Origin: an uncultured Anaeromyxobacter sp.
Lineage (GTDB): Bacteria > Myxococcota > Myxococcia > Myxococcales > Anaeromyxobacteraceae
Assembly: GCA_903874275.1 (NCBI GenBank)
Contig: CAIQRS010000146.1
Span: 1-64,000, forward strand
Reading direction: 5' to 3'
DNA: 64,000 bases
How positions within the stretch are numbered: the first letter of the stretch is position 1; each line of letters opens with the position of its first letter. The notes beneath the pieces were generated by a model. It saw nothing but the letters and a program-made list of their open reading frames with translations, had not been told where the DNA came from and made no database searches. This document shows positions 1 through 64,000 of the stretch, in pieces. The position numbers and the translations under genes are program-made.

Positions 1-1
1 C

Positions 2-1165
2 CAGAAGCGCCGTGCCATCCAGAAGCTCGAGAAGGACGACATCGGGGACCTGAACCACGACATCACCCGGGCCAGGCTCGCCCAGAAGCGGATCGGTCGG
101 GAGGTGCCGGCCGGACCCGAACGGGAGCGGAAGCTGGCCGAACAGAACGTCATCCTGGAGGCGCGTGCCAAGGACTACGAGCGAATCTCGGCGGAGATCG
201 CCGCGCTCCGCACCAAGGCGCGGGCGACCACGGCGGTGATGCGCGCGGCGGGGGGGCAGGAGAAGGAGATCCCGGTCGCGGACATCCTGCACGCGCACCG
301 CCCGAACCAGATGTCCTGGGGAGCGAAGGTGGGGCTCCTGGCCCAGCGGCTCGCCGGGTTCGTGTTCGACGAGCCGCGCGAGTCGAACCAGGAGGGCGGG
401 GTGTTCCCGGCCATCTTCGGTACGGTGATGATGACGATCCTCATGACCCTCGTCACCACCCCCTTCGGGGTGCTGGCTGCCCTCTACCTGCGCGAGTACG
501 CGCGGCAGGGGCCGGTGGTTCGGGTGGTCCGCATCGCCATCAACAACCTGGCCGGGGTCCCGTCGATCGTCTTCGGCGTCTTCGGGCTGGGCTTCTTCGT
601 CTACTTCGTGGGCGGTTCCATCGACCGCGCCTTCTACTCCGAGTCATTGCCGACGCCCACCTGGGGCACCGGCGGCATCCTCTGGGCCTCGCTCACCCTC
701 GCCCTCCTCACCGTGCCGGTGGTGATCGTGGCCACCGAGGAGGCGCTCGCCGCCGTGCCGCGCGGCGCCCGGGAGGCCTCCCTGGCGCTGGGCGCCTCCA
801 AGTTCCAGACCATCCTCCGCATCGTCCTGCCCGGCGCGCTTCCGGGCATCCTCACCGGCGTCATCCTGGCCATGGCCCGTGGCGCCGGCGAGGTGGCCCC
901 GCTCATGATCACCGGGGTGGTGAAGCTCGCGCCCGAGCTGCCGTTCGACGGGCGCTTCCCCTTCTTCCACCTGGACAGGAAGTTCATGCACCTGGGCTTC
1001 CACATCTACGACGTGGGCTTCCAGTCGCCCAACGTCGAGGCGGCCAAGCCCATGGTCTACATGACAGCGCTGCTCCTGCTCCTCATCGTGGTGGCCCTGA
1101 ACGTGGTGGCCATCCGCCTGCGGAACCGGATCCGCAAGAAGTACCAGACCTCCGCCTTTGCCTGA
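2..1165 (+). CDS. pstA: Phosphate ABC transporter permease PstA (5' partial; frame is open to the window edge)
   Basis: Translation has typical PstA motifs ([100 protein letters not shown]); followed by pstB and phoU. Same frame reads open from base 2. Confidence 0.95.
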
Positions 1166-1178
1166 GGCCCGACCGCCA

Positions 1179-2054
1179 ATGCACACCTCCACCAATTCCG
1201 TCTCGACGTCGCCGCCCCACGAACCGCGGAACCGCGGCTCCGAGGGTGCGACGACCAGCTCGCGCATCAACGTCCCCACCCGTGCCTCGACGGAGGACGC
1301 CACCGAGAAGATCCGCATCCAGAACCTGAGCCTCTTCTACGGCAAGGCGCAGGCGCTCTTCGATCTCTCGATGAGCATCCCCAGGAACCGGGTCACCGCC
1401 TTCATCGGCCCCTCCGGCTGCGGGAAGAGCACGCTCCTGCGCTGCATCAACCGGATGAACGACCTGATCGCCGGCGTGCGCATCACCGGGCAGCTCCACG
1501 TGGACGAAACCGACGTCCTCGACCCCCACCTCGACGTGATCGCGCTGCGCAAGCACATCGGCATGGTGTTCCAGAAGTCGAACCCGTTTCCCAAGTCGAT
1601 CTACGAGAACGTGGCCTACGGCCTGCGCATCGCCGGCGTGAACGACAAGAAGATCCTCGACGAGGTGGTGGAGCGGAGCCTGCGCCGCGCCGCCATCTGG
1701 GACGAGGCGAAGGACCGTCTCGACCAGAGCGCGCTCGGCCTCTCGGGTGGGCAGCAGCAGCGGCTCAGCATCGCCCGCGCCATCGCCGTGGACCCGGAGG
1801 TGATCCTGATGGACGAGCCCTGCTCGGCGCTCGACCCCATCGCCACGGCCAAGATCGAGGAGCTCATCGCCGAGCTCTCCAGCACCTACACCATCGTCAT
1901 CGTGACCCACAACATGCAGCAGGCCGCCCGGACGTCCCACCTGACCGCCTTTTTCTACCTGGGGAAGCTCATCGAGTTCGACAGCACCGTCACCATCTTC
2001 ACGAACCCCAAGGTCCAGCAGACCGAGGATTACGTGACCGGGCGCTTCGGATAG
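1179..2054 (+). CDS. pstB: Phosphate ABC transporter ATP-binding protein PstB
   Basis: Walker [49 protein letters not shown]; between pstA and phoU. ATG at 1179 preferred over the TTG at 1158 that overlaps pstA. Confidence 0.96.
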
Positions 2055-2080
2055 ACTGCAAGAAGGGGATCGACCACGCC

Positions 2081-2764
2081 ATGGCTCCTGAGATGCACAC
2101 CGACAAGGTCTACGAGGCGGAGCTGTCACAGCTTCGTGACCGGCTCCTCGTGATGGGCGGCAAGGTGGAGGCGGCCATCGCCGGGAGCGTCCGCGCCCTC
2201 ACCGAGAGGGACCCGGCGCTCGCCGAGAAGGTCATCGCCGGCGACAGGGACGTGAACCGCGCCGAGGTCGAGATCGACGACATGTGCCGCCGCCTGCTGG
2301 CGCTGCGCCAGCCGGCCGCCAGCGATCTGCGCTTCATCACCACCGCGCTCAAGATCGTCACCGACCTGGAGCGCATGGGCGATCTGGCGGTGAACGTGGC
2401 CGAGCGGGCGCTCGACCTGTCCCACTCGCCGCCGTCCCGCCCGTTCCACGACCTGACCGAGCTCGCCGACCTGTCGGCCATGCAGCTCGCCAAGGCGCTC
2501 GACGCCTTCGTGGAGCGGGACGTCAAGAAGGCCGAGGAGGTCATCGCCGACGACGACCGGCTCGACACCCTCTACCACCGGCTCTTCAACGACCTGCTGG
2601 CCTACATGATGGAGGACTCTCGGGTCATCCGCCGGGCCACCTCCACGATGTTCGCAGCCAAGCAGCTGGAGCGCTTCGGGGACCACGCCACCAACGTCGC
2701 CGAGATGGTGGTCTACATGGTTCGCGGCACCGACGTGCGCCACCCGGGAAGCCGGGGCGGCTAG
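2081..2764 (+). CDS. phoU: Phosphate transport system regulatory protein PhoU
   Basis: Two PhoU helical repeats (DINRAEVEIDD-like and RRATSTMFAAKQLERFGDHATNVAEMVVYMV); pst operon context. Confidence 0.94.
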   Translation: MAPEMHTDKVYEAELSQLRDRLLVMGGKVEAAIAGSVRALTERDPALAEKVIAGDRDVNRAEVEIDDMCRRLLALRQPAASDLRFITTALKIVTDLERMGDLAVNVAERALDLSHSPPSRPFHDLTELADLSAMQLAKALDAFVERDVKKAEEVIADDDRLDTLYHRLFNDLLAYMMEDSRVIRRATSTMFAAKQLERFGDHATNVAEMVVYMVRGTDVRHPGSRGG

Positions 2765-2863
2765 GGCGCGCCGGTTCCGGCCGCCAAGTAGCTACCCCCG
2801 AAGTCCACCGGGAGTTCACGGCGGCGCCGCCGCGGCGCCACATCGCCCGGCTAGCCTCCCCAT

Positions 2864-3364
2864 GTGGGGATCTGGCTGGCGGGGATGGTGGCGATGTGGC
2901 TGGGCGCCGGGGAAGCACGACCGTGCGCCCCCGAGCTGTTTCGCGTCGTCCGGACCACCAACGCCAACGTCGTCCTCTACGAGGCCCACCTCTCGGCCCC
3001 CGGCGTCCTCGATCGGAGCGACCCCGTCCACCCGGTCTGGATCATGCTGGCCGAGGACGGGCACCGGGAGGAGCTGAACCTGGTCGAGAGTGCCCTGGCG
3101 TACGGGGTGGACGTGCACCGGGACGGGGCCGGCGACGCCCTGGTGGTCTCCATCCGGGCCCGGCCCGAGCTGGCCATCCGGGTCGTGCTGGAGGCCGGGT
3201 GCCCCGTGGCGCGGACCCGGATCGACGGGCGGGACGCAGCGCTCCGGCTGGTGTTCGTCGAGGCCTCCGGAGGGCTCTTCCCGGAGGTCTCCCAGGTGGT
3301 GCTGGTGGGCGTCGAGCACGCCGCGGGGGCCGAGGTGCGGGAGCGGCTCCTCGCCTCCGAGTGA
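2864..3364 (+). CDS. Small secreted protein, DUF4833-like
   Basis: GTG start, hydrophobic N-terminus, then LFRVVRTTNANVVLYEAHL...VWIMLAEDGHREELNLVESALAYGV, which I associate with DUF4833; family assignment from memory. Confidence 0.55.
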   Translation: MGIWLAGMVAMWLGAGEARPCAPELFRVVRTTNANVVLYEAHLSAPGVLDRSDPVHPVWIMLAEDGHREELNLVESALAYGVDVHRDGAGDALVVSIRARPELAIRVVLEAGCPVARTRIDGRDAALRLVFVEASGGLFPEVSQVVLVGVEHAAGAEVRERLLASE

Positions 3365-3482
3365 CGGCAAATCGTCACCTGCGCGCCGCGTGAACTCCAC
3401 GCGCTCCGCCGAGGATCGGCGCCGGTGCTGCTCCGGGGCGGTGGCGGGTCGGTGGGGAAGGAGCCTTCCTCGAGGAGAAGAG

Positions 3483-3749
3483 ATGACCAGCCACGACCTG
3501 TACGCGATCTACGCCGCAGCCTATGCCGAGTCGTCCCACTTCGAGAGCGGCCTGCTCGCCGGTGAGCCGTACGGCCTGGCCCAGCGGCTGCGCCAGCTCC
3601 TCTCGGTGGAGCGCACCATCGAGGAGCTGGCCCGGTACGACGCGACCGACGGCCGTCCCATGCGGACGCCCGCCGAGTTCGAGGCGGCGCTGCACGAGGG
3701 GCGGCGGGTGCTGAACGGCCTGGGGAATGCGGTGGGCGCGGGGATCTGA
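3483..3749 (+). CDS. Hypothetical protein
   Basis: ATG after GAGGAGAAG RBS-like sequence; MTSHDLYAIYAAAYAESSHFESGLLAGEPYGLAQRLRQLLSVERTIEELARYDATDGRP... Confidence 0.5.
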   Translation: MTSHDLYAIYAAAYAESSHFESGLLAGEPYGLAQRLRQLLSVERTIEELARYDATDGRPMRTPAEFEAALHEGRRVLNGLGNAVGAGI

Positions 3750-3759
3750 ACGAAGGACC

Positions 3760-4938
3760 GTGGAGGTGCGCGTGGGATCGATCCTGTTTGCGGTGGCGGC
3801 GCTGGGGCTCCTGGCCTCGATGCTCCAGCTCCTCCTCCTCCGGCTGCACCTTCGCTCCGCTTCCCGGAAGCCCTGCCCGCTGCCCCCCATCTCCATCCTG
3901 AAGCCGCTCTGCGGGGTGGACGACGACCTCGAGGCCAACCTGGCCTCCTTCGCCTCCCTCGACTACCCGTCCTACGAGGTGGTCCTCGGGGTCCGGGACG
4001 GGAGCGACCCGGCCTGGCGTGTCGCCGACGAGGCCGTGCGCCGCTGGCCGGGCAGGTTCCGCCTGGTGATCCAGCGGGGCGAGCCGGGCCTGAACCCCAA
4101 GGTGAACCAGCTCATCGGCCTCGCCGCCGCCGCCCGGCACGACGTGCTGCTGGTGAGCGACTCGAACGTGCGCGCGCCGGACGGGTACCTGGAGGACGTG
4201 GCGCGCCACCTGGCCGAGCCGGGCGTGGGGCTCGTCACCCACCCGGTGGGTGGGGTGGGCGAGGAGTCCCTCGGGTCCACCCTGGACAACCTGCAGGCCT
4301 CGTCGGCCGTGGGGCCGGCCACCGTGGCGGTCAAGCGGCTCACCGGACGGGACGTGGTGGTCGGCAAGTCGATGGCGTTTCGCCGGGCCGACCTGGTCGC
4401 CATGGGCGGGTTCGAGTCGGTGCGCAACGTCCTGGCCGAGGACTACGTACTCGGAGTGAAAGTCACCCGGGAGCTCGGGAAGCGGGTGGCCATCGGATCC
4501 GTCGCCATCCCGGCGGTGAGCGAGCGGCGGGACGTGGCCGGCTTCCTCTCGCGCTACGGCCGCTGGTGCGTCATGCAGCGGAAGATCGCCGGCACTCCCG
4601 TCTACGCGGCCCAGGTGCTCCTCTACCCGCTCCCCTTCGCCCTGGCCGGGCTGGCCTTCTCCCCCGGGACCTGGGCGCTGCCGGCGGCGCTCCTCGTCTG
4701 GCTCTCCAAGGCCTTCCTCGACGGGGCCACCGCGCGAACCTTGCGCGGGACCGGGTTCGGCGCCCGGGTCATCTGGCTCTCGCCCCTGAAGGATCTCCTC
4801 TTCCTCTTCGCATTCGTGCGGGCCTTCGGGGAGAATTCCGTGCAATGGCGGGGCAATCGACTGCTCGTCCAGGCTGGGTCCAGGCTGCAGCGGGTCAGCG
4901 ACCCATCCACGGAAGGGGTTCTCGCCCTGGAGAGGTGA
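3760..4938 (+). CDS. Ceramide glucosyltransferase-like / HpnI-like GT21 glycosyltransferase
   Basis: ISILKPLCGVDDDLEANLASFASLDYPSYEVVLGVRDGSDPA, NPKVNQLIGL, VSDSNVRAP, GKSMAFRRADL, EDYVLG; C-terminal TM segments. GTG start at 3760. Confidence 0.85.
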   Translation: MEVRVGSILFAVAALGLLASMLQLLLLRLHLRSASRKPCPLPPISILKPLCGVDDDLEANLASFASLDYPSYEVVLGVRDGSDPAWRVADEAVRRWPGRFRLVIQRGEPGLNPKVNQLIGLAAAARHDVLLVSDSNVRAPDGYLEDVARHLAEPGVGLVTHPVGGVGEESLGSTLDNLQASSAVGPATVAVKRLTGRDVVVGKSMAFRRADLVAMGGFESVRNVLAEDYVLGVKVTRELGKRVAIGSVAIPAVSERRDVAGFLSRYGRWCVMQRKIAGTPVYAAQVLLYPLPFALAGLAFSPGTWALPAALLVWLSKAFLDGATARTLRGTGFGARVIWLSPLKDLLFLFAFVRAFGENSVQWRGNRLLVQAGSRLQRVSDPSTEGVLALER

Positions 4939-5017
4939 GCACCCAATTCCCCCCCCAACGGGCCGCGCAACGGGGCCCGGCTCGGTGTAGATCGAGGGCA
5001 GTCCAAGGAGGATCCAG

Positions 5018-5254
5018 ATGCGCGGCAAGCGGGAACGACTCTTCGAGTGCACCTACGGCACCCCCGGCGACGAGAGGAAGGTGGTCTTCCGCGCCTGGAC
5101 TCCCGTCGAGGCGGCCGCCGGCGTCGAGGAGGCCCTGCAGGGCGCGGGCATTCCCCTGGTCGGGGAGATCACCGTCCGCGATGCGCGCGGGCGCCTGGTC
5201 CTGAGGGTGCCCGTCCGCCCGTTTCACCAGTCCGGCATCTCCGGCGCGGCTTGA
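5018..5254 (+). CDS. Small uncharacterised protein (RERLFEC family, copy 1)
   Basis: ATG with GGAGGATCC upstream; MRGKRERLFECTYGTPGDERKVVFRAWTPVEAAAGVEEALQGAGIPLVGEITVRDARGRLVL; similar to the ORF at 36363-36566. Confidence 0.7.
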   Translation: MRGKRERLFECTYGTPGDERKVVFRAWTPVEAAAGVEEALQGAGIPLVGEITVRDARGRLVLRVPVRPFHQSGISGAA

Positions 5255-5317
5255 GTTGGAGTCGTCCCCCGAACGTTGCAGGGCCGCCATGCGGGCCGGG
5301 TTACCTTCTCCTCACCC

Positions 5318-6151
5318 ATGGCGAAGAGCAACGGCTCGATGCGGACCCTGGTGCACCTCTCCGATCTCCACATCGGGCGGGACGAGGCCACCGACGAGGC
5401 GGCGCGGAGCCTGGCCAGGATGCTCGCCGCGGCCCGCGTGGACCAGGTCCTGCTCACCGGAGACGTCACCCACCGTGGAATGGCGAGGGAGCTGGCCCGC
5501 TACGAGCGGATCTTCGCCCCGCTCCTCGAGGAGGGGCGCCTCGTCGCCGTCCCAGGCAACCACGACCGCATGGGCGACGACGCCGCGCGCGGCCTGATGC
5601 GGGGCGGGCGCGTGGCCATCACCTCGGTCCCCGGGCTCCACGTGGTCCGGGTGGACTCGACCGCGCCGCACAACCGCTCCCTCATCGACGGCCACGGCGA
5701 GCTCTCCGGCCAGGACGTGGCCGACGTCCGGGTGGCGCTGGAGGAGACGCCGGCGGGGGCCCTTCCGGTGGTGATGCTCCACCACCACGTGCTTCCCCTC
5801 CCGGTGGAGGACCTGGCCGAGAGGCTGGCCACCCTGGTGGGGCTGCCCTGCGCCGACGAGCTTCCCCTCGGGGAGGACCTCCTCGGCCGGATCCTGGGGC
5901 GCTGCAAGCTCGTGCTCCACGGGCACCGGCACGTCCCGGCCGAGTTCCGCGTCGCCCCACCTGGCGGCGCCGCTCCCATGCGCATCCTCAATGCTGGGAG
6001 CTCGACGATGCTCGGACGGGCGCGGATCATCGCGCACGCCGCCGGGGAGATCGCCTGGGAAGGATGGCTGGCGACCGAGACGGTCGCCGCCCGCTCCTGG
6101 AGCCCGGCGACTCGGGCGCGCCCGTTCGGCGAGGCCATCGCGGTCGCCTGA
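5318..6151 (+). CDS. Calcineurin-like metallophosphoesterase (PlcP/CpdA-like)
   Basis: LVHLSDLHIG, LLTGDVTHRG, VPGNHD, MLHHHV, LHGHRH motifs; internal ATG 5318 chosen. Confidence 0.9.
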   Translation: MAKSNGSMRTLVHLSDLHIGRDEATDEAARSLARMLAAARVDQVLLTGDVTHRGMARELARYERIFAPLLEEGRLVAVPGNHDRMGDDAARGLMRGGRVAITSVPGLHVVRVDSTAPHNRSLIDGHGELSGQDVADVRVALEETPAGALPVVMLHHHVLPLPVEDLAERLATLVGLPCADELPLGEDLLGRILGRCKLVLHGHRHVPAEFRVAPPGGAAPMRILNAGSSTMLGRARIIAHAAGEIAWEGWLATETVAARSWSPATRARPFGEAIAVA

Positions 6152-6258
6152 GCTGTCTGCGCCGGCCAAGGGGATCGGGGCCGTTCATCTTCCCGTCATG
6201 GTCGGTCGCGTAGCTTCCCGGGCGAATCGGGCGTCACGCCCGCATCCGGAGGCTGAAC

Positions 6259-7296
6259 ATGGCGCAAGTGAAGGTCTGGGATCTCTTCGTCCGCACGTTC
6301 CACTGGGGGCTCGTCCTGCTGGTCCTGGGCTCGTTCCTCACCGCCGAGAAGGATGCCCTTCTGGGAATCCACGTCGGCGTCGGGCTGGGCGTGGTGGGGC
6401 TCGTGCTGGCGCGGATCGTCTGGGGCCTGCTGGGGCCCGAGCAGGCGCGCTTCCGCGCCTTCGTCCGTGGCCCGCGGGAGATGCTCGCGTACGCCCGCTC
6501 CCTGCTGGCGCGGCGGCCGCCCCCGCACCTCACCCACAACCCGCTGGGAGGCGCGATGGTGGTGGCGCTGCTCTGCGTGCTGGCCGGCCTGGCCGCCACC
6601 GGAGCCCTGGTCTACGCCGGCCCCGAGTTCCAGGGGCCGCTCTCCGGCCTCCTGACGAAGCGCGGCGCCCACGCACTGAAGGAGGTCCACGAGGCGCTCT
6701 CCGGTGCGCTCCTCGGGCTGGTGGCGCTTCACGTGGTCGGCATCGTCGTCTCCTCGCTCATCGAGGGGCAGAACCTGGTCGCCGGGATGATCACCGGCTG
6801 GAAGCGGGCCCCCGACGAGGCGGGCGGGCTCGCCCCGGCTCCGCGCTTCGCGCCGGTGCGCGTCGCCGGCGCCCTGGCGCTGGGCGCGGCCGCGGTGGTG
6901 GCCCTGGCGCTCCTCCTCGGCCTGCCGTCGCGCGCGCACGCCGCGGGTCCGCTGGCCACCGAGCTGCTCCGCGAGTACGAGGCCCAGGCGCGCCGCGCCA
7001 ATCCGGCCTTCTCCGGATTCTCCGCCGAGGCCGGTCACAAGCTCTACCTGGCCACCTTCACCGTGGACGGCCAGGCTGGCTCGTGCTCGAGTTGCCACAC
7101 TCCCGACCCCCGCAGGGCCGGGCGCACGCCGGCCGGCAAGGTGGTGGAGCCGCTCTCACCGAACGCGAACCCGGCGCGGCTCACCGATCGGCGGGAGGTG
7201 GAGAAGTGGTTCACGCGCAACTGCAAGCAGGTGGTGGGGCGCGAGTGCACGGCCGAGGAGAAGGGCAACTTCGTCACCTGGATGCTCGGGACCTGA
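6259..7296 (+). CDS. Fused cytochrome b561-type membrane domain plus SHP/DUF1924-type cytochrome c domain
   Basis: N-terminus VKVWDLFVRTFHWGLVLLV with His-containing TM helices; C-terminus SCSSCHTPDPRRAGRTPAGKVVEPLSPNANPARLTDRREVEKWFTRNCKQVVGRECTAEEKGNFVTWML. Confidence 0.85.
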   Translation: MAQVKVWDLFVRTFHWGLVLLVLGSFLTAEKDALLGIHVGVGLGVVGLVLARIVWGLLGPEQARFRAFVRGPREMLAYARSLLARRPPPHLTHNPLGGAMVVALLCVLAGLAATGALVYAGPEFQGPLSGLLTKRGAHALKEVHEALSGALLGLVALHVVGIVVSSLIEGQNLVAGMITGWKRAPDEAGGLAPAPRFAPVRVAGALALGAAAVVALALLLGLPSRAHAAGPLATELLREYEAQARRANPAFSGFSAEAGHKLYLATFTVDGQAGSCSSCHTPDPRRAGRTPAGKVVEPLSPNANPARLTDRREVEKWFTRNCKQVVGRECTAEEKGNFVTWMLGT

Positions 7297-7302
7297 GGAG
7301 GA

Positions 7303-7782
7303 ATGAACATGCACGCCACCAGGATCATGCTGGCAATCGGAGTCGCATCCGCGGTCGCGGTGCTCGGATCGGCCACCACCGCACGGGCCACCCCGGTGAA
7401 GCCCGACCCCACGGCCACGGCGCTCTACCGGAAGGAGTGCGGGTCCTGCCACCTGGCGTTTCCGCCCCGCATGCTCGCCGCGGAGGGGTGGAGGCGCATC
7501 ATGGGCGGCCTCGAGCGCCACTTCGGCCAGAACGCCGAGCTCGATGCGCCCACCCGCGACCTCCTGGCCGCCCACCTCGTGGCCTACGCCGGCGAGCCCG
7601 GCGATGCGGGCAGCGCCTCCACCCGCATCACCGAGACCCCCTGGTTCCGGGACGAGCACCGGAAGGCGGCGCGCGCGGTCTCCCTGCCGTCGGTTCGCAC
7701 CCTGGCCAACTGCGTGGCGTGTCATCCTGGGGCCGAGGCCGGGGACTTCGACGAGCACCGGGCGAAGATCCCCCGGAACTGA
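7303..7782 (+). CDS. Diheme cytochrome c (DHC-like)
   Basis: Signal peptide, CGSCH and CVACH haem motifs, YRKECGSCHLAFPPRMLAAEGWRRIMGGLERHFG, SVRTLANCVACHPGAEAGDFDE. Confidence 0.88.
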   Translation: MNMHATRIMLAIGVASAVAVLGSATTARATPVKPDPTATALYRKECGSCHLAFPPRMLAAEGWRRIMGGLERHFGQNAELDAPTRDLLAAHLVAYAGEPGDAGSASTRITETPWFRDEHRKAARAVSLPSVRTLANCVACHPGAEAGDFDEHRAKIPRN

Positions 7783-7786
7783 CGAG

Positions 7787-8488
7787 ATGCGCATCCTGGT
7801 CGTCGAGGACGCGCGGGCGCTGGCCCGCTCCATCGCCGAAGGGCTCTCCGAGGAGGGCTACTCGGTGGACCTCTCCCACGACGGCGAGGAGGGGCTGCAC
7901 CTGGCCACGGAGATCGCCTACGACGGCATCGTGCTCGACCGGATGCTGCCCGGTCTCGACGGCCTCACCTTGCTCCGTCGGCTGCGCCAGGGAGGACGGC
8001 GAACGCCGGTGCTGCTCCTCACGGCGCTCGGGGAATTGCACGACCGCGTGGCCGGGCTCGACGGGGGGGCCGACGACTACCTGGTGAAGCCCTTCGCCTT
8101 CGAGGAGCTGGTGTCGCGGGTGCGGGCGCTGGTTCGACGCGGCCTCGGGCAGGCGGACAACCGGGTCGTTCTCGGATCCCTGGAGCTCGACCTGGGGGCC
8201 CGCGTCGCCTCGGTCGGGGGCGTGGTCCTGGACCTGACGGCGCGGGAGTTCGCCCTCGTGGAGCTCTTCGCGCTCTCGCCGGGGAAGACCTTCTCCCGGA
8301 CCGCCATCGCCGAGAAGCTCTACTCGGAGGAGGCCGACCTCGACAGCAACGTCATCGACGTCTTCGTCGGGAGGGTGCGGCGCAAGCTGGACGCGGCCGG
8401 GATGCCCGGGAGCGAGGTCATCTGCACCCGGCGTGGCGAGGGGTACCGCCTCGACCCGGCCGCGGCCGCCGCGAAGGGGAAGCGGTGA
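7787..8488 (+). CDS. OmpR-family response regulator
   Basis: MRILVVEDARALARSIAEGL, LVKPFAFEEL, C-terminal winged helix LTAREFALVELFALSPGKTFSRTAI...VFVGRVRRKLD. Confidence 0.93.
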   Translation: MRILVVEDARALARSIAEGLSEEGYSVDLSHDGEEGLHLATEIAYDGIVLDRMLPGLDGLTLLRRLRQGGRRTPVLLLTALGELHDRVAGLDGGADDYLVKPFAFEELVSRVRALVRRGLGQADNRVVLGSLELDLGARVASVGGVVLDLTAREFALVELFALSPGKTFSRTAIAEKLYSEEADLDSNVIDVFVGRVRRKLDAAGMPGSEVICTRRGEGYRLDPAAAAAKGKR

Positions 8489-9915
8489 CCCTCCGCGCCA
8501 AGATCGTGGCCCTGGTCGTCGGGCTCACCCTGGCGCTCCTCGGCGGCCTGGCCGCCTTCCTGGGCGGCTCCTGGTCCCGCTGGTCGCTCGACACCCTGGA
8601 TGCGGAGCTCACGGATCGCGCCGCCGGCATCGCCGCCCGGATCGAGGTGAAGCGGGACGGCCGGATCGAGATGGAGGGAGGGGAGGGCGCGCCGAGGGAC
8701 ACCTCCCACCCCGTTCGCGTCATCGGCCCGGGTGGGGAGATCGTGGGCCATGGAACGCTCCCCTGGCCCTCGCCGGAATCGGGCGCCGTCACGGTACAGG
8801 GCGCGCCGGACGGCCCGTGGAGGGTGGTGACGCGGCGGCTCCCCGCGGGCGAGGACGAGGGAGGCGGGCGGCACGCGCGAGCGGGGGTGGTGGTCCAGGT
8901 GGCGGGGCAGGAAGCTCCCTTCGCCGCGCTGGGCGAGCGCTTCAGGGAGGGGCTCCTGGCGGCGCTCGTCGGCGCCCTGCTCCTGGGAGGGGTGGCAGCG
9001 GCCCTTCTCGCGCACCTCTCCCTTCGCCCCCTCCGCCGCCTGGCCACGGAGGTGGAGTCCATCGGCGCGACGATGCTCGACCGGCGGGTCGGGGAGGACG
9101 GCCTCGACCCCGAGCTCCGGCACGTGGCCCGCTCCTTCAACGAGTTGCTGGGTCGGCTCGAGCAGGCGATGCAGCGCCAGCGCCAGCTCGTCTCCCGGGC
9201 CAGCCACTCGCTGCGAACTCCCACGGCCACGATCCTCACCCGCGCCGAGGTGGCGCTCCGCCGGGACCGGTCGCCCGAGGAGTACCGCGCGGCGCTCGCC
9301 GACGTCGCGGTCGCGGCGCGCGAGTCGTCGACGCTGGTGACCCACCTCCTCACCCTGGCGCGCCTCGAGGAGCCGCGCGCCAACGCCGTGCGGCAGCCGG
9401 TTCCGCTCGAGCCCCTGGCGGCCGAGGTGGCCCGGCTCCTGGCGCCGCGCGCCGCCGAGGCCGGCCTCGCCATCGAGGTGGACGTCCCGGGCGGTCTCGC
9501 GGTCCGGGCCGACCCGGCCACGCTTCGCGAGCTCCTGGAGGCGCTCCTCGACAACGCCCTCCTCTACACCCCGAGTGGAGGGCGGTGCGGCGTCCGTGCC
9601 GAGCCGGGTGCGGGCACCATCTCGCTCTCGGTCTGGGACACCGGCCCGGGCATCCCCGTGGCGGAGCGCGGCCAGGTGTTCGACCGCTTCTTCCGCGGCG
9701 TCGCCGCCCAGGGGTCCGGCCGGCCCGGGAGCGGCCTGGGGCTCGCCATCGTCAAGGCCATCGCGGATGCCCACGGGGCCAGGCTCACGCTCGGGGAGCG
9801 CCCGGGTGGCGGGGCGGTCTTCTCGGTGGAGCTTCCGCTCGGGGAGGACGGGAAGGTCAGCGGGCGGGCGCAGGTCGGGAGCAGCCGACGAGGCGCGACA
9901 CGCACGCGACCGTGA
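8485..9915 (+). CDS. Sensor histidine kinase
   Basis: SRASHSLRTPTATILTRAEVAL H-box, LLDNALLYTPSGG N-box, GPGIPVAERGQVFDRFFRG, GSGLGLAIVKAIADAHGARLTLGERPGGG; start overlaps the response regulator stop. Confidence 0.93.
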   Translation: MTLRAKIVALVVGLTLALLGGLAAFLGGSWSRWSLDTLDAELTDRAAGIAARIEVKRDGRIEMEGGEGAPRDTSHPVRVIGPGGEIVGHGTLPWPSPESGAVTVQGAPDGPWRVVTRRLPAGEDEGGGRHARAGVVVQVAGQEAPFAALGERFREGLLAALVGALLLGGVAAALLAHLSLRPLRRLATEVESIGATMLDRRVGEDGLDPELRHVARSFNELLGRLEQAMQRQRQLVSRASHSLRTPTATILTRAEVALRRDRSPEEYRAALADVAVAARESSTLVTHLLTLARLEEPRANAVRQPVPLEPLAAEVARLLAPRAAEAGLAIEVDVPGGLAVRADPATLRELLEALLDNALLYTPSGGRCGVRAEPGAGTISLSVWDTGPGIPVAERGQVFDRFFRGVAAQGSGRPGSGLGLAIVKAIADAHGARLTLGERPGGGAVFSVELPLGEDGKVSGRAQVGSSRRGATRTRP

Positions 9916-10190
9916 TCGCCACGGCGACGAGGCCGACCGAGAACCATCCGATCCGGCTCCAGGCCTCCGAAGAAGACCGCCGTGGAGTTTGCAGGCAGGA
10001 GCCCGGCGAGTACCGCGGCCAGGCAGAGCGGGGCGTCGATGCGACCCTGTGCCACGAGCATTCCCATCGAGACGACGACGATCTCCTCTGGGAAGGAGGG
10101 CAGGACGCACCCCTGCAGCAGGATCCAGCTCGCGGCGAGCGCCACCTGCCACTGCGGGAGGTCGGCGACCCGGGCGAGCAGTTCATTCAC
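9857..10190 (-). pseudogene. DedA-family membrane protein remnant with an internal deletion
   Basis: N-terminal VNELLARVADLPQWQVALAASWILLQGCVLPSFPEEIVVVSMGMLVAQGRIDAPLCLAAVLAGLLPANSTAVFF then jumps frame to SSEAWSRIGWFSVGLVAVAITVACVSRLV, matching the N- and C-terminal parts of the intact copy at 22441-23046. Confidence 0.85.
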
Positions 10191-10259
10191 GCCCTGTTCC
10201 AAGCCACGGGTCGGTGAGGGATTCGGGTCCGGACCGGGGCGGTCAGGTGACGATCCGGT

Positions 10260-10502
10260 TCAGGGGGCGGCCTCGAGCTTCCGGAAGGGCTCGGCATGCA
10301 GGAAGCCCGGGCAAGGATCGCAGGTCCAGCTTCTCCATCCGCTGCGGAACGCCACCTCCAGGCAACGCTCGTAGGCCGGGCACCAGAGACTTCGCCTCCG
10401 CCCCATCTCCTCGGGTGACAGCGCCGCCGACAGCTCGGAGGGCCCCGCCAGGCGCGGGTCTACGGCGAGCCGGAGGCGGGTGCGCAGGTCGATGATCTTC
10501 AT
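10260..10502 (-). CDS. Small four-Cys protein (RRSLWCPAYE family, copy 1)
   Basis: MKIIDLRTRLRLAVDPRLAGPSELSAALSPEEMGRRRSLWCPAYERCLEVAFRSGWRSWTCDPCPGFLHAEPFRKLEAAP; paralogue at 23055-23321 in the same order. Confidence 0.75.
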   Translation of the reverse strand: MKIIDLRTRLRLAVDPRLAGPSELSAALSPEEMGRRRSLWCPAYERCLEVAFRSGWRSWTCDPCPGFLHAEPFRKLEAAP

Positions 10503-10515
10503 GGCGCGAGGCGGC

Positions 10516-10758
10516 TCAGGCCGGGGTTCCGGCCGCGGCTTCCGATGGCGCGGATGTCTCCGGCGGCGACGACCGCTGGACCCGGTCCACCTCCGCGACG
10601 CCCGCCGACCAGGCATCGGAGGTCGAGGAATGCCACCCCCGGAGGAGCACCCCGTCCACGGCGACCACCCACTTCCGGCCACCGCCGAACACCTGGAGGA
10701 CGTGCCGTCCAATCTGGAACATGTTGGCCATGGGTGCCTCTCGGGTCTCGCGGGACAT
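10516..10758 (-). CDS. Small uncharacterised protein (VDGVL family, copy A)
   Basis: MANMFQIGRHVLQVFGGGRKWVVAVDGVLLRGWHSSTSDAWSAGVAEVDRV; three paralogues in the window. Start may be the ATG at 10731. Confidence 0.78.
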   Translation of the reverse strand: MSRETREAPMANMFQIGRHVLQVFGGGRKWVVAVDGVLLRGWHSSTSDAWSAGVAEVDRVQRSSPPETSAPSEAAAGTPA

Positions 10759-10794
10759 GCGCGCATGCTCGGGGAGGAGGGCGGCGCCGCGGCG

Positions 10795-10814
10795 GCGCTC
10801 CGGCGACGATTCGG
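10795..10814 (-). promoter_or_regulatory. Shared upstream motif (gene-sense CCGAATCGTCGCCGGAGCGC), possible Pho-box variant
   Basis: Near-identical block upstream of 14078(-), 23556(-), 25656(-) and 34555(+) genes. Confidence 0.5.
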
Positions 10815-10888
10815 GAAAGCCGGACCGTCACCGGATCGCCTTCCCGGCGCCCCGGAACCGAAACCCTGCTCGACTAGCCAGGAGGGCA

Positions 10889-11026
10889 ATGGACCCAGTC
10901 CAACCGGATCGGCATCTCCTGCTCCTCGCCCTGCTGGTGTGGGGCTTCCTCACGGTCATCGGCGTGATCATCTCCCGCTTCATGAGCCACCGGTCCGGGC
11001 AGGCCCCCAGGCGGCGAGGCCCATGA
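10889..11026 (+). CDS. Single-TM micropeptide
   Basis: GGAGGG RBS then MDPVQPDRHLLLLALLVWGFLTVIGVIISRFMSHRSGQAPRRRGP; stop overlaps next ATG (ATGA). Confidence 0.55.
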   Translation: MDPVQPDRHLLLLALLVWGFLTVIGVIISRFMSHRSGQAPRRRGP

Positions 11027-11232
11027 GCAACATCTTCATCGTCGGCACCCACGTGTTCAACGTGTTCGTCAGCGGCGCCGGCTGGGCGATGTCCGTCGAC
11101 GGGGTCCTCGTCGAAGGCACCTTTCCGACGAGGAGCGATGCCTGGGAAGCCGGGCTCGTCTTGGTGGAACGAGCCGACCGGCTCGCGGAGGAGTCCCGGC
11201 GGCGGGGTTCCGCGAAAGACCCTCACACCTGA
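11023..11232 (+). CDS. Small uncharacterised protein (VDGVL family, copy C)
   Basis: MSNIFIVGTHVFNVFVSGAGWAMSVDGVLVEGTFPTRSDAWEAGLVLVERADRLAEE; near-identical N-terminus to the 34555 copy. Confidence 0.78.
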   Translation: MSNIFIVGTHVFNVFVSGAGWAMSVDGVLVEGTFPTRSDAWEAGLVLVERADRLAEESRRRGSAKDPHT

Positions 11233-11236
11233 GGTC

Positions 11237-11325
11237 GAAGTCGGGGCTGCTCGCGACCACGACGAAGGACCGGAGCAGTTCTCCTCGAAGTCCGCGGCGG
11301 TGCCCGGTCGTGGAGAGGAGTCCCC
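11237..11325 (-). pseudogene. Remnant of purple-acid-phosphatase-like gene 3' end
   Basis: Plus-strand TCGGGGCTGCTCGCG...ACCACGACGAAGGACCGGAGCAGTTCTCCTCGAAGTCCGCGGCGGTGCCC closely matches ~31502-31612 inside the intact gene, with an internal gap. Confidence 0.7.
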
Positions 11326-11412
11326 TCAAATGTAACTCAGGGTGAGTGCGACAGGCGAGGTCCATAAGGGAGTCCTCATCTGGTTCCGCTTCGCCTCGCG
11401 CTGGCCACACAG

Positions 11413-11432
11413 CGTCACCGACACTTCACCGC
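11413..11432 (+). promoter_or_regulatory. Pho-box-like direct repeat CGTCACC-GACA-CTTCACC
   Basis: 7-bp repeats, 4-bp spacer (11-bp period), upstream of alkaline phosphatase; conserved at 33120-33141 before the second copy. Confidence 0.6.
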
Positions 11433-11513
11433 GGTCGACTCCTGGCGCGCCTACGGTGGCGCTCCAACCAAACGCGGCTCTGATCCGGACGCCGCTCAAC
11501 CCATGGGGTCACA

Positions 11514-12716
11514 ATGAGTGAAGGTCAGGCAGGATTCCTCTCCGCCGCTGGATGGCAGCGGCTGGCGGCCGTCTCCGCCATCGCCCTCGCGGCCGCCGGG
11601 GGCGCCCCGGCGCGCGCCGACGGCGGCGAGAAGGGGCACGCGAAGAACGTCATCATCATGGTCCCGGACGGCATGGGGCTCGCCGACGTGACCGCCACCC
11701 GCATCTACAAGCACGGGCTCGACGGGTTGCTCAACTTCGAGACGCTGGAGCACATCGGCTACCAGAGGACCTACTCGGCCAACAGCGTCATCACCGACTC
11801 CGCCCCGGCGGCGTCGGCCTGGGCCTGCGGCGAGAAGTTCAACAACGGCGAGATCTGCTTCCACGGCGACGGGCGGGCCTTCAAGCCCAGCATCCTCGAG
11901 CTGGCCCGGAAGCAGGGGAAGGCCACCGCGCTCGTCGCCACCTCCACCATCACCCACGCCACGCCGGCCTCCTTCGGCGCGCACGTGGTCAACCGCAACT
12001 GCGAGAACGAGATCGCCCGTCAGTACATCCAGGTGACCGGGGTCGACCTGCTGCTCGGCAGCGGCGTCGACAAGTTCACGTCGGTCAAGGCCGACGCCTG
12101 CGGGACGGTGGGCGACCTCATCCCCCAGGCGAAGGCCAAGGGTTACGCCGTGGCGTACGACAAGGCGGGGCTGGACGCCGCGGTCGCCGCCGGTGGCAAG
12201 AAGATCCTCGGCCTCTTCGGCAACGGCGGGACGGTTCCCGAGTACCTCCGCACCCCCGCCACGACCGAGCCGCACCTCCCCGAGATGGCCGCCGCGGCGC
12301 TGAAGGTCGTGGAGAAGAACCGCAGCGGCTTCTTCCTCATGGTGGAGGGGTCCCAGGTCGACTGGGCCAACCACGCCAAGGACTACCCCTACCAGCTCGG
12401 CGAGATGCTCGCCTTCGACGACGCCGTGAAGGTCGTCCGGGACTGGATCGACGCCGACGAGGACCGCCGGGAGAACACGTTGCTCATCGTCGTCGCCGAC
12501 CACGACACCGGCGGCTTCGCCATCAACGGGCCGCAAACGGCCCTCCTCAAGGCGGGCGAGAAGGTCGAAGCGGGCTGGACGACCGGCAACCACACCGGCG
12601 TCGACACGCTCATCTGGAGCCAGGGGCCGGGCAGCAAGGCGCTGACCCGCGCCATCGACAACACCGAGATCTACGGGGTGATGGTCAAGGCCCTGGGCGA
12701 CGCGAAGGACGAGTAG
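11514..12716 (+). CDS. Alkaline phosphatase (PhoA family), copy 1
   Basis: Signal peptide; NVIIMVPDGMGLADVTATR, YSANSVITDSAPAASAWACGEKFNNGE (active-site Ser), LMVEGSQVDWANHAKDYPY, VVADHDTGGFAINGP, WTTGNHTGVDTLIW. Confidence 0.95.
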   Translation: MSEGQAGFLSAAGWQRLAAVSAIALAAAGGAPARADGGEKGHAKNVIIMVPDGMGLADVTATRIYKHGLDGLLNFETLEHIGYQRTYSANSVITDSAPAASAWACGEKFNNGEICFHGDGRAFKPSILELARKQGKATALVATSTITHATPASFGAHVVNRNCENEIARQYIQVTGVDLLLGSGVDKFTSVKADACGTVGDLIPQAKAKGYAVAYDKAGLDAAVAAGGKKILGLFGNGGTVPEYLRTPATTEPHLPEMAAAALKVVEKNRSGFFLMVEGSQVDWANHAKDYPYQLGEMLAFDDAVKVVRDWIDADEDRRENTLLIVVADHDTGGFAINGPQTALLKAGEKVEAGWTTGNHTGVDTLIWSQGPGSKALTRAIDNTEIYGVMVKALGDAKDE

Positions 12717-12732
12717 CGATTCCCTGACGGAA

Positions 12733-12772
12733 CGAGGGGGATCCCCGGGCAGGTACCCGGCGGTCCCCCTCG
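12733..12772. terminator. GC-rich hairpin after alkaline phosphatase 1
   Basis: CGAGGGGGATCCCCGGG..CCCGGCGGTCCCCCTCG inverted repeat between convergent genes. Confidence 0.55.
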
Positions 12773-12788
12773 ACATTCCACGGGGAAG

Positions 12789-14078
12789 CTAGATCGCCCC
12801 GAGCTTCCGGAGCCCGTCGAGCTCCTTCTGCACCGCCGCGACGCCGCCGTTCGCGTACAGGAAGAAGAGCCGCTCCGAGGCCGTCCGGGCCAGGACGCGG
12901 TTCCGGTAGCGCCAGTTGTAGTGGGTCGGATCGTCGGTGGGACCCGGCACGGCGAAGCCGTAGCGGGGCGCCAGGGTCTTCAGGACCTCGAGGACGGCCG
13001 TCATGCTCGGGCCCGTGAAGATGTAGTCGGCGTCGGACAGGTTGTGGATCACGTACTCGGGGAGGAAGTTGCCGCTCGACGCGGGCATCGCCACCTCGCC
13101 CAGCTTCCGGAGCGGCGGAAGGCGGAACGTCCCGTCGGCGAGCTTGACCAGGTATCCGTCGGCCACCGGGTCTCGTCCGGCGATGATGGCGGCGGCGCGG
13201 ATCCAGTTCACCACCTTGTACTCGTTGCCGTAGGTGGGATTGGAGTGGGCGCAGGCCTGGGTGATGACGAGGTCGGGGGGCAGCCGGCGCTGGATGGCCT
13301 CGGCGACGCCGAGGATGTGGTGGGCCCCGGTGCGCGAGTCACCCGCCGACCCGCCGAAGCCGTCGCCGGTTCCCGTGCCCCCGAAGCTGAACTCCTTGAA
13401 CTCGGAGCCGTCGGCGTTCCACTGGAAGACGATGGTCTTCGCCCAGTCGTGCCAGATGGGGGCGGCCACGAGGACGTCGTGGTTGATCTCGAGCCCGGAG
13501 TGGCGGATGAAGTCGTGGTCGCACGACTCGCCGGCGTCCTCGTGCTGCGGCTTCCCGTAGACCGCGTCGTAGCCGGCGCCCAGGCTCAGGCTGGCCCGCT
13601 CGTTGAACGCCTCGTGCACGGGGAGCCCGCCCGGGTGGCCGTGGTGGCCGCCGTAGCTCGAGCCGGGCGCTGAGAAGAAGAGTTGGGGGAGCTTCGGGCA
13701 CGAGGTGCCGTCCTCCAGGACGGGCGGGAAGATGCCCGCGGCGGCGCCGCCGGGAAAGGCCGCGGCGTCGGCCGCGGAGACGAGACCCTCGGCGGCGAGC
13801 CGGTCGAGGACGGCCTTCTTCCTCGCTGCGTCGAGCCCCGCCCGGTGGGTCACGCAGGGGGAATGGCCGATGGCGTCCAGCGTGGCGGCCCGGACCGCCG
13901 CGTCGCCGATGCCGGCGGCCTCCCTCTCGAGGTAGCGGACCTTGCCCTGCACGAGGGGCGAGGCTCCCGCGACGGACATCGCCTCCGCGTTCCCGGCTCC
14001 CGGGACCGTCTGATCGACCGCGAGGACCGGCGCGCTCACGAGAGCGGCGAGCGCACCGGCGAGGACGAGCTTCTTCAT
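12789..14078 (-). CDS. Secreted HD-domain-like metal-dependent phosphohydrolase (putative)
   Basis: Signal peptide MKKLVLAGALAALVSAPVLA; SSYGGHHGHPGGLPVHEAFN ... DHDFIRHSGLEINHDVLVAAPIWHDWAKTIVFQW pattern suggests HD-type metal site. Confidence 0.6.
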   Translation of the reverse strand: MKKLVLAGALAALVSAPVLAVDQTVPGAGNAEAMSVAGASPLVQGKVRYLEREAAGIGDAAVRAATLDAIGHSPCVTHRAGLDAARKKAVLDRLAAEGLVSAADAAAFPGGAAAGIFPPVLEDGTSCPKLPQLFFSAPGSSYGGHHGHPGGLPVHEAFNERASLSLGAGYDAVYGKPQHEDAGESCDHDFIRHSGLEINHDVLVAAPIWHDWAKTIVFQWNADGSEFKEFSFGGTGTGDGFGGSAGDSRTGAHHILGVAEAIQRRLPPDLVITQACAHSNPTYGNEYKVVNWIRAAAIIAGRDPVADGYLVKLADGTFRLPPLRKLGEVAMPASSGNFLPEYVIHNLSDADYIFTGPSMTAVLEVLKTLAPRYGFAVPGPTDDPTHYNWRYRNRVLARTASERLFFLYANGGVAAVQKELDGLRKLGAI

Positions 14079-14130
14079 GGGTGTTCTCCTGGTTGGGGTG
14101 ACGACCGGGGAGAGCTAGGAAGGGGCGCGT

Positions 14131-14151
14131 GGCGACTCCGCGACGATTCGG
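14131..14151 (-). promoter_or_regulatory. Shared upstream motif (gene-sense CCGAATCGTCGCGGAGTCGCC)
   Basis: Upstream of HD-like gene; same block as at 10795, 23617, 25721 and 34484. Confidence 0.5.
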
Positions 14152-14386
14152 AGAGGAAGCTCACACGCGTGCGCGCGTCCCCCCGAAGTGATGGGTCCGT
14201 CCCGCCGCAAACGTCCTGTTACACGAATGGTGAACCCCGTTCGCGAGGTCGTTCCGGGAGCGCAACACGGCGTCCGTAGAGTGCTCCCCGCGTCCCGAGC
14301 CGGGACGCCGGCCCCGGAGGCGGATCCCTGCCGCCCGCCACCGCGCAGGAGAGGGAGGGCGGCGAGGAGACCGGCCACCACCTCCG

Positions 14387-14824
14387 CTGGAGCGGGAGCA
14401 CGGCCGCAAGATCCCCGCCCTCATGTTCTTCCACATCCCGCTGCAGGAGTTCCGCACGATGTACGACAACGACGCCTACAGGCGCGTCCACCCCGAGCTC
14501 GGGCTCGTCCCGCAGCATGGCGTCATCGGTGAGCGGAACGAGGACGAGTGCCCGGGACCGTTCAACAGCGGCCTCTTCGCGGCGGCGCTGGAGCGCGGTG
14601 ACGTGAAGGGCATCTTCGTCGGGCACGACCACGTGAACGACTGCGTCGGCAACTACTTCGGCATCCAGCTGGGGCACTCGGCCAACTCCGGCTTCGCGAC
14701 CTACGGTCTCGGCGGATCCGAGAACCACCGCATGCGCGGGGCCCGCGTCTTCCAGGTGGACGAGCGAGCTCCCGCGGGCTTCAAGACCCGCATGGTCCGC
14801 GCCATCGACTACGGCATCCAGTAG
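14387..14824 (+). pseudogene. C-terminal fragment of calcineurin-like metallophosphatase (N-terminal ~230 codons missing)
   Basis: LEREHGRKIPALMFFHIPLQEFRTMYDNDAYRRVHPELGLVPQHG... nearly identical to the C-terminus of the intact 34987-36114 gene; upstream CGCAACACGGCGTC[C/G]GTAG leader also conserved. Confidence 0.88.
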
Positions 14825-14839
14825 CGCGGCTGGGCGCGC

Positions 14840-15775
14840 TCACCCGGTCGTGGGGAGCGCATCGTCCCCGGCCGGGTGGGTGTGCACCACCACGTCGGAG
14901 CCCGGCACGGCCGAGCGAACCGCCTCCTCGGCGCGCTCCGCCAGCTCGTGGGCGGCCTCGAGGGACAGGCCCCGGTCCACCTCCAGCGTAACGTCGGCGA
15001 AGACGTCTGGCCCGGAGCGACGGACGCGAACCTGCGAGACCTCCCGCACCCCCTCCACGTGGGCGGCGGCCGCCACCTGGGAGAGCAGGTCGGGCGGCAC
15101 GGCGTCGAGGAGATCGTCCACCGACTTCCTGCCGAGGCGGAGCGAGATCAGCACCGCGATCCCGGCCACGCCGAGCGCGGCCACCGCGTCGGCCCGCGCC
15201 AGCCAGGGGATGTGGAACGCCTCCGAGGCGACCACCGCCAGGAGCCCCACGATCACCACGGACGAACTCCACACGTCCGTCGAGAAGTGGAGCGCATCGG
15301 CCTCCAGGGCCTGGCTGCGGTGCTTCTTGGCCGCGCGCGAGAGGGCACGCGAGCGGGAGATGTCCACCACGATGGAGATGAACATGATGGCGAAGGCCCA
15401 GACCGTGGCCTCCACGTGGACGTCCTCGAAGAGGAGACGCTTGATCGCCTCGTAGGCTATCCAGACACAGGTCGCGAGGAGGAGCCCGGTCTCGAAGAGG
15501 GCCGAGAAGTTCTCGATCTTGCCGTGCCCGTAGGGGTGGTCGTGATCGGCAGGCCGGGCCGACGCCCGGACGGCCCAGAGCGTCACCGCGGCGGCGACGA
15601 GATCGAGCCCCGAATGGGCCGCCTCCGAGAGGATCCCGATCGAGCCCGTCTTGAAGCCCACGACGATCTTCAGGGTGGTGAGGAGCACGGCCGCCGCCAC
15701 GGACGAGGCCGCGACGAGCCGCTTCTCCCGGTCCGCCTGGGCGGTATCCGAGACCTCCGAGACCTTCGGCGCCAT
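14840..15775 (-). CDS. Cation diffusion facilitator family transporter
   Basis: SIGILSEAAHSGLDLVAAAVTLWAVRASARPADHDHPYGHGKIENFSALFETGLLL, HFSTDVWSS; Cterminal CTD. Confidence 0.94.
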   Translation of the reverse strand: MAPKVSEVSDTAQADREKRLVAASSVAAAVLLTTLKIVVGFKTGSIGILSEAAHSGLDLVAAAVTLWAVRASARPADHDHPYGHGKIENFSALFETGLLLATCVWIAYEAIKRLLFEDVHVEATVWAFAIMFISIVVDISRSRALSRAAKKHRSQALEADALHFSTDVWSSSVVIVGLLAVVASEAFHIPWLARADAVAALGVAGIAVLISLRLGRKSVDDLLDAVPPDLLSQVAAAAHVEGVREVSQVRVRRSGPDVFADVTLEVDRGLSLEAAHELAERAEEAVRSAVPGSDVVVHTHPAGDDALPTTG

Positions 15776-15837
15776 GGTGGGCGAAGTACCACGGAGCCGA
15801 CCGTCGTCGGCCGTTCCGGATGGGCTCCGCCCCGAAA

Positions 15838-15855
15838 CTGTCACGAATGGGACAC
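15838..15855 (+). promoter_or_regulatory. Pho-box-like CTGTCAC-GAAT-GGGACAC
   Basis: 11-bp-period repeat ~30 bp before the ABC permease start. Confidence 0.5.
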
Positions 15856-15883
15856 CCGGGAATTGGGCTAGTCTCCGGCCGCG

Positions 15884-17626
15884 ATGCGCTCTCCGCCCGT
15901 CCCGGTCTTCGGAAGCGCCACCTCCTACCTGACCGGGTCCGCCCGGAGGCTCTGGGTCGACCTGGCGCTCCTCGCCTCGCTGGGCGGGATCCTCTTCGGC
16001 CTGACCCGGCTCGCGGCCGAGTGGACCGGGGCGCTCCGGCCGGTGTTCGAGATCGACCTCTCGCCGCGGGCGCTGCCCTACTACGCCTTCCTCTCCCTCT
16101 CCCGCGGCCTGGCCGCCTACGCGCTCTCGCTCCTGTTCACGCTGGGTTACGGATACTGGGCCGCGCGGGACCGGGTCGCCGAGAAGGTGCTCGTCCCGGC
16201 GCTCGACATCCTCCAGTCGATCCCGGTGCTGGGCTTCATGCCCGGCCTCGTCCTGGCCCTCGTCGCCACCTTCCCGACGAGCAACGTCGGGCTCGAGCTG
16301 GCCTCGGTGATCATGATCTTCACCGGGCAGGCCTGGAACATGACCTTCAGCTTCTACCACTCGCTCCGCAGCGTTCCCCGGGACTTCCAGGAGGTGGCGA
16401 CGCTGGGGCGATTCGGGTTCTGGAAGCGCTTCCGCTGGGTCGACCTGCCGTCGGCCGCCATCGGCCTGGTCTGGAACAGCATGATGAGCATGGCCGGGGG
16501 CTGGTTCTTCCTCATGGTGAGCGAAGCCTTCGTCCTCGGCGACCGGAGCTTCCAGCTGCCCGGCCTCGGATCCTACATGAGCGTGGCCGTAGCCCGGGGC
16601 GACCGGACGGCGATGTTCTCGGCCGTGGTCGCCATGGTCCTCATGATCGTGCTGCTCGACCAGGTCCTCTGGCGCCCGGTGGTGGTCTGGGCCCAGAAGT
16701 TCCGGGTGGACGAGAGCGGCCAGGCCGACGAGGCCAGCTCCTGGTTCCTCGAGCTGCTCCGCGGCTCCCGGCTCGTGGCCTCCCTCCGGGCGGCGGCGGC
16801 CAGCGGGGGTCGGAGGATCGTCCAGGCGCTTCCGTCCCGCACCCCCGGAGCGCCGTCGCGGGGTCGGACGGCACGGGCCATCCAGATCGCATCGGTGGGC
16901 GCCTTCGTCGGGCTGCTGCTGCTCCTCGCGGCGGGATCGATCGGGCTCTTCCGGCTCTTCGGCAAGGTGGACGGCGCGAGCTGGCGTGGGATCGGCTGGG
17001 CCGCCTTCCTCACCCTGGGGCGGGTCCTGCTCGCCACCGTCGCCGGCACGCTCTGGACCGTCCCGGCCGGGCTTGCCATCGGCCTATCGCCCCGCCTCTC
17101 CCGCATCCTCCAGCCCGTGGTGCAGGTGGTCGCGTCCTTTCCCGCGCCCATGCTCTTTCCTGCGGTGGTGGCGCTCCTCGCCGCGGCCGGAGTCGGGATC
17201 GGCTGGGGCAGCGTGCTCCTCATGCTGCTCGGGACGCAGTGGTACATCCTCTTCAACGTGGTCGCGGGCGCGATGGCCATCCCGGCCGACCTCCGCGAGG
17301 CGGCGCGCATCTACCGCGTCCCGACCTGGAAGCGATTCCGCGTCCTCTACCTCCCGGCCATCTTCCCGTACCTGGTCACCGGCTGGGTCACCGCGGCGGG
17401 CGGGGCCTGGAACGCCAGCATCGTGTCGGAGTACGTGTCGTTCGGGGGCAAGGAGCTGGCCGCCGACGGCCTGGGCGCCCGCATCAGCGTGGCTGCGTCG
17501 GCCGGCGACTTCCCAACGCTGGCCGCGGCGGTGGCCGTGATGGCCGTCGTCGTGGTCCTGTTCAACCGGCTGGTGTGGCGGAGGTTGCACGGCATCGCCG
17601 AGGAGCGCTTCTCCCTCACCCGGTAG
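15884..17626 (+). CDS. ABC transporter permease with two fused permease domains
   Basis: Two BPD-type transmembrane units (…EVATLGRFGFWKRFRWVDLPSAAIGL… and …REAARIYRVPTWKRFRVLYLPAIFPYL…). Confidence 0.88.
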   Translation: MRSPPVPVFGSATSYLTGSARRLWVDLALLASLGGILFGLTRLAAEWTGALRPVFEIDLSPRALPYYAFLSLSRGLAAYALSLLFTLGYGYWAARDRVAEKVLVPALDILQSIPVLGFMPGLVLALVATFPTSNVGLELASVIMIFTGQAWNMTFSFYHSLRSVPRDFQEVATLGRFGFWKRFRWVDLPSAAIGLVWNSMMSMAGGWFFLMVSEAFVLGDRSFQLPGLGSYMSVAVARGDRTAMFSAVVAMVLMIVLLDQVLWRPVVVWAQKFRVDESGQADEASSWFLELLRGSRLVASLRAAAASGGRRIVQALPSRTPGAPSRGRTARAIQIASVGAFVGLLLLLAAGSIGLFRLFGKVDGASWRGIGWAAFLTLGRVLLATVAGTLWTVPAGLAIGLSPRLSRILQPVVQVVASFPAPMLFPAVVALLAAAGVGIGWGSVLLMLLGTQWYILFNVVAGAMAIPADLREAARIYRVPTWKRFRVLYLPAIFPYLVTGWVTAAGGAWNASIVSEYVSFGGKELAADGLGARISVAASAGDFPTLAAAVAVMAVVVVLFNRLVWRRLHGIAEERFSLTR

Positions 17627-17640
17627 CCCGTGGAGTGACC

Positions 17641-18951
17641 ATGACGGAAGAGACGAGCGAGCCCGAGATCCTCTGCGAGGTGCGCCGGGTCGACAAGGAT
17701 TACGATCAGGGGGGCGGCGCCGTGCTTCGGGTGCTCCAGGGAATCGACCTGGCCGTCAAGGCGAACGAGGTGGTCGCGCTCCTCGGCCCCTCCGGCTGCG
17801 GCAAGTCGACCATCCTGCGCATCCTGGCCGGTCTCACGCAGCCGACGCGAGGCGAGGTCCTCGACCACGGGGTGCCGCTCCGGGGGCTCAACCCCGGCAT
17901 CGGCTTCGTCTTCCAGAGCTTTGCGCTCTTCCCCTGGATGACGGTCTCCCGCAACGTCGAGGCGATGCTGGAGGCCCACAGCCTGCCCCGGGCCGAGGTC
18001 GCCGAGCGTGCTGCGCGCGCCATCAAGACCGTGGGGCTCGCCGGCTTCGAGGAAGCCTACCCCCGGGAGCTCTCCGGCGGCATGAAGCAGCGGGTGGGCA
18101 TGGCGCGCGCCTTCTCGCTCGAGCCGGAGATGCTCTTCATGGACGAGCCCTTCAGCCAGGTGGACGCCCTCACGGCGGAGAGCCTCCGGGCCGAGGTGCT
18201 CGACGTCTGGGCGCCGAAGGACCGGAACCCCAAGTCGATCGTCATGGTGAGCCACGACATCAAGGAAGTGGTCTACATGGCCGACCGGATCGTGGTCCTC
18301 GACGCGAACCCCGGTAGGGTCCGGACCATCGTCGAGAACACGTTGCCCCGCCCCCGCGACTACCGATCGCCGGGGCTGCTCCAGCTCGTCGACCGGCTGC
18401 ATGACATCATCACCGGGATGGAGATGCCCGACGTGGCCGAGGTGGACGGCGCCTCCCAGGCCTTCGAGCCGCTGCCCCACGCAGGCGGTGGGGAGATCGA
18501 GGGGCTCCTCGAGTACCTGGACGCCCGGGGCGGGCGCGAGGACGTCTTTCGCATCGCCGCCGACACGGACCGCGAGTACGGCCAGGTCATCACCGCCACC
18601 AACGCCGCCGAGTTGCTCGGCTTCGTCGACACGCCCCACCGCACCGTGGTGCTGTCCGCCGAGGGTGCACGTTACGTGAAGGCGAGCCCGGCCGAGCGCA
18701 AGGCGGTCTTCCGCGAGAAGCTCCTCGAGCTGCTGCTCTTCCAGCAGGTCCGGGACGCCATCCGGAAGGCCGGCTCCGGCCAGGTGGACCGCGACTACGT
18801 GCTCGAGCTCATCGCCATGAACCTGCCGAGCGAGAACTTCGAGGCCACCTTCGACACCTTCGTGAACTGGGCCCGGTTCGGCGACCTCTTCTCGTACGAC
18901 GAGATCAGCGAGGTCGTCGCGCCCTCGGAGGAGATGCCGGTTGGAGCATAG
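17641..18951 (+). CDS. ABC transporter ATP-binding protein with C-terminal AAA-associated domain
   Basis: [50 protein letters not shown]; ~160 aa C-terminal extension. Confidence 0.9.
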   Translation: MTEETSEPEILCEVRRVDKDYDQGGGAVLRVLQGIDLAVKANEVVALLGPSGCGKSTILRILAGLTQPTRGEVLDHGVPLRGLNPGIGFVFQSFALFPWMTVSRNVEAMLEAHSLPRAEVAERAARAIKTVGLAGFEEAYPRELSGGMKQRVGMARAFSLEPEMLFMDEPFSQVDALTAESLRAEVLDVWAPKDRNPKSIVMVSHDIKEVVYMADRIVVLDANPGRVRTIVENTLPRPRDYRSPGLLQLVDRLHDIITGMEMPDVAEVDGASQAFEPLPHAGGGEIEGLLEYLDARGGREDVFRIAADTDREYGQVITATNAAELLGFVDTPHRTVVLSAEGARYVKASPAERKAVFREKLLELLLFQQVRDAIRKAGSGQVDRDYVLELIAMNLPSENFEATFDTFVNWARFGDLFSYDEISEVVAPSEEMPVGA

Positions 18952-20196
18952 GTCCCATGGCGTCTCCCTCGTCGCGGGGATCCTCCTGCTGGGGGCACCG
19001 GCCCTCGGCCGGCCCCAGGAGGCCGGCGGGGCCTTGCCCGAGGTGGCCTGCGTCTCCGAGGATCGCTGGTGGGCGGTGGGCGGGCAGGTCACGGTCGACA
19101 CCTTCTTCGTCCCCTCCTTCCGCAGCCCGTACGCGAACCCGTCGATCAGCTTCGGCCCGGGACCGGACCTGGGATGGTCGCTCGTCGCGTCGGTGCTGGT
19201 CGGCGCCCACCTGTGGAAGGGCGCCACGGTGGTCGCCGTCCCCGAGTTCTCGTACGGGGCCGGCGCACCCAACGTGAGCGGCGTGTCCGGTTACCCAGAC
19301 GGGAACATGATCCGGGTGGCGAAGGTCGGAGCCGCGCCCTACCTGGCGCGAGCCTACTTCCACCAGGACGTCGCGCTCGGCGGACAGGGCGTGGCCGACG
19401 AGGACGAGCCACAGCCCGAGGGCGGATTCATGCCCACCGGAACCACGTCCCTGGGACTACGTCGCCGACACGCGCGGCTACACCTGGCGTCGAGGTGGGG
19501 ATCGAGACGCCGCGCTGGGCGGCGCGGGCGATGGCGGCGCTCATGCCGACCGCGCCCAACGGATCGGTCTTCGACGGGAACCTCTCGAGCAGTGGGGCCT
19601 ACATGGTCGAGGGGCAGTACGGGTGGGGCGAGTTTCCGGCCGAGGGATCGGTGCGGCTGCTCGCCTACCTGAATCGCGGCAACCTGGGGAGCTACGCGGA
19701 CGCGCTGTCCATCGCCGCGTCGGGGCCTCCCGGCGCGCTGCCCGACGTCGACGCCACTCCGGGGGCCGTGAAGTACGGCTTCGCCGCCCTGGTGCAGCAG
19801 GAGTTCGGGCTCCTCAACCTGTTCCTTCGCGCCGGCTGGAACGACGGGCGCACCCAGACCTTCTGCTTCACCTCCATCGACCGGTCGATCTCCGTGGGAG
19901 CCCAGCTCGACGGGGTGGTCTGGGGGAGGCACGGCGACTTCGTGGGCGCGGGCGTGGCGGTGAGCGGCCTGTCCCCTTCCCACTCCGCCTACCTCGCGGC
20001 AGGCGGAACGGAATTCCAGCTCGGCGACGGCGCGCTGGCGTACGGGTGGGAGGTGGCGTGCGAGATCTACTACTCGGTCCAGCCGGTGAAGTACCTTCAA
20101 GTCACGGCGGACCTGCAGGCCATCTTCAACCCGGGCATGAACGCGGCGCGGGGGCCGGCCTTCCTGGGCGGGATCCGGATGCACGCCCACTTCTGA
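18941..20196 (+). pseudogene. OprB-like carbohydrate-selective porin, frame-disrupted (or sequencing error)
   Basis: Frame 2 to ~19450, then WDYVADTRGYTW in frame 0, then GVEVGIETPRWAARAMAALMP... in frame 1 to the 20196 stop. Confidence 0.7.
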
Positions 20197-20260
20197 GTCA
20201 GGGCTCGATGCGCGAGCCAGGAGGACGAGGAACTTGCGCATCCACTCCGGGTGCGCGGGC

Positions 20261-20353
20261 CAGGCCGTCGCGGATGCCCACGGGGCCAGGCTCACGCTCG
20301 GGGAGCGCCCGGGTGGCGGCCTGGTGGTGTCCGTGGTGCTGCCGGATTCCTGA
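20261..20353 (+). pseudogene. Histidine kinase C-terminal remnant
   Basis: QAVADAHGARLTLGERPGGGLVVSVVLPDS*; 52 bp (20268-20319) identical to 9761-9812 of the HK. Confidence 0.8.
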
Positions 20354-20398
20354 GACGTCGCGGAATGAGAGCCCTGCAAGTCCCGATTTCTCCGCCGA

Positions 20399-20424
20399 AC
20401 CGTCATGGAAACGTCACCTCCAGC
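20399..20424 (+). promoter_or_regulatory. Pho-box-like repeat CCGTCATGGAAACGTCACC
   Basis: CGTCAT/CGTCAC repeats ~11 bp apart, upstream of the secreted pyrophosphatase. Confidence 0.6.
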
Positions 20425-20501
20425 GCGGCACGGGGCCACTACCCTGCCGCTGCCGGGAGGTCCGGCCAAATCCGCAATCCACACGCCAGCAGGGGGAGTC
20501 C

Positions 20502-21293
20502 ATGATCCGGTCGATGTCCACGCTCGCGGCGGTCACCGCCGCACTTCTCGCATTTCCCGCCGCACCGGCCCGCGCCACCGAAGACGTGAAGGTGATCGAG
20601 ATCCAGGGACGCGACGACGCGCCCGACGCCTCCGGACGCGACGACGACGAGCACGGGGACGGCGTCGTCTACCTCGACGCCTTCACGCTGAAGGGTCACC
20701 GGAATTTCCTCACCGGCTACCCCACCCGGAACGCCGACGGGACCTACAACGTGGCCGTGGAAATCCCGACGGGCACGAGCGAGAAGTGGGAGACGTGCAC
20801 GAGCTCGTCGGTCGCCGACCCGGTCGCCTTCCCGCGCTGCGGCGAGGCGAAGCCCGGGCGCATCATGGTGCAGGAGGTGAAGAAGGGCGCCCGCCGCGTG
20901 GTGAGCTTCCTCGGGTACCCGGGCAACTACGGTTCTCTTCCTCGCACCCAGGGTGCCGACGGCGACCCGCTCGACATCATCGCCGTCGGGCCGAAGGCCG
21001 AGCGCGGCACCGTGGTTGCGGTCAAGGTGGTCGGGGTCATCCGCTGCATCGACGGGACCGATCAGGACGACAAGGTCATCGCGATCACCCAGGACTCGCC
21101 GCTCTACGCCAAGGTGAGCACCCTCGCCGATCTCAACGAGAAGGCGGTGAACGGCGCCGAGATCCTTCGCACCTGGTTCGACAGCTACAAGGGGGCCAAG
21201 CCGGGATCCGGCATGGACTGCTCGAAGGTGGACGACGAGGTCGTGGCGGCGAATCTCATCGCCGAAGCCCAGGCGGCGTTCACCACCCCTTAG
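20502..21293 (+). CDS. Secreted inorganic pyrophosphatase
   Basis: Signal peptide; VEIPTGTSEKWE, VSFLGYPGNYGSLPRT, GADGDPLDIIAVG, GVIRCIDGTDQDDKVIAI motifs of family I PPase. Confidence 0.88.
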   Translation: MIRSMSTLAAVTAALLAFPAAPARATEDVKVIEIQGRDDAPDASGRDDDEHGDGVVYLDAFTLKGHRNFLTGYPTRNADGTYNVAVEIPTGTSEKWETCTSSSVADPVAFPRCGEAKPGRIMVQEVKKGARRVVSFLGYPGNYGSLPRTQGADGDPLDIIAVGPKAERGTVVAVKVVGVIRCIDGTDQDDKVIAITQDSPLYAKVSTLADLNEKAVNGAEILRTWFDSYKGAKPGSGMDCSKVDDEVVAANLIAEAQAAFTTP

Positions 21294-21357
21294 TTCCGTC
21301 CCCTTCCGGGGCCATCCCGCCCGGGGGCGAGCCGAGGCTGACCCGGCACGCGCCGGA

Positions 21358-22413
21358 TCACGGCCCGCGCGGCGGCTCGCCCTCGCCCAGGTGTTCGCGC
21401 AGGCGCCGGTAGTCGGGCCAGAGCGCCTGCACGAGAAGCCGGTCCCCCTCGGCGACGCGCGTGTCCCCGGGCGGGTGCGGCCGGACGGCGCCGCCGCGCG
21501 TGAGCGAGAGGGTGAGCGACCCGAAGCGATCCCGGAGCTCGGCCACCGTGAGGGTGGCGAGCGGCGCCGCGGCCACGAAGTCGGAGACCACGAAGAGGTG
21601 CTCGCCGGACTGGAAGGAATGGGCCACCCGGGGATCGAGCGCCGCGATGGCCAGCGCCGGGGCGGCCAGGCCCGACGCCGACAGCGCCTCGGCGCCGAAG
21701 CCCTCCCGCACCTTGCGTGCGAGGTCCTCGTCGAACACCCGGATGACCACCCGGATACCCGGGTTCACCCTCCGTGCGTCGAGGGCCACGTTCAGGTTCA
21801 CCAGGTCGTCATCGGTGGAGCAGACGACGGCCGAGGCCCGGGCCACGTTGCACCTTCCCAGCGCCCCCGGGGTCCGCGCGTCCTCCAGCAGGACGGGAAC
21901 CCCCTCCTCGCGCAGCGCCGCCGCGAGCGGCGCGTCGGTCCGGTTCTCCAGGACCACCACTTCCCGGCCCAGCGCCCGCAGGTGCTCGGTGACCCGGTAC
22001 CCGACCCGCCCGGCCCCGACGACGATGACGTGCTGGTCCATGCCCTGTGTCCTCACGGCGATCCACTCCTTGGCGTACCCGCGCTTGGCGAAGAAGAGGT
22101 ATCCGAAGCGCACCACGCCGTCCGCCAGCACCGCCACGCCGAGGAGCGGGACCAGAACGTTGAGCGCTTCCATCGGGACGCTGTCGGTGTAGGGGAGCGA
22201 TGGGTTCCCGAAGAGGAGGAAGTAGACGTGGTGCGCCGCCGCCCCCCAGCCCACCCGCTGGCCCGACGGTCCGCGCCAGCCCCAGACGTAGAGGAGCGGG
22301 ACCACCCCGAAGAGCGCTCCGGCGAGGAGGAAGGTGAGGCGGAACTGCCGCAGGAGGGCCCGCAGGTAGCGCAAGTCGGCGACGAGCCGGGATGCGGCCG
22401 TGGACGGGGGCAC
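21358..22413 (-). CDS. Potassium channel/TrkA-N (RCK) domain protein
   Basis: N-terminal TM region then HVIVVGAGRVGYRVTEHLRALGREVVVLENRTDAP, CSTDDDLVNLNVALDARRVNPGIRVVIRVFDEDLA. Confidence 0.85.
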   Translation of the reverse strand: MPPSTAASRLVADLRYLRALLRQFRLTFLLAGALFGVVPLLYVWGWRGPSGQRVGWGAAAHHVYFLLFGNPSLPYTDSVPMEALNVLVPLLGVAVLADGVVRFGYLFFAKRGYAKEWIAVRTQGMDQHVIVVGAGRVGYRVTEHLRALGREVVVLENRTDAPLAAALREEGVPVLLEDARTPGALGRCNVARASAVVCSTDDDLVNLNVALDARRVNPGIRVVIRVFDEDLARKVREGFGAEALSASGLAAPALAIAALDPRVAHSFQSGEHLFVVSDFVAAAPLATLTVAELRDRFGSLTLSLTRGGAVRPHPPGDTRVAEGDRLLVQALWPDYRRLREHLGEGEPPRGP

Positions 22414-22440
22414 CGTGAACCTCTAGCACGGGGCGCCGGG

Positions 22441-23046
22441 CTACGCCGCCCGGAGCGCGACCACGGCCCGACGGCCGACCAAGACCGCGAGGGCTCCACC
22501 CACGAGCGCGGCGGAGGCCCATCCGATCCGGGCCCAGGCCTCAGCAGCCGTCGCGCCCTCCCCGAGGCGCGAGCCGAGCCAGAGGAGGAGAGGGACCTGG
22601 ACGCAGGCGGCCGCGGCGTCGAGCGCGAAGAAGCGGGCGACGCCGAAGCCGGAGAGGCCGGTCGCCAGGTAGACCGGGCCGCGGACGAAGGGCACGAAGC
22701 GGGTGACCACCACGAGGAGCGGTCCGTGGCGCCGCAGGGCCTCGGAGGCCGCCGCGACCCGGGGGGAGGAGAGGGTCCGTCCCAGGAATCCGGCGTTCCC
22801 GATCCGCCGACGGGCCAGGCTCCCGATGAACACAGCCGCGGAGTTGGCGGGGAGGAGCCCGGCCAGGACCGCCGCCATGGCGAGCGGGGCCGAGATGCGC
22901 CCCTGCGCCACCAGCATGCCCATGGTGGTGGTCACGATCTCCTCGGGCAGCGACGGGACGACGCAGGCCTGCAAGAGCAGCCAGGTCGCGGCGAGCGCGA
23001 TCTGCCACTGGGGAAGCTCGGAGATCCGGGCGACGAGGTCGTCCAC
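22441..23046 (-). CDS. DedA-family (SNARE-associated) membrane protein, intact copy
   Basis: PSLPEEIVTTTMGMLVAQGRISAPLAMAAVLAGLLPANSAAVFIGSLARRRIG, VVVTRFVPFVRGPVYLATGLSGF; GTG start at 23046. Confidence 0.87.
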   Translation of the reverse strand: MDDLVARISELPQWQIALAATWLLLQACVVPSLPEEIVTTTMGMLVAQGRISAPLAMAAVLAGLLPANSAAVFIGSLARRRIGNAGFLGRTLSSPRVAAASEALRRHGPLLVVVTRFVPFVRGPVYLATGLSGFGVARFFALDAAAACVQVPLLLWLGSRLGEGATAAEAWARIGWASAALVGGALAVLVGRRAVVALRAA

Positions 23047-23054
23047 GCTGCCGA

Positions 23055-23321
23055 TCAGCGTAGCACCGGCCGAGGGGCGTCGCCGGGCGAGCCGTCTCCC
23101 GGCCGGGCGTGGAACGAATGGGCCGCCACCCGCCTCCGGTGGGGCCCGGCTTCCTGGAAGAGGACGCAGTGCTCGCAGGTCCAGCTGCGCCAGCCGGCCC
23201 GGAGGGCAAGCATGAGGCAGCTCTCGTAGGCCGGGCACCACAGGCTGCGCCGCTGGTCGATCTCCTCCGGCTCGAGCGACTTCGCGAGCTGCGAGGGACC
23301 CGGTCCCGGTGTCGTCGTCAT
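23055..23321 (-). CDS. Small four-Cys protein (RRSLWCPAYE family, copy 2)
   Basis: MTTTPGPGPSQLAKSLEPEEIDQRRSLWCPAYESCLMLALRAGWRSWTCEHCVLFQEAGPHRR. Confidence 0.77.
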   Translation of the reverse strand: MTTTPGPGPSQLAKSLEPEEIDQRRSLWCPAYESCLMLALRAGWRSWTCEHCVLFQEAGPHRRRVAAHSFHARPGDGSPGDAPRPVLR

Positions 23322-23328
23322 GGAAGCC

Positions 23329-23556
23329 TCACGATTTCCGGCTGCCCGCCAGGGCCAGGGCAGGCTCCGCGGCCGGGGACATGATCCCGAGCCGGTCCAC
23401 CTCTGCGACCCCCGCCGACCAGGCGTCCGCCGACGTCGAGTGCCAGCCGCGGAGGAGCACGCCGTCCACGGCGACCACCCAGCGCCCCTGGTTCCCGAAG
23501 ACCTGGAGCACGTGCCGTCCGACCTGGAAGATGCTCTTCATCTGCACCGTCTTCAT
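23329..23556 (-). CDS. Small uncharacterised protein (VDGVL family, copy B)
   Basis: MKSIFQVGRHVLQVFGNQGRWVVAVDGVLLRGWHSTSADAWSAGVAEVDRLG. Confidence 0.8.
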   Translation of the reverse strand: MKTVQMKSIFQVGRHVLQVFGNQGRWVVAVDGVLLRGWHSTSADAWSAGVAEVDRLGIMSPAAEPALALAGSRKS

Positions 23557-23616
23557 CGCTGCCTCGTGGTTCGTGGGTGGGAGCCGATCCTGCGGGGAGT
23601 GCGTGGCGACGGCGGG

Positions 23617-23635
23617 GCGCTCCGGCGACGATTGG
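23617..23635 (-). promoter_or_regulatory. Shared upstream motif (gene-sense CCAATCGTCGCCGGAGCGC)
   Basis: Upstream of 23556(-); same motif as at 10795. Confidence 0.5.
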
Positions 23636-23645
23636 AGAAGGCGAA

Positions 23646-23675
23646 AGCCCCCCCGGCCAGTGGGCCGGGAGGGCT
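23646..23675. terminator. Hairpin AGCCCCCCCGGCC..GGCCGGGAGGGCT
   Basis: Near-perfect inverted repeat just downstream of the PhoX stop (minus strand). Confidence 0.65.
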
Positions 23676-23706
23676 CGTCTCACCTGGATGCGGTCCCGAT
23701 GCGAGC

Positions 23707-25656
23707 CTACCGGATGGCCGGAAGGGCTCCGTTCGCCGTGCCGACGTAGCCGATGGCGGCCTTCTTGCGGCCGCCCCACCTGGCGTCGATGGCGTCGAGG
23801 ACGTTCTTCTCGGAGAGGATCACCGCCCCGGTGGCGTCCTTCACGCCCTTGAACGTCCCCACCTGGCTCTGCTCGGCCGGGTGCTGGAAGTTGCTCATGA
23901 CGTAGGAGAAGCCGTTGGCGTCGTCCACCACCTGGAGCCCCGTGGCCTCGGCGTACATGGGGACCGAGAGGATGCGGGAGAGCTTCCGGGTGTCCACGTT
24001 GAAGGCCCAGACGTAGTTGTTGTTCCGGCGGCTGGTGTCCTCGCCGACGAAGAGGGTCCGCATGCCCTCGGAGAACTTGATGTTGTCCGGGCCACAGACC
24101 TTGTCCTGCAGGCAGCGGTTGCCCTCGGCGTCCCGCGTGCCGCCCAGCCAGCCTCCGAGCAGCTCGGGGATGCTCACCATGGTGGTGGCCACGAGACGGC
24201 TCGGGATGGGCCGGCCGCCCGTGTCGCGCTGCCCGGCCGCGAGGGCGAGCTCGTAGATGGCGCCGCCGTCGTTCTTGGCCAGGCGGACGTCGTCCTGCGG
24301 GTCGGTGGCGCTCGTCAGCATGCCGCCCTCGATGCGCGAGATCACGACGTAGGCCTTCTTGTCCACCTCGTTGTGGGAGATGCCCTCCATCTTGGCGAAC
24401 TCGGTGGTGGCCCCGAGAAGCGCGGCGTAGCGGCGGGTCTCGAAGAACGCGGCGGCCTTCTCCATGCCCGGCTTGAGGCGCAGCCACTCGGTGCCGGTGT
24501 AGGTCTTCACCTTCTTGAAGGAGGGGTGGAGCGGATCGACGTTGGAGACGTCGAAGATGTCGGCGAAACGGATGCCGCGGTCGGCGAGCGCCTGCAGCTC
24601 CTCGTCCTCGGCGTGGCCGAGCCGGATCCAGGACAGGGTGGCGGCGCCGCCGCTCAGGTCGCTCGTCTGGGTCCACTTGCCCGCGTAGAGGGTGCCTTCG
24701 GAGAGCTCGCCCTTCTCGTCGGCGACGAACAGGAAGAGGCCGGTGTAGGCGCCGTCGTCGCCCATGTAGACGGTGCGGCCGTCGGGCAGGACGTCGGCCA
24801 GCTCGCGCGCGAAGCGGCCGAGCGCCCGGTGCTTCACGACCGAGGTCTTGCCGTCCTTGCGGACCTTCACCTCGGGCACGAGCCCGTAGTCGTAGGCGTT
24901 CGCCGTGGCGGCGTTGCCGAACCAGGCGCGGCTGAAGCCGTCGATGTCGGTGCCGTCGTCGGAGTCAGCGGCCTTGGGCGCGACGCCCTGGCGGACCTTC
25001 GCGTCGGGCTCGTACTCCTCGGAGGAGAGGTGCGTGTTCCAGGGAGTGAGCGAGGAGGCGCAGTGGATCCACCCGCCCTTGACGCCCGAGAAGTCGACCC
25101 GATCGTAGCTCGTGAGCTTGAGCGCGCCCGAGCGCTTGTCCTGGTCGAGGCGGGAGAGCCCGGTGGGGGCGGGGAGCCTGGACCAGTAGCTGTCGTAGGT
25201 GGTGACCGCCGGGTAGTTGGGCGGCAGTTCCCGGTACTCGAACTGGGTCACGAGGGCGAGGCCGTTGGCGTGGCGGGGGTCGGCGGCGCGGAGCCCCGGG
25301 ATCACCATCAGGGAGTTGCCGTCCGGGGCGTCGGAGGCCAGCTGGCCGAAGCTGTCGGTGATGGCGATGCCGCGCGAGTCGACGAAGCCGCCGACCACGT
25401 TGCCCCCGACCACGTCGGTCGTGTCGGCGAGCTTGTGGAACTTGAGGTCGAGGGTCTCCGACTTTCCGTTACGGTAGGTGACGATCACCTTGGCCGCGGT
25501 GTAGACGTCGGCCCGCTCGTCCACGGTCGCCGGAGCCGGCATCCCGACGAACTCGACCGACGAGACCTTGGCGTCGTGCGCACGGGCTGTGGGTGCTGCG
25601 AGGAAGGTGAGCCCCGCGGTGAGCGCGGCCACGGATCGAATCACTCTGGTTGCCAT
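23707..25656 (-). CDS. PhoX-type alkaline phosphatase (DUF839)
   Basis: Signal peptide; CASSLTPWNTHLSSEEYEPDA, VYMGDDGAYTGLFLFVAD, GPDNIKFSEGMRTLFVGEDTSRRNNNYVWAFNV. Confidence 0.85.
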   Translation of the reverse strand: MATRVIRSVAALTAGLTFLAAPTARAHDAKVSSVEFVGMPAPATVDERADVYTAAKVIVTYRNGKSETLDLKFHKLADTTDVVGGNVVGGFVDSRGIAITDSFGQLASDAPDGNSLMVIPGLRAADPRHANGLALVTQFEYRELPPNYPAVTTYDSYWSRLPAPTGLSRLDQDKRSGALKLTSYDRVDFSGVKGGWIHCASSLTPWNTHLSSEEYEPDAKVRQGVAPKAADSDDGTDIDGFSRAWFGNAATANAYDYGLVPEVKVRKDGKTSVVKHRALGRFARELADVLPDGRTVYMGDDGAYTGLFLFVADEKGELSEGTLYAGKWTQTSDLSGGAATLSWIRLGHAEDEELQALADRGIRFADIFDVSNVDPLHPSFKKVKTYTGTEWLRLKPGMEKAAAFFETRRYAALLGATTEFAKMEGISHNEVDKKAYVVISRIEGGMLTSATDPQDDVRLAKNDGGAIYELALAAGQRDTGGRPIPSRLVATTMVSIPELLGGWLGGTRDAEGNRCLQDKVCGPDNIKFSEGMRTLFVGEDTSRRNNNYVWAFNVDTRKLSRILSVPMYAEATGLQVVDDANGFSYVMSNFQHPAEQSQVGTFKGVKDATGAVILSEKNVLDAIDARWGGRKKAAIGYVGTANGALPAIR

Positions 25657-25720
25657 CTGGGTGTCCTCCGGTGAGGGAAAGGCGGTGAAGCGAAGGACGA
25701 GGACCTATGAGGTCCATGAT

Positions 25721-25753
25721 GGCGGTTCTGCGACGGTTCGACGACATTCGGGG
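25721..25753 (-). promoter_or_regulatory. Triple 11-bp repeat (gene-sense TGTCGTCGAAC-CGTCGCAGAAC-CGCC), Pho-box-like
   Basis: Two clear 11-mers plus a partial third upstream of phoX-like gene. Confidence 0.55.
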
Positions 25754-25882
25754 GCGCCATTTCCGGGGCGCGTCGAGCCCCTGTCCATGCCCAGCCGCCG
25801 TCGGAGTTCTTGATGTGTTCTTGACGCCCCGTGGGCTCCTCTTGAACCGCCGCTTACGCGCCACCGCCTATCTTCCGCGGCA

Positions 25883-27853
25883 ATGACACCCAAGCTTCGT
25901 CGCGCCCTCTTCGGCTCGCCCCGGGACATCAACGATCCGCGGACCTACCACAGCGTCTCCCTCATCGCGCTCCTCGCCTGGGTGGGACTGGGCGCCGACG
26001 GGCTCTCCTCGTCGGCCTACGGCCCCGACGAGCTCTACCGGGCCATCGGCGACCTGCACTTCCTCGCCCCGGCGCTGGCGCTCGCCACCGCCGGAACCGT
26101 GCTCCTCATCTCCGTCGCCTACTCACGGATCATCGAGCACTTCCCCTTCGGTGGCGGCGGGTACGTGGTGGCGACGCGGCTGCTCGGCTCCGGAGCCGGC
26201 CTCGTCTCCGGCTCCGCGCTGCTCGTGGACTACGTCCTCACCATCTCGGTGTCGATCGCCGCCGGGGGGGAGGCCATCTGGAGCTTCCTCCCTCCCCACC
26301 TCGCGGCCTGGAAGGTGCCGGCAGAGGCGGCGGCCATTGTCCTGCTCGTGGTCCTCAACCTGCGGGGGGTGAAGGAGTCGGTGAGCGTCCTGGCCCCGAT
26401 CTTCCTGGCATTCCTCGTCACCCACGCCATCCTGATCTTCGGAGGGGTGGGCAGCCACCTCGGCGAGGCCCCCGCCATCGCCACCGAGCTCGCGCAGCAG
26501 GGGCGGACAGCGGTGGGCACGATGGGGTGGACGGCCATCGCCGGGGTCTTCATCTACGCCTACTCGATGGGCGCCGGCACCTACACCGGGATCGAGGCGG
26601 TCTCGAACGGCCTCCAGATCATGCGCGAGCCGCGGGTGGCCACGGCGAAGCGGACCATGGTCTACATGGCCGTGTCACTCTCGGTGACCGCGGGCGGCAT
26701 CCTGCTCGCCTACCTCCTCTTCCGGGTCGCGCCCGTGGAGGGGAAGACGATGAACGCGGTGCTCCTCGAGAACTTCGCCGGGCAGTGGAGCGCGGGCGGC
26801 CTTCCGGTGGGGCGATGGTTCGTCACCGGGACCCTCGTCATCGAGGCGGCGCTCCTCTTCGTGGCGGCGCAGGCGGGATTCCTCGACGGGCCGCGCGTGA
26901 TGTCCAACATGGCCATCGACAGCTGGCTGCCCCACCGCTTCGCCTCCCTCTCCGACCGGCTGGTCACGCAGTCGGGGGTGCTCCTCATGGGAGGGGCCAG
27001 CCTGGCCACGCTGGTCTTCACCGGGGGTCACCTGGACCAGCTCGTCACCATGTACTCGATCAACGTCTTCGTGACCTTCTCGCTCTCCCAGGCGGCCATG
27101 CTCCGCTTCCAGTGGACCCACCGGGAGCGCCACCGGGCCCGCGATCTCGCCATCCACGGGCTCGCCTTCCTGGTCTGCGCCGGGATCCTCGTGGGCATCG
27201 TGTCGCAGAAGTTCCTCGCCGGTGGATGGGTGACCCTGGTCGTCACCGGGGCCGTGGTCGCGCTCTGCTTCCGGATCCGCCGCCACTACCTGGAGGTTCA
27301 GATCCACCTCCGGCGGCTCAACGCGGTCATGGCGGCGCTTCCGGCCGCCCCGTCCGGGCCCGTCCGCCCGCTGGACCCGAAGGCCCCGACGGCGGTGATG
27401 CTGGTGGGATCCTACGCCGGCCTGGGCGTCCACGCGCTGCTCACCGTTCAGCGCCTCTTCCCGAACCACTTCAAGAACGTGATCTTCCTCTCCGTGGGGG
27501 TCATCGACGCCGCAGCCATGAAGGGGGTGGAGGAGGTGGAGCGGGTCCGGGAGCGCACCGAGGGCGCGCTGAAGCAGTACGTGGACCTGGCCCACCGGCT
27601 GGGCATCGCCGCGGACTACCGCATCGCCGTGGCCACCGAGGCGCTCCCCGAGGCCGAGCGCCTGGCCATCGAGGTGAACCGCGAGTTCCCCCGCTCGGTC
27701 TTCTTCGCGGGCAAGCTCATCTTCAAGGTGGAGCGCTTCTACCAGCGGCTCCTCCACAACGAGACGGCCTACGCGCTCCAGCGGCGCCTGCAGTTCGCCG
27801 GGATGAACGCCATGGTGCTCCCGGTGCGGGTGACGCTGGACGAGGGGGCGTGA
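25883..27853 (+). CDS. APC-superfamily permease, KimA-like (possible K+ transporter)
   Basis: LLAWVGLGADGLSSSAYGPDELYRAIG, FGGGGYVVATRLLGSGAGLVSGSALLVDYVLTISVSIAAGGEAI; ~12 TM plus C-terminal soluble domain. Confidence 0.8.
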   Translation: MTPKLRRALFGSPRDINDPRTYHSVSLIALLAWVGLGADGLSSSAYGPDELYRAIGDLHFLAPALALATAGTVLLISVAYSRIIEHFPFGGGGYVVATRLLGSGAGLVSGSALLVDYVLTISVSIAAGGEAIWSFLPPHLAAWKVPAEAAAIVLLVVLNLRGVKESVSVLAPIFLAFLVTHAILIFGGVGSHLGEAPAIATELAQQGRTAVGTMGWTAIAGVFIYAYSMGAGTYTGIEAVSNGLQIMREPRVATAKRTMVYMAVSLSVTAGGILLAYLLFRVAPVEGKTMNAVLLENFAGQWSAGGLPVGRWFVTGTLVIEAALLFVAAQAGFLDGPRVMSNMAIDSWLPHRFASLSDRLVTQSGVLLMGGASLATLVFTGGHLDQLVTMYSINVFVTFSLSQAAMLRFQWTHRERHRARDLAIHGLAFLVCAGILVGIVSQKFLAGGWVTLVVTGAVVALCFRIRRHYLEVQIHLRRLNAVMAALPAAPSGPVRPLDPKAPTAVMLVGSYAGLGVHALLTVQRLFPNHFKNVIFLSVGVIDAAAMKGVEEVERVRERTEGALKQYVDLAHRLGIAADYRIAVATEALPEAERLAIEVNREFPRSVFFAGKLIFKVERFYQRLLHNETAYALQRRLQFAGMNAMVLPVRVTLDEGA

Positions 27854-27859
27854 GGTTCA

Positions 27860-28576
27860 CTAACGGTGAATCGCGGACCGCGGCCCGTCGGCCAGCCGGT
27901 AGCCCACGCCCGGCTCGGTGAGGAGGAGGCGCGGCCGGGACGGATCGGCCTCCAGCTTCTTGCGCAGCTCGGCCATGTAGACCCGGACGTAGTGGGATTG
28001 CGTGGCGGCGTTGGGGCCCCACACCTCGCGCAGGATCTGGGCGTGGGTGAGCACCTTGCCGGCGTGGCTCGCCAGGAAGGTGAGCAGGCGCCACTCGATG
28101 GGGGTGAGGCGCACGGCGCGCCCGTCCACCGTGACCTCCCGTCGCTCCAGGTCCATCCGGAGCGGGCCCGCCTCGAGGATCGGGCTCCCCGGAGCGGCGC
28201 CGGCCCGGGCGTGGCGCAGGGCCACCCGGAGGCGGGCCAGGAGCTCCTTGGTTCCGAAGGGCTTCGGCAGGTAGTCGTCGGCGCCGGCGTCGAGCGCGGC
28301 CACCTTCTCCTCCTCGCGCCCCCGCGCCGAGAGCACGATCACCGGGACCGAGGACCACTCGCGCACGCGCCGCACCAGGTCGAGCCCATCGCCGTCGGGG
28401 AGCCCCAGGTCGAGGAGGATCGCGTCGGGGTGCTCGGCCGCCGCCTCGCGCAGGCCGTCGGCGACGGTCCAGGCCTCCCGGACCCGGTATCCCTCCGCGC
28501 CCAGCGAGGCGCGCAGGAACCGGCGCATCTGGGGCTCGTCCTCCACGACCAGCACGAGGTCCTTGGCGTCGTCCAC
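27860..28576 (-). CDS. KdpE-like response regulator
   Basis: LVVEDEPQMRRFLRASLGAEGYRV, LPKPFGTKELLARLRVALRH, LTPIEWRLLTFLASHAGKVLTHAQILREVWGP. Confidence 0.88.
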   Translation of the reverse strand: MDDAKDLVLVVEDEPQMRRFLRASLGAEGYRVREAWTVADGLREAAAEHPDAILLDLGLPDGDGLDLVRRVREWSSVPVIVLSARGREEEKVAALDAGADDYLPKPFGTKELLARLRVALRHARAGAAPGSPILEAGPLRMDLERREVTVDGRAVRLTPIEWRLLTFLASHAGKVLTHAQILREVWGPNAATQSHYVRVYMAELRKKLEADPSRPRLLLTEPGVGYRLADGPRSAIHR

Positions 28577-28586
28577 GGATTGTCCT

Positions 28587-29687
28587 TTACCGGGTTCCGC
28601 CCGGATCGCCATCCGGCTCGGGTGGGACGGTGGGGGAGGCGCCGCCGCCGGGGAGGAGGAGCCGGAACGACGCCCCGCCCCCGGTCCGGGCGGTGGCCCG
28701 CAGAGTCCCGCCATGCACCTCCGCGATGGCCCGGGCGATGGCGAGCCCCAGCCCCGCCCCCTGGCCGGTGGCACGCCCGCCCCGGTGGAAGCGCTCGAAG
28801 ACGCGCTCCTCGTCGCCAGCCGGGATCCCCGGCCCACCGTCGGAGACCTCGAGGTGGAGCCCGGCCGGTCCGCCGCTGGCCCGGACCAGGACCTCGGTCC
28901 CGGGCGGCGTGTGGCGCGCCGCGTTCTCGAGCAGGTTCACCAGGAGTTGTTCCACCAGGACCGGGTCCACCGAGACGAGCTCCGGCGCCGCCGGGATCTC
29001 GGTCCGGACGCGGTGCCGGGAGAGCAGGGTCTCCGTCCGCGACAGGGCCGCGCCGACCAGCTCGTCCACCGGGACCCACTCCCGCCGCGCCACGACCGCG
29101 CCGGCGGCGAGCCGGGTCATGTCGAGGAGGTTCTTCACCATCCGCTCCATCCGCTCGGACTCGTCGCAGATGGCCTCGACGAGCTCGCGCCGGGTGCCCT
29201 CGTCCACGACCTGGTCGCGCAGCGTGGTGGCCGCCCCGGTGATGGCGGCCAGCGGCGTGCGCAGGTCGTGGGAGACCGAGGAGAGCAGGGTGCCCCGCAG
29301 CGCCTCCGACTCGGCGCGCACCGCGGCGTCGCGGGCCCGGTCGGCCAGCGAGCTCACCAGCAGGCCGATGCCGAACATCATGCCGAAGGTGAAGAGGTAC
29401 CGGAGATCGGCCACGTCCAGGGTGTGGACGGGAGGGACGAAGAACCAGTCGTAGGCCAGCACGCCCACGGCCGCCGAGGCGACGGCCGGTCCGCGTCCCA
29501 GGTAGACCGCCGAGACCAGGACCGCGACCACGTAGAGCATCTCGAGGTCCGGCACGTCGAGCACCGCGCGACCGGCCGCGCCGATGGCGGTGGTCCCGAC
29601 GACGAGCGCCACCGCCCCGGCGTAGGCGGCCCAGCCTGATCGGCGCCGGTGGCGGCCCCGGGTCACGGTCGTGGAGGGTCGGATCAC
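28587..29687 (-). CDS. KdpD-type sensor kinase lacking the N-terminal KdpD/Usp domains
   Basis: DUF4118-like TM region (AVASAAVGVLAYDWFFVPPVHTLDVAD), SSVSHDLRTPLAAITGAATTL, LLVNLLENAARHTPPG, GAGLGLAIARAIAEVHGG. Confidence 0.88.
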   Translation of the reverse strand: MIRPSTTVTRGRHRRRSGWAAYAGAVALVVGTTAIGAAGRAVLDVPDLEMLYVVAVLVSAVYLGRGPAVASAAVGVLAYDWFFVPPVHTLDVADLRYLFTFGMMFGIGLLVSSLADRARDAAVRAESEALRGTLLSSVSHDLRTPLAAITGAATTLRDQVVDEGTRRELVEAICDESERMERMVKNLLDMTRLAAGAVVARREWVPVDELVGAALSRTETLLSRHRVRTEIPAAPELVSVDPVLVEQLLVNLLENAARHTPPGTEVLVRASGGPAGLHLEVSDGGPGIPAGDEERVFERFHRGGRATGQGAGLGLAIARAIAEVHGGTLRATARTGGGASFRLLLPGGGASPTVPPEPDGDPGGTR

Positions 29688-29731
29688 CCGGACATGAGAC
29701 TCCGTGCCCCGCGCCAGTCAAGGAAGGGTTC

Positions 29732-31231
29732 CTACAACCCGCCCGAGACGGAGAGCGCCCGGAGGGTGGCGGTCTTCTTGTTCTGGTGCGACTCCATCCG
29801 GCGCAGGATGCCGTCGAGGAGGGCGATGGCGTCGAGGATGTGCGGCCCCTTGTTCAGCATGACGCACTCGGCGCGCTCCGCCATGGCCGCGTCGGTGATC
29901 TCGGCACGCGTGGGGAGTCCCTTGCGGGCGAGACGGTCGAGGACCTGGGTCGCCCAGATGACCGGGACGTGCGCCGCCTCGCAGAGCCAGAGAATCTCCT
30001 CCTGGACCTCGGCGAGCCGCTCGTATCCGCACTCGACCGCCATGTCGCCGCGCGCGATGAGGACGCCGAAGGGGCGCGTCTCCACGCCCTGGAGGAGGAG
30101 GCGCGGCAGGTTGGAGAAGCCCCGCCGGGTCTCGATCTTGAGGACCAGGCCGAGACGGTCGGCGCCGAGGCGGCGGAGCTCGGCGTCGAGCTCGGCGACG
30201 TCGCCCGGCCGCTCGGCGAACGAGAGGGCGACGATGTCGGCGAGCCGCGCGACCGACTGGAGATCGGTCCGGTCCTTGGGGGTGAGGGCCGGCAGGTCGA
30301 GGTGGCTGTCGGGGAGGTTGATTCCCCGATCGGCGCGGACGGCGGAGCCCCCCGGCCTGGCCTGCGTGATGCGGACCCGGGCGGCCAGGTGGTCGACCGA
30401 CTCGATCCGGCCGCCGATCTTTCCGTCGTCGATGAAGAGGCGATCGCCCGGCTCGATCTGGTCGAGCACCTGGGGGAGCGAGCAGGCGACGTGCGCCGGG
30501 GTCGGCTCGCCGTCCGGGCAGACCCCGGAAGGAGCCCCCGGCTCTCCAGCGCGGGTCACGAGCAGGATGTCGCCCGGCCGGACCACGATCTCCCCGTCGC
30601 AAGGGCCGGTGCGCAGCTTGGGCCCCCCCAGGTCCATCTGGACGAAGCACGGCTGGCCGACCGCCTCCGCCGCGTCGCGAACGGTGGCCACCATCCGTCC
30701 CCAGGCGTCGGCGTCGTCGTGGGCGCAGTTGATCCGCGCCACGTTCATCCCGCGCTCGACGAGGGAGCGGACGAGGAGGATGTCTCCCGCCACCTCGCCG
30801 GGCAGCGTGACCATGATGCGGACGCGGCGGCCGAGCGGCACGGGGCCCAGGAGCGCGCTGGTGTTGCGGGCGAGGAGCGCGGCGCCGGCGTCGAACCCGG
30901 GAGCCTCCCTGGAGCAGGGCCAGGGCTCCAGGCTGCCGGTCAACGCCCCCAGCGCGTGCAGGACGACGTCGACGGCGTAGAGGGCATGCGACTCGGCGCG
31001 GCCCAGGGAGGAGAGCCCGAGGCGGGCCAGGTCCTCCTGGAGTGGCCGGAGGTCCTGGCCCCGCAGCGCGAGGTAGTGGAGGAAGTTGCGGACGCTCGGG
31101 GCGCGATCCGGGGCCCGACCGGACAGGAGAGCAGAGTGGCGCTGCTCGGCGACGAGGAGATCGCAACGGAGGGCCCGGAGCTGCTCGGCGCAGCGTCTGG
31201 CCAGGAGGTGGGCCTCGGTATCGGAGAGCAT
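29732..31231 (-). CDS. Pyruvate kinase with ~140-residue N-terminal extension
   Basis: IMVTLPGEVAGD, GMNVARINCAHDD, QMDLGGPKLRTG, KIETRRGFSNLP, GVLIARGDMAVE, VPVIWATQVLDRLARKGLPTRAEITDAAMAERAECVMLNKGPHI. Confidence 0.88.
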   Translation of the reverse strand: MLSDTEAHLLARRCAEQLRALRCDLLVAEQRHSALLSGRAPDRAPSVRNFLHYLALRGQDLRPLQEDLARLGLSSLGRAESHALYAVDVVLHALGALTGSLEPWPCSREAPGFDAGAALLARNTSALLGPVPLGRRVRIMVTLPGEVAGDILLVRSLVERGMNVARINCAHDDADAWGRMVATVRDAAEAVGQPCFVQMDLGGPKLRTGPCDGEIVVRPGDILLVTRAGEPGAPSGVCPDGEPTPAHVACSLPQVLDQIEPGDRLFIDDGKIGGRIESVDHLAARVRITQARPGGSAVRADRGINLPDSHLDLPALTPKDRTDLQSVARLADIVALSFAERPGDVAELDAELRRLGADRLGLVLKIETRRGFSNLPRLLLQGVETRPFGVLIARGDMAVECGYERLAEVQEEILWLCEAAHVPVIWATQVLDRLARKGLPTRAEITDAAMAERAECVMLNKGPHILDAIALLDGILRRMESHQNKKTATLRALSVSGGL

Positions 31232-31337
31232 CGGCGATCCCTTATCCCGCCCGTGTGTCGTCCTCGTGGCGGGCGAGGCCGCCGGACGACGACCGCCCCG
31301 GGGCGCCCCGGGCGGCCGTCGCGCGACGTTCCGTTCG

Positions 31338-32888
31338 CTACTCGTCCTGCGCCTCTCCGCCGCGGTGGCCGCGGGGAGCCGAGCGGGGCGCCGACAGCGT
31401 GAACCGGTCGAAGACGGAGCCCACCGACATCGGGAAGGAGACCTTCGCCAGGTGGTCGCGGCAGGCCTGGACCCGGTCCGCGCCCCAGCTGGGCTCGACG
31501 TCGGGGCCGCTCGCGACGAAGGCCTCGGCGGTCATCCCCCGCCGCGGGTCGGTCGAGACCACGACGAAGGACCGGAAGCAGTTCTCCTCGAAGTCCGGGG
31601 CGATGCCCAGGTTCGGGGAGACCGGCGGATCGGCTGGCGACCAGTAGTTCGTCCCCAGGGAGGCGGCCTCGATGTAGTGGACGCCCTTCACCGCGTAGCG
31701 CTCGTAGACGTGCGAGTGGCCGAAGCTCACGCCGTTCACGCCGTAGTACTGGTAGAGGGGCATGAGGTCGAGGGTCAGGTCGTCACGCGGGTAGGTCACC
31801 TTCCCGGCGGCGTCGATCACGGGCTGGGTGAACGGAACGGCGACGTCGCTGCGCCGGTTCAGCATGTGCCAGTGCTGCGTCACCCAGATGTAGCGGCCGG
31901 CGCCGTGGGCCCGGGCCAGGTCGAAGGCCAGCCAGTCGTGCTGCGGGCTGCCCGCCTGGATGCCGTCGAGCAGCAGCCAGCCCGGTGGGTCGTAGGCGTC
32001 CCACCCGAAGGCGCGGAAGAGCGAGAGCGACGCGACGTGGACGTCGCCGAAGTCGGCCCCGTACCAGTGCTTCCCGCCGGCGTAGGGCTGCTGCTCGGGG
32101 TAGAGCGGCCGGAAGAGCTGCTCGTAGATGCCGAGGGAGATCTCCCGGAGGTCCACGAGGTCCTTCCGCGACAGGCGCTCCTGGCCGTCCACCTCGTGGT
32201 TGCCGGGAGCCGGGTAGATGGGGGTGTACTGCAGGAGGCGCGCCCCGTCGGTGGTCTGCTGCATCTCCTCGAACCAGCGCAGCCCGTCGGGGTTGTTCGC
32301 GACCCCCCTGGTCTTGAACCACTCGTCGGCCTTGTACGGGGTGTTCTGGAGATCTCCGCTGTAAACGATGAAGTCCGCCCCCTGCTTGCCGGCGAGCACC
32401 AGCGTGGCCGGTCCCTGGCTCTTCAGCTGGAGGTCGGAGAGGAGGAGGAACTTCACCGGCTCACCGCGGCGCGGGGCGGTCCGGAAGTCGTAGCCGGCGC
32501 CGACGAAGCGCCCGGCGGGTGTCTCGGTGACCACCCGGTAAAAGTAGCGGGTGCCCGGCTCGAGGTCGTCGAGGTGAGCCACCTGCTGGTAGGCCCGGAA
32601 CGGGACCGGGTAGGAGCGGGAGACCGCGTCCCACTGCCGGAGGCCGGTGATCTCGTGGGTGCGCGTCTCGGCGACGCGACCGTAGGTGGGGCCGAGCCCG
32701 TACTCCACCCAGGAACGGGTCCCTGGCTCGGAGGTGAGCCAGAGGACGTTCATGGACCGGGACGGGCGCGGGGCCACCAGGTACGGCTCGGTGTACGTCA
32801 CCGGCCAGTGGAGCGGCGTGGCCGCCAGGGTGGGCGCAGCTGCCGCGAGGGCCGCGGCTGCCAGGATGGTGGAGAGGATTCGCTTCAT
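31338..32888 (-). CDS. Purple-acid-phosphatase-like secreted metallophosphoesterase
   Basis: Signal peptide MKRILSTILAAAALAAAAPTLA; FnIII-like N-domain; LLLSDLQ, YSGDLQNTPY, APGNHEVDG, VTQHWH, FGHSHVYER. Confidence 0.88.
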   Translation of the reverse strand: MKRILSTILAAAALAAAAPTLAATPLHWPVTYTEPYLVAPRPSRSMNVLWLTSEPGTRSWVEYGLGPTYGRVAETRTHEITGLRQWDAVSRSYPVPFRAYQQVAHLDDLEPGTRYFYRVVTETPAGRFVGAGYDFRTAPRRGEPVKFLLLSDLQLKSQGPATLVLAGKQGADFIVYSGDLQNTPYKADEWFKTRGVANNPDGLRWFEEMQQTTDGARLLQYTPIYPAPGNHEVDGQERLSRKDLVDLREISLGIYEQLFRPLYPEQQPYAGGKHWYGADFGDVHVASLSLFRAFGWDAYDPPGWLLLDGIQAGSPQHDWLAFDLARAHGAGRYIWVTQHWHMLNRRSDVAVPFTQPVIDAAGKVTYPRDDLTLDLMPLYQYYGVNGVSFGHSHVYERYAVKGVHYIEAASLGTNYWSPADPPVSPNLGIAPDFEENCFRSFVVVSTDPRRGMTAEAFVASGPDVEPSWGADRVQACRDHLAKVSFPMSVGSVFDRFTLSAPRSAPRGHRGGEAQDE

Positions 32889-33119
32889 GTGCAGACCTCC
32901 GGAATGGCGCGCCCGGGAGGGAGCGCGCCGGGGATGGGTGTTGCTACGGGTGAAGGTCGCATCCTCGTCGCCGAAGGTGGCGCGCGACGTCCGGAGTCGC
33001 AAACAGTTCGTGTCGCTCCCCCGGTCCGTCGGTCAATTGTTACCGTGGGTGAAGTAGACCGGGAACATCCATGAATGAACCCTCATCCGTATCCCCGCCG
33101 CCGCAGATCGGCCACGGAG

Positions 33120-33141
33120 CGTCACGTACACTTCACCGCCG
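33120..33141 (+). promoter_or_regulatory. Pho-box-like CGTCACG-TACA-CTTCACC
   Basis: Same layout as at 11413, upstream of alkaline phosphatase 2. Confidence 0.6.
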
Positions 33142-33223
33142 TCGGGCCCGGGCCCGCCTAGGGTTGCGCTCCAACCAAGCGGCGGCATCCAACGACTGCC
33201 GCACCAATCCGGGGGTAATCACA

Positions 33224-34423
33224 ATGAGTGAAATCAGCGGCAGGTTCCTGGCAGGGATTCACTGGCGGCGGCTGGCGGCGGTCTCGGCGATCGTCCTCGC
33301 GTCGGCGTGCGCCTTCACGGCGCGGGCCCAGGGGGCCGGCGAAGGCAAGGCCCGGAACATCATCGTCATGGTCCCGGACGGCATGGGGCTCGCCGACGTC
33401 ACCGCCACCCGCATCCACCGGCACGGCCTGGACGGGATGCTGAGCTTCGAGACCCTGGAGCACATCGGCTACCAGAAGACCTACTCGGCCAACAGCGTCA
33501 TCACCGACTCCGCCCCGGCCGCCTCCGCCTGGGCCTGCGGCGAGAAGTTCAACAACGGCGAGATCTGCTTCCACGGCGACGGCCGTCCCTTCAAGCCCAG
33601 CATCCTCGAGCTGGCGAAGAAGCAGGGGAAGGCCACCGGCCTGGTGGCCACCTCCACCATCACCCACGCCACGCCGGCCTCCTTCGGCGCCCACGTGGTC
33701 AACCGCAACTGCGAGAACGAGATCGCCCGCCAGTACATCCAGGTGACCCGTCCCGACGTGATCCTCGGCAGCGGAGTGAGCAAGTTCCGGTCGGTGGCGG
33801 CCGACGCCTGCGGGGCGGTGGGCGACCTCATCCCCGAGGCGCAGGCAAAGGGCTACGCCGTGGCCTACGACAAGGCCGGGATGGACGCCGCGGTCGCCGG
33901 CGGCGGCCGCAAGATCCTCGGCCTCTTCGGCAACGGCGGGACGGTCCCCGAGTACCTCCGCACGCCGGCCACCACCGAGCCGCACCTCCCGGAGATGACC
34001 ACGGCGGCCCTGGAGGTCCTCGGCAAGAGCCGGCACGGCTTCTTCCTCATGGTGGAAGGCTCCCAGGTCGACTGGGCCAACCACGCCAAGGACTACCCCT
34101 ACCAGCTGGGCGAGATGCTCGCCTTCGACGACGCCGTGAAGGTCGTCCGCGCCTGGATCGACGCCGACGGGGACCGCAGGGAGAACACCCTGCTCATCGT
34201 CGTCGCCGACCACGACACCGGCGGCTTCGCCATCAACGGCCCGCAGTCGGCGCTGCTCCAGGCGGGCGGCACGGTCGAGGCGGGCTGGACGACCGGGAAC
34301 CACACCGGGGTCGATACGCTCATCTGGAGCGCGGGCCCCGGCAGCAAGGCGCTGACGCGCGCCATCGACAACACCGAGATCTACGGGGTCATGGTCAAGG
34401 CCCTGGGCGACGCGAAGGAATAG
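33224..34423 (+). CDS. Alkaline phosphatase (PhoA family), copy 2
   Basis: Highly similar to the 11514-12716 product over its length (NSVITDSAPAASAWACGEKFNNGEICFHGDGR...). Confidence 0.95.
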   Translation: MSEISGRFLAGIHWRRLAAVSAIVLASACAFTARAQGAGEGKARNIIVMVPDGMGLADVTATRIHRHGLDGMLSFETLEHIGYQKTYSANSVITDSAPAASAWACGEKFNNGEICFHGDGRPFKPSILELAKKQGKATGLVATSTITHATPASFGAHVVNRNCENEIARQYIQVTRPDVILGSGVSKFRSVAADACGAVGDLIPEAQAKGYAVAYDKAGMDAAVAGGGRKILGLFGNGGTVPEYLRTPATTEPHLPEMTTAALEVLGKSRHGFFLMVEGSQVDWANHAKDYPYQLGEMLAFDDAVKVVRAWIDADGDRRENTLLIVVADHDTGGFAINGPQSALLQAGGTVEAGWTTGNHTGVDTLIWSAGPGSKALTRAIDNTEIYGVMVKALGDAKE

Positions 34424-34442
34424 CAGCGGCGTCCCGGCGGAC

Positions 34443-34480
34443 CGAGGGGGACCCCGGACGGGTGTCCGGCGGTCCCCTTC
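34443..34480. terminator. GC-rich hairpin after alkaline phosphatase 2
   Basis: CGAGGGGGACCCCGGAC..GTCCGGCGGTCCCCTTCG, similar to the one after copy 1. Confidence 0.55.
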
Positions 34481-34483
34481 GCC

Positions 34484-34506
34484 GTGAATCGTCGCCGGAC
34501 CGACCC
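34484..34506 (+). promoter_or_regulatory. Shared upstream motif GAATCGTCGCCGGACCG
   Basis: Upstream of VDGVL copy D; same block as upstream of other family members. Confidence 0.5.
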
Positions 34507-34554
34507 GGAACGGCCTGGCCGGGTCGGGCAGGATCCGGTCACGGGGAGGCGCGG

Positions 34555-34791
34555 ATGAGCAACATCTTCATCGTCGGAGACCAGGTGTTCAACGTCTTCG
34601 AAGGCGGATCGGGCTGGCGGATCTCGGTGAACGGGGTCCTCATGGAAGAATCGTACCTGACCCGGAGCGACGCCTGGATGGCCGGCGTCGCCGAGGTGGA
34701 CCGGCTGGCGCGTCACTTCGCCGGACCACGGGAGGAGGGGGACGGCGCCCCGCGAGACGACCGTGGGCGCGACGTATCTCACCCGGAGTGA
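34555..34791 (+). CDS. Small uncharacterised protein (VDGVL family, copy D)
   Basis: MSNIFIVGDQVFNVFEGGSGWRISVNGVLMEESYLTRSDAWMAGVAEVDRLARHF. Confidence 0.8.
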   Translation: MSNIFIVGDQVFNVFEGGSGWRISVNGVLMEESYLTRSDAWMAGVAEVDRLARHFAGPREEGDGAPRDDRGRDVSHPE

Positions 34792-34986
34792 CAGGCGAAG
34801 ACGGCCGCGGGCAAGCTGTCACCGGAACGGCGAGGAGCGGACCCGGACCGTCCCCGGGATCGCAACACGGCGTCGGTAGTGTCCAGACGCGTCCCGCTCC
34901 GGGGCGCCGGACCCTGCGATGGATCTCCTGCCGCCCTTCGCCGGTGAACCGCCCTCCCGCCCGCGGCAGGACCGACGGAGAACCAA

Positions 34987-36114
34987 GTGAACCGAGAGAG
35001 AAGACTCTTCATCCCCATCCTGGGCGCCATGCTGCTCGCCGCCCTGGCCCCCGCCTCGTCCGCCGCCGCGCAGGAGCGCGGAGACCTGGACGAGGCGCAC
35101 CGCCTGCCTCGCTTCGACCGCGCCGGGCAGCTCAAGATCGTCCAGTTCACCGACACCCAGGACGGGCCGAACACCGATCCCCGCACCGTGGCCCTCATCC
35201 GCGCCGTGCTCGACGATCAGAAGCCCGACCTGGTGGTCTTCACCGGCGACCAGCTCACCAGCGCGAGCAGGACGCCCGACGACGTGCGCAAGGCCATCGA
35301 CAACATCGTGCGCCCGGTGGACGAGCGGCGCATCCCCTGGCTGGTGGCCTTCGGGAACCACGACGAGGACCACACCCCGAGGAGCGGGCTGGACGAGGCG
35401 TCGATGCTCCGGATCTACATGTCCTACCCGTACAACGTGAACCGGGTCGGTCCCGAGGGCATCACCGGCACGGGCAACATGAACCTGCTCGTCCGCGGGC
35501 ACCACTCCGACGCCCCCGTGTTCGCCGTCTGGGCGATCGACTCCGGCCGCTACGCGCCCGCCAAGATCGCCGGGCAGGTCCTCGACGAGGACGCCCTGCT
35601 CGGGTGGGGCTGGATGCCGACCTGGGACTGGATCAAGCACGACCAGGTGAACTGGTACACGCGCACCTCGGAGAAGCTGGAGCGGGAGCACGGCCGCAAG
35701 GTCCCGTCGCTCATGTTCTTCCACATCCCGCTGCACGAGTTCCGCACCATGTACGACAACGACGCCTACAAGCGCGCCCACCCCGAGCTCGGGCTCGTTC
35801 CCCAGCACGGCGTGGTCGGCGAGCGGAACGAGGACGAGTGCCCGGGACCGTTCAACAGCGGGCTCTTCGCCGCCGCGCTCGAGCGCGGTGACGTGAAGGG
35901 CATCTTCGTCGGCCACGACCACGTGAACGACTACGTGGGCAACTACTTCGGGATCCTGCTCGGCTACTCGGCCAACAGCGGATTCGCCACCTATGGCCTG
36001 GGCGGCCCGGAGAACCACCGCATGCGCGGGGCCCGGGTCTTCCAGGTCGACGAGCGGGACCCCGCCAAGGTGGTCACGCGCATGGTCCGTGCGATCGACT
36101 ACGGCATCCAGTAG
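34987..36114 (+). CDS. Secreted calcineurin-like metallophosphatase, intact copy
   Basis: GTG start, signal peptide; IVQFTDTQDG, VVFTGDQL, VAFGNHDEDH, MFFHIP, GHDHVNDYVG. Confidence 0.9.
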   Translation: MNRERRLFIPILGAMLLAALAPASSAAAQERGDLDEAHRLPRFDRAGQLKIVQFTDTQDGPNTDPRTVALIRAVLDDQKPDLVVFTGDQLTSASRTPDDVRKAIDNIVRPVDERRIPWLVAFGNHDEDHTPRSGLDEASMLRIYMSYPYNVNRVGPEGITGTGNMNLLVRGHHSDAPVFAVWAIDSGRYAPAKIAGQVLDEDALLGWGWMPTWDWIKHDQVNWYTRTSEKLEREHGRKVPSLMFFHIPLHEFRTMYDNDAYKRAHPELGLVPQHGVVGERNEDECPGPFNSGLFAAALERGDVKGIFVGHDHVNDYVGNYFGILLGYSANSGFATYGLGGPENHRMRGARVFQVDERDPAKVVTRMVRAIDYGIQ

Positions 36115-36121
36115 CCATTCC

Positions 36122-36157
36122 GGCCCGCTGGCGCCCTTCGCGGGGCGTCGGCGGGCC
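36122..36157. terminator. Hairpin GGCCCGCTGGCGCCC-TTCG-CGGGGCGTCGGCGGGCC
   Basis: Inverted repeat directly after the metallophosphatase stop. Confidence 0.5.
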
Positions 36158-36362
36158 TCCCGGTTCGCTGGGGCGGAGCGCGAGACCCGGGTTCGGGCCG
36201 ACTCCCCGCTCCTGCTCCGAAAGCTCCCGAAACCATTGACGTTTCTCCTGGCCTCCCCGGTGCAGATGTGGCCAACGCACCGGTGCAGCGGCCGAGGATC
36301 CCGTTATATCCAGGAGTGGTCAGCCGTCGCAGAAGCACCCACCAGCCCCAGGTCGTCACGCC

Positions 36363-36566
36363 ATGAGTTCTCGCGAGCGTTTCTTCGAATGCGTCCTCAA
36401 CCAGGACACGGATGAGTACAGGCTCCACGTGCGCGCGTGGAACGCCAAGGATGCAGAGGAGGAGGCCCGCGTCTCCCTCCACAACAGCGGCGTCCCTGAT
36501 CGGGGGACGCTGCACATCCGGGATCAGAAGGGCGTCGAGATCCTGAACGCCAGTTTCGCTCGCTGA
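36363..36566 (+). CDS. Small uncharacterised protein (RERLFEC family, copy 2)
   Basis: MSSRERFFECVLNQDTDEYRLHVRAWNAKDAEEEARVSLHNSGVPDRGTLHIRDQKGVEIL, alignable with 5018-5254. Confidence 0.7.
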   Translation: MSSRERFFECVLNQDTDEYRLHVRAWNAKDAEEEARVSLHNSGVPDRGTLHIRDQKGVEILNASFAR

Positions 36567-36576
36567 CGGCCCCGGG

Positions 36577-38829
36577 ATGGCCCCGCTCCCGGAGGCCTTG
36601 TCGGCCGCCACCCGGTTCCTCGACCGGACCGCGTCGCTCCAGGCGCGCTACCGCTCCGGCGACATCCACGTCCACCTCCCCGCGGGTCTCCTGGAAGCCG
36701 AGGGAGAGCTTCCCGACGTGGTCGCGGCGTGCTTCCCCGCGTCGCACGCCCTGCTGGAAGGGGCGTCGAACGGCCTCTTCTTCTCGTTGCCCATCGCCTT
36801 CGACCCGGCCGAGAGCGTGGGCCCCTACCTCGCCACCGCCGACCGCGACGAGGCCGGCGAGCCGCGACGCTTCATCGACCTCGGCGCACTCATCGCCACG
36901 CAGCCCTTCGGCGAGAACGACCCGGAGATCGTGGCCAGCGTCCTCGCGGACCTCCCGTACGCGGTGTCGCGCTACGCGCACTCCGAGTACCAGACGGCCC
37001 TCTCGCTCCGGTTCAAGGCCGCGATCGACGGCATCGCTCCCGCCGGGACCCCGCGCCACTTCGTGGTCAACACCGGGGCGGAGGCGGTCGAGAACGCCAT
37101 CAAGGCCGTGCTGCTCAACCGGGTGAAGACGGCCGCGGCCGACCCGGCCGGGCCGGACGGCGACGCGCCTCCCGGTCGGGACGGCCTCTTCGTCGTCTCC
37201 TTCGAGGGGGCGTACCACGGCCGGACCCTGGGCAGCCTCGCCGTGACCCACCGGAAGAGGGCCCGTCTCGGGTTCCCCACCTTCGACTGGCCCCACGTTC
37301 CCTTCCCCGTCGAGGACCCGCGCTCCTCCGCACGCACGACCCGGCGAGACGAGAAGAGCCTGGAGCAGCTGTGGGGCCTGCTCGTCACCGGCCGGATCCC
37401 CGGTGCGCCCCGGCCCAGGGAGGAGTTCCGGCGCCAGCTCCAGGCCTGCGACGACCTGCTGGCCCGGCTCCCTCCCGATCGCGCCGAGTGGCCGGGCCTG
37501 GTGCGGGACTTCGTGCGGGAGGAGCGGCGGGCGCTCGACCCCGCGGCGCTCCGGCGGGCGCACCGCGTGGCGGGAGTGCTGGTCGAGCCGATCCAGGGGG
37601 AGGGTGGCCTCCGGTTCGCGTCGTCCGCCTTCTTCCGGCGGCTGCGGCTGCTGACGCGGATCCACGACGTGCCGCTCATGTTCGACGAGGTCCAGACCGG
37701 GTGGGGCGCCACCGGCCGGCTCTGGGCCCACGAGCACTTCGACCTGCCCTGCCCGCCCGACGTGGTGATCTGGGCCAAGAAGGCCCAGAACGGCGTCCTC
37801 TTCGTGAGCGAGGAACTGGCGAGCTTCTTCCAGGAGGAGAAGAAGTTCAACACGACATGGGAGGGCGACTCGGTGGGCATGCTCCGGTTGCTGGCCTGCA
37901 TCGGCAAGCTCGACCTGGAGCAGGTCGGAAGGACCGGCAAGCAGGCCCGGGACGGGCTCGAGCTCCTGGCGCGCGACTACCGGGGGATTCTACAATCCGT
38001 GCGGGGGCGCGGCTGCATGCTGGCCTTCGACGTCGTCCGCCCCGACTGGCGGGAGTGGCTGCGCGAGCGGGCCTTCCGGCGCGGCCTGCTGCTCCTACCG
38101 GCCGGCGAGCGGACCCTCCGCTTCTACCCGCGGTACGACATGGAGCCCTCCGCCATCGTGGAGGCCCTCTCGCTGCTGCGCCGGGCGGTGGAGGACCTGG
38201 TGGGAGGCAGGCGGACCGGGTCCGTCCCGCAAGGCCCGGAGCTTCGCATCGGTACGCTGGAGGTGAAGCCACGGACGCTCCAGGCCGTGGACCTGGTCCC
38301 GGAGAGCCTCCCGCAGCTCCTTCCCCGGATCATGGCCGTGGAGGCCGAGCGGTACGGGAACCCGGCGCTCTACCCGGTGAACGTCCTCAAGGCGGGGCGG
38401 AGGCCGCTCCTCCAGTACCCGGAGGAGACGCTGGCCGCCACGCTGTCCGCCCCGCGGGCCTGCGGCGTCGCGCTGCGCGACCGGGTGTCGGGCCGGATCG
38501 TCGCCTACGCGCTGGGGAGCGCGCTCGAGAACCACGAGGAGACGGGGGTACGGGACGATCCCCGCTACGGGGAGAACGACACCTTCTACCTGCAGGCCAT
38601 GGCGGTCTCGCCCCAGCTCCGGAACCGCGCCGAGGTGGAAGCCGTGGTGCTCGACGCGCTGCGCGAGCGGGTGGAGCGGCTGGGCTTCGCGGCCATCTCG
38701 TCACTCATCGAGGCCCGCACGGTGGAGGAGGGGCCGGAGTGGATCCGCGGGGCCACCGTCCTCGAGTCCGTGGACGACTACCTGCAGAGCGGGATCAGGT
38801 TCGTTTACCTGCGGGCGGCGCTGGGGTGA
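36577..38829 (+). CDS. Class III aminotransferase fused to C-terminal GNAT-like domain
   Basis: NTGAEAVENAIKAVLLNR, FEGAYHGRTLGSLAVTHRKRARLGFP, VEPIQGEGG, MFDEVQTGWGATG, WAKKAQNGVL; C-terminal FYLQAMAVSPQLRNRAEVEAVVLDALRERVERLGF. Confidence 0.82.
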   Translation: MAPLPEALSAATRFLDRTASLQARYRSGDIHVHLPAGLLEAEGELPDVVAACFPASHALLEGASNGLFFSLPIAFDPAESVGPYLATADRDEAGEPRRFIDLGALIATQPFGENDPEIVASVLADLPYAVSRYAHSEYQTALSLRFKAAIDGIAPAGTPRHFVVNTGAEAVENAIKAVLLNRVKTAAADPAGPDGDAPPGRDGLFVVSFEGAYHGRTLGSLAVTHRKRARLGFPTFDWPHVPFPVEDPRSSARTTRRDEKSLEQLWGLLVTGRIPGAPRPREEFRRQLQACDDLLARLPPDRAEWPGLVRDFVREERRALDPAALRRAHRVAGVLVEPIQGEGGLRFASSAFFRRLRLLTRIHDVPLMFDEVQTGWGATGRLWAHEHFDLPCPPDVVIWAKKAQNGVLFVSEELASFFQEEKKFNTTWEGDSVGMLRLLACIGKLDLEQVGRTGKQARDGLELLARDYRGILQSVRGRGCMLAFDVVRPDWREWLRERAFRRGLLLLPAGERTLRFYPRYDMEPSAIVEALSLLRRAVEDLVGGRRTGSVPQGPELRIGTLEVKPRTLQAVDLVPESLPQLLPRIMAVEAERYGNPALYPVNVLKAGRRPLLQYPEETLAATLSAPRACGVALRDRVSGRIVAYALGSALENHEETGVRDDPRYGENDTFYLQAMAVSPQLRNRAEVEAVVLDALRERVERLGFAAISSLIEARTVEEGPEWIRGATVLESVDDYLQSGIRFVYLRAALG

Positions 38830-38944
38830 ACGGCACGCCGCCACCTCCCACTCTTCGCCGTTTCGCCACGTTCCGTACCTCTCCGCTCTGCTAGATGAAC
38901 CCGCCGCCCCCGCGATCACCAAGCCAGGGGCCGGAGGCCATCCA

Positions 38945-40876
38945 ATGAGATCGAAGAAGTGGACCGTCGCGGTCGCCATCGCCGTCCTCGCAGGGATGTT
39001 GCTGCCCCTCTTCGCGCGGGCGCAGGGCGCGGCCGCCCAGGTGGACGATCCCAAGGCGGTCTATCGCGTCCCGGTGGACGGCTCCCCGGTTCGCGGCCCC
39101 GCTGACGCGCTCGTCACCATCGTCGAGGTCTCCGACTTCGAGTGCCCCTTCTGCAAGCGAGCCGGCCCCACCCTGAAGCAGATCGAGGCCGACTACGCCG
39201 GGACGGTGAGGTTGGTTTTCAAGCACAACCCGCTCTCCATGCACCCGAACGCCTTGCCTGCCGCGATGATGGCCGAGGAGGCCCGTCTGCACGGAGGCGA
39301 CGAGAAGTTCTGGGCGCTGCACGACCGGTTCTACGAGATGAAGTCCCTCGATCTGCCTTCCCTGGACGCCGTCGCCAAGGAGATGGGCATCCCGACCACC
39401 ACGGCCAAGGTCATGCTCGACCTCGCGAAGATCGACCGGATCCGCCGCGACCAGAACCTCGCCAACTCCCTCGGCGCGCGCGGCACCCCCACCTTCTTCG
39501 TGAACGGCAGGAAGGTGGTGGGGGCGCTCCCCTACGACTCGTTCAAGGTCGTCATCGACGAGGAGCTGGCCAGGGCCGAGGCGAGCGTGAAGGCCGGCAC
39601 GCCCCGCAAGGAGCTGTACGCGGCGATCGTGGCGAAGGGGGCCACCGCTCCCGTGATGGTGGCCGCACCCGCTGGCACGGCGCCTGCCGCGCCGGGCGCC
39701 CCCGCTCCGAACGCCCAGGCGGCCAAGGTGCCGCTGCGCAAGGACGACCCCGCCAAGGGACCGAAGGCGGCGCTCGTCACCGTGGCGATCTTCTCCGACT
39801 TCCAGTGCCCGTTCTGCACCCGGGTCGAGCCCACGCTCCAGCAGATCGAGAAGGCTTACGCGGAGAAGGTGCGCATCGTCTGGAAGCACCAGCCGCTCCC
39901 CTTCCACCCGCAGGCCGTGCCGGCCGCCAGGGCCAGCGAGGCGGCCCGCGCCCAGGGAAAGTTCTGGGGCATGCACGACAAGCTCTTCGCCAGTCAGGCC
40001 AGCCTCTCCGACGCCACCTACGAGCGGATCGCCAGGGAGCTCGACCTCGACCTGGAGCGCTTCCGGACGGACGTCGCCTCGCCGGTCACCGCCGGGCGCA
40101 TCGCCGCCGACCAGAAGCTCGCCACGAGCGCCGGCGCCACCGGAACTCCCACACTGTTCGTGAACTGCCGGAAGGTGGTGGGCGCCCAGCCCATCGAGTC
40201 CTTCAAGCAGCTCATCGACGACGAGATCAAGAAGGGCGAGGCACGCATCGCCAAGGGGGAGAAGCTCGACCGGGCCTTCTACGACCGGGTCTGCGCCGCC
40301 AACGTCGCCGCCGCCCCGCCGCCGGCCCCGGCCCCGGTGGCCCGCACGGACGTGAAGGTGCCCATCCGCAGGGACGACCCGTCCCGCGGCGAGCCCTCGG
40401 CGAAGATCACGGTGGTCGAGTTCTCCGAGTTCCAGTGCCCGTTCTGCTCCCGCGCCCTTCCAACGGTGGCCGAGCTGGAGAAGAAGCACGGCAAGGACGT
40501 CCGGGTGGTCTGGAAGCACATGCCGCTCTCCTTCCACCCGAACGCCATGCCGGCTGCCCTGGCCGCCGAGGCCGCGCGCGAGCAGGGGAAGTTCTGGGAG
40601 ATGCACGACAAGCTCTTCGCCGGCCAGGCCTCGCTCTCCGACGCCAGCTACGAGAAGTACGCCCGCGAGCTCGGCCTGGACCTGGCGAAGTTCCAGGCCA
40701 CCCGCGCGGCTCCCGCCACGCGCAAGCGGGTGGAGGACGACATGGCGGCCGCCGCGGCGGCCGGAGTCACCGGAACGCCGACCTTCGTCGTGAACGGAGA
40801 GCCGGTGGTCGGCGCGAACGGCCTGGGAGCAGCGATCGAGAAGCACCTCGAGAAGGCGCCGCTCGCGGGCGGGTAG
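38945..40876 (+). CDS. Secreted protein with three tandem DsbA/thioredoxin-like domains
   Basis: Signal peptide; three CPFC motifs (FECPFCKRAGPT, FQCPFCTRVEPT, FQCPFCSRALPT), each followed by GTPTFFVNGR/GTPTLFVNCR/GTPTFVVNGE. Confidence 0.92.
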   Translation: MRSKKWTVAVAIAVLAGMLLPLFARAQGAAAQVDDPKAVYRVPVDGSPVRGPADALVTIVEVSDFECPFCKRAGPTLKQIEADYAGTVRLVFKHNPLSMHPNALPAAMMAEEARLHGGDEKFWALHDRFYEMKSLDLPSLDAVAKEMGIPTTTAKVMLDLAKIDRIRRDQNLANSLGARGTPTFFVNGRKVVGALPYDSFKVVIDEELARAEASVKAGTPRKELYAAIVAKGATAPVMVAAPAGTAPAAPGAPAPNAQAAKVPLRKDDPAKGPKAALVTVAIFSDFQCPFCTRVEPTLQQIEKAYAEKVRIVWKHQPLPFHPQAVPAARASEAARAQGKFWGMHDKLFASQASLSDATYERIARELDLDLERFRTDVASPVTAGRIAADQKLATSAGATGTPTLFVNCRKVVGAQPIESFKQLIDDEIKKGEARIAKGEKLDRAFYDRVCAANVAAAPPPAPAPVARTDVKVPIRRDDPSRGEPSAKITVVEFSEFQCPFCSRALPTVAELEKKHGKDVRVVWKHMPLSFHPNAMPAALAAEAAREQGKFWEMHDKLFAGQASLSDASYEKYARELGLDLAKFQATRAAPATRKRVEDDMAAAAAAGVTGTPTFVVNGEPVVGANGLGAAIEKHLEKAPLAGG

Positions 40877-40878
40877 GC

Positions 40879-41223
40879 CTATCCGCCCGCGGCCTGGTCC
40901 GGCCGGGGCGCGTCGTATCCTGGCCCCTTCTCCCGGATCTCCATGCTCCGCGCGTAGAGCGAGTGCAGGAGGTACTCGTAGCGCCCCATCTCGAGCCGCT
41001 TCCGATCGGCCTCGAGCAGGACGGTGGCGGCCTCCGGGAGCCCGCAGTAGGTGCGGATGCCCTCCAGACAGCGGACGACGTGGCCGGTGAGGTCCCGCCC
41101 TCCGAGAGCCGCCTCGCTCTTCAGGAAGGCGACCAGGTCGCGCGGCATCCGGAACGTCTGCATCTGCTTCTCACGCGTGGCCGTGCCGGCCCTGATGACG
41201 TTTCCCGTACCTTCACGGTTCAT
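40879..41223 (-). CDS. Hypothetical protein, ribbon-helix-helix-like
   Basis: MNREGTGNVIRAGTATREKQMQTFRMPRDLVAFLKSEAALGGRDLTGHVVRCLEGIRTYCGLPEAATVLLEADRKRLEMGRYEYLLHSLYARS. Confidence 0.6.
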   Translation of the reverse strand: MNREGTGNVIRAGTATREKQMQTFRMPRDLVAFLKSEAALGGRDLTGHVVRCLEGIRTYCGLPEAATVLLEADRKRLEMGRYEYLLHSLYARSMEIREKGPGYDAPRPDQAAGG

Positions 41224-41381
41224 GACGATTGCTCCCCCCGGGAATCGTGCTCCCCTGATCGTGCCCCCTCCGCCTCGATGATCCGGACGATCGGGAGAGG
41301 CACTATGCCAGAACCGAGAATGCGCGATCCCGGCCGGGGGGCGATCCGGCCGATCTTCACGAAGTTGTTTCAGGGGGCGCC

Positions 41382-41404
41382 GGATCACCATTTCGTCACA
41401 CGCG
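41382..41404 (+). promoter_or_regulatory. Pho-box-like GATCACC-ATTT-CGTCACA
   Basis: TCAC at 41385 and 41396, 11-bp period, upstream of surface lipoprotein gene. Confidence 0.45.
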
Positions 41405-41500
41405 TCGGCAGGGTCCGGAAGAAGTTCACTCACCCGTTGCACGGGTCGATGGCGCGACGGTGGGATTCTTTGCCGCGGAAACGTCGGAGGGGCGCCCGGA

Positions 41501-43667
41501 CATGCAGGTCGGAAATCACGCAGGCGCATCACGCGCGGTCGCTTGCGCCACGCTTCTCCTCACGCTGGCGGCGTGCAACGCCGAGCCCCGTGGCGTTGCG
41601 GGGGGCGTCGCGTTGCGGGGGAACGCGACGGTCTCGGTCTCCCTCAGTTCCGCGACGACGGTCGAACGGGTGACGGTCGAGGTGAGCAGCGGGGACGGTC
41701 CGGACTTCGCGACCCTGTCCGTCGAGCTCGCCCGTGCCGGGACGGGCTGGAGTGCCTTCCTCACGGGGATACCCGTCGGGCCCGGGCGCCGCTTCGACGT
41801 CGTCGCCAGGGACGCGTCCGGTTCCACGGTGGCGAGCGGCTGGGCCAAGGCCGACGTCCTTCCGGGGACGCCGGTCCAGGTGCGCATCCTGCTTTCGGGG
41901 CCATCGACCCCCTCCGAGAACAAGAGTCCGGTGATCGACTACCTGGCGGCCTCCGCCGACGAGGTCGGGCCAGGCGGCAAGGTGACCCTCCGGGTATCGG
42001 CCAGCGATCCCGATCCTGCCGACACCGTCACGTACACCTGGTCGGCGACCTGCGGAGCGATCGACGACCCGGCGAAGACCGAGGCCATCTGGACGGCGCC
42101 CCCTGCGACCGGGCCCTGCGACATGACGATCGCCGTGTCCGACGGCAGGGCCTCGGTGTCAGCGGTGCTCACCGTGACCGTCAAGGCGGTCGGGCGGACC
42201 ATCTCGGGAACGCGCCTCGTCACCCACTGGCCCGACCCACCCGCCGTCTCGGTCGGCGCGCCGGCTCCGGACGTGGCCACGTCGCTCCCGCCCCAGGTGC
42301 TGCTGCCGGACGGTTCGGGTGGCTGGACGGTGCTCCCCGGGGGTCACATCGGGCCTGGAGGGTCGTTCGTGGAAGGCAGCTTCGGGAGCGACGGGAGCTT
42401 CGTCGTCCCGGGCGCGCCGGTGGGCGAGTACGTGCTCTGCCACCGCCCGGCCGGGGAGACGGTGACCTGCATGGACGGGGCCTCCGACGTGGTGGATCTG
42501 GGCTACGACCTGCTCGGACGGCCCGATCAGACGCCGGCGACCCGGCCCACGCCGGTCACCTTCTCCTTCACCGGGATGGACGCCTGGAATCCGCTGCTGG
42601 AGAGGATCGAGATCACCTCGTCGGGGGCGAACCTCTGGGACGAGGTGACCGCCGGCTCCTTCCTGCGCGGCGGCGTCGTCGCGGCCACCCTGGTGGAGGA
42701 CTGGAGCCTCGCCAACGGAGCCCGGCGCCCCCTGAACCTTCTCGTCCCGGCGGACGTGCTCCACGCCCACCAGCTCTCGGCCCGCTCCTTCTACACGGGG
42801 TTCGACATCCACTTCTACGCCGCCGCCACCCACGCCGCGCCGGCGCCCGGGGGCACGCCGACCGGGGGAACCGCCCTCCAGGACGGGCAGGCCGCCTCGA
42901 TCACGACACGGCTCGAGCCCCTGCCGCTCACGGCGAGCGCCGAGGTGGACTGGGATCCAGCCGCCTTCGAGACCCACCGGTCGTCGATGGGGCCGGCGGC
43001 CCGCACCGCGCTCCCGGCCAGGGCCCACCGCTTCACCTTGGCCGCGAGCGCGTTCTCGCTCGAATCCCCCTCGCCCGCCGCGGCCGGCGCGCCGGCCCTG
43101 GTGGACATGACCCTCCCGGCGGGGGGCGCACGGGCGGCGGGCAAGGTCTGGTACGGCCGCTTCCTCCCGGCTCACTGGAACGAATGGCGGAGCGTGAAGC
43201 TCTCGGCGGAGGTGAGCTACGTCGCGCCCGGCGCGGCCAAGCCCTGGCTCGAGCGGTCGGAGATCGAGGCCCGCGAGCCCCTTCCGGCTCGGGCGGGCCC
43301 GTTCGCACCCGCGGTGACGCCGGTCCTGCTCCCCCGGATCGGCGGGGCCGACGCGCACCAGGACCTGGTCGGCGTCGGAGAGACTCCAACGCTCTCCTGG
43401 TCGGCTCCGTCCGTCGGGATCCCCACCGGATACCTGGTGGAGGTGTCCCGCCTCGACGTCGCGGGGGGCGCCACCGCCCGGACCGTCCTTCTGAGGTACG
43501 GCACCTCCAGGCAGGCGGTGACGATCCCTCCGGGGATCCTCCAGACGGGGGCTACCCACTTCGCCCGGATCACGGCGATCGTGAGCACGGCCCCTGTCAC
43601 GGCTCCGTACCGGGGGGCCACCGTCGATGCGCGGGCGTCCACCCTGACCGGGACCTTCGGCCGGTAG
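41501..43667 (+). CDS. Surface lipoprotein with Ig-like N-terminal domain
   Basis: Lipobox-like LLTLAAC; VIDYLAASADEVGPGGKVTLRVSASDPDPADTVTYTWSATCGAIDDPAKTEAIWTAPP, shared with the 44650 and 50882 proteins. Confidence 0.75.
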
Positions 43668-43727
43668 TCGGAGGAGCGGGTCCCGGCATGACGCGCCCGT
43701 CTTCGAGCCCGGGCGAGCACGATGAGG

Positions 43728-43914
43728 CGCTGCGGAGCGTGTCGTGGCCGACGTCCACGCCCCGCCGGCGCAGGAGCTTCGTCACCTTGCTCAGCCGGAC
43801 CCGGCTCGCCAGGTGGCCCGAGATGAACTCTCTGTGCATCTCGCAGACGCCCCAACCGTCTCCCCGGGGCCGGCCCGTCTCGGGCTGCGTGGCCTTCACC
43901 ACGACGGCCACCAC
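43728..43914 (-). pseudogene. IS21-type transposase fragment (possible)
   Basis: MHREFISGHLASRVRLSKVTKLLRRRGVDVGHDTLR resembles the N-terminal HTH region of IstA-like transposases. Confidence 0.5.
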
Positions 43915-44127
43915 CCGGCCGGGGTCCCTACCTTCTGCAAATCAACACCCACCGGGGCTTCGGCCACCACTGAGAGGGGCGAGACCCGGGCCGCCAAGGA
44001 CTGGGTGCCCGACATCGGCCGGCCCCGGACGATCAAGAAGGCTCGCGTTACCCATACCCAGCTGGTGGTGGGCGCACTGGTCGGCGTCCAAGCCAATGAG
44101 GTGAGGGGATGCCTCAGCGGGTCGAGA

Positions 44128-44511
44128 TCAACCGCCCGGTGGCGACCCCACGACCTGGCAGGTGACCACGATGGTCGGCAGGTCCGATGTGGGCATGACA
44201 CCCACGACGTTGGTGAGGCTGCAGTACCGGCCCGGGACGACGAGCCCCTCGATCGACACCGCGTAGGGCGCGCCGGTGGGGAGCCGCTTCTCGAACCAGA
44301 ACGGTCCGTCCTGCAGGAGGGTCACCCGCCCCGCGCTGGCGTCGATCAGGGTGAGACCGGGTGCGGGAGGGACTCCGGTGGCAGTCCCGCCGAGGCGATG
44401 GCCGCTCGGCAGGGTGATGACGACTCCGGCCTCGCCGCCGTCGGCGGGCCCTCCGCCACAGCCCAAGGCGGCGAGGAGGAGGCAGGAGAACGGGATGGCG
44501 TGGGGCCTCAT
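44128..44511 (-). CDS. Small lipoprotein
   Basis: MRPHAIPFSCLLLAALGCGGG lipobox; VVITLPSGHRLGGTATGVPPAPGLTLIDASAGRVTLL. Confidence 0.6.
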   Translation of the reverse strand: MRPHAIPFSCLLLAALGCGGGPADGGEAGVVITLPSGHRLGGTATGVPPAPGLTLIDASAGRVTLLQDGPFWFEKRLPTGAPYAVSIEGLVVPGRYCSLTNVVGVMPTSDLPTIVVTCQVVGSPPGG

Positions 44512-44564
44512 GGTGCACCTCGGCGCTCGACGAGACGGGTTGGGTGGAAGTCCTCGAATGGAAA

Positions 44565-44598
44565 GGGCCGCCCGCGCTGCGGAGAGCGCGGGCGGCCC
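44565..44598. terminator. Hairpin GGGCCGCCCGCGCT-GCGGAG-AGCGCGGGCGGCCC
   Basis: Perfect 14-bp inverted repeat downstream of the 44650 stop. Confidence 0.7.
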
Positions 44599-44649
44599 GG
44601 GTTCCGGGGAAGGAGGGCGCCAGGTGCGGGCGCCCCCCTTCGGCCCGGG

Positions 44650-47600
44650 CTACTGCAGGTTCGCGAAGACGACGGCAGCGTCTGCGGCGCCCGTGGCGGT
44701 GAAGACCGCGGTGCCGAAGTTCACCGTCGCGCCGGAGGTGGCGGTGAACGTGACGTGGTTCGCGGCGGCGAGGCCATTCACCGCCATCGTGTCACCCGAC
44801 TGCGTGCCGGCGTTGCCGTAGCCGGCCGAGCTGTCCGTGGCGCCGGTGAGGCCGTTCAGCTTGAGCACCATCACGTCGGCGCCGCCGAGCGAGGTGAGCA
44901 CGGCCGCGCCGGTGGTGTCGCCGCCGTTCGTGGTGCGGAACGCGGCGCTGGAGGCGGCGAAGTTGCCCACCGCGACGATGTCACCGAACGAGGTGAAGTC
45001 GACGCTGCGGACCAGGTCGAGCGCGGTGCCGCCGATGCGGACCGCGTTCCAGGACGGCGCGAACGTGGAGGAGAGGGCCGCGATGAACCCGTCCTCGGAG
45101 CCCGTGGAGGTCAGCGCCGCGCCGATGGTGAGGTTGCCCGAGAACGAGCCGGCCACCGCGATCTTGCCACCTGCCTCGATGGCCAGGCTGCGGGGGATGG
45201 CGTTGCCGGACGTCCCGCTGAAGGCGGTCGCCGAGAGGGTCGCACCCGTGGCGCCGTCGAACTTGGCGATCCACATGAACTTCCGGGTGCCGGTGCCGGG
45301 GCCGGTGAGGGAGATGCCGTTCCCGAGGTCGAGGGTCGCGCCGTCGAACTGACCGGCGGCCACGACGTCGCCGTTCGCGTCGATGGCAACCGCAGCGCAG
45401 TTCTCCGTGCTGGCGTCGGCGCCCGCGACGATCGTCCCGTGGATCTGCCGGCCCCAGAGCTTCGCCCCGTCGTTGCCCCAGGCGCCGATGACGGCATCCT
45501 GGACGCCGCCGAAGACGGCGGTGCCATCGAGGCTGGTCGCCGCGGCGTCGGCGAAGCCGCAGGCCGCGAAGCGGTTGGCGGCCTGGCTCGGGTTGGCGGC
45601 CACCGACTGGAAGAGGCCGTTCGAGCCCAGGTCGTAGCCGTTCACCCAGAGGCGGGTGCCGTCGCTCCCCTGGAAGGCAGCGATGATCGGGGTCGGGTTG
45701 GCGCCGCCCGCGCTCGTCGTGCCGAAGGTGACCGTGCCGGCGAACTTGCCGATGACGCCCACCGTGTTGACCGAGTTGACGGCCGCGAGGGTGAAGGCCT
45801 GGTCGGTGGCGGCGAGCGGGTTGTTGTCCTGGATGGTGAAGGCCCAGGTGATGTCGCCCGCGGCGTCATACTTGCCGATGAAGGCATCCGCGCCACCGGC
45901 GGACAGCAGGTTGATGGCAGGGAGGCCGCCCGGACGGGTCTGGAAGTTGGCCGCCGAGATGACGGAGATGCCACCGACCACGAAGGTGTTGCCCGAGGGG
46001 TCGACGGCGGCGCCGGCGGGAGGGGTCAGGCGGAGGGCGAGGGCTCGCGTCGGGACGACGTGGCTCGCCACGCAGGCGCCGGAGCCGGGGGTGCAGCTCT
46101 GGCTGGCCGGGCAGGTGGGGCCACCGGAGGCGCAGAGGCCGGCCTGGCAGCTGTCACCGGTGGTGCAGGCGTTGCCGTCGGAGCACGGCGTGTTGTTGGC
46201 CACGGGGGCGCCGCCGCCGCAGAGGCCGGTGGCCGCCTGGCACTGGTTGCCGGTGGCGCAGGTGGTGTTGGCGCAGGCGACCGGAGTCCCGGTGCCCGCG
46301 CAGGCGCCGGTGCCGTTGCAGGCGAAGCTCGGGAAGACGTCGAGCCCGCTGCAGGTGGCCGACCCGCTGGCCACGGCGTTGGCCGCGGTGCAGGTCGTGC
46401 CGGCCGCGGTGGCGGCGTAGTTGCAGGTGAAGGTGGTGTTGCCCGTGGAGGCGCAGGAGCCAGCGCCGGCGTAGCAGAAGCCGTTGGGCGGGGTGTTGCA
46501 GGCCGGAGCGGCGCCCGCGGTGCAGGAGCCGGCCTGGCAGGAGTCGCCAGCGGTGCAGCCGTTCGAGTCGGCGTTGCAGGAGGTGCCGTTCGCGGCGTTC
46601 GGGTTCGAGCAGGTGCCGGTGAGCGGATTGCAGACGCCTGCCACGTGGCAGGAGTCGGCAGCGGTGCAGGTGGTGGTCCCGGCGGCAGGGACGGTGCAGA
46701 CGCCGGCCTGGCAGGTCTCACCGGTGGTGCAGAGGTTGCCGTCGTTGCAGCTCGTTCCGTTGGGCTGCCCGACGCAGGGGTCGTTGCTGGCGAACTTGAA
46801 GGTCGCCACGGTGGAGAGGCCGGAGCCGGTCGGGCCAGCGGAGGTGAAGGTGATGGTGCACTGCATGCCGACCGTGAGCGAGGCCGGCGACGTCCAGAGG
46901 AGGCTGTCCTTCAGGTTGCCGGTGTGGACCGAACCGGGGACGAAGGTGCCGTTCGCGCAGGCGTAGGACGGCAGGAGCGTCCCGCCCTCGTAGCGGTCGT
47001 CGGCCTCGGCCTGGAGGAGGTACTGGGTGTTCGGCTGGACGATGGCCACCTTGGCCGGGTCCCAGGTCTGGACGCCCGTGGCGTCCGGGCCGAGCTGGTT
47101 CGGGGCGACGGTGCGGACGATGACCGGGGCGCGCTTGGCCTGGGCCGGGTGCGTGGCGTTGATGAACCCCGTGGTGAAGCTCTTCACGGCGACGCCGTTG
47201 ATGGTCGTGACCTTGTCGGCGCCGTCGATCAGGGCGCCCTGGGCACCTGCCGGGCCGCAGTTTCCGCCCGTGCAGAGGTCCTGGACGGTGATCTTGAAGA
47301 TGCAATCGTCGGTCGCGCTGGTGTAGGTGGCGCCGCCGCTGTATCCGAAGAAGGGGTCGAAGGCGAAGGCGGACTGGCCCGGAGGAACGACCGGGCCGCC
47401 GGTGGTGGTGGTGAAGACGGCCGAGGAGAAGTAGGTCGAGGCGATGTCTGCGGAGGTGGCCGCAGCGGCCAGGGTCGCGCCACACTTGGCGCTCAGGTTG
47501 AAGCGGACGTTGTCACCGTCGGGATCGAATGCGGTGAAGTAGAGGTCGGCCTGCTGGCCCACGGGGATGGTGGCAACGTCGGTGAAGAAGTTGTAGCGGA

Positions 47601-48396
47601 AGTCGCTGCGGGCGGTGACGATCGGGAAGGTGTTCGGGAAGGCGGCGATGGTGGCGTTGCCGAAGTTCGCGTTCACGGTGATGGTGAAGTAGGTGGTGAA
47701 CCCCAGCGGATCCGGGGTAGCGGTCTCCATCACCTTGACGGCGACGGTGCAGACCGAGTTGACGGCCGGGGCCGTCCAGGTGGTGGTGGCCGCGTCGGCC
47801 GGGACGAAGGTCATCGATCCGGCCGTGCAGGTGGCCGACCACTCGATGGCGAGCGTGCCGCCGTTGCCGTCGGGGTCAGTCGCGACCACGGTCGAGGAGC
47901 CGACCGTTCCCGGCGCCACGTAGGCCGAGGTCGAGGTGAGCGAGGTGATGACCGGGGCGAGGTTCGTCGTCCCGGGTGCAGGCGCAACCTCCTGGAGGAT
48001 GATGGCCACGTTGGCGGTCTGCGCCGCGATGACGGTGGCGACGGTGTCGCCCTCGTAGACCTTGGTGGCGCCGTTGAAGGCCTCGGCCTTGAAGCGGCGC
48101 GCGCTGCCGGGAGCGGGATTGGCGGGGATCTGGGTGATGTTGCCGGTCCAGACGTTGCCGGCGGGGGCCTTGGTGAGCAGGAGGTCGATCGCGGTGAACA
48201 GGGGAGCGGCGCCGTTGTCCTCGATCGTCACCTTGATGCTGGTGACGTCGCCGAGGACCAGGGAGCTGCTGACCGCGACCTTGGCCTGGGCGGTGGGAGT
48301 GGCCTTCGCGGCCGGTCCGCTACAGCCCGCGCCGAACATGGCCGTCATTCCGACGACCGCGGCGAGCGCGAGGTACTTCTTGACGTTGAGCAACAT
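44650..48396 (-). CDS. Large surface lipoprotein: Ig-like domains, Cys-rich repeats, C-terminal beta-propeller-like (SBBP-like) domain
   Basis: Lipobox MFGAGC; repeated C...NGTSCNDGNLCTTGETCQAGVC units; C-terminal GGADAFIGKYDAAGDITWAFTIQ repeats; paralogous to 50882-54073. Confidence 0.85.
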   Translation of the reverse strand: MLLNVKKYLALAAVVGMTAMFGAGCSGPAAKATPTAQAKVAVSSSLVLGDVTSIKVTIEDNGAAPLFTAIDLLLTKAPAGNVWTGNITQIPANPAPGSARRFKAEAFNGATKVYEGDTVATVIAAQTANVAIILQEVAPAPGTTNLAPVITSLTSTSAYVAPGTVGSSTVVATDPDGNGGTLAIEWSATCTAGSMTFVPADAATTTWTAPAVNSVCTVAVKVMETATPDPLGFTTYFTITVNANFGNATIAAFPNTFPIVTARSDFRYNFFTDVATIPVGQQADLYFTAFDPDGDNVRFNLSAKCGATLAAAATSADIASTYFSSAVFTTTTGGPVVPPGQSAFAFDPFFGYSGGATYTSATDDCIFKITVQDLCTGGNCGPAGAQGALIDGADKVTTINGVAVKSFTTGFINATHPAQAKRAPVIVRTVAPNQLGPDATGVQTWDPAKVAIVQPNTQYLLQAEADDRYEGGTLLPSYACANGTFVPGSVHTGNLKDSLLWTSPASLTVGMQCTITFTSAGPTGSGLSTVATFKFASNDPCVGQPNGTSCNDGNLCTTGETCQAGVCTVPAAGTTTCTAADSCHVAGVCNPLTGTCSNPNAANGTSCNADSNGCTAGDSCQAGSCTAGAAPACNTPPNGFCYAGAGSCASTGNTTFTCNYAATAAGTTCTAANAVASGSATCSGLDVFPSFACNGTGACAGTGTPVACANTTCATGNQCQAATGLCGGGAPVANNTPCSDGNACTTGDSCQAGLCASGGPTCPASQSCTPGSGACVASHVVPTRALALRLTPPAGAAVDPSGNTFVVGGISVISAANFQTRPGGLPAINLLSAGGADAFIGKYDAAGDITWAFTIQDNNPLAATDQAFTLAAVNSVNTVGVIGKFAGTVTFGTTSAGGANPTPIIAAFQGSDGTRLWVNGYDLGSNGLFQSVAANPSQAANRFAACGFADAAATSLDGTAVFGGVQDAVIGAWGNDGAKLWGRQIHGTIVAGADASTENCAAVAIDANGDVVAAGQFDGATLDLGNGISLTGPGTGTRKFMWIAKFDGATGATLSATAFSGTSGNAIPRSLAIEAGGKIAVAGSFSGNLTIGAALTSTGSEDGFIAALSSTFAPSWNAVRIGGTALDLVRSVDFTSFGDIVAVGNFAASSAAFRTTNGGDTTGAAVLTSLGGADVMVLKLNGLTGATDSSAGYGNAGTQSGDTMAVNGLAAANHVTFTATSGATVNFGTAVFTATGAADAAVVFANLQ

Positions 48397-48455
48397 GGTG
48401 GTGATTCTCCTTGGGTTGACTGCTGGTGTGCTGTCAGGGATGGTGGAGGGATCGA

Positions 48456-50555
48456 CTACTGGCAGTACAGGCCGTGGAGCTCGCCGGGGACGCCGTGGGA
48501 GAGGGTGTCGGCGCAGACGTTCGAGCTGCACTCGGCGTTCACGGAGCACGGCGCGTTCGACGGTCGGAGCGGGGCGTCCGGGCAGACGGTGCCAGCGCCG
48601 CTGTTGCCGGAGACGCACAGCGTGTTGGCCGCGACCACCCGCTGGATGAGCGGAGCGTCCTGGCACGGGGTGGTGGGCGAGCAGGTGCAAGGGCTGGCGG
48701 CCGTGCAGAGACGGCCGTTCTGGTTGCCCGTGGTCTTGGTCGGGAAGGAGCAGGAGCTCCCCGGCGTGAGGGCCGTGCAGGTCGCGTCCGCCGTGCAGCT
48801 CGTGGTGGGGTTGGCCGAGCACGTGCCGGCGGAAACGACCGTCGGGACCCGGCCGCGGTAGTCGATCGACGGGGTGCCGCCGTTCGCGCCGGAGAGAGCG
48901 GCGGTGGGCTGGTAGGCGCCAAACGCGCTGGGCGTCGCCGCCGCCGGGGTCGTGGAGCAGAGGTTGTTCGCCTCGGAGTCCGGGTCGCCGCCGTCGACGA
49001 GCGAATGACAGCGAACGAAGTTGAACTGCCGGACGATGGGATCCATCTTGGTGCGGTCAGTGAGGAAGCCGGTCCAGAGCAACTGCTCCTTGGCGAGCTG
49101 GTCGGCTCCGCCGTTCGGTCCGCCTCCACCGCCGAGGTTCGTCGGGATGTCGAGCGGATCGATGCTGTTCTCGAAGGAGTTCTGGATGAACAGGCGCCGG
49201 GCCAGCATGTAGTCGGAGTTCCGGACCTTCGAGTCGACCGAGCGGTGGGTGTTGATGGCGAGCGACTTGGTGCCGAGCGTGGCCGAGGCAGCCTCGCGGC
49301 CGGCGAACCCGATGATGTCGCCGCCGGAGTTGCCCACGCGAGCGCCGATGGAGGTGGTGATGTCGGTCGAGCCGGGGTCGGTGTCGGAGAGAGCGACGAT
49401 GAACCCCTGGGTGCAGTTCGGGTTGGCGTCGGCCGCCTGGCAGCGCAGACCCGTCGTCATGTCGGTGCAGGAGGTGGGCGCGCTGGTGGCGTCGACGGGC
49501 ATGCACGGACGGCGGATGGGGTCGTAGTCGGGGTTGTTGAGGTTGAACTGGCACTTGCTGTTGCCGGTCAGCAGGTCGCACTGCGCATCGGTGGTGCAGA
49601 CCGCCGTGCGATTCGCCGAGCAGATGCCCTGCTGGAGGGTGGAGCCGGAGATGCCGCCGATGGAGGCGCCGTTGCAGAAGCGGCCGCCGGTGAACGGATA
49701 GCGTGCGGTGTCGGAGGTGCTGGCAACCACCATGATGCGATCCTTGAACGTGTCGGTGGTGCCCGAGTTCTCGTCGCGTCGAATGAGATGCTGGAGGGTG
49801 GTGACGTTGTTCAGGAACCCGGCCAGGTCCTGGATCGCCTGGACGCGGCGGGGGTCGGCGCAGGCGGCCAGCGTGCCGGAGCCGTCCACGCCGGAGAGGA
49901 TCACCGACATGACGCTGTTGTAGTTGACGGTCGGGGTGAGCTTGTTGAGTGCGCTCCCGTTGCCGAAGGCGGTGGGGAGTGCGGAGTTGTTCACCACGCC
50001 CTTCACGAAGGCCGACTCGGGGATGGCGTTGTCCACGAAGGTCGAGAAGGTCAGGTTCTCGAGCGCCGCGGTCCCCTTCACGACGAACACGGCCGCGTCG
50101 AGCCCCGGCACGTTCCGCGAGCCGGGAGTCCAGGCGGCGTGACCGACGGCGGTCGGGGCCGCGGCCGAACGGGCGACGAAGGTCGTCGAGAGCGGGTCGA
50201 TGATGTTGGGGCGGAAGTTGCGGGACATCGGCCCGATGGACTGCGAGCCGAGCGCGGTGGCGGTCGCCGTCCGCATGGCGGTCTCGCCGTTGCCCGAGCC
50301 CGAGCCGAGGTAGTGCAGATCCTTGGCGGCCAGTGCGAGCGGCGAGGCCCCGCCGCCGTCGAGGCGAGCCTGCTTGATCGCCTGGGTCATGATGTCGAAC
50401 AGGGTGTCCGACCCGCGGAGCTTGTAGCAAAAGTCGGAACCGGCGATCAGGTCTCCGTTGGCGTCGCAGTCGGCCCGTGCCGGCCCGGCTGCGAGCACGA
50501 GGGCGGCGACCAGCCCTCCGTGCAAGAACGACTTGATACAGCGGTGCATCTTCAT
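48456..50555 (-). CDS. PstS-like phosphate-binding protein with Cys-rich C-terminal region
   Basis: Signal peptide; YKLRGSDTLFDIMTQAIKQA, HYLGSGSGNGETAM, QSIGPMSRNFRP; C-terminal Cys repeats (CSANPTTSCTADATCTALTPGSSCSF). Confidence 0.75.
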   Translation of the reverse strand: MKMHRCIKSFLHGGLVAALVLAAGPARADCDANGDLIAGSDFCYKLRGSDTLFDIMTQAIKQARLDGGGASPLALAAKDLHYLGSGSGNGETAMRTATATALGSQSIGPMSRNFRPNIIDPLSTTFVARSAAAPTAVGHAAWTPGSRNVPGLDAAVFVVKGTAALENLTFSTFVDNAIPESAFVKGVVNNSALPTAFGNGSALNKLTPTVNYNSVMSVILSGVDGSGTLAACADPRRVQAIQDLAGFLNNVTTLQHLIRRDENSGTTDTFKDRIMVVASTSDTARYPFTGGRFCNGASIGGISGSTLQQGICSANRTAVCTTDAQCDLLTGNSKCQFNLNNPDYDPIRRPCMPVDATSAPTSCTDMTTGLRCQAADANPNCTQGFIVALSDTDPGSTDITTSIGARVGNSGGDIIGFAGREAASATLGTKSLAINTHRSVDSKVRNSDYMLARRLFIQNSFENSIDPLDIPTNLGGGGGPNGGADQLAKEQLLWTGFLTDRTKMDPIVRQFNFVRCHSLVDGGDPDSEANNLCSTTPAAATPSAFGAYQPTAALSGANGGTPSIDYRGRVPTVVSAGTCSANPTTSCTADATCTALTPGSSCSFPTKTTGNQNGRLCTAASPCTCSPTTPCQDAPLIQRVVAANTLCVSGNSGAGTVCPDAPLRPSNAPCSVNAECSSNVCADTLSHGVPGELHGLYCQ

Positions 50556-50658
50556 TTGGTGGATCTCCCGGGTGAACGCTCCGCAGTGCCGTTCGTCCCG
50601 TCAGCGAGTGAGACTTCCTGCGAAGGCGGGCAACGTACTCCCCAAGCGATTTCTCCCG

Positions 50659-50681
50659 CCGTGACCTTCGCGTGAACGACC
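50659..50681 (-). promoter_or_regulatory. Pho-box-like (gene-sense GTTCACGCGAAGGTCACGG)
   Basis: GTTCACG-CGAA-GGTCACG repeat upstream of PstS-like gene. Confidence 0.55.
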
Positions 50682-50803
50682 TGCGACGGGAGCCATGCAC
50701 TGAACGTCAAACGTCAGACCGTCGCGATGCAGCGACAGACGGGCGTATGACGTCGGTTCCGGGACCCAGCAAATGGGGGAGGACGTGGATGTTCATGAGG
50801 TGA

Positions 50804-50830
50804 AGTTCACGGAATCGTCGAATTCGCGGA
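50804..50830 (+). promoter_or_regulatory. Pho-box-like GTTCACGGAATCGTCGAATTCGCGG
   Basis: 11-bp-period repeat ~50 bp before the 50882 ATG; contains GAATCGTCG core of the shared motif. Confidence 0.5.
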
Positions 50831-50881
50831 GGGCGCCTTCCGCCATAAGGACTGGCTCGAACCTCGACCGGAGCCGCCTCC

Positions 50882-53800
50882 ATGAACACGACGAAGACGA
50901 AGCACAGGTCCGCCACCCTCGCGCTCTGGGGCGCCCTGGCCCTCGCGGCCGCCGGCTGCAGCCAGGCCCCCGCGTCGAACGCGGGCACCGCCCGGTTCGC
51001 CCTCTCGTCGGCGCTGCTCGCGCCCGGGATCACGGAGGTCATCGTCACGGTGGGGCCGGGAGGCGGAACGCCCTTCACCCCCTTCTCGATCAACCTGAGC
51101 AACGTCCAGGGCACCTGGAGCGGGTTCATCACCGGCATCCCCGCCGGTTCCCAGCGCAGCTTCGACGTGGTCGCCAACGATGCCGCCCACGTCACGCTCC
51201 AGTCGGGCTCGGCCCGGGCCGACGTGGTGGCAGGGCAGTCGGCCATGGTGGTCGTGAACCTGGGCAGCGCGGTTCCCTCCGACCCCTTCGCCAACAAGGC
51301 GCCGGTGATCGACTACCTCTCGGCCTCGCAGACCAACGTCCTCCCGGGCGGGACGGTGCGCCTGGCGATCTCCGCGCACGATCCGGATCTGGACCCGGTG
51401 ACGATCCTCTGGTCGGCGGCGTGCGGGACCATCGACGCCCCGGCCAGCACGGTGGTGACCTGGACGGCGCCGGCAACCCCGCCGCCCCCGCCGGGTCAGT
51501 GCCCGATCACGGCCAAGGCCAGCGACAACCGCGGGGCCTCGGTCTCGATCTACCTGGCGCTCGACGTCGCGCTGGCCAGCACCGGCGACGTCCTCGTCGA
51601 GGTCAAGGACGGTGGCAACGCCTCCCCGGTCATCACCCGCGTGGTCGCGGACGTCCGCTACCGGTCCCCGGTGGAGGGCAACCTCACGGCCGAGGCCACC
51701 GACGCGAACGGCGACCCGCTCACCTACGCCTGGACGTCGAACTGCCCGAGCGTGAGCTTCGCCACGCCGGCGGCGGGCAGCACCACCTTCGGCAACTCCG
51801 ACGGGTCGAGGAGCTGCGTCGTCACGGTCACCGTGGCCGACGGCAAGGGTGGCCGGGTGACGGGCGACGTCACGCTGCCGCCGAACATCCTGTTCAACCT
51901 GGCCCCGGTCATCACCCGCACGGTCCAGCCCAGCGTCGATCTGGCCGACCCCCGCCTGGCCCAGCCGGTGAACGCCGGCGACGCCGTCCTGCTGTCGGTC
52001 GAGGCCAAGGACCCGGAGAACCTGGGGCTCTCCTTCACCTGGACCACCAACGCCGGCACGCTCGACGGACAGATCGACGTGATGACCTCGCCGGGCAAGA
52101 GCGTGATCGTCTTCCACGTGGGCGCAATCCTTCCCGCCGACGCGAAGGTCACCGTCACGGTGAGGGACGTCGGGAACGAGACCGCCACCCACGACTTCAA
52201 CTTCAAGGCCTCCGCGGGCACGGGCCCCTGCGCCAGCCAGCCGAACGGCACGACCTGCGACGACGGCAACCCCTGCACCACCACGTCGTCCTGCCAGGGC
52301 GGGATCTGCGTGGGAGGAACGCCGGTGACCTGCCCCGCGCCTGCCGCCTGCAAGCAGGCCGGGATCTGCCAGACCTCCGGCGCGGGAGCCGGGACCTGCG
52401 CCTACGCCGACGCCCCCCCCGGCACCACCTGTGACGACGGACGCGCCTGCACCTCTCCCGACACCTGCGCCGCCGGCGTGTGCATGTCGGGCGCCTCGAC
52501 CTGCGCCGCAACCGAGACGTGCAACGCGGCCGGGGCGTGCGTTCCCGGGGCCTGCGTCCCGGCCTGCACCGGCAAGGTCTGCGGCCCCGACGGCTGCGGT
52601 GGGACGTGCGGAACGTGCACGGCGGGGACCTGCAACGACGCGACCGGCCAGTGCGTCACCGCGGCGACCCGCGTCGTCCCGCAGCGGGTCCACGCGCTCC
52701 GCCTGACGCCCCCGGCGGGCCTGGCCGTCGACGCGACCGGAGCGACCTTCGTCGTCGGGAACATCTCCGTCATCACCGACGTGGACTTCCAGACGAAGCC
52801 GCCTCCGGCTCTCCCCATCAACCTCAAGTCCCAGGGCGGGTCGGACGCCTTCGTGGCGAAGTACGACGCGGCTGGCGACATCGTCTGGGCATTCACCGTG
52901 CAGGACAACAACGCCACCGCCATCACCGACCAGTTCGCCACGCTCGTGTCGGTCAACCAGGCCGGGACGGTCGGGCTCATCGGCAAGTTCTCCGGCACGG
53001 TCACCTTCGGCGCGACCTCCGCGGGCGGAGCCAACCCGCTCCCCTACATCGCGGGGGTCGATGGAGCGACCGGCACTCGCCTCTGGGTGAATGGCTACGA
53101 CCTCGGCTCGAACGGCCTCTTCCAGTCGGTCTCGGCCAACCCAGGCCAGGCCCTGAACCGCTTCGCGGCCTGCGGCTTCGCCGACGCCGCGGCGACCGGT
53201 CTCGACCCCGCCGCCGTGTACGGCGGCATCCAGGACGCGGTCATCGGCGCCTGGTCCAGCACGGGTGCGAAGCTGTGGGGCAGGCAGATCGGCGGCGCGG
53301 CCGGCAGCAACGCCAACGAGAACTGCGCCGCGGTGGCCATCGACGGCAACGGCGACGTCATCGCAACCGGCCAGTTCGACGGCGCCACCATCGACCTGGG
53401 TGGCGGGTTCGTGCTGACCGGCCCCGGGATCTCCACGCGGAAGTTCATGTGGATCGCCAGGTTCAACGGGGCGACGGGCGCAACCCTCGCCGCGGCCTCC
53501 TTCAACGGAACCACCGGCAACGCCGTCCCGCGCAGCCTGTCCGTTGACCCGACCGGACGCATCGCGGTGGGCGGGTCGTTCTCGGGCAACCTGACCATCG
53601 GCGCGGCGATGGTCTCCACCGGCTCCGAGGACGGCTTCGTGGCCCTCCTCGGGAGCACCTTCGCCCCGGCCTGGAACGCGGTGCGACTCGGTGGCACGGT
53701 GCTCGACCTCGTCCGGAGCGTGGCCACGACCTCGGCCGGGGACATCGTCGCGCTGGGGAACTTCGGCGCCTCGAGCGCCGCCTTCCGCAACGCGAACGGG

Positions 53801-54073
53801 GGCTCCGACACCAATGGAGGGGCCTCGCTCGTGTCCACGGGCGGCGCCGACATCTTCGTCGTCAAGTTCAACGGAGCGACCGGCTCCACGGACGGCGCCA
53901 CGGGCTACGGCAACGCGGGGACCCAGAGCGGCGACGTGGTCTCCGTGAACCGCTTCGGGGCCGACCAGGTCCGGTTCACGGGAACCTCTCCGGCCACGAT
54001 CAGCTTCGGGGGTCCGATCTTCACGGCGGCGGGTCCGAGCGACGCGGCCCTGGTGTTCGCCACCATCCAATGA
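50882..54073 (+). CDS. Large surface lipoprotein, paralogue of 44650-48396
   Basis: Lipobox LALAAAGC; SDPFANKAPVIDYLSASQTNVLPGGTVRLAISAHDPD; CASQPNGTTCDDGNPCTTTSSCQGGIC; same C-terminal propeller region. Confidence 0.87.
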   Translation: MNTTKTKHRSATLALWGALALAAAGCSQAPASNAGTARFALSSALLAPGITEVIVTVGPGGGTPFTPFSINLSNVQGTWSGFITGIPAGSQRSFDVVANDAAHVTLQSGSARADVVAGQSAMVVVNLGSAVPSDPFANKAPVIDYLSASQTNVLPGGTVRLAISAHDPDLDPVTILWSAACGTIDAPASTVVTWTAPATPPPPPGQCPITAKASDNRGASVSIYLALDVALASTGDVLVEVKDGGNASPVITRVVADVRYRSPVEGNLTAEATDANGDPLTYAWTSNCPSVSFATPAAGSTTFGNSDGSRSCVVTVTVADGKGGRVTGDVTLPPNILFNLAPVITRTVQPSVDLADPRLAQPVNAGDAVLLSVEAKDPENLGLSFTWTTNAGTLDGQIDVMTSPGKSVIVFHVGAILPADAKVTVTVRDVGNETATHDFNFKASAGTGPCASQPNGTTCDDGNPCTTTSSCQGGICVGGTPVTCPAPAACKQAGICQTSGAGAGTCAYADAPPGTTCDDGRACTSPDTCAAGVCMSGASTCAATETCNAAGACVPGACVPACTGKVCGPDGCGGTCGTCTAGTCNDATGQCVTAATRVVPQRVHALRLTPPAGLAVDATGATFVVGNISVITDVDFQTKPPPALPINLKSQGGSDAFVAKYDAAGDIVWAFTVQDNNATAITDQFATLVSVNQAGTVGLIGKFSGTVTFGATSAGGANPLPYIAGVDGATGTRLWVNGYDLGSNGLFQSVSANPGQALNRFAACGFADAAATGLDPAAVYGGIQDAVIGAWSSTGAKLWGRQIGGAAGSNANENCAAVAIDGNGDVIATGQFDGATIDLGGGFVLTGPGISTRKFMWIARFNGATGATLAAASFNGTTGNAVPRSLSVDPTGRIAVGGSFSGNLTIGAAMVSTGSEDGFVALLGSTFAPAWNAVRLGGTVLDLVRSVATTSAGDIVALGNFGASSAAFRNANGGSDTNGGASLVSTGGADIFVVKFNGATGSTDGATGYGNAGTQSGDVVSVNRFGADQVRFTGTSPATISFGGPIFTAAGPSDAALVFATIQ

Positions 54074-57000
54074 CGAGGCGAGGCGGGCTGCTGTCCTGGT
54101 TCGGCGGGAGCAAGGCCGCCGCGTTCGTGGCGCTCCTCGCCTTTGGCGAGAACGCGGCTGCAGGCAACATCCTGCGCAAGGCCGCCCCCGCCTCGTCGCC
54201 TGCCCAGGCGGCTGCGGCGGCGGCCAACCAGGCGGCGGCCGCGCAGGGCGCTGCGGCGGCGCGCCAGGTCGAGATCCCGCTCCGGCAGGCGCTCGACGCC
54301 ATCCGATCGTTCCAGGCCGGCCAGGAAGCGGCGCGGGCGGCCGCGGCCGCAGCGCCGGTGACGATCCCAAACGGCCTGGGCCTGGACGGGCTCGACCCGG
54401 AGGTTGGCGGGACCTGGTCCGACGCGGGGCAGCCGGCCCAGGCCACGAGGGGTGGGCGCACCGAGGTTGCCATCACGCAGACCGCGCCCCGGGCGATCCT
54501 GACCTGGAAGACCTTCAACGTCGGGCGCGAGACCGATCTGGTCTTCGACCAGAGCGCGGGCGGCAAGGACGCGAGCGGGTGGGTGGCGCTCAACCGGGTG
54601 CTCGACCCGCTTGCCAGGCCGAGCACGATCCTCGGGAGCATCAAGGCCCAGGGGCAGGTCTACGTGCTCAACCGGAACGGCATCCTCTTCGGGGGGACGT
54701 CCCAGGTGAACGTGGGATCGTTCCTCGCGTCCGGGCTCGAGATCGCCGGGGCGACGGAGACGGCCGCGAACCAGCGGTTCAAGGAGAGCGCACTGGCGGG
54801 TCTCTCGTTCGAGCGCCCGGCCTGGGGGCCCGCAGCCACGGGCGACCTGGCGCACGCGGTGGTCACCGAACCCGGGGCCACGATCGCCGCGGCCCCGGGG
54901 GGGCGCATCGTGCTCCTCGGCGGGAGCGTCCGGAACGGCGGGTCGCTGGAGTCGCCGGAGGGGCAGGTCTTCCTGGCCGCGGGAAAGCAGATCCAGCTCC
55001 TCGCGCCGACCCCGTCGGAACTCGGAACCGTTCGCGGCCTCGCCCCCCCGGACGATGCCGTGACCGTCGAGTCCGGTGGTGAGGGGGTGGTGCAGAGGTT
55101 CCGATCGCCCATCGTGGAGGCCGACGGCCCCGTGGAGAACACCGGGATCGTCTCGGCGCGCCGTGGGAACGTCACGATGCTGGGGAGCGCGACGCGGCAG
55201 GATGGCCTCGCCACCGCCACCACGGGCGCGGAGGCCGAGGGGTCGATCTACCTCGGAGAGGTCGGGCGCCCGACCTCCCTCGGGAAGGGAAGCGTCACGC
55301 AGGTGCTGCCCGAGCTGGACGAGACCGCCAGGCTGCTCGGCGCCGGAGAGACCTACCGGCAGTCGAGGGTCCGGGTGGCCGGAAACCAGATCGAGGTGGG
55401 GGAGGGCGCCACCATCTACGCGCCCGCGGGCGACGTCTCGCTCCGGGCGTACATGACGGCCGACAGGCCCACCAAGCCGGATCCTTCCGTGCTGGAGCTC
55501 GACGAGACCCGCGTTTACGTCGCGCCCGGCGCCCGCATCGACGTCTCCGGCCTGCGCGCCGTGGAGGTCGCGATGGAGCAGAACTCCATCAAGGCCGAGC
55601 TGCGCGCCAACGAGCTGAGGGACAATCCGCTCCTGCGAGACGGGCCGCTCCGCAGCCGGTCCGTCTATTTCGACGCGCGCCTTGCCGGGAAGGTCCGGGA
55701 CGGGTCCGGCGTGGCCGACCTCTCCGGCTACTACGACCTGGTGGAGCACAAGGTCGCCGAGTTCATGACCTCCGGCGGATCGGTGACCGCGAACGCGAAC
55801 TGGATCGTCACGCGGGCGGGCTCGATCATCGACCTGTCGGGCGGAAGCCTGCTCTACCAGCCGGGCATCGTCCGTCGCACCGTCCTCGTCACCGACACCG
55901 GCGCGAGGGTTCCCATCGAGGAGGCCACGAAGGGGGTCCGTTACGTCGGAACCGACGAGGACTTCGTGCTCGCCCATCCCCGCTGGGGGGTCACCGACAC
56001 CTTCACGAAGGGGCTGAGCCGTCCCGGGCCAGCATTCGAGCAGGGCTATGTCCAGGGCGGCTCCGCCGGGACGCTCAGCCTAGGCGTCGAGCAGACGGTC
56101 TGGAATTCGCGCGAGCGCATGGGTGCGTCGGGCGGGAGCCAGGAGATGCCGCCGAACCCGTCCGCCACGGCGGCCGTCCGGATCCTCGACGGTTCGGTGA
56201 CGGCGGAGACCGTGATCGGCCCGAAGCAGCGCGAGGCCAACACCGGCACCACCGACCCGACCCGGGTCTGGCGCGAGAGGCCCAGGGGTGGGTCGCTCGC
56301 GCTCACCGGGTCGGGGGACGTGTCGATCGATCACGTGGGCCCGCTGCTCCCGCCCGACTTCGGGCCGGGGAGCGCGGTCGATCCGTCGACCTATTTCGTC
56401 CACGTCCTGCCCGCGATCTGGTTCGACGGCCACGGTCTCGCGTCGCTGTCGATCACGAGCGGATACGACTCGAACGAGAACACGAGCTTCACGGGCACCT
56501 TGAACCGCGCCCCCGGCGGCCACCTCGTCGTGCGCGAGGGGGTCGTGGCCGACTTCGGCGACTCCGGAGTGTTCTCCTGGGGCGGAAAGTCCGCGTGGAT
56601 CGACGGCGTGCTCCGCGCCCCCGGTGGGAGGATCGGCCTCTCGGCCCTGGACCGTGGAGCTCCGGGGGAGCCCCCGTCGTCGGTCCGGCTCGGACCGACG
56701 GGTGCCATCGACGTGGCCGGGCGCTTCACCAACGACTCGCAGGACGGCCTGAACGGACCGATCGCGCCGTTCAGGGGAGGCAGCGTGTCCCTGGCTGCCC
56801 AGGCCATCACGCTGGAGCCGGGCTCGAGGATCGACGCGTCGGGCGGTGGCCGGCTGAACGCGGCCGGCACGAAGCTGACCCCGGGAGACGGGGGCTCCAT
56901 CACGCTCGACGTGGCGCGCCTGCCGAAGCCGACGGGGATCCAGCCCGGGGAGGTTCCGCCCGCTCCCACGGAGGGCACGCTCGTGCTTGGGGGAGAGCTC

Positions 57001-60000
57001 GACGGGCACGCCCCGGGAAAGGGCGGTGGACTCACCATCCGCACGGGGCGCGCCGTCTCCATCGGGGAGGAGCCCCCCGCCGATGCGGGGGGAGGCGTCC
57101 ATTTCGACTCCGGCTTCTTCACGAGAGGAGGCTTCTCCGCGTTCACGATCGTCGGCGAAGGGGGGGTGACGGTGACCGGGGAGTTGCGGCCGACCGTCGA
57201 GAGCTTCTCCGCCAGCGGAATGGCGGAGCTCTCGACAGGGACCCGGCTGTCGGACGTCGCCTCCCGCGTACGGATCCTCGACCCGGACCGGCGGGGCCTG
57301 CCGATGTCGCTCACGCTCTCCACCGGGGGCACCGCCTACGGCGCCACCAGCCCCTCGGTCGAGGTCGCGGCCGGCGGGGCCATCCGGATGGACCCGGGCT
57401 CCACGGTGACCCTGAGTTCCACCGACGCCGTGAAGATCGACGGCGTGATCGAGGCAAGGGGCGGGGCGGTGAACCTGTTCGCCAGCGCCCAGGGCGATCG
57501 CGGCGTCGTCCTGGGGAGCGAGGCCCGGGTCCTCGTCCATGGGTACGGGAAGAGCACGATCGAGGCGGGCGCTGTGGTCCGGAGCATCGTGCCGGGAGGC
57601 AGCGTCGTCATCGGGGGGGGGAGCGGCGATGCCCCGACGAAGAGCGTCGCGGTCGCCTCGGGCGCCGTGATCGACGCCTCCGGCGTCTCCGGCCCGGTCG
57701 ATCTTCCCACCGCGGATGGCTCGGTTGCGGGCGGGAGCCGCTACCTCGAGGTCGCGGTCCAGGGCGACGGGGGATCGATCTCGATCTCGGCGCAGCAGGG
57801 GAGCGTGGCGGGGGACCTCCGGCTGGGACGCGGGGGCGACCAGGGGTCGCCGCCCGTGGCGCAGGGGCGAGGAGGGACGCTGCTCGCGGCCAACACGAGC
57901 GGGAAGATCATCGTGAGCGCATCGGCGCTGGCCGCGGAGGACGGCGCCGGGGTCCTGCGCCTGATCGCCGGGACCCTCAACGGCTCGGGGACCGACGATC
58001 TCACCTTGCGGACGTCACCAGCCAGCATCGGCGGCTCCTTCGGTCCGGAGAGCGCCATCCTCTTCGACGGCGACGTCTCGCTCACGGCGGCCCGCTCCCT
58101 GACGCTCGAGTCGCCCATCCTGGGCATCGTTCCGGGTAGGCCCGCGACCGCGGTGAAGCTCGCCTCCCCCTACGTCGCATTCCTGGGGGGGCCCTCCACC
58201 GGTCCGAAGTCGGCAGCGGCGGCGGGCCTCACTGCGGACCTGCTCGTGGAGGCGGACGTCATCGACGTCGCGAGGACCGTGGTCCTCGGCGCGGTGACCG
58301 GTTCGGCCCAGGCCTTCGGCGGCTTCTCGACGGCGCGCCTGCACGCGCTGGGTGACATCCGCCTCTCCGATCACGACCCGGCCGGAAGGGACGCGGGCAG
58401 GGAGAGCCAGAACCCTGGCCTGCTCACCGCCGGGGACCTCGAGCTCCGGGCGGGACAGGTGTACGTGGCCTCCCGCGGCCACCTGCCGGCGCTGGCGCAG
58501 ATCGAGCGGCCCGACGCGCACCCGGGCTTCCTCGTCGCCTCGCCGACCCGCATCACCATCGAGCACACGGGCGGGAACGGAGGGAACTCCCCGCCGCTCT
58601 CCTTCGGGGAGCGGCTCACGCTGCGCGCTCCGGTCATCGAGCAGGGGGGCGTCCTGCGTGCACCGGGCGGCCAGCTCCGGCTCGAGGCCCGGGACGAAGC
58701 CGGAAACCCCACCGGATCGGTGACGCTCCTGCCGGGGAGCGTGACCTCGGTGTCGCTCGCCGGGGCCGACGGAACCGGCCTCGTGGTGCCCTTCGGGTCC
58801 GTCCAGACCGACGGGACCTTCTTCGGCTATCACCAGCCCGGCCAGTCTCCGACGCTCGCCGTCCGACTCGACGGGGCGCAGGTCGCCGTGGAGAAGGGCT
58901 CGACGATCGACGTCTCGGGAGGCGGCGACCTGCAGGGATACGTCTTCGTCCCGGGCAACGGCGGCTCGAGCGACGTCCTCGGATACACCACGGATGGGAA
59001 GGGGAACCTCATCGGCGCTCCGGCCCTCGGGAAGGATCTGGCCGCGCCGTTCGCGGTGCTGCCGGGGCGGGCGGAGTTCTTCACCCGCGACCCGAACCTC
59101 GCCCGCGGGCTCGCGCCCGCGCCCATCGGCCCGGTCGACGGTCTGCGCGACCCGCGCCTGACGGTGGGAGACCAGGTGTGGCTCCAGGGCGTGCCGGGGC
59201 TTGCCGACGGAGCCTACACGCTGCTCCCCGCCCACTACGCGCTCCTGCCGGGCGGCCTGCTCGTGCAGCCTCTCGGGGGCTCGCTCGCCGCCGCGCCGAA
59301 AGCACACGTTCGCCCCGACGGGGCGGCGGTCGTCGCAGGCTACCGCCTCGTGGGGGGCGAGCGCCGGGACGCCGGGTACGGCAGCTTCGCCGTCATGACG
59401 GGCAAGGTGTTCGGGGCCTATTCCCAGATCGACACCGCCTCGTTCGACGCCTATGCTCGGCGGAACGCGGAGCAATCGGACGTCTTCGTCCGCACCATGA
59501 ACGACGCGGGGACCGTGGCCCTGGCGGCCACGGAGGGGCTCGTCCTCCAGGGAAACGCCCGCTTCGGCGCCGGGCCGGAAGGGCGTCCCGGCAGCCTCGA
59601 GGTGGCGTCCGCGCGGATCGCGGTCGTCGGGGAACAGGGCGGGGGGAAGTACCCCGACCACGTGGTGCTCGAAGCCGCCGCCCTCGAGGCCCTGGGCGCC
59701 GGGAGCATCCTGCTCGGAGGCACCCGCTCGGCGTCACAGGACACGAGCCAGCAGGGCACCACCCTGAAGGTCGCGGCGAGCGAGGTGGTGGTGGATACCG
59801 CGGGCGAGGTCTGGCGGAGCCCGGAGGTCATCCTGGCGGCCTCCGGAGCGGTGAAGGTGTTGAGCGGATCGGCCATCCGCGCGGAGGGTGCGGCCTCCGG
59901 CGACGGCAGGGCGATCCGGATCGACGGCGACGGCGCCCTGCTGCGCGTCTCGACCGGCGACCGGATCGGGATCGCGCGATCCGGGACGAGTGCCGTCACG

Positions 60001-63000
60001 GGCGACCTCTCCGTCGAGGACGCGATCCTGGCTGCGAGCGGGTCGGTCTCCCTCGAGGCGGCCCGGGCGGTGACCCTCTCGCCCGGTGTGGACCTCTCGG
60101 CGGGCAAGCTCGATCTCGCCTCGACGCAGGTCCACCTCGGAGACGCGCCGGGGGGGGTGACAGGAACGGTGCTCCGCAAGGAGCTCGTCGAGCGGCTTTC
60201 CGCGTCGTCCGACCTGAGCATCCGAGGGCTGGAGGCGATCCGGATCCACGGCGACCTCGCGCTGGGAAGCCGGTCGAGCGGTTCGGGAAGCGTGCTCTCG
60301 CTCGACACCCCGCTGCTCCAGGGCGAGGGAGGAGCCAGCGCGCGGATCGCCGGCTCGGAGTTCACGCTCCGCAACAGTGGCGCGCCCTGGACGGGTGGCG
60401 CCGCCTCGAGCGGCACGGGAGCCCTCACGCTGGACGTCGCCACGCTCGCCCTCGGGCCCGGGAAGGTGCAGGTCGCGGGCTTCGAGGGGCTGACCGGCAG
60501 GGCCGGGACCACGGTGGCCAGGGGAACCGGGGCGCTTGCCGTCGCGGGCGGAATCGGGACCGCCGTGCGGTCGTTCGAGACGGGCGGGGTCGAGGCAGCC
60601 TCCGGCACCCGCTACGACGTGCTCGCCGACGGCGGCCTCTTCCTGGGACGCGACGCATCGGCCGGAGGAACGCACGCAGCCACGTCACTCGGCGGCCACG
60701 TGTCGGTGCAGGGGACGACCGTCCTCCTCGACACCGCGGTGGTGCTGCCGGCGGGGACGTTCGAGGCTCGCGCGACCGGCGGCTCGCTCACCCTCGGACC
60801 CCACGCAAGCGTCGACGTGAGCGGACGGGCGGTGGATTTCGAGGACCTGGTCAAGTTCGCGCCCGGCGGCGCGATTCGCCTCGCGGCGACGGGAGACCTT
60901 TCCATCCAGGCTGGCGCCGTGACCGACGTCTCGGGCTCTTCCCGCGGTGGCGACGCTGGAGGCATCGAGATCGGCGCCGGGCGCCAGGCCACCCTGGAGG
61001 GCGAGCTTCGCGGCAAGGCCGAGGCAGGGCACCGGGGGGCGGCCTTCGCGCTGGATGCAGGCGGCCTGACGAGCTTCACCACCCTGAACCAGGGGCTCGA
61101 GCAGGGGGGCTTCACCGAGTCCCGCCAGATCCGGGCTCGCGACCCGGGCCAGGAGATCCGGCTCGGCCAGGAGGAGCGGATCTCGGCGCACGACGTGACG
61201 CTGCGCTCCGACGCGGGCAAGGTCGTCGTGGCGGGAACGATCGGACTGGCGGGCGATGCCTCCCACGCGTCGGGCGGCCGGATCGAGATCTCGGGCGGGG
61301 CGGGTGTCGACGTCGCGGCCACGGCCAGCGTGAACGCGCGAGCGGCTGCTGCGGACGCCGACGGGTTCGTGCCGGCGAGTGGGCGGGTGCTCATCGCGAC
61401 CACGGACGGACAGGTGGCCGTGAACGGCGCGACCGTGGACGTGTCCGGTGGGCGAGAGGGCGGGTCCATCACGGTACGGGCCCCTCGGACGGCGGACGGG
61501 ATCGCCGTGAGCTCCCTCGAAGGACAGTTCCTCGCCCCGAACAAGGTCGTCCAGGGGCTCGCGACGTCCGATACCGCGGTGGTCGACGGGACCTGGTTCA
61601 CGGCCCGGATGGACGAGGCGACGGCGTGGCTCGCCGCGGCGAAGGCCAGCCACCCTCAGGGCATCGGCGGCTTCGAGCTCGCCCCGGCCATCGTGGCGAG
61701 GAGCGAGGGCGCGATGTTGGTCCTCGGAGACCTCTCGCTGGCCCGCCCAGAAGGCTCCGGAGGCGCCACGCCGGGTGGTCCGGGATACCTCGGGTTCGTC
61801 TCGAGGGGCGACATCGACTTCGGGGCCGTCGTGAGCGATGGCTTCGGAGGCGCGAGCCGGGGCGCGGCGCTGCTCTCCGGCCGCTCGTCCAGCCTGTCCG
61901 TCGAGACCGACCAGGGCCTGATCCTCCGCCGCGGCGCCATCCTCCGGACCGGGACCGGAGACATCGCCATCCGCGCCGGAGGCGACGTGACCTTCGAGGC
62001 CGGGACGTTCGACGTCCCGGCGGCGGTGATCTACACGGCCGGCGCGCGAACCCCCTGGGCCGCCGGGTTCGTGAACCAGAGCGTCCCGTCCGCGGCGGTG
62101 CTCGGTGAGTTCGCCACCGGGGGAGGAAACGTCGATCTCCATGCGGGCGGCGACGTCACCGCCCCCCTCGCGACGCAGACCACCTCGGCCTGGCTCTTCC
62201 GCTACGGGAGCACCGACTGGCAGGGAAGCGTCGCCGCGTCGCCGGTGCTGCAGCAGACGAACTGGTCCGTCGTCCACAAGAACTTCGAGCAGGGGGTGGG
62301 CGCGCTGGGCGGCGGAGACGTTCGCGTGCAGGCCGGAGGCGACGTCACCCGGCTCCAGGTGGCCATCCCCACGACCGGGCAGCTCACCACGCCGGTGGGT
62401 GAGATCCCGGCGGCCGATGACCTCGTGGTGCGGGGCGGCGGCGACCTCCTGCTCTCGGCCGGCGGCGACCTCCGGGGAGGCCTCTTCGTGCTCGGGCGCG
62501 GGCACGGCGAGCTTCGCGCCGGGGGGAACGTCATGGCCGATCCCGAGGCCATGGGGCGGATCCGCTCCAGCTGGTCGGCCCAGGCCACGCTTGGCGACCG
62601 GACCGTCGGCACGCTCGTCGGTCTCGGCGACGCCACGGTCAGGATCACCGCGGGTGCGAGCGCCAGCGTCGAGGGAGCGTTCGATCCCATGCGGCAAGGG
62701 CAGATCGGGGAGAACCTCCAGGCCCAGTCCGGGACGGCCTTCGTCGGGTACGGCGAGCGGACGGCCCTCGACGTCGTCGCCCTCGGCGGAAAGGTCGCCT
62801 ACCTCCACGACCCGTGGGCCTCGGTCGATCTCGCGCAATCGGCCACGACCCCGCTCGCCTATCGGCTGAAGATGACCGGCAGCGCAGGACTGAACTTCCT
62901 GTTCGGCTATGCCCCTCCCACGCTCCGGCTCGCGTCGTTCACCTCCGACGCCACCATCGAGAGCAGCCTGGCCACGCCCGCCGAGCTTCGCCTGGAGTCG

Positions 63001-64000
63001 GCGCCGCGCGGGACCATCGAGCTGCTCGCGACCAGGAACGCCGTCCTCAAGCTGGACATCACCCAGGAGGACCGCGACCCGAGCCTGGTGCAGGACTGGC
63101 GGGCGGCCTACGCCACCCAGGTCTCGGCGAGCGGCGACACCAGCGTGAGCGTCGTGGCCGTTGACCCCGGGACGGCCTACGGCGCCGTCCACCGCGGCGA
63201 CCCGGAGCCGGCACGGATCTACGCCATCCAGGGGTCGGTCTGTGCGCAGAGCGCGTCGGGTACCTGCCTGCGCCAGCCGGCTCCCCTCCTTTCGCGCTTC
63301 TCCGACGTGATCAAGGTCTCCTTGCCGAAGCCGCTCCACGTCGTGGCCGGAACCGACCTCCTGGGGGGCTACTACGAGCTCGTGGGCAACGGGCCCACCG
63401 ACCTGTCGCTGCTCTCGGCGGGACGGGACGTCTACCAGCCGGTGCTGGACCTTTTCGGGCAGGGCACGATGATCCTGCAGGCCGGGCGTGACGTGCGCCT
63501 GGACGAGCCGACGGTCCAGTCGGGGACGGGTGTGGAGCCGCCGCTCTCGGGCGGCGCCTTCGTCAGCCAGGGCAACTCGCGGCAGGGGATCGTCTACTCC
63601 GCCCTCCCCCGAGACAGGGGCATGGGGATCTACGTCCTCGCCGGAGTGAAGAAGGACCGGGTGGACCAGGGGGCGTTCACCGCGGCGTACCTCGATCCGG
63701 CCAACGCGGAGCAGCGGGCCGTGAAGGACTACTTCCCGGAGCTGCGGCGCTACATGGAGCGGCTCGACCCGGCATCGGCCGGGCTCTCCGAGGCCGACCT
63801 GGTCGCCTCCTTCGGCGCCCGGACCCAGTCCGAGCGCCAGGTCTTCCTGACCGGCGTCTACTTCACGGAGTTGCGGGACACGGGCATCGACTACAACGAC
63901 CCCGAGAGCCCCCGCTTCCACAGCTACGACAGGGGCTTCCGGGCCGTCGCCGCGCTCTTCCCGACAGACCCCTCGAGCCTGCCCCTGGAGGATCGCGGCA
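54070..64000 (+). CDS. Giant filamentous-haemagglutinin-type secreted protein (3' partial, >3,300 codons)
   Basis: Frame-1 translation from ATG 54070: ATRGGRTEVAITQTAPRAILTWKTFNVGRETDLVFDQ, STILGSIKAQGQVYVLNRNGILFGGTSQVNVGSFLASGLEI (TPS/haemagglutination domain); still open at 64000 (…YFTELRDTGIDYNDPESPRFHSYDRGFRAVAALFPTDPSSLPLEDRG). Confidence 0.9.
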   Translation, partial: MTRRGGLLSWFGGSKAAAFVALLAFGENAAAGNILRKAAPASSPAQAAAAAANQAAAAQGAAAARQVEIPLRQALDAIRSFQAGQEAARAAAAAAPVTIPNGLGLDGLDPEVGGTWSDAGQPAQATRGGRTEVAITQTAPRAILTWKTFNVGRETDLVFDQSAGGKDASGWVALNRVLDPLARPSTILGSIKAQGQVYVLNRNGILFGGTSQVNVGSFLASGLEIAGATETAANQRFKESALAGLSFERPAWGPAATGDLAHAVVTEPGATIAAAPGGRIVLLGGSVRNGGSLESPEGQVFLAAGKQIQLLAPTPSELGTVRGLAPPDDAVTVESGGEGVVQRFRSPIVEADGPVENTGIVSARRGNVTMLGSATRQDGLATATTGAEAEGSIYLGEVGRPTSLGKGSVTQVLPELDETARLLGAGETYRQSRVRVAGNQIEVGEGATIYAPAGDVSLRAYMTADRPTKPDPSVLELDETRVYVAPGARIDVSGLRAVEVAMEQNSIKAELRANELRDNPLLRDGPLRSRSVYFDARLAGKVRDGSGVADLSGYYDLVEHKVAEFMTSGGSVTANANWIVTRAGSIIDLSGGSLLYQPGIVRRTVLVTDTGARVPIEEATKGVRYVGTDEDFVLAHPRWGVTDTFTKGLSRPGPAFEQGYVQGGSAGTLSLGVEQTVWNSRERMGASGGSQEMPPNPSATAAVRILDGSVTAETVIGPKQREANTGTTDPTRVWRERPRGGSLALTGSGDVSIDHVGPLLPPDFGPGSAVDPSTYFVHVLPAIWFDGHGLASLSITSGYDSNENTSFTGTLNRAPGGHLVVREGVVADFGDSGVFSWGGKSAWIDGVLRAPGGRIGLSALDRGAPGEPPSSVRLGPTGAIDVAGRFTNDSQDGLNGPIAPFRGGSVSLAAQAITLEPGSRIDASGGGRLNAAGTKLTPGDGGSITLDVARLPKPTGIQPGEVPPAPTEGTLVLGGELDGHAPGKGGGLTIRTGRAVSIGEEPPADAGGGVHFDSGFFTRGGFSAFTIVGEGGVTVTGELRPTVESFSASGMAELSTGTRLSDVASRVRILDPDRRGLPMSLTLSTGGTAYGATSPSVEVAAGGAIRMDPGSTVTLSSTDAVKIDGVIEARGGAVNLFASAQGDRGVVLGSEARVLVHGYGKSTIEAGAVVRSIVPGGSVVIGGGSGDAPTKSVAVASGAVIDASGVSGPVDLPTADGSVAGGSRYLEVAVQGDGGSISISAQQGSVAGDLRLGRGGDQGSPPVAQGRGGTLLAANTSGKIIVSASALAAEDGAGVLRLIAGTLNGSGTDDLTLRTSPASIGGSFGPESAILFDGDVSLTAARSLTLESPILGIVPGRPATAVKLASPYVAFLGGPSTGPKSAAAAGLTADLLVEADVIDVARTVVLGAVTGSAQAFGGFSTARLHALGDIRLSDHDPAGRDAGRESQNPGLLTAGDLELRAGQVYVASRGHLPALAQIERPDAHPGFLVASPTRITIEHTGGNGGNSPPLSFGERLTLRAPVIEQGGVLRAPGGQLRLEARDEAGNPTGSVTLLPGSVTSVSLAGADGTGLVVPFGSVQTDGTFFGYHQPGQSPTLAVRLDGAQVAVEKGSTIDVSGGGDLQGYVFVPGNGGSSDVLGYTTDGKGNLIGAPALGKDLAAPFAVLPGRAEFFTRDPNLARGLAPAPIGPVDGLRDPRLTVGDQVWLQGVPGLADGAYTLLPAHYALLPGGLLVQPLGGSLAAAPKAHVRPDGAAVVAGYRLVGGERRDAGYGSFAVMTGKVFGAYSQIDTASFDAYARRNAEQSDVFVRTMNDAGTVALAATEGLVLQGNARFGAGPEGRPGSLEVASARIAVVGEQGGGKYPDHVVLEAAALEALGAGSILLGGTRSASQDTSQQGTTLKVAASEVVVDTAGEVWRSPEVILAASGAVKVLSGSAIRAEGAASGDGRAIRIDGDGALLRVSTGDRIGIARSGTSAVTGDLSVEDAILAASGSVSLEAARAVTLSPGVDLSAGKLDLASTQVHLGDAPGGVTGTVLRKELVERLSASSDLSIRGLEAIRIHGDLALGSRSSGSGSVLSLDTPLLQGEGGASARIAGSEFTLRNSGAPWTGGAASSGTGALTLDVATLALGPGKVQVAGFEGLTGRAGTTVARGTGALAVAGGIGTAVRSFETGGVEAASGTRYDVLADGGLFLGRDASAGGTHAATSLGGHVSVQGTTVLLDTAVVLPAGTFEARATGGSLTLGPHASVDVSGRAVDFEDLVKFAPGGAIRLAATGDLSIQAGAVTDVSGSSRGGDAGGIEIGAGRQATLEGELRGKAEAGHRGAAFALDAGGLTSFTTLNQGLEQGGFTESRQIRARDPGQEIRLGQEERISAHDVTLRSDAGKVVVAGTIGLAGDASHASGGRIEISGGAGVDVAATASVNARAAAADADGFVPASGRVLIATTDGQVAVNGATVDVSGGREGGSITVRAPRTADGIAVSSLEGQFLAPNKVVQGLATSDTAVVDGTWFTARMDEATAWLAAAKASHPQGIGGFELAPAIVARSEGAMLVLGDLSLARPEGSGGATPGGPGYLGFVSRGDIDFGAVVSDGFGGASRGAALLSGRSSSLSVETDQGLILRRGAILRTGTGDIAIRAGGDVTFEAGTFDVPAAVIYTAGARTPWAAGFVNQSVPSAAVLGEFATGGGNVDLHAGGDVTAPLATQTTSAWLFRYGSTDWQGSVAASPVLQQTNWSVVHKNFEQGVGALGGGDVRVQAGGDVTRLQVAIPTTGQLTTPVGEIPAADDLVVRGGGDLLLSAGGDLRGGLFVLGRGHGELRAGGNVMADPEAMGRIRSSWSAQATLGDRTVGTLVGLGDATVRITAGASASVEGAFDPMRQGQIGENLQAQSGTAFVGYGERTALDVVALGGKVAYLHDPWASVDLAQSATTPLAYRLKMTGSAGLNFLFGYAPPTLRLASFTSDATIESSLATPAELRLESAPRGTIELLATRNAVLKLDITQEDRDPSLVQDWRAAYATQVSASGDTSVSVVAVDPGTAYGAVHRGDPEPARIYAIQGSVCAQSASGTCLRQPAPLLSRFSDVIKVSLPKPLHVVAGTDLLGGYYELVGNGPTDLSLLSAGRDVYQPVLDLFGQGTMILQAGRDVRLDEPTVQSGTGVEPPLSGGAFVSQGNSRQGIVYSALPRDRGMGIYVLAGVKKDRVDQGAFTAAYLDPANAEQRAVKDYFPELRRYMERLDPASAGLSEADLVASFGARTQSERQVFLTGVYFTELRDTGIDYNDPESPRFHSYDRGFRAVAALFPTDPSSLPLEDRG

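Follow-up and report, generated by a model that had tools for sequence, protein, structure and literature searches.

Genes of the phosphatase island

The window, meaning the whole stretch of 64,000 nucleotides analyzed here, belongs to an uncultured Anaeromyxobacter sp., and its contig starts with pstA-pstB-phoU. Four mini-proteins, herein named A to D, are encoded in the phosphatase region downstream, as a first-pass annotation of this DNA had claimed: two phoA genes, phoX, and the genes of a purple acid phosphatase, metallophosphoesterases, and a pyrophosphatase (ppa) lie around them (Table 1). B adjoins phoA1, and D adjoins phoA2. All four ORFs are present where that annotation had placed them, and the residue pattern it described is common to all, with 18 invariant columns in the four-way alignment. 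With D as the query against the whole genome, B (E 4.8e-17), A (1.5e-12), and C (1.2e-9) are retrieved far beyond chance. For A, the existence of the ORF stands, but not its proposed start at 10758: the gene most likely begins at 10731, because the M-x-x-F start seen throughout the family is found there, together with a GAGG ribosome site. The ATG at 10758 would lengthen the protein by nine residues.

Table 1 Positions of the mini-proteins A to D, their partner genes, regulatory features, and related genes of the island
Feature	Position	Strand	Remarks
Mini-protein A	10516..10731	-	71 aa; orthologue A' in G001, dN/dS 0.40 (NG86); family-wide start
Mini-protein B	11023..11232	+	69 aa; orthologue B' in G001, dN/dS 0.23
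Mini-protein C	23329..23556	-	75 aa (70 aa from 23541); homology, dN/dS, structure model
Mini-protein D	34555..34791	+	78 aa; homology; B/D dN/dS 0.36
Cys-rich mini-protein downstream of A	10260..10502	-	WCPxYExC...CxxC, 80 aa; 88% identical in G001
Cys-rich mini-protein downstream of C	23055..23321	-	88 aa
VTT-domain gene remnant downstream of A	9857..10202	-	N- and C-terminal parts joined in different frames
VTT (DedA/SNARE-associated-like) membrane protein downstream of C	22441..23046	-	PF09335, E 3.6e-8
45-aa peptide upstream of B	10889..11026	+	one hydrophobic (transmembrane-like) stretch
Divergent intergenic region, A versus 45-aa-ORF/B unit	10760..10888		94-97% identity with G001
Motif GAATCGTCGCCGGA upstream of A	10799..10812	-	exact
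Motif GAATCGTCGCCGGA upstream of D	34486..34499	+	exact
Motif CAATCGTCGCCGGA upstream of C	23621..23634	-	one mismatch to GAATCGTCGCCGGA
Pho box of phoA1	11413..11430	+	CGTCACC-gaca-CTTCACC
Pho box of phoA2	33120..33137	+	pstS-trained model
Pho box of ppa	20401..20418	+	pstS-trained model
phoA1	11514-12716		phoA gene in island
phoA2	33224-34423		phoA gene in island
phoX	23707-25632		island phosphatase gene
Purple acid phosphatase	31338-32888		island gene
Metallophosphoesterase	35029-36114		full copy
Metallophosphoesterase, truncated copy	14423-14824		
Pyrophosphatase (ppa)	20502-21293		island gene
FECxxxPG family, copy in window	5018-5254	+	
FECxxxPG family, copy in window	36429-36566	+	
FECxxxPG family, other copy	G000:C146:74814-75035		L059:10814-11035
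FECxxxPG family, other copy	L042:12627-12839		
FECxxxPG family, other copy	L141:3409-3645		

Selection on the mini-proteins

A to D are real genes that are selected as proteins. The dN/dS ratios (NG86) of A/A', B/B', A/C, and B/D range from 0.23 to 0.40 (A/C, 0.31), each ratio being rough since the sequences are short; for A/B and C/D, the divergence is too great to inform. The first-pass annotation had likewise considered them genes and had named a lack of homologues and a ratio near 1 as grounds for doubt; homologues were found, and the ratios indicate purifying selection. Spurious ORFs might be expected in a genome with 71% GC and many overlapping open frames, and the codon score of A is weak. 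Against this stand the W, VDG, and DAW positions conserved in homologues from 16 genomes, the dN/dS ratios, and the good ribosome sites at B, C (from 23556), and D, so that a spurious origin is already refuted by conservation. The reality of the small-protein family is close to certain.

Distribution of the family

A profile built from A to D finds relatives, among the 60 related genomes searched, in Anaeromyxobacteraceae only. Once broadened, it identifies members in 16 of 24 Anaeromyxobacteraceae genomes, about 40 copies in all, eight of them in this genome and nine in the second Anaeromyxobacter genome, G001; hence, the four-member family proposed at first is too small. Across 197 Myxococcota genomes, no convincing copy lies outside Anaeromyxobacteraceae, the one weak match being DUF2188-looking. 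The profile search suggested with the annotation therefore gave homologues outside the genome but none that convinces elsewhere in the phylum. The scan of the genome collection sampled other phyla shallowly, with two stringent peptide patterns, and returned one locus. Plasmid and phage collections (tblastn) contain no relative.

The claim that no named family applies holds, as Pfam, NCBIfam, PHROGs, and PADLOC offer no convincing family, and a profile search of PDB sequences gave no significant match. The family consensus is F-x-V-G-x-H-x-V-x-V ... R-W-x-V-x-V-D-G ... A-x-A-W-x-A-G-V-x-E-A-x-R-L. In the tree, the island members cluster weakly (86/36), with better support for an inner group (96/92). 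A to D form a local sub-clade of this unnamed family of proteins of roughly 55-75 residues, probably cytosolic, which is restricted to Anaeromyxobacteraceae among the genomes searched. Proteins below 80 residues are often missed by annotation. Here, such a family is defined and can be tested: about 40 sequences are available, the fold is predicted with confidence, the divergent upstream region is conserved, and the partner genes are named.

Predicted fold and comparison with known families

An AlphaFold2 model of C, made with six sequences as input, shows three antiparallel strands (residues 2-7, 10-17, and 20-25), whose sheet is packed on one helix (37-54). The core has a pLDDT of about 92, and the tail, which evolves fast, is of low confidence. 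Foldseek returned no match under E 0.001 among PDB and viral models.

The loose likeness to DUF2188 (PF09954) that had been noted earlier is right as a remote similarity. DUF2188 proteins, too, are small standalone bacterial proteins in which a W-x-V-x-x-x-G strand pair precedes a helix starting at T/S-x-x-[AD]-A, and hhalign aligns the family with a DUF2188 set at 82% probability over 37 columns (strand-strand-helix), leaving the C-terminal half of DUF2188 unaligned. However, the Pfam gathering threshold, 22 bits, is reached by no member (the lowest E for 26 members is 0.0038, and B scores 13.7 bits), and this genome has no DUF2188 match above the Pfam cut-off. The A to D family carries an extra N-terminal strand (F-x-V-G-x-H-x-V-x-V), whereas the C-terminal strand and the G-x-I ... 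N-x-Y-G-N-D-P tail of most of the DUF2188 set (G-x-I/N-x-Y-G) are found in none of the aligned family members. True DUF2188 proteins occur separately in Anaeromyxobacteraceae.

Among the viral models, the structural matches include two phage DUF1508 (YegP-like) proteins (E 0.11, TM about 0.42; not significant), and the family has no DUF1508 match in Pfam. The best PDB match is MMOD, the inhibitory subunit of methane monooxygenase (6d7k), which is of similar size (E 0.14, TM 0.48, 13% identity); no methane monooxygenase is among the genes identified here.

Some mini-domains that bind DNA or RNA have a strand-strand-helix topology as well. A to D could hence be nucleic-acid-binding three-strand-plus-helix domains that regulate the island, and one sub-clade of the family is indeed strongly basic (pI about 11, net +5 to +7). 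A to D themselves are acidic to slightly basic (net -6 to +2), however, and no DNA-binding domain in the PDB is a significant structural match. Charge is mixed across the family (pI 4.6-11.6); with no basic character in common, this argues against one conserved nucleic-acid-binding surface and a common nucleic-acid function, and we regard such a role as improbable.

Upstream motif and intergenic region

That a sequence motif precedes three of the four genes was confirmed, exactly for A and D and with one mismatch for C. In the whole 5.07-Mb genome, exact GAATCGTCGCCGGA occurs only before A and D; six further sites have one mismatch, that of C among them, and the reversed control gave none. With up to three mismatches allowed, sites in the window are no commoner than in shuffles. 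A and C are similar in the DNA upstream of the gene too, and their motif copies are therefore not independent. The copy of D falls outside the D/B repeat described below.

A and the 45-aa-ORF/B unit are transcribed divergently from one intergenic region. Over 120 nt upstream, A is 94% and the 45-aa ORF 97% identical to G001, the highest values in a set of 15 upstream regions of orthologues (90% for phoA1 and 31-88% for the rest). Because this identity is the highest of all regions compared, the A/B intergenic stretch is, judging by its conservation, a constrained regulatory region, whatever binds there. Scans for sigma-70 promoters and terminators around A/B found nothing, and Rfam gave chance-level matches only.

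Pho boxes and possible phosphate control

A Pho-box model was trained on 37 half-sites from 13 pstS promoters in related genomes, and scores were compared with those of 188 control promoters. Its consensus, CGTCAC[CG] in an 11-nt register, agrees with the published Pho-box definition (PMC4415409). The boxes of phoA1, phoA2, and ppa are clearly detected (p 0.011-0.016), with imperfect sensitivity, phoX reaching p 0.13 only. The promoters of A to D are not above controls (A, p 0.11; C, 0.17; D, 0.31). A single good half-site (CGTCGCC or CGTCACC) is present at A, B, and D, with dimer scores within controls. The motif core CGTCGCC is a half-site variant and resembles a single Pho half-site; the first half-site in the pstS promoters of G013 and G021 is GAATCGTCGCC or CAATCGTCGCC, which is nearly the string of the motif. 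As the core is such a variant and the promoters of A to D do not exceed controls, phosphate control of the four genes is possible, though unproven. Earlier Pho-box models, trained partly on phosphatase promoters of the window, had given A and D p values of about 0.05-0.07, a signal that the independent model trained on pstS promoters, taken as the test, does not support.

A gene at 12789-14078- encodes an exported-looking protein of 429 aa with no Pfam match; it has a Pho-box-like site at 14128-14145- (p 0.016) and a motif copy with three mismatches. As a by-product, the model could serve to map the Pho regulon in Anaeromyxobacteraceae.

Partner genes

The partner genes are not the same for A/C, B, and D. 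Downstream of A and of C follow a Cys-rich mini-protein, with no match in Pfam, and a VTT-domain gene. The Cys-rich ORF at A differs from that of G001 by 6/5/18 changes at the three codon positions; its structure model was of low confidence (pLDDT 54) and was set aside. The VTT remnant downstream of A has lost its middle part, and the gene is intact in G001 (208 aa). In front of B, the stop of the 45-aa peptide overlaps the start of B (ATGA); the peptide is 84% identical in G001, and its coding signal is weak (5/3/6 by codon position). In a conserved pair, a 63-aa ORF (MRDEPVIDMRLTHLMALDASL...) is joined to a family member by the same type of overlap at G000:C237:3801-4171-, G001:C155:78061-78416+, and G002:C202:2520-2899+.

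Small, multi-copy genes that sometimes overlap a small ORF, as at B and at these three loci, may recall toxin-antitoxin or phage-derived mini-genes. PADLOC, however, gave 0 matches for the six window proteins tested, there is no convincing or consistent PHROG match and no relative in the plasmid and phage collections, and the 45-aa and 63-aa partners are unlike each other, which makes such an origin highly improbable.

The Cys-rich family (WCPxYExC...GWRSWTCxxC) has relatives in 23 of 24 Anaeromyxobacteraceae genomes, one adjoining a second pstSCAB set (G012:C134) and another a pyruvate-kinase homologue (G002:C329).

Gene neighborhoods and duplication history

In G001, the A'/B' pair has the same divergent arrangement between the VTT gene and the phosphatase genes, downstream of pstSCAB-phoU and inside pstSCAB-phoU...phoA. 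The pair is missing from G003, of the same genus, in which the pst island and a VTT gene are present, and it is therefore dispensable. At the 17 further family loci whose neighborhoods were examined, no phosphatase or pst gene lies alongside; one locus adjoins homologues of the permease and KdpDE-like genes of the window. The neighborhood check suggested earlier thus bears out the island linkage of A to D, and of the G001 pair too, but not that of the other 17 loci, and a family-wide link to phosphate was rejected. To call the four proteins probable phosphate-stress effectors, as the first-pass annotation did, is overstated, given the other contexts and the promoter scores; a role in phosphate starvation is plausible, yet unproven.

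The four genes make up two pairs of duplicates, A with C and B with D. DNA repeats cover 11008-11171 and 34540-34703 (B/D), 10579-10671 and 23389-23481 (A/C), phoA1 and phoA2, and 14386-14685 and 35676-35975; the module of A, Cys-rich, and VTT genes is repeated with C. In the simplest reading, one island module was duplicated, followed by loss and rearrangement. Herein, two ancestral members, of the A and B type, would have shared one conserved intergenic region as divergently transcribed genes and would have been copied along with adjacent phosphatase-island genes, giving C and D. The gene fragment at 20234-20353+, in which 83 nt match the histidine-kinase gene at 8485-9915 with 88% identity, is another trace of duplication.

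Possible roles of A to D

A small protein of a sheet plus a helix, encoded together with membrane and Cys-rich partners, fits the picture of a protein-binding adaptor. We infer, with a probability of about 0.35, that A to D are cytosolic adaptors co-expressed with the phosphate-scavenging genes: the folded core would bind a protein, A and C may act with the Cys-rich mini-protein and the VTT membrane protein, B with the 45-aa membrane peptide, and together with these partners they would modulate a membrane or signaling partner of the island.

About equally likely, A to D belong to a general small-protein family, specific to this lineage and active in housekeeping or stress independently of phosphate, around which the island was duplicated. 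Members scattered beside unrelated genes, the lack of a Pho-box excess at A to D, and a distribution that follows the lineage rather than phosphate genes are in line with this. It fits less well with the retention of A/B at an unchanged place of the island in two species, together with an exceptionally conserved shared upstream region, with C and D being kept under selection after duplication, and with a rare 14-mer common to three of the four.

As recent work shows, phosphate sensing can be under the control of small proteins that bind directly. Small DUF1127 proteins, present as several paralogues, bind the sensor kinase PhoR and tune phosphate uptake (PMC12501420). The analogy with A to D is functional only; the sequences are unrelated, and the family has no DUF1127 match. 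By this analogy, the adaptor reading may be extended, although such an extension is unlikely: the family would have been drawn into the phosphate island and multiplied there, with copies paired with different membrane or Cys-rich partners and tuning phosphate sensing or scavenging. If true, a recruited adaptor family would be the analogue of the DUF1127-PhoR link in another fold.

A second recurring small-protein family, FECxxxPGxExxFxVRAWxAxEAE..., is encoded in and near the island and is weakly DUF6894-like (E 0.012).

Follow-up and report, generated by a model that had tools for sequence, protein, structure and literature searches.

Two short open reading frames in the window, by which we mean the whole 64,000-nucleotide stretch of Anaeromyxobacter DNA that was analysed, are genuine genes. 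They belong to an ancient family of small soluble Myxococcota proteins that has no name and is here called C4. The family is apparently undescribed: it is found in none of Pfam, NCBIfam, the PDB and PADLOC, and literature searches gave no description of it. In a six-frame scan of the 64 kb window, C-x5-C-x13-C-x2-C has exactly two matches, both at the frames reported in a preliminary description of this DNA, whose coordinates, minus strand and spacing proved exact. The two genes are:

23055..23321, minus strand: C4 gene of the 23 kb cassette, 88 aa, MTTTPGPGPSQLAKSLEPEEIDQRRSLWCPAYESCLMLALRAGWRSWTCEHCVLFQ..., Cys at residues 29, 35, 49 and 52
10260..10502, minus strand: C4 gene of the 10 kb cassette, 80 aa, MKIIDLRTRLRLAVDPRLAGPSELSAALSPEEMGRRRSLWCPAYERCLEVAFRSGWRSWTCDPCPGF..., 87.5% identical to its ortholog in the sister genome G001 (L039)

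From two sequences alone, that description picked out a real and apparently undescribed family. Its idea of zinc is a reasonable proposal, while a zinc ribbon in the strict sense is unsupported.

That these are genes is shown by codon-level constraint. Between the 10 kb copy and its G001 ortholog dN/dS is 0.22; the ratio stays below 1 in the gene's own frame alone, the other two sense frames being above 1.7, and the differences are distributed over codon positions 1/2/3 as 6/5/17 (chi-square p 0.009). The possibility, raised at the outset, of a spurious ORF or shadow frame is therefore rejected by both dN/dS and codon-position counts, as selection is seen in the C4 reading frame. In the 23 kb gene, a GAGG resembling a Shine-Dalgarno sequence stands 6 nt before the ATG. 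The two window paralogs compared with each other give a dN/dS of 0.41, and core orthologs (see below) give 0.03-0.13, both within genus and within family. One more distant pair gives 0.54 (dN 0.245, dS 0.45), which we infer to reflect an underestimated dS, caused by extreme third-position GC, and not relaxed constraint.

Across the family seven residues are invariant, R, C, Y, C, W, C, C, all within less than 80 aa; this is taken from alignments A1 and A3, and the members of A3 are largely regex-selected. The family pattern is R-x3-C-x2-Y-x2-C-[LIV]-x12-C-x2-C with an invariant Trp five residues ahead of the third Cys, and it is present in both window ORFs. The almost invariant core RRSLWCPAYE...GWRSWTC proposed earlier holds for the genus-level clade, but family-wide only the seven residues remain. 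The spacing of the Cys is kept between taxonomic classes when the sequences of family members are compared; the other-class members read AEIYRIYLLRPGARPRKH...HRHVNCLCYADCLHFVARSPWHGFSCDRCPAF. In two members from one genome (L209 and L220) the middle spacer is shorter, 11, and one of the two is without the Trp. In profile-profile comparison the window clade, the core clade and the other-class clade are homologous (probability 98-99%, E 1e-13 to 1e-17), and for the window proteins against the core ortholog hhalign gives a probability of 98.9% and E 1.3e-17.

When 99 related genomes were searched with one window protein, 94 contained relatives. Of 195 genomes from the phylum searched with the profile, 150 contain the family: 136/145 in the order, 2/2 in the rest of the class and 12/48 in the rest of Myxococcota, the genomes without a match being partly incomplete assemblies. 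Often a genome holds 2-4 paralogs. Named records include Anaeromyxobacter, Myxococcus xanthus, Corallococcus, Pyxidicoccus, Archangium and Hyalangium. Since almost every genome of the order carries it, C4 probably binds metal and, small as it is, is probably of importance to these bacteria.

This near-universal distribution also bears on whether the two ORFs could be artefacts, spurious frames of a high-GC genome. The window does hold 289 mechanically called ORFs with a length of 60 aa or more, but the distribution, the frame-specific constraint and the profile-profile homology between classes refute this explanation, and we give it practically no credence.

Outside Myxococcota, absence of the family rests on two peptide patterns run over 84,980 species and on the empty family libraries. 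All matches to the patterns are myxobacterial or unplaced delta-type, with the exception of one labelled Comamonas. That record (L148, BNCN01000004.1, Comamonas sp. KCTC 72670) contains a core C4 gene whose score and identity equal those of Myxococcus records; the genome is probably that of a myxobacterium under a wrong label. No match to the family came from plasmid, phage or viral collections, and a mobile-element origin was rejected for this reason. A role as a defence protein was likewise rejected, there being no PADLOC match.

The tree of the family is based on 61 members and few columns; many forks are unresolved and the root is arbitrary. It contains a core clade, mostly with a single copy per genome throughout the order, whose representative in the source genome lies at G000:C142:92682-92894 (contig C142). 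Further, there is a Myxococcaceae clade that adjoins pyrG-kdsA and an ABC transporter, and a second Myxococcaceae clade that is divergently oriented from the gene for the lipoprotein TraC. A C4 paralog lies divergent from the outer-membrane-exchange gene traC in four Myxococcaceae genomes (L060, L055, L069 and L076). The window pair, which are divergent, genus-level paralogs, form a separate group together with a member from G002. This group is placed beside the other-class members with support 97/85, and may therefore go back to an old duplication and not to a recent invention.

The highest Kyte-Doolittle average over any 19-mer is 0.67, that is, there is no hydrophobic membrane or signal segment. 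Therefore the protein is probably cytosolic, and the four invariant Cys are likelier to be metal ligands than disulfides. In cytosolic mini-proteins, sets of four invariant Cys usually serve as ligands of Zn2+ or of an Fe-S cluster. The charge is nearly neutral (K+R 9-13, D+E 7-10).

Two AF2 runs, with 37 and 50 sequences, reach pLDDT 77 and 79; only the Cys core, with blocks of 90-93, is modelled with confidence. The order of elements is a strand, a short helix, a helix with the Tyr and the second Cys, a short strand at the Trp-aromatic stretch and then C-x2-C. Taken together with the low dN/dS values and the conserved spacing, the core pLDDT of about 90 bears out the earlier proposal of a folded four-Cys mini-domain under purifying selection.

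Known families give no significant match. The window proteins have no Pfam family above its curated cut-off, zinc-ribbon and zinc-finger families included. The best Pfam scores of any member, Copper-fist (E 0.028) and UBZ_FAAP20 (E 0.0019, in one distant member), are not significant. Nor is the similarity to the eukaryotic ribosomal protein eL43 (L37a; E 0.16), which scores best when the family profile is compared with PDB sequences. Foldseek against the PDB finds no match at E<=0.001, which, with two very small models of moderate confidence, is weak evidence. Hence the other possibility raised at the outset, that this is an already characterised zinc protein, is not borne out by the family, PDB sequence or fold searches. 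A classical zinc ribbon has two CxxC knuckles. In C4, by contrast, a helix begins within the first pair, C-x5-C, and there was no match to any structure or family of zinc ribbons; for these reasons the zinc-ribbon reading is not established. The eL43 ribbon can be aligned with C4 over the Cys pairs, but the spacing differs.

We hold it, if only just, to be probable that C4 is a cytosolic mini-domain in which four Cys hold zinc, and that it serves as an adaptor in protein interactions; the zinc, the adaptor role and the link to the envelope discussed below are what we infer. Against this reading, C-x5-C differs from a classical zinc knuckle, and no zinc family of the PDB or Pfam is matched significantly. 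The four Cys would most likely bind one Zn2+. This ion would staple the short helix C-x2-Y-x2-C-L-x2-A to the turn that ends in W-x-[SG]-[FW]-x-C-x2-C, giving a minimal folded domain, whose invariant Arg and Trp, together with the variable tails, could then dock on partner proteins. The order's core ortholog would have a housekeeping role, and extra copies would have been recruited next to envelope, surface or signalling systems, the window copies beside the VDGVL/DedA cassette in a phosphatase-rich island.

There is some precedent for such a role. MJ0042 fingers have two CxxC knuckles, and ZitP is a membrane protein. Unlike these, C4 has C-x5-C as its first pair, stands alone, lacks a membrane segment and has no Pfam match; by sequence it is not of the MJ0042 type. 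Like the MJ0042-type proteins it is a small bacterial four-Cys module, and in ZitP of Caulobacter and at the N-terminus of AgmX of Myxococcus such modules, which tie zinc binding to protein partners, are regulators of polarity and motility (PMC5182063).

It is less probable, though a possibility to be reckoned with, that the four Cys hold an Fe-S cluster or form a thiol switch. As a small cytosolic protein of the WhiB-like kind, C4 would then sense redox state or O2/NO. This would agree with the four invariant Cys, with an invariant Trp and Tyr near the ligands, and with the occurrence of C4 in Anaeromyxobacter as well as in aerobic Myxococcus lineages. WhiB-like proteins are small and have four Cys and a conserved Trp, with C-x2-C followed by C-x5-C. 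C4 shares the four Cys and the Trp; however, its spacings are in the reverse order of the WhiB pattern, it has no Pfam or NCBIfam match, and no Fe-S family was matched by sequence.

The second zinc module of the eukaryotic nuclear receptors, C-x5-C-x9-C-x2-C, has nearly the same order and spacing of Cys pairs as C4; however, the loop in C4 is 13 and not 9, and there is no significant sequence or fold match. This resemblance could point to a small nucleic-acid-binding zinc finger that regulates transcription or translation, as could the conserved Arg, the conserved basic YATQRR tail that ends the core clade and the weak, non-significant profile similarity to eL43 and to the copper-fist DNA-binding domain. 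On the other hand, the charge is nearly neutral, the basic tail is missing in the window clade and in most other-class members, and every eL43 or copper-fist match is below significance, and we find this explanation rather improbable.

The gene neighbours of C4 vary by clade. The core ortholog lies between genes for a TPR-SLT lytic transglycosylase and a CAP/YkwD-domain protein at about 20 of 23 loci. It is on the strand opposite to both of them and is therefore probably its own transcript. In taxonomic family f17 the C4 gene is just upstream of pilT on the same strand (4 genomes), and in family f11 a PilZ-DnaJ gene and a gene resembling dnaK lie downstream of it (4/7). What these settings share, a bearing on the cell envelope and on surface motility, is suggestive. 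However, since the neighbours differ between clades and also include pyrG and an ABC transporter, it may be a coincidence in genomes rich in such genes.

In the window the neighbours of the two C4 genes are:

23329..23556, minus strand: VDGVL gene, 75 aa, upstream in the 23 kb cassette, its stop 7 nt before the C4 start
22441..23046, minus strand: intact DedA/VTT-domain membrane protein, GTG start (PF09335, E 3.8e-08)
10516..10758, minus strand: second copy of the VDGVL gene, upstream of the 10 kb C4 gene
9801..10190, minus strand: broken DedA copy, in which an intact N-terminal part is followed by a deletion of about 282 bp compared with G001 and by a frameshift

The intact DedA begins 8 nt after the C4 stop, and given these gaps of 7 and 8 nt, VDGVL, C4 and DedA at 23 kb look like one unit. 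The nearest named family of this DedA is the undecaprenyl phosphate transporter UptA, with a score under the UptA cut-off. For VDGVL itself neither Pfam nor NCBIfam has a family. The ortholog of the 10 kb cassette is at G001:C85, with flanking DNA 90-93% identical; the cassette adjoins a response regulator and a histidine kinase, the kinase being identified in G001. The DedA counterpart is intact in G001, and the broken copy has a 15-bp repeat/overlap at the deletion junction, near 9952-9966. Despite the broken DedA, the 10 kb C4 gene is still intact. The placement of both C4 genes between VDGVL and DedA noted earlier is thus correct in position, but one of the two DedA genes is a pseudogene, and the setting is limited to the window pair and the G001 ortholog and is not shared by the wider family. 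It is genus-specific, and the key to C4 function probably lies elsewhere.

Both cassettes sit in a phosphatase-rich island, and both are preceded by the 18-nt element AATCGTCGCCGGAGCGCC, 36-60 nt upstream of the VDGVL gene. The sites of this element and the other features of the island are:

23616..23633, minus strand: AATCGTCGCCGGAGCGCC, 60 nt before the VDGVL start of the 23 kb cassette
10794..10811, minus strand: AATCGTCGCCGGAGCGCC, 0 mismatches, before the 10 kb cassette
34487-34504, plus strand: AATCGTCGCCGGAGCGCC, 50-70 nt ahead of the VDGVL gene at 34555
3370-3387, plus strand: AATCGTCGCCGGAGCGCC, ahead of a small unannotated ORF near 3473
11514-12716 and 33224-34423: two PhoA paralogs
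11412-11432 and 33119-33139, plus strand: repeat GCGTCACNNNNACTTCACCGC upstream of both PhoA genes, resembling a Pho box
23707-25656: PhoX
34987-36114: metallophosphoesterase
11024-11233 and 34555-34794, plus strand: further VDGVL genes

With at most two mismatches the element has four sites in the whole 5.07 Mb genome, all inside the window and three of them preceding VDGVL genes. This suggests a shared promoter or operator that was copied along with the cassette. The two PhoA genes, PhoX and the metallophosphoesterase look like a phosphate-scavenging island. Between the PhoX stop and VDGVL, at about 23650-23680, there is a terminator-like hairpin, read by eye, and it is therefore suggested that the cassette is separate from the PhoX transcript.

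The close packing of the genes at 23 kb, where the gaps are 7-8 nt, and the same order in G001, together with the shared upstream element and the nearby PhoX and PhoA genes, could also mean that the window pair are partners of DedA. The cassette would then be one phosphate-responsive unit, in which C4 regulates a C55-P/lipid flippase under phosphate starvation. However, at 10 kb the C4 ORF is intact next to a broken DedA, the family is widespread without DedA or VDGVL, and PhoX appears to have its own terminator ahead of the cassette; we doubt that this explanation is correct.

Near-universality in the order and seven invariant residues in less than 80 aa make it very likely that C4 is important, in an order that includes Myxococcus xanthus and for a protein that no family library names. 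A bolder extension, which we consider unlikely, is that C4 proteins are phylum-wide undescribed metal- or cluster-binding adaptors, each paralog serving a different surface machine: remodelling of the cell wall, outer membrane exchange, retraction of type IV pili, c-di-GMP/chaperone signalling or the phosphate response. If so, adaptor paralogs would be a shared regulatory currency of the social, predatory myxobacteria. The window copy in its phosphate-linked cassette is one place to look for a condition-dependent role.

VDGVL proteins, of about 75 aa, are themselves repeated. Matches are found in 10 of the 24 genomes of the taxonomic family, with none in genus g4; the source genome has six and the sister genome G001 nine. 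The copies in the window are close to alkaline phosphatases.
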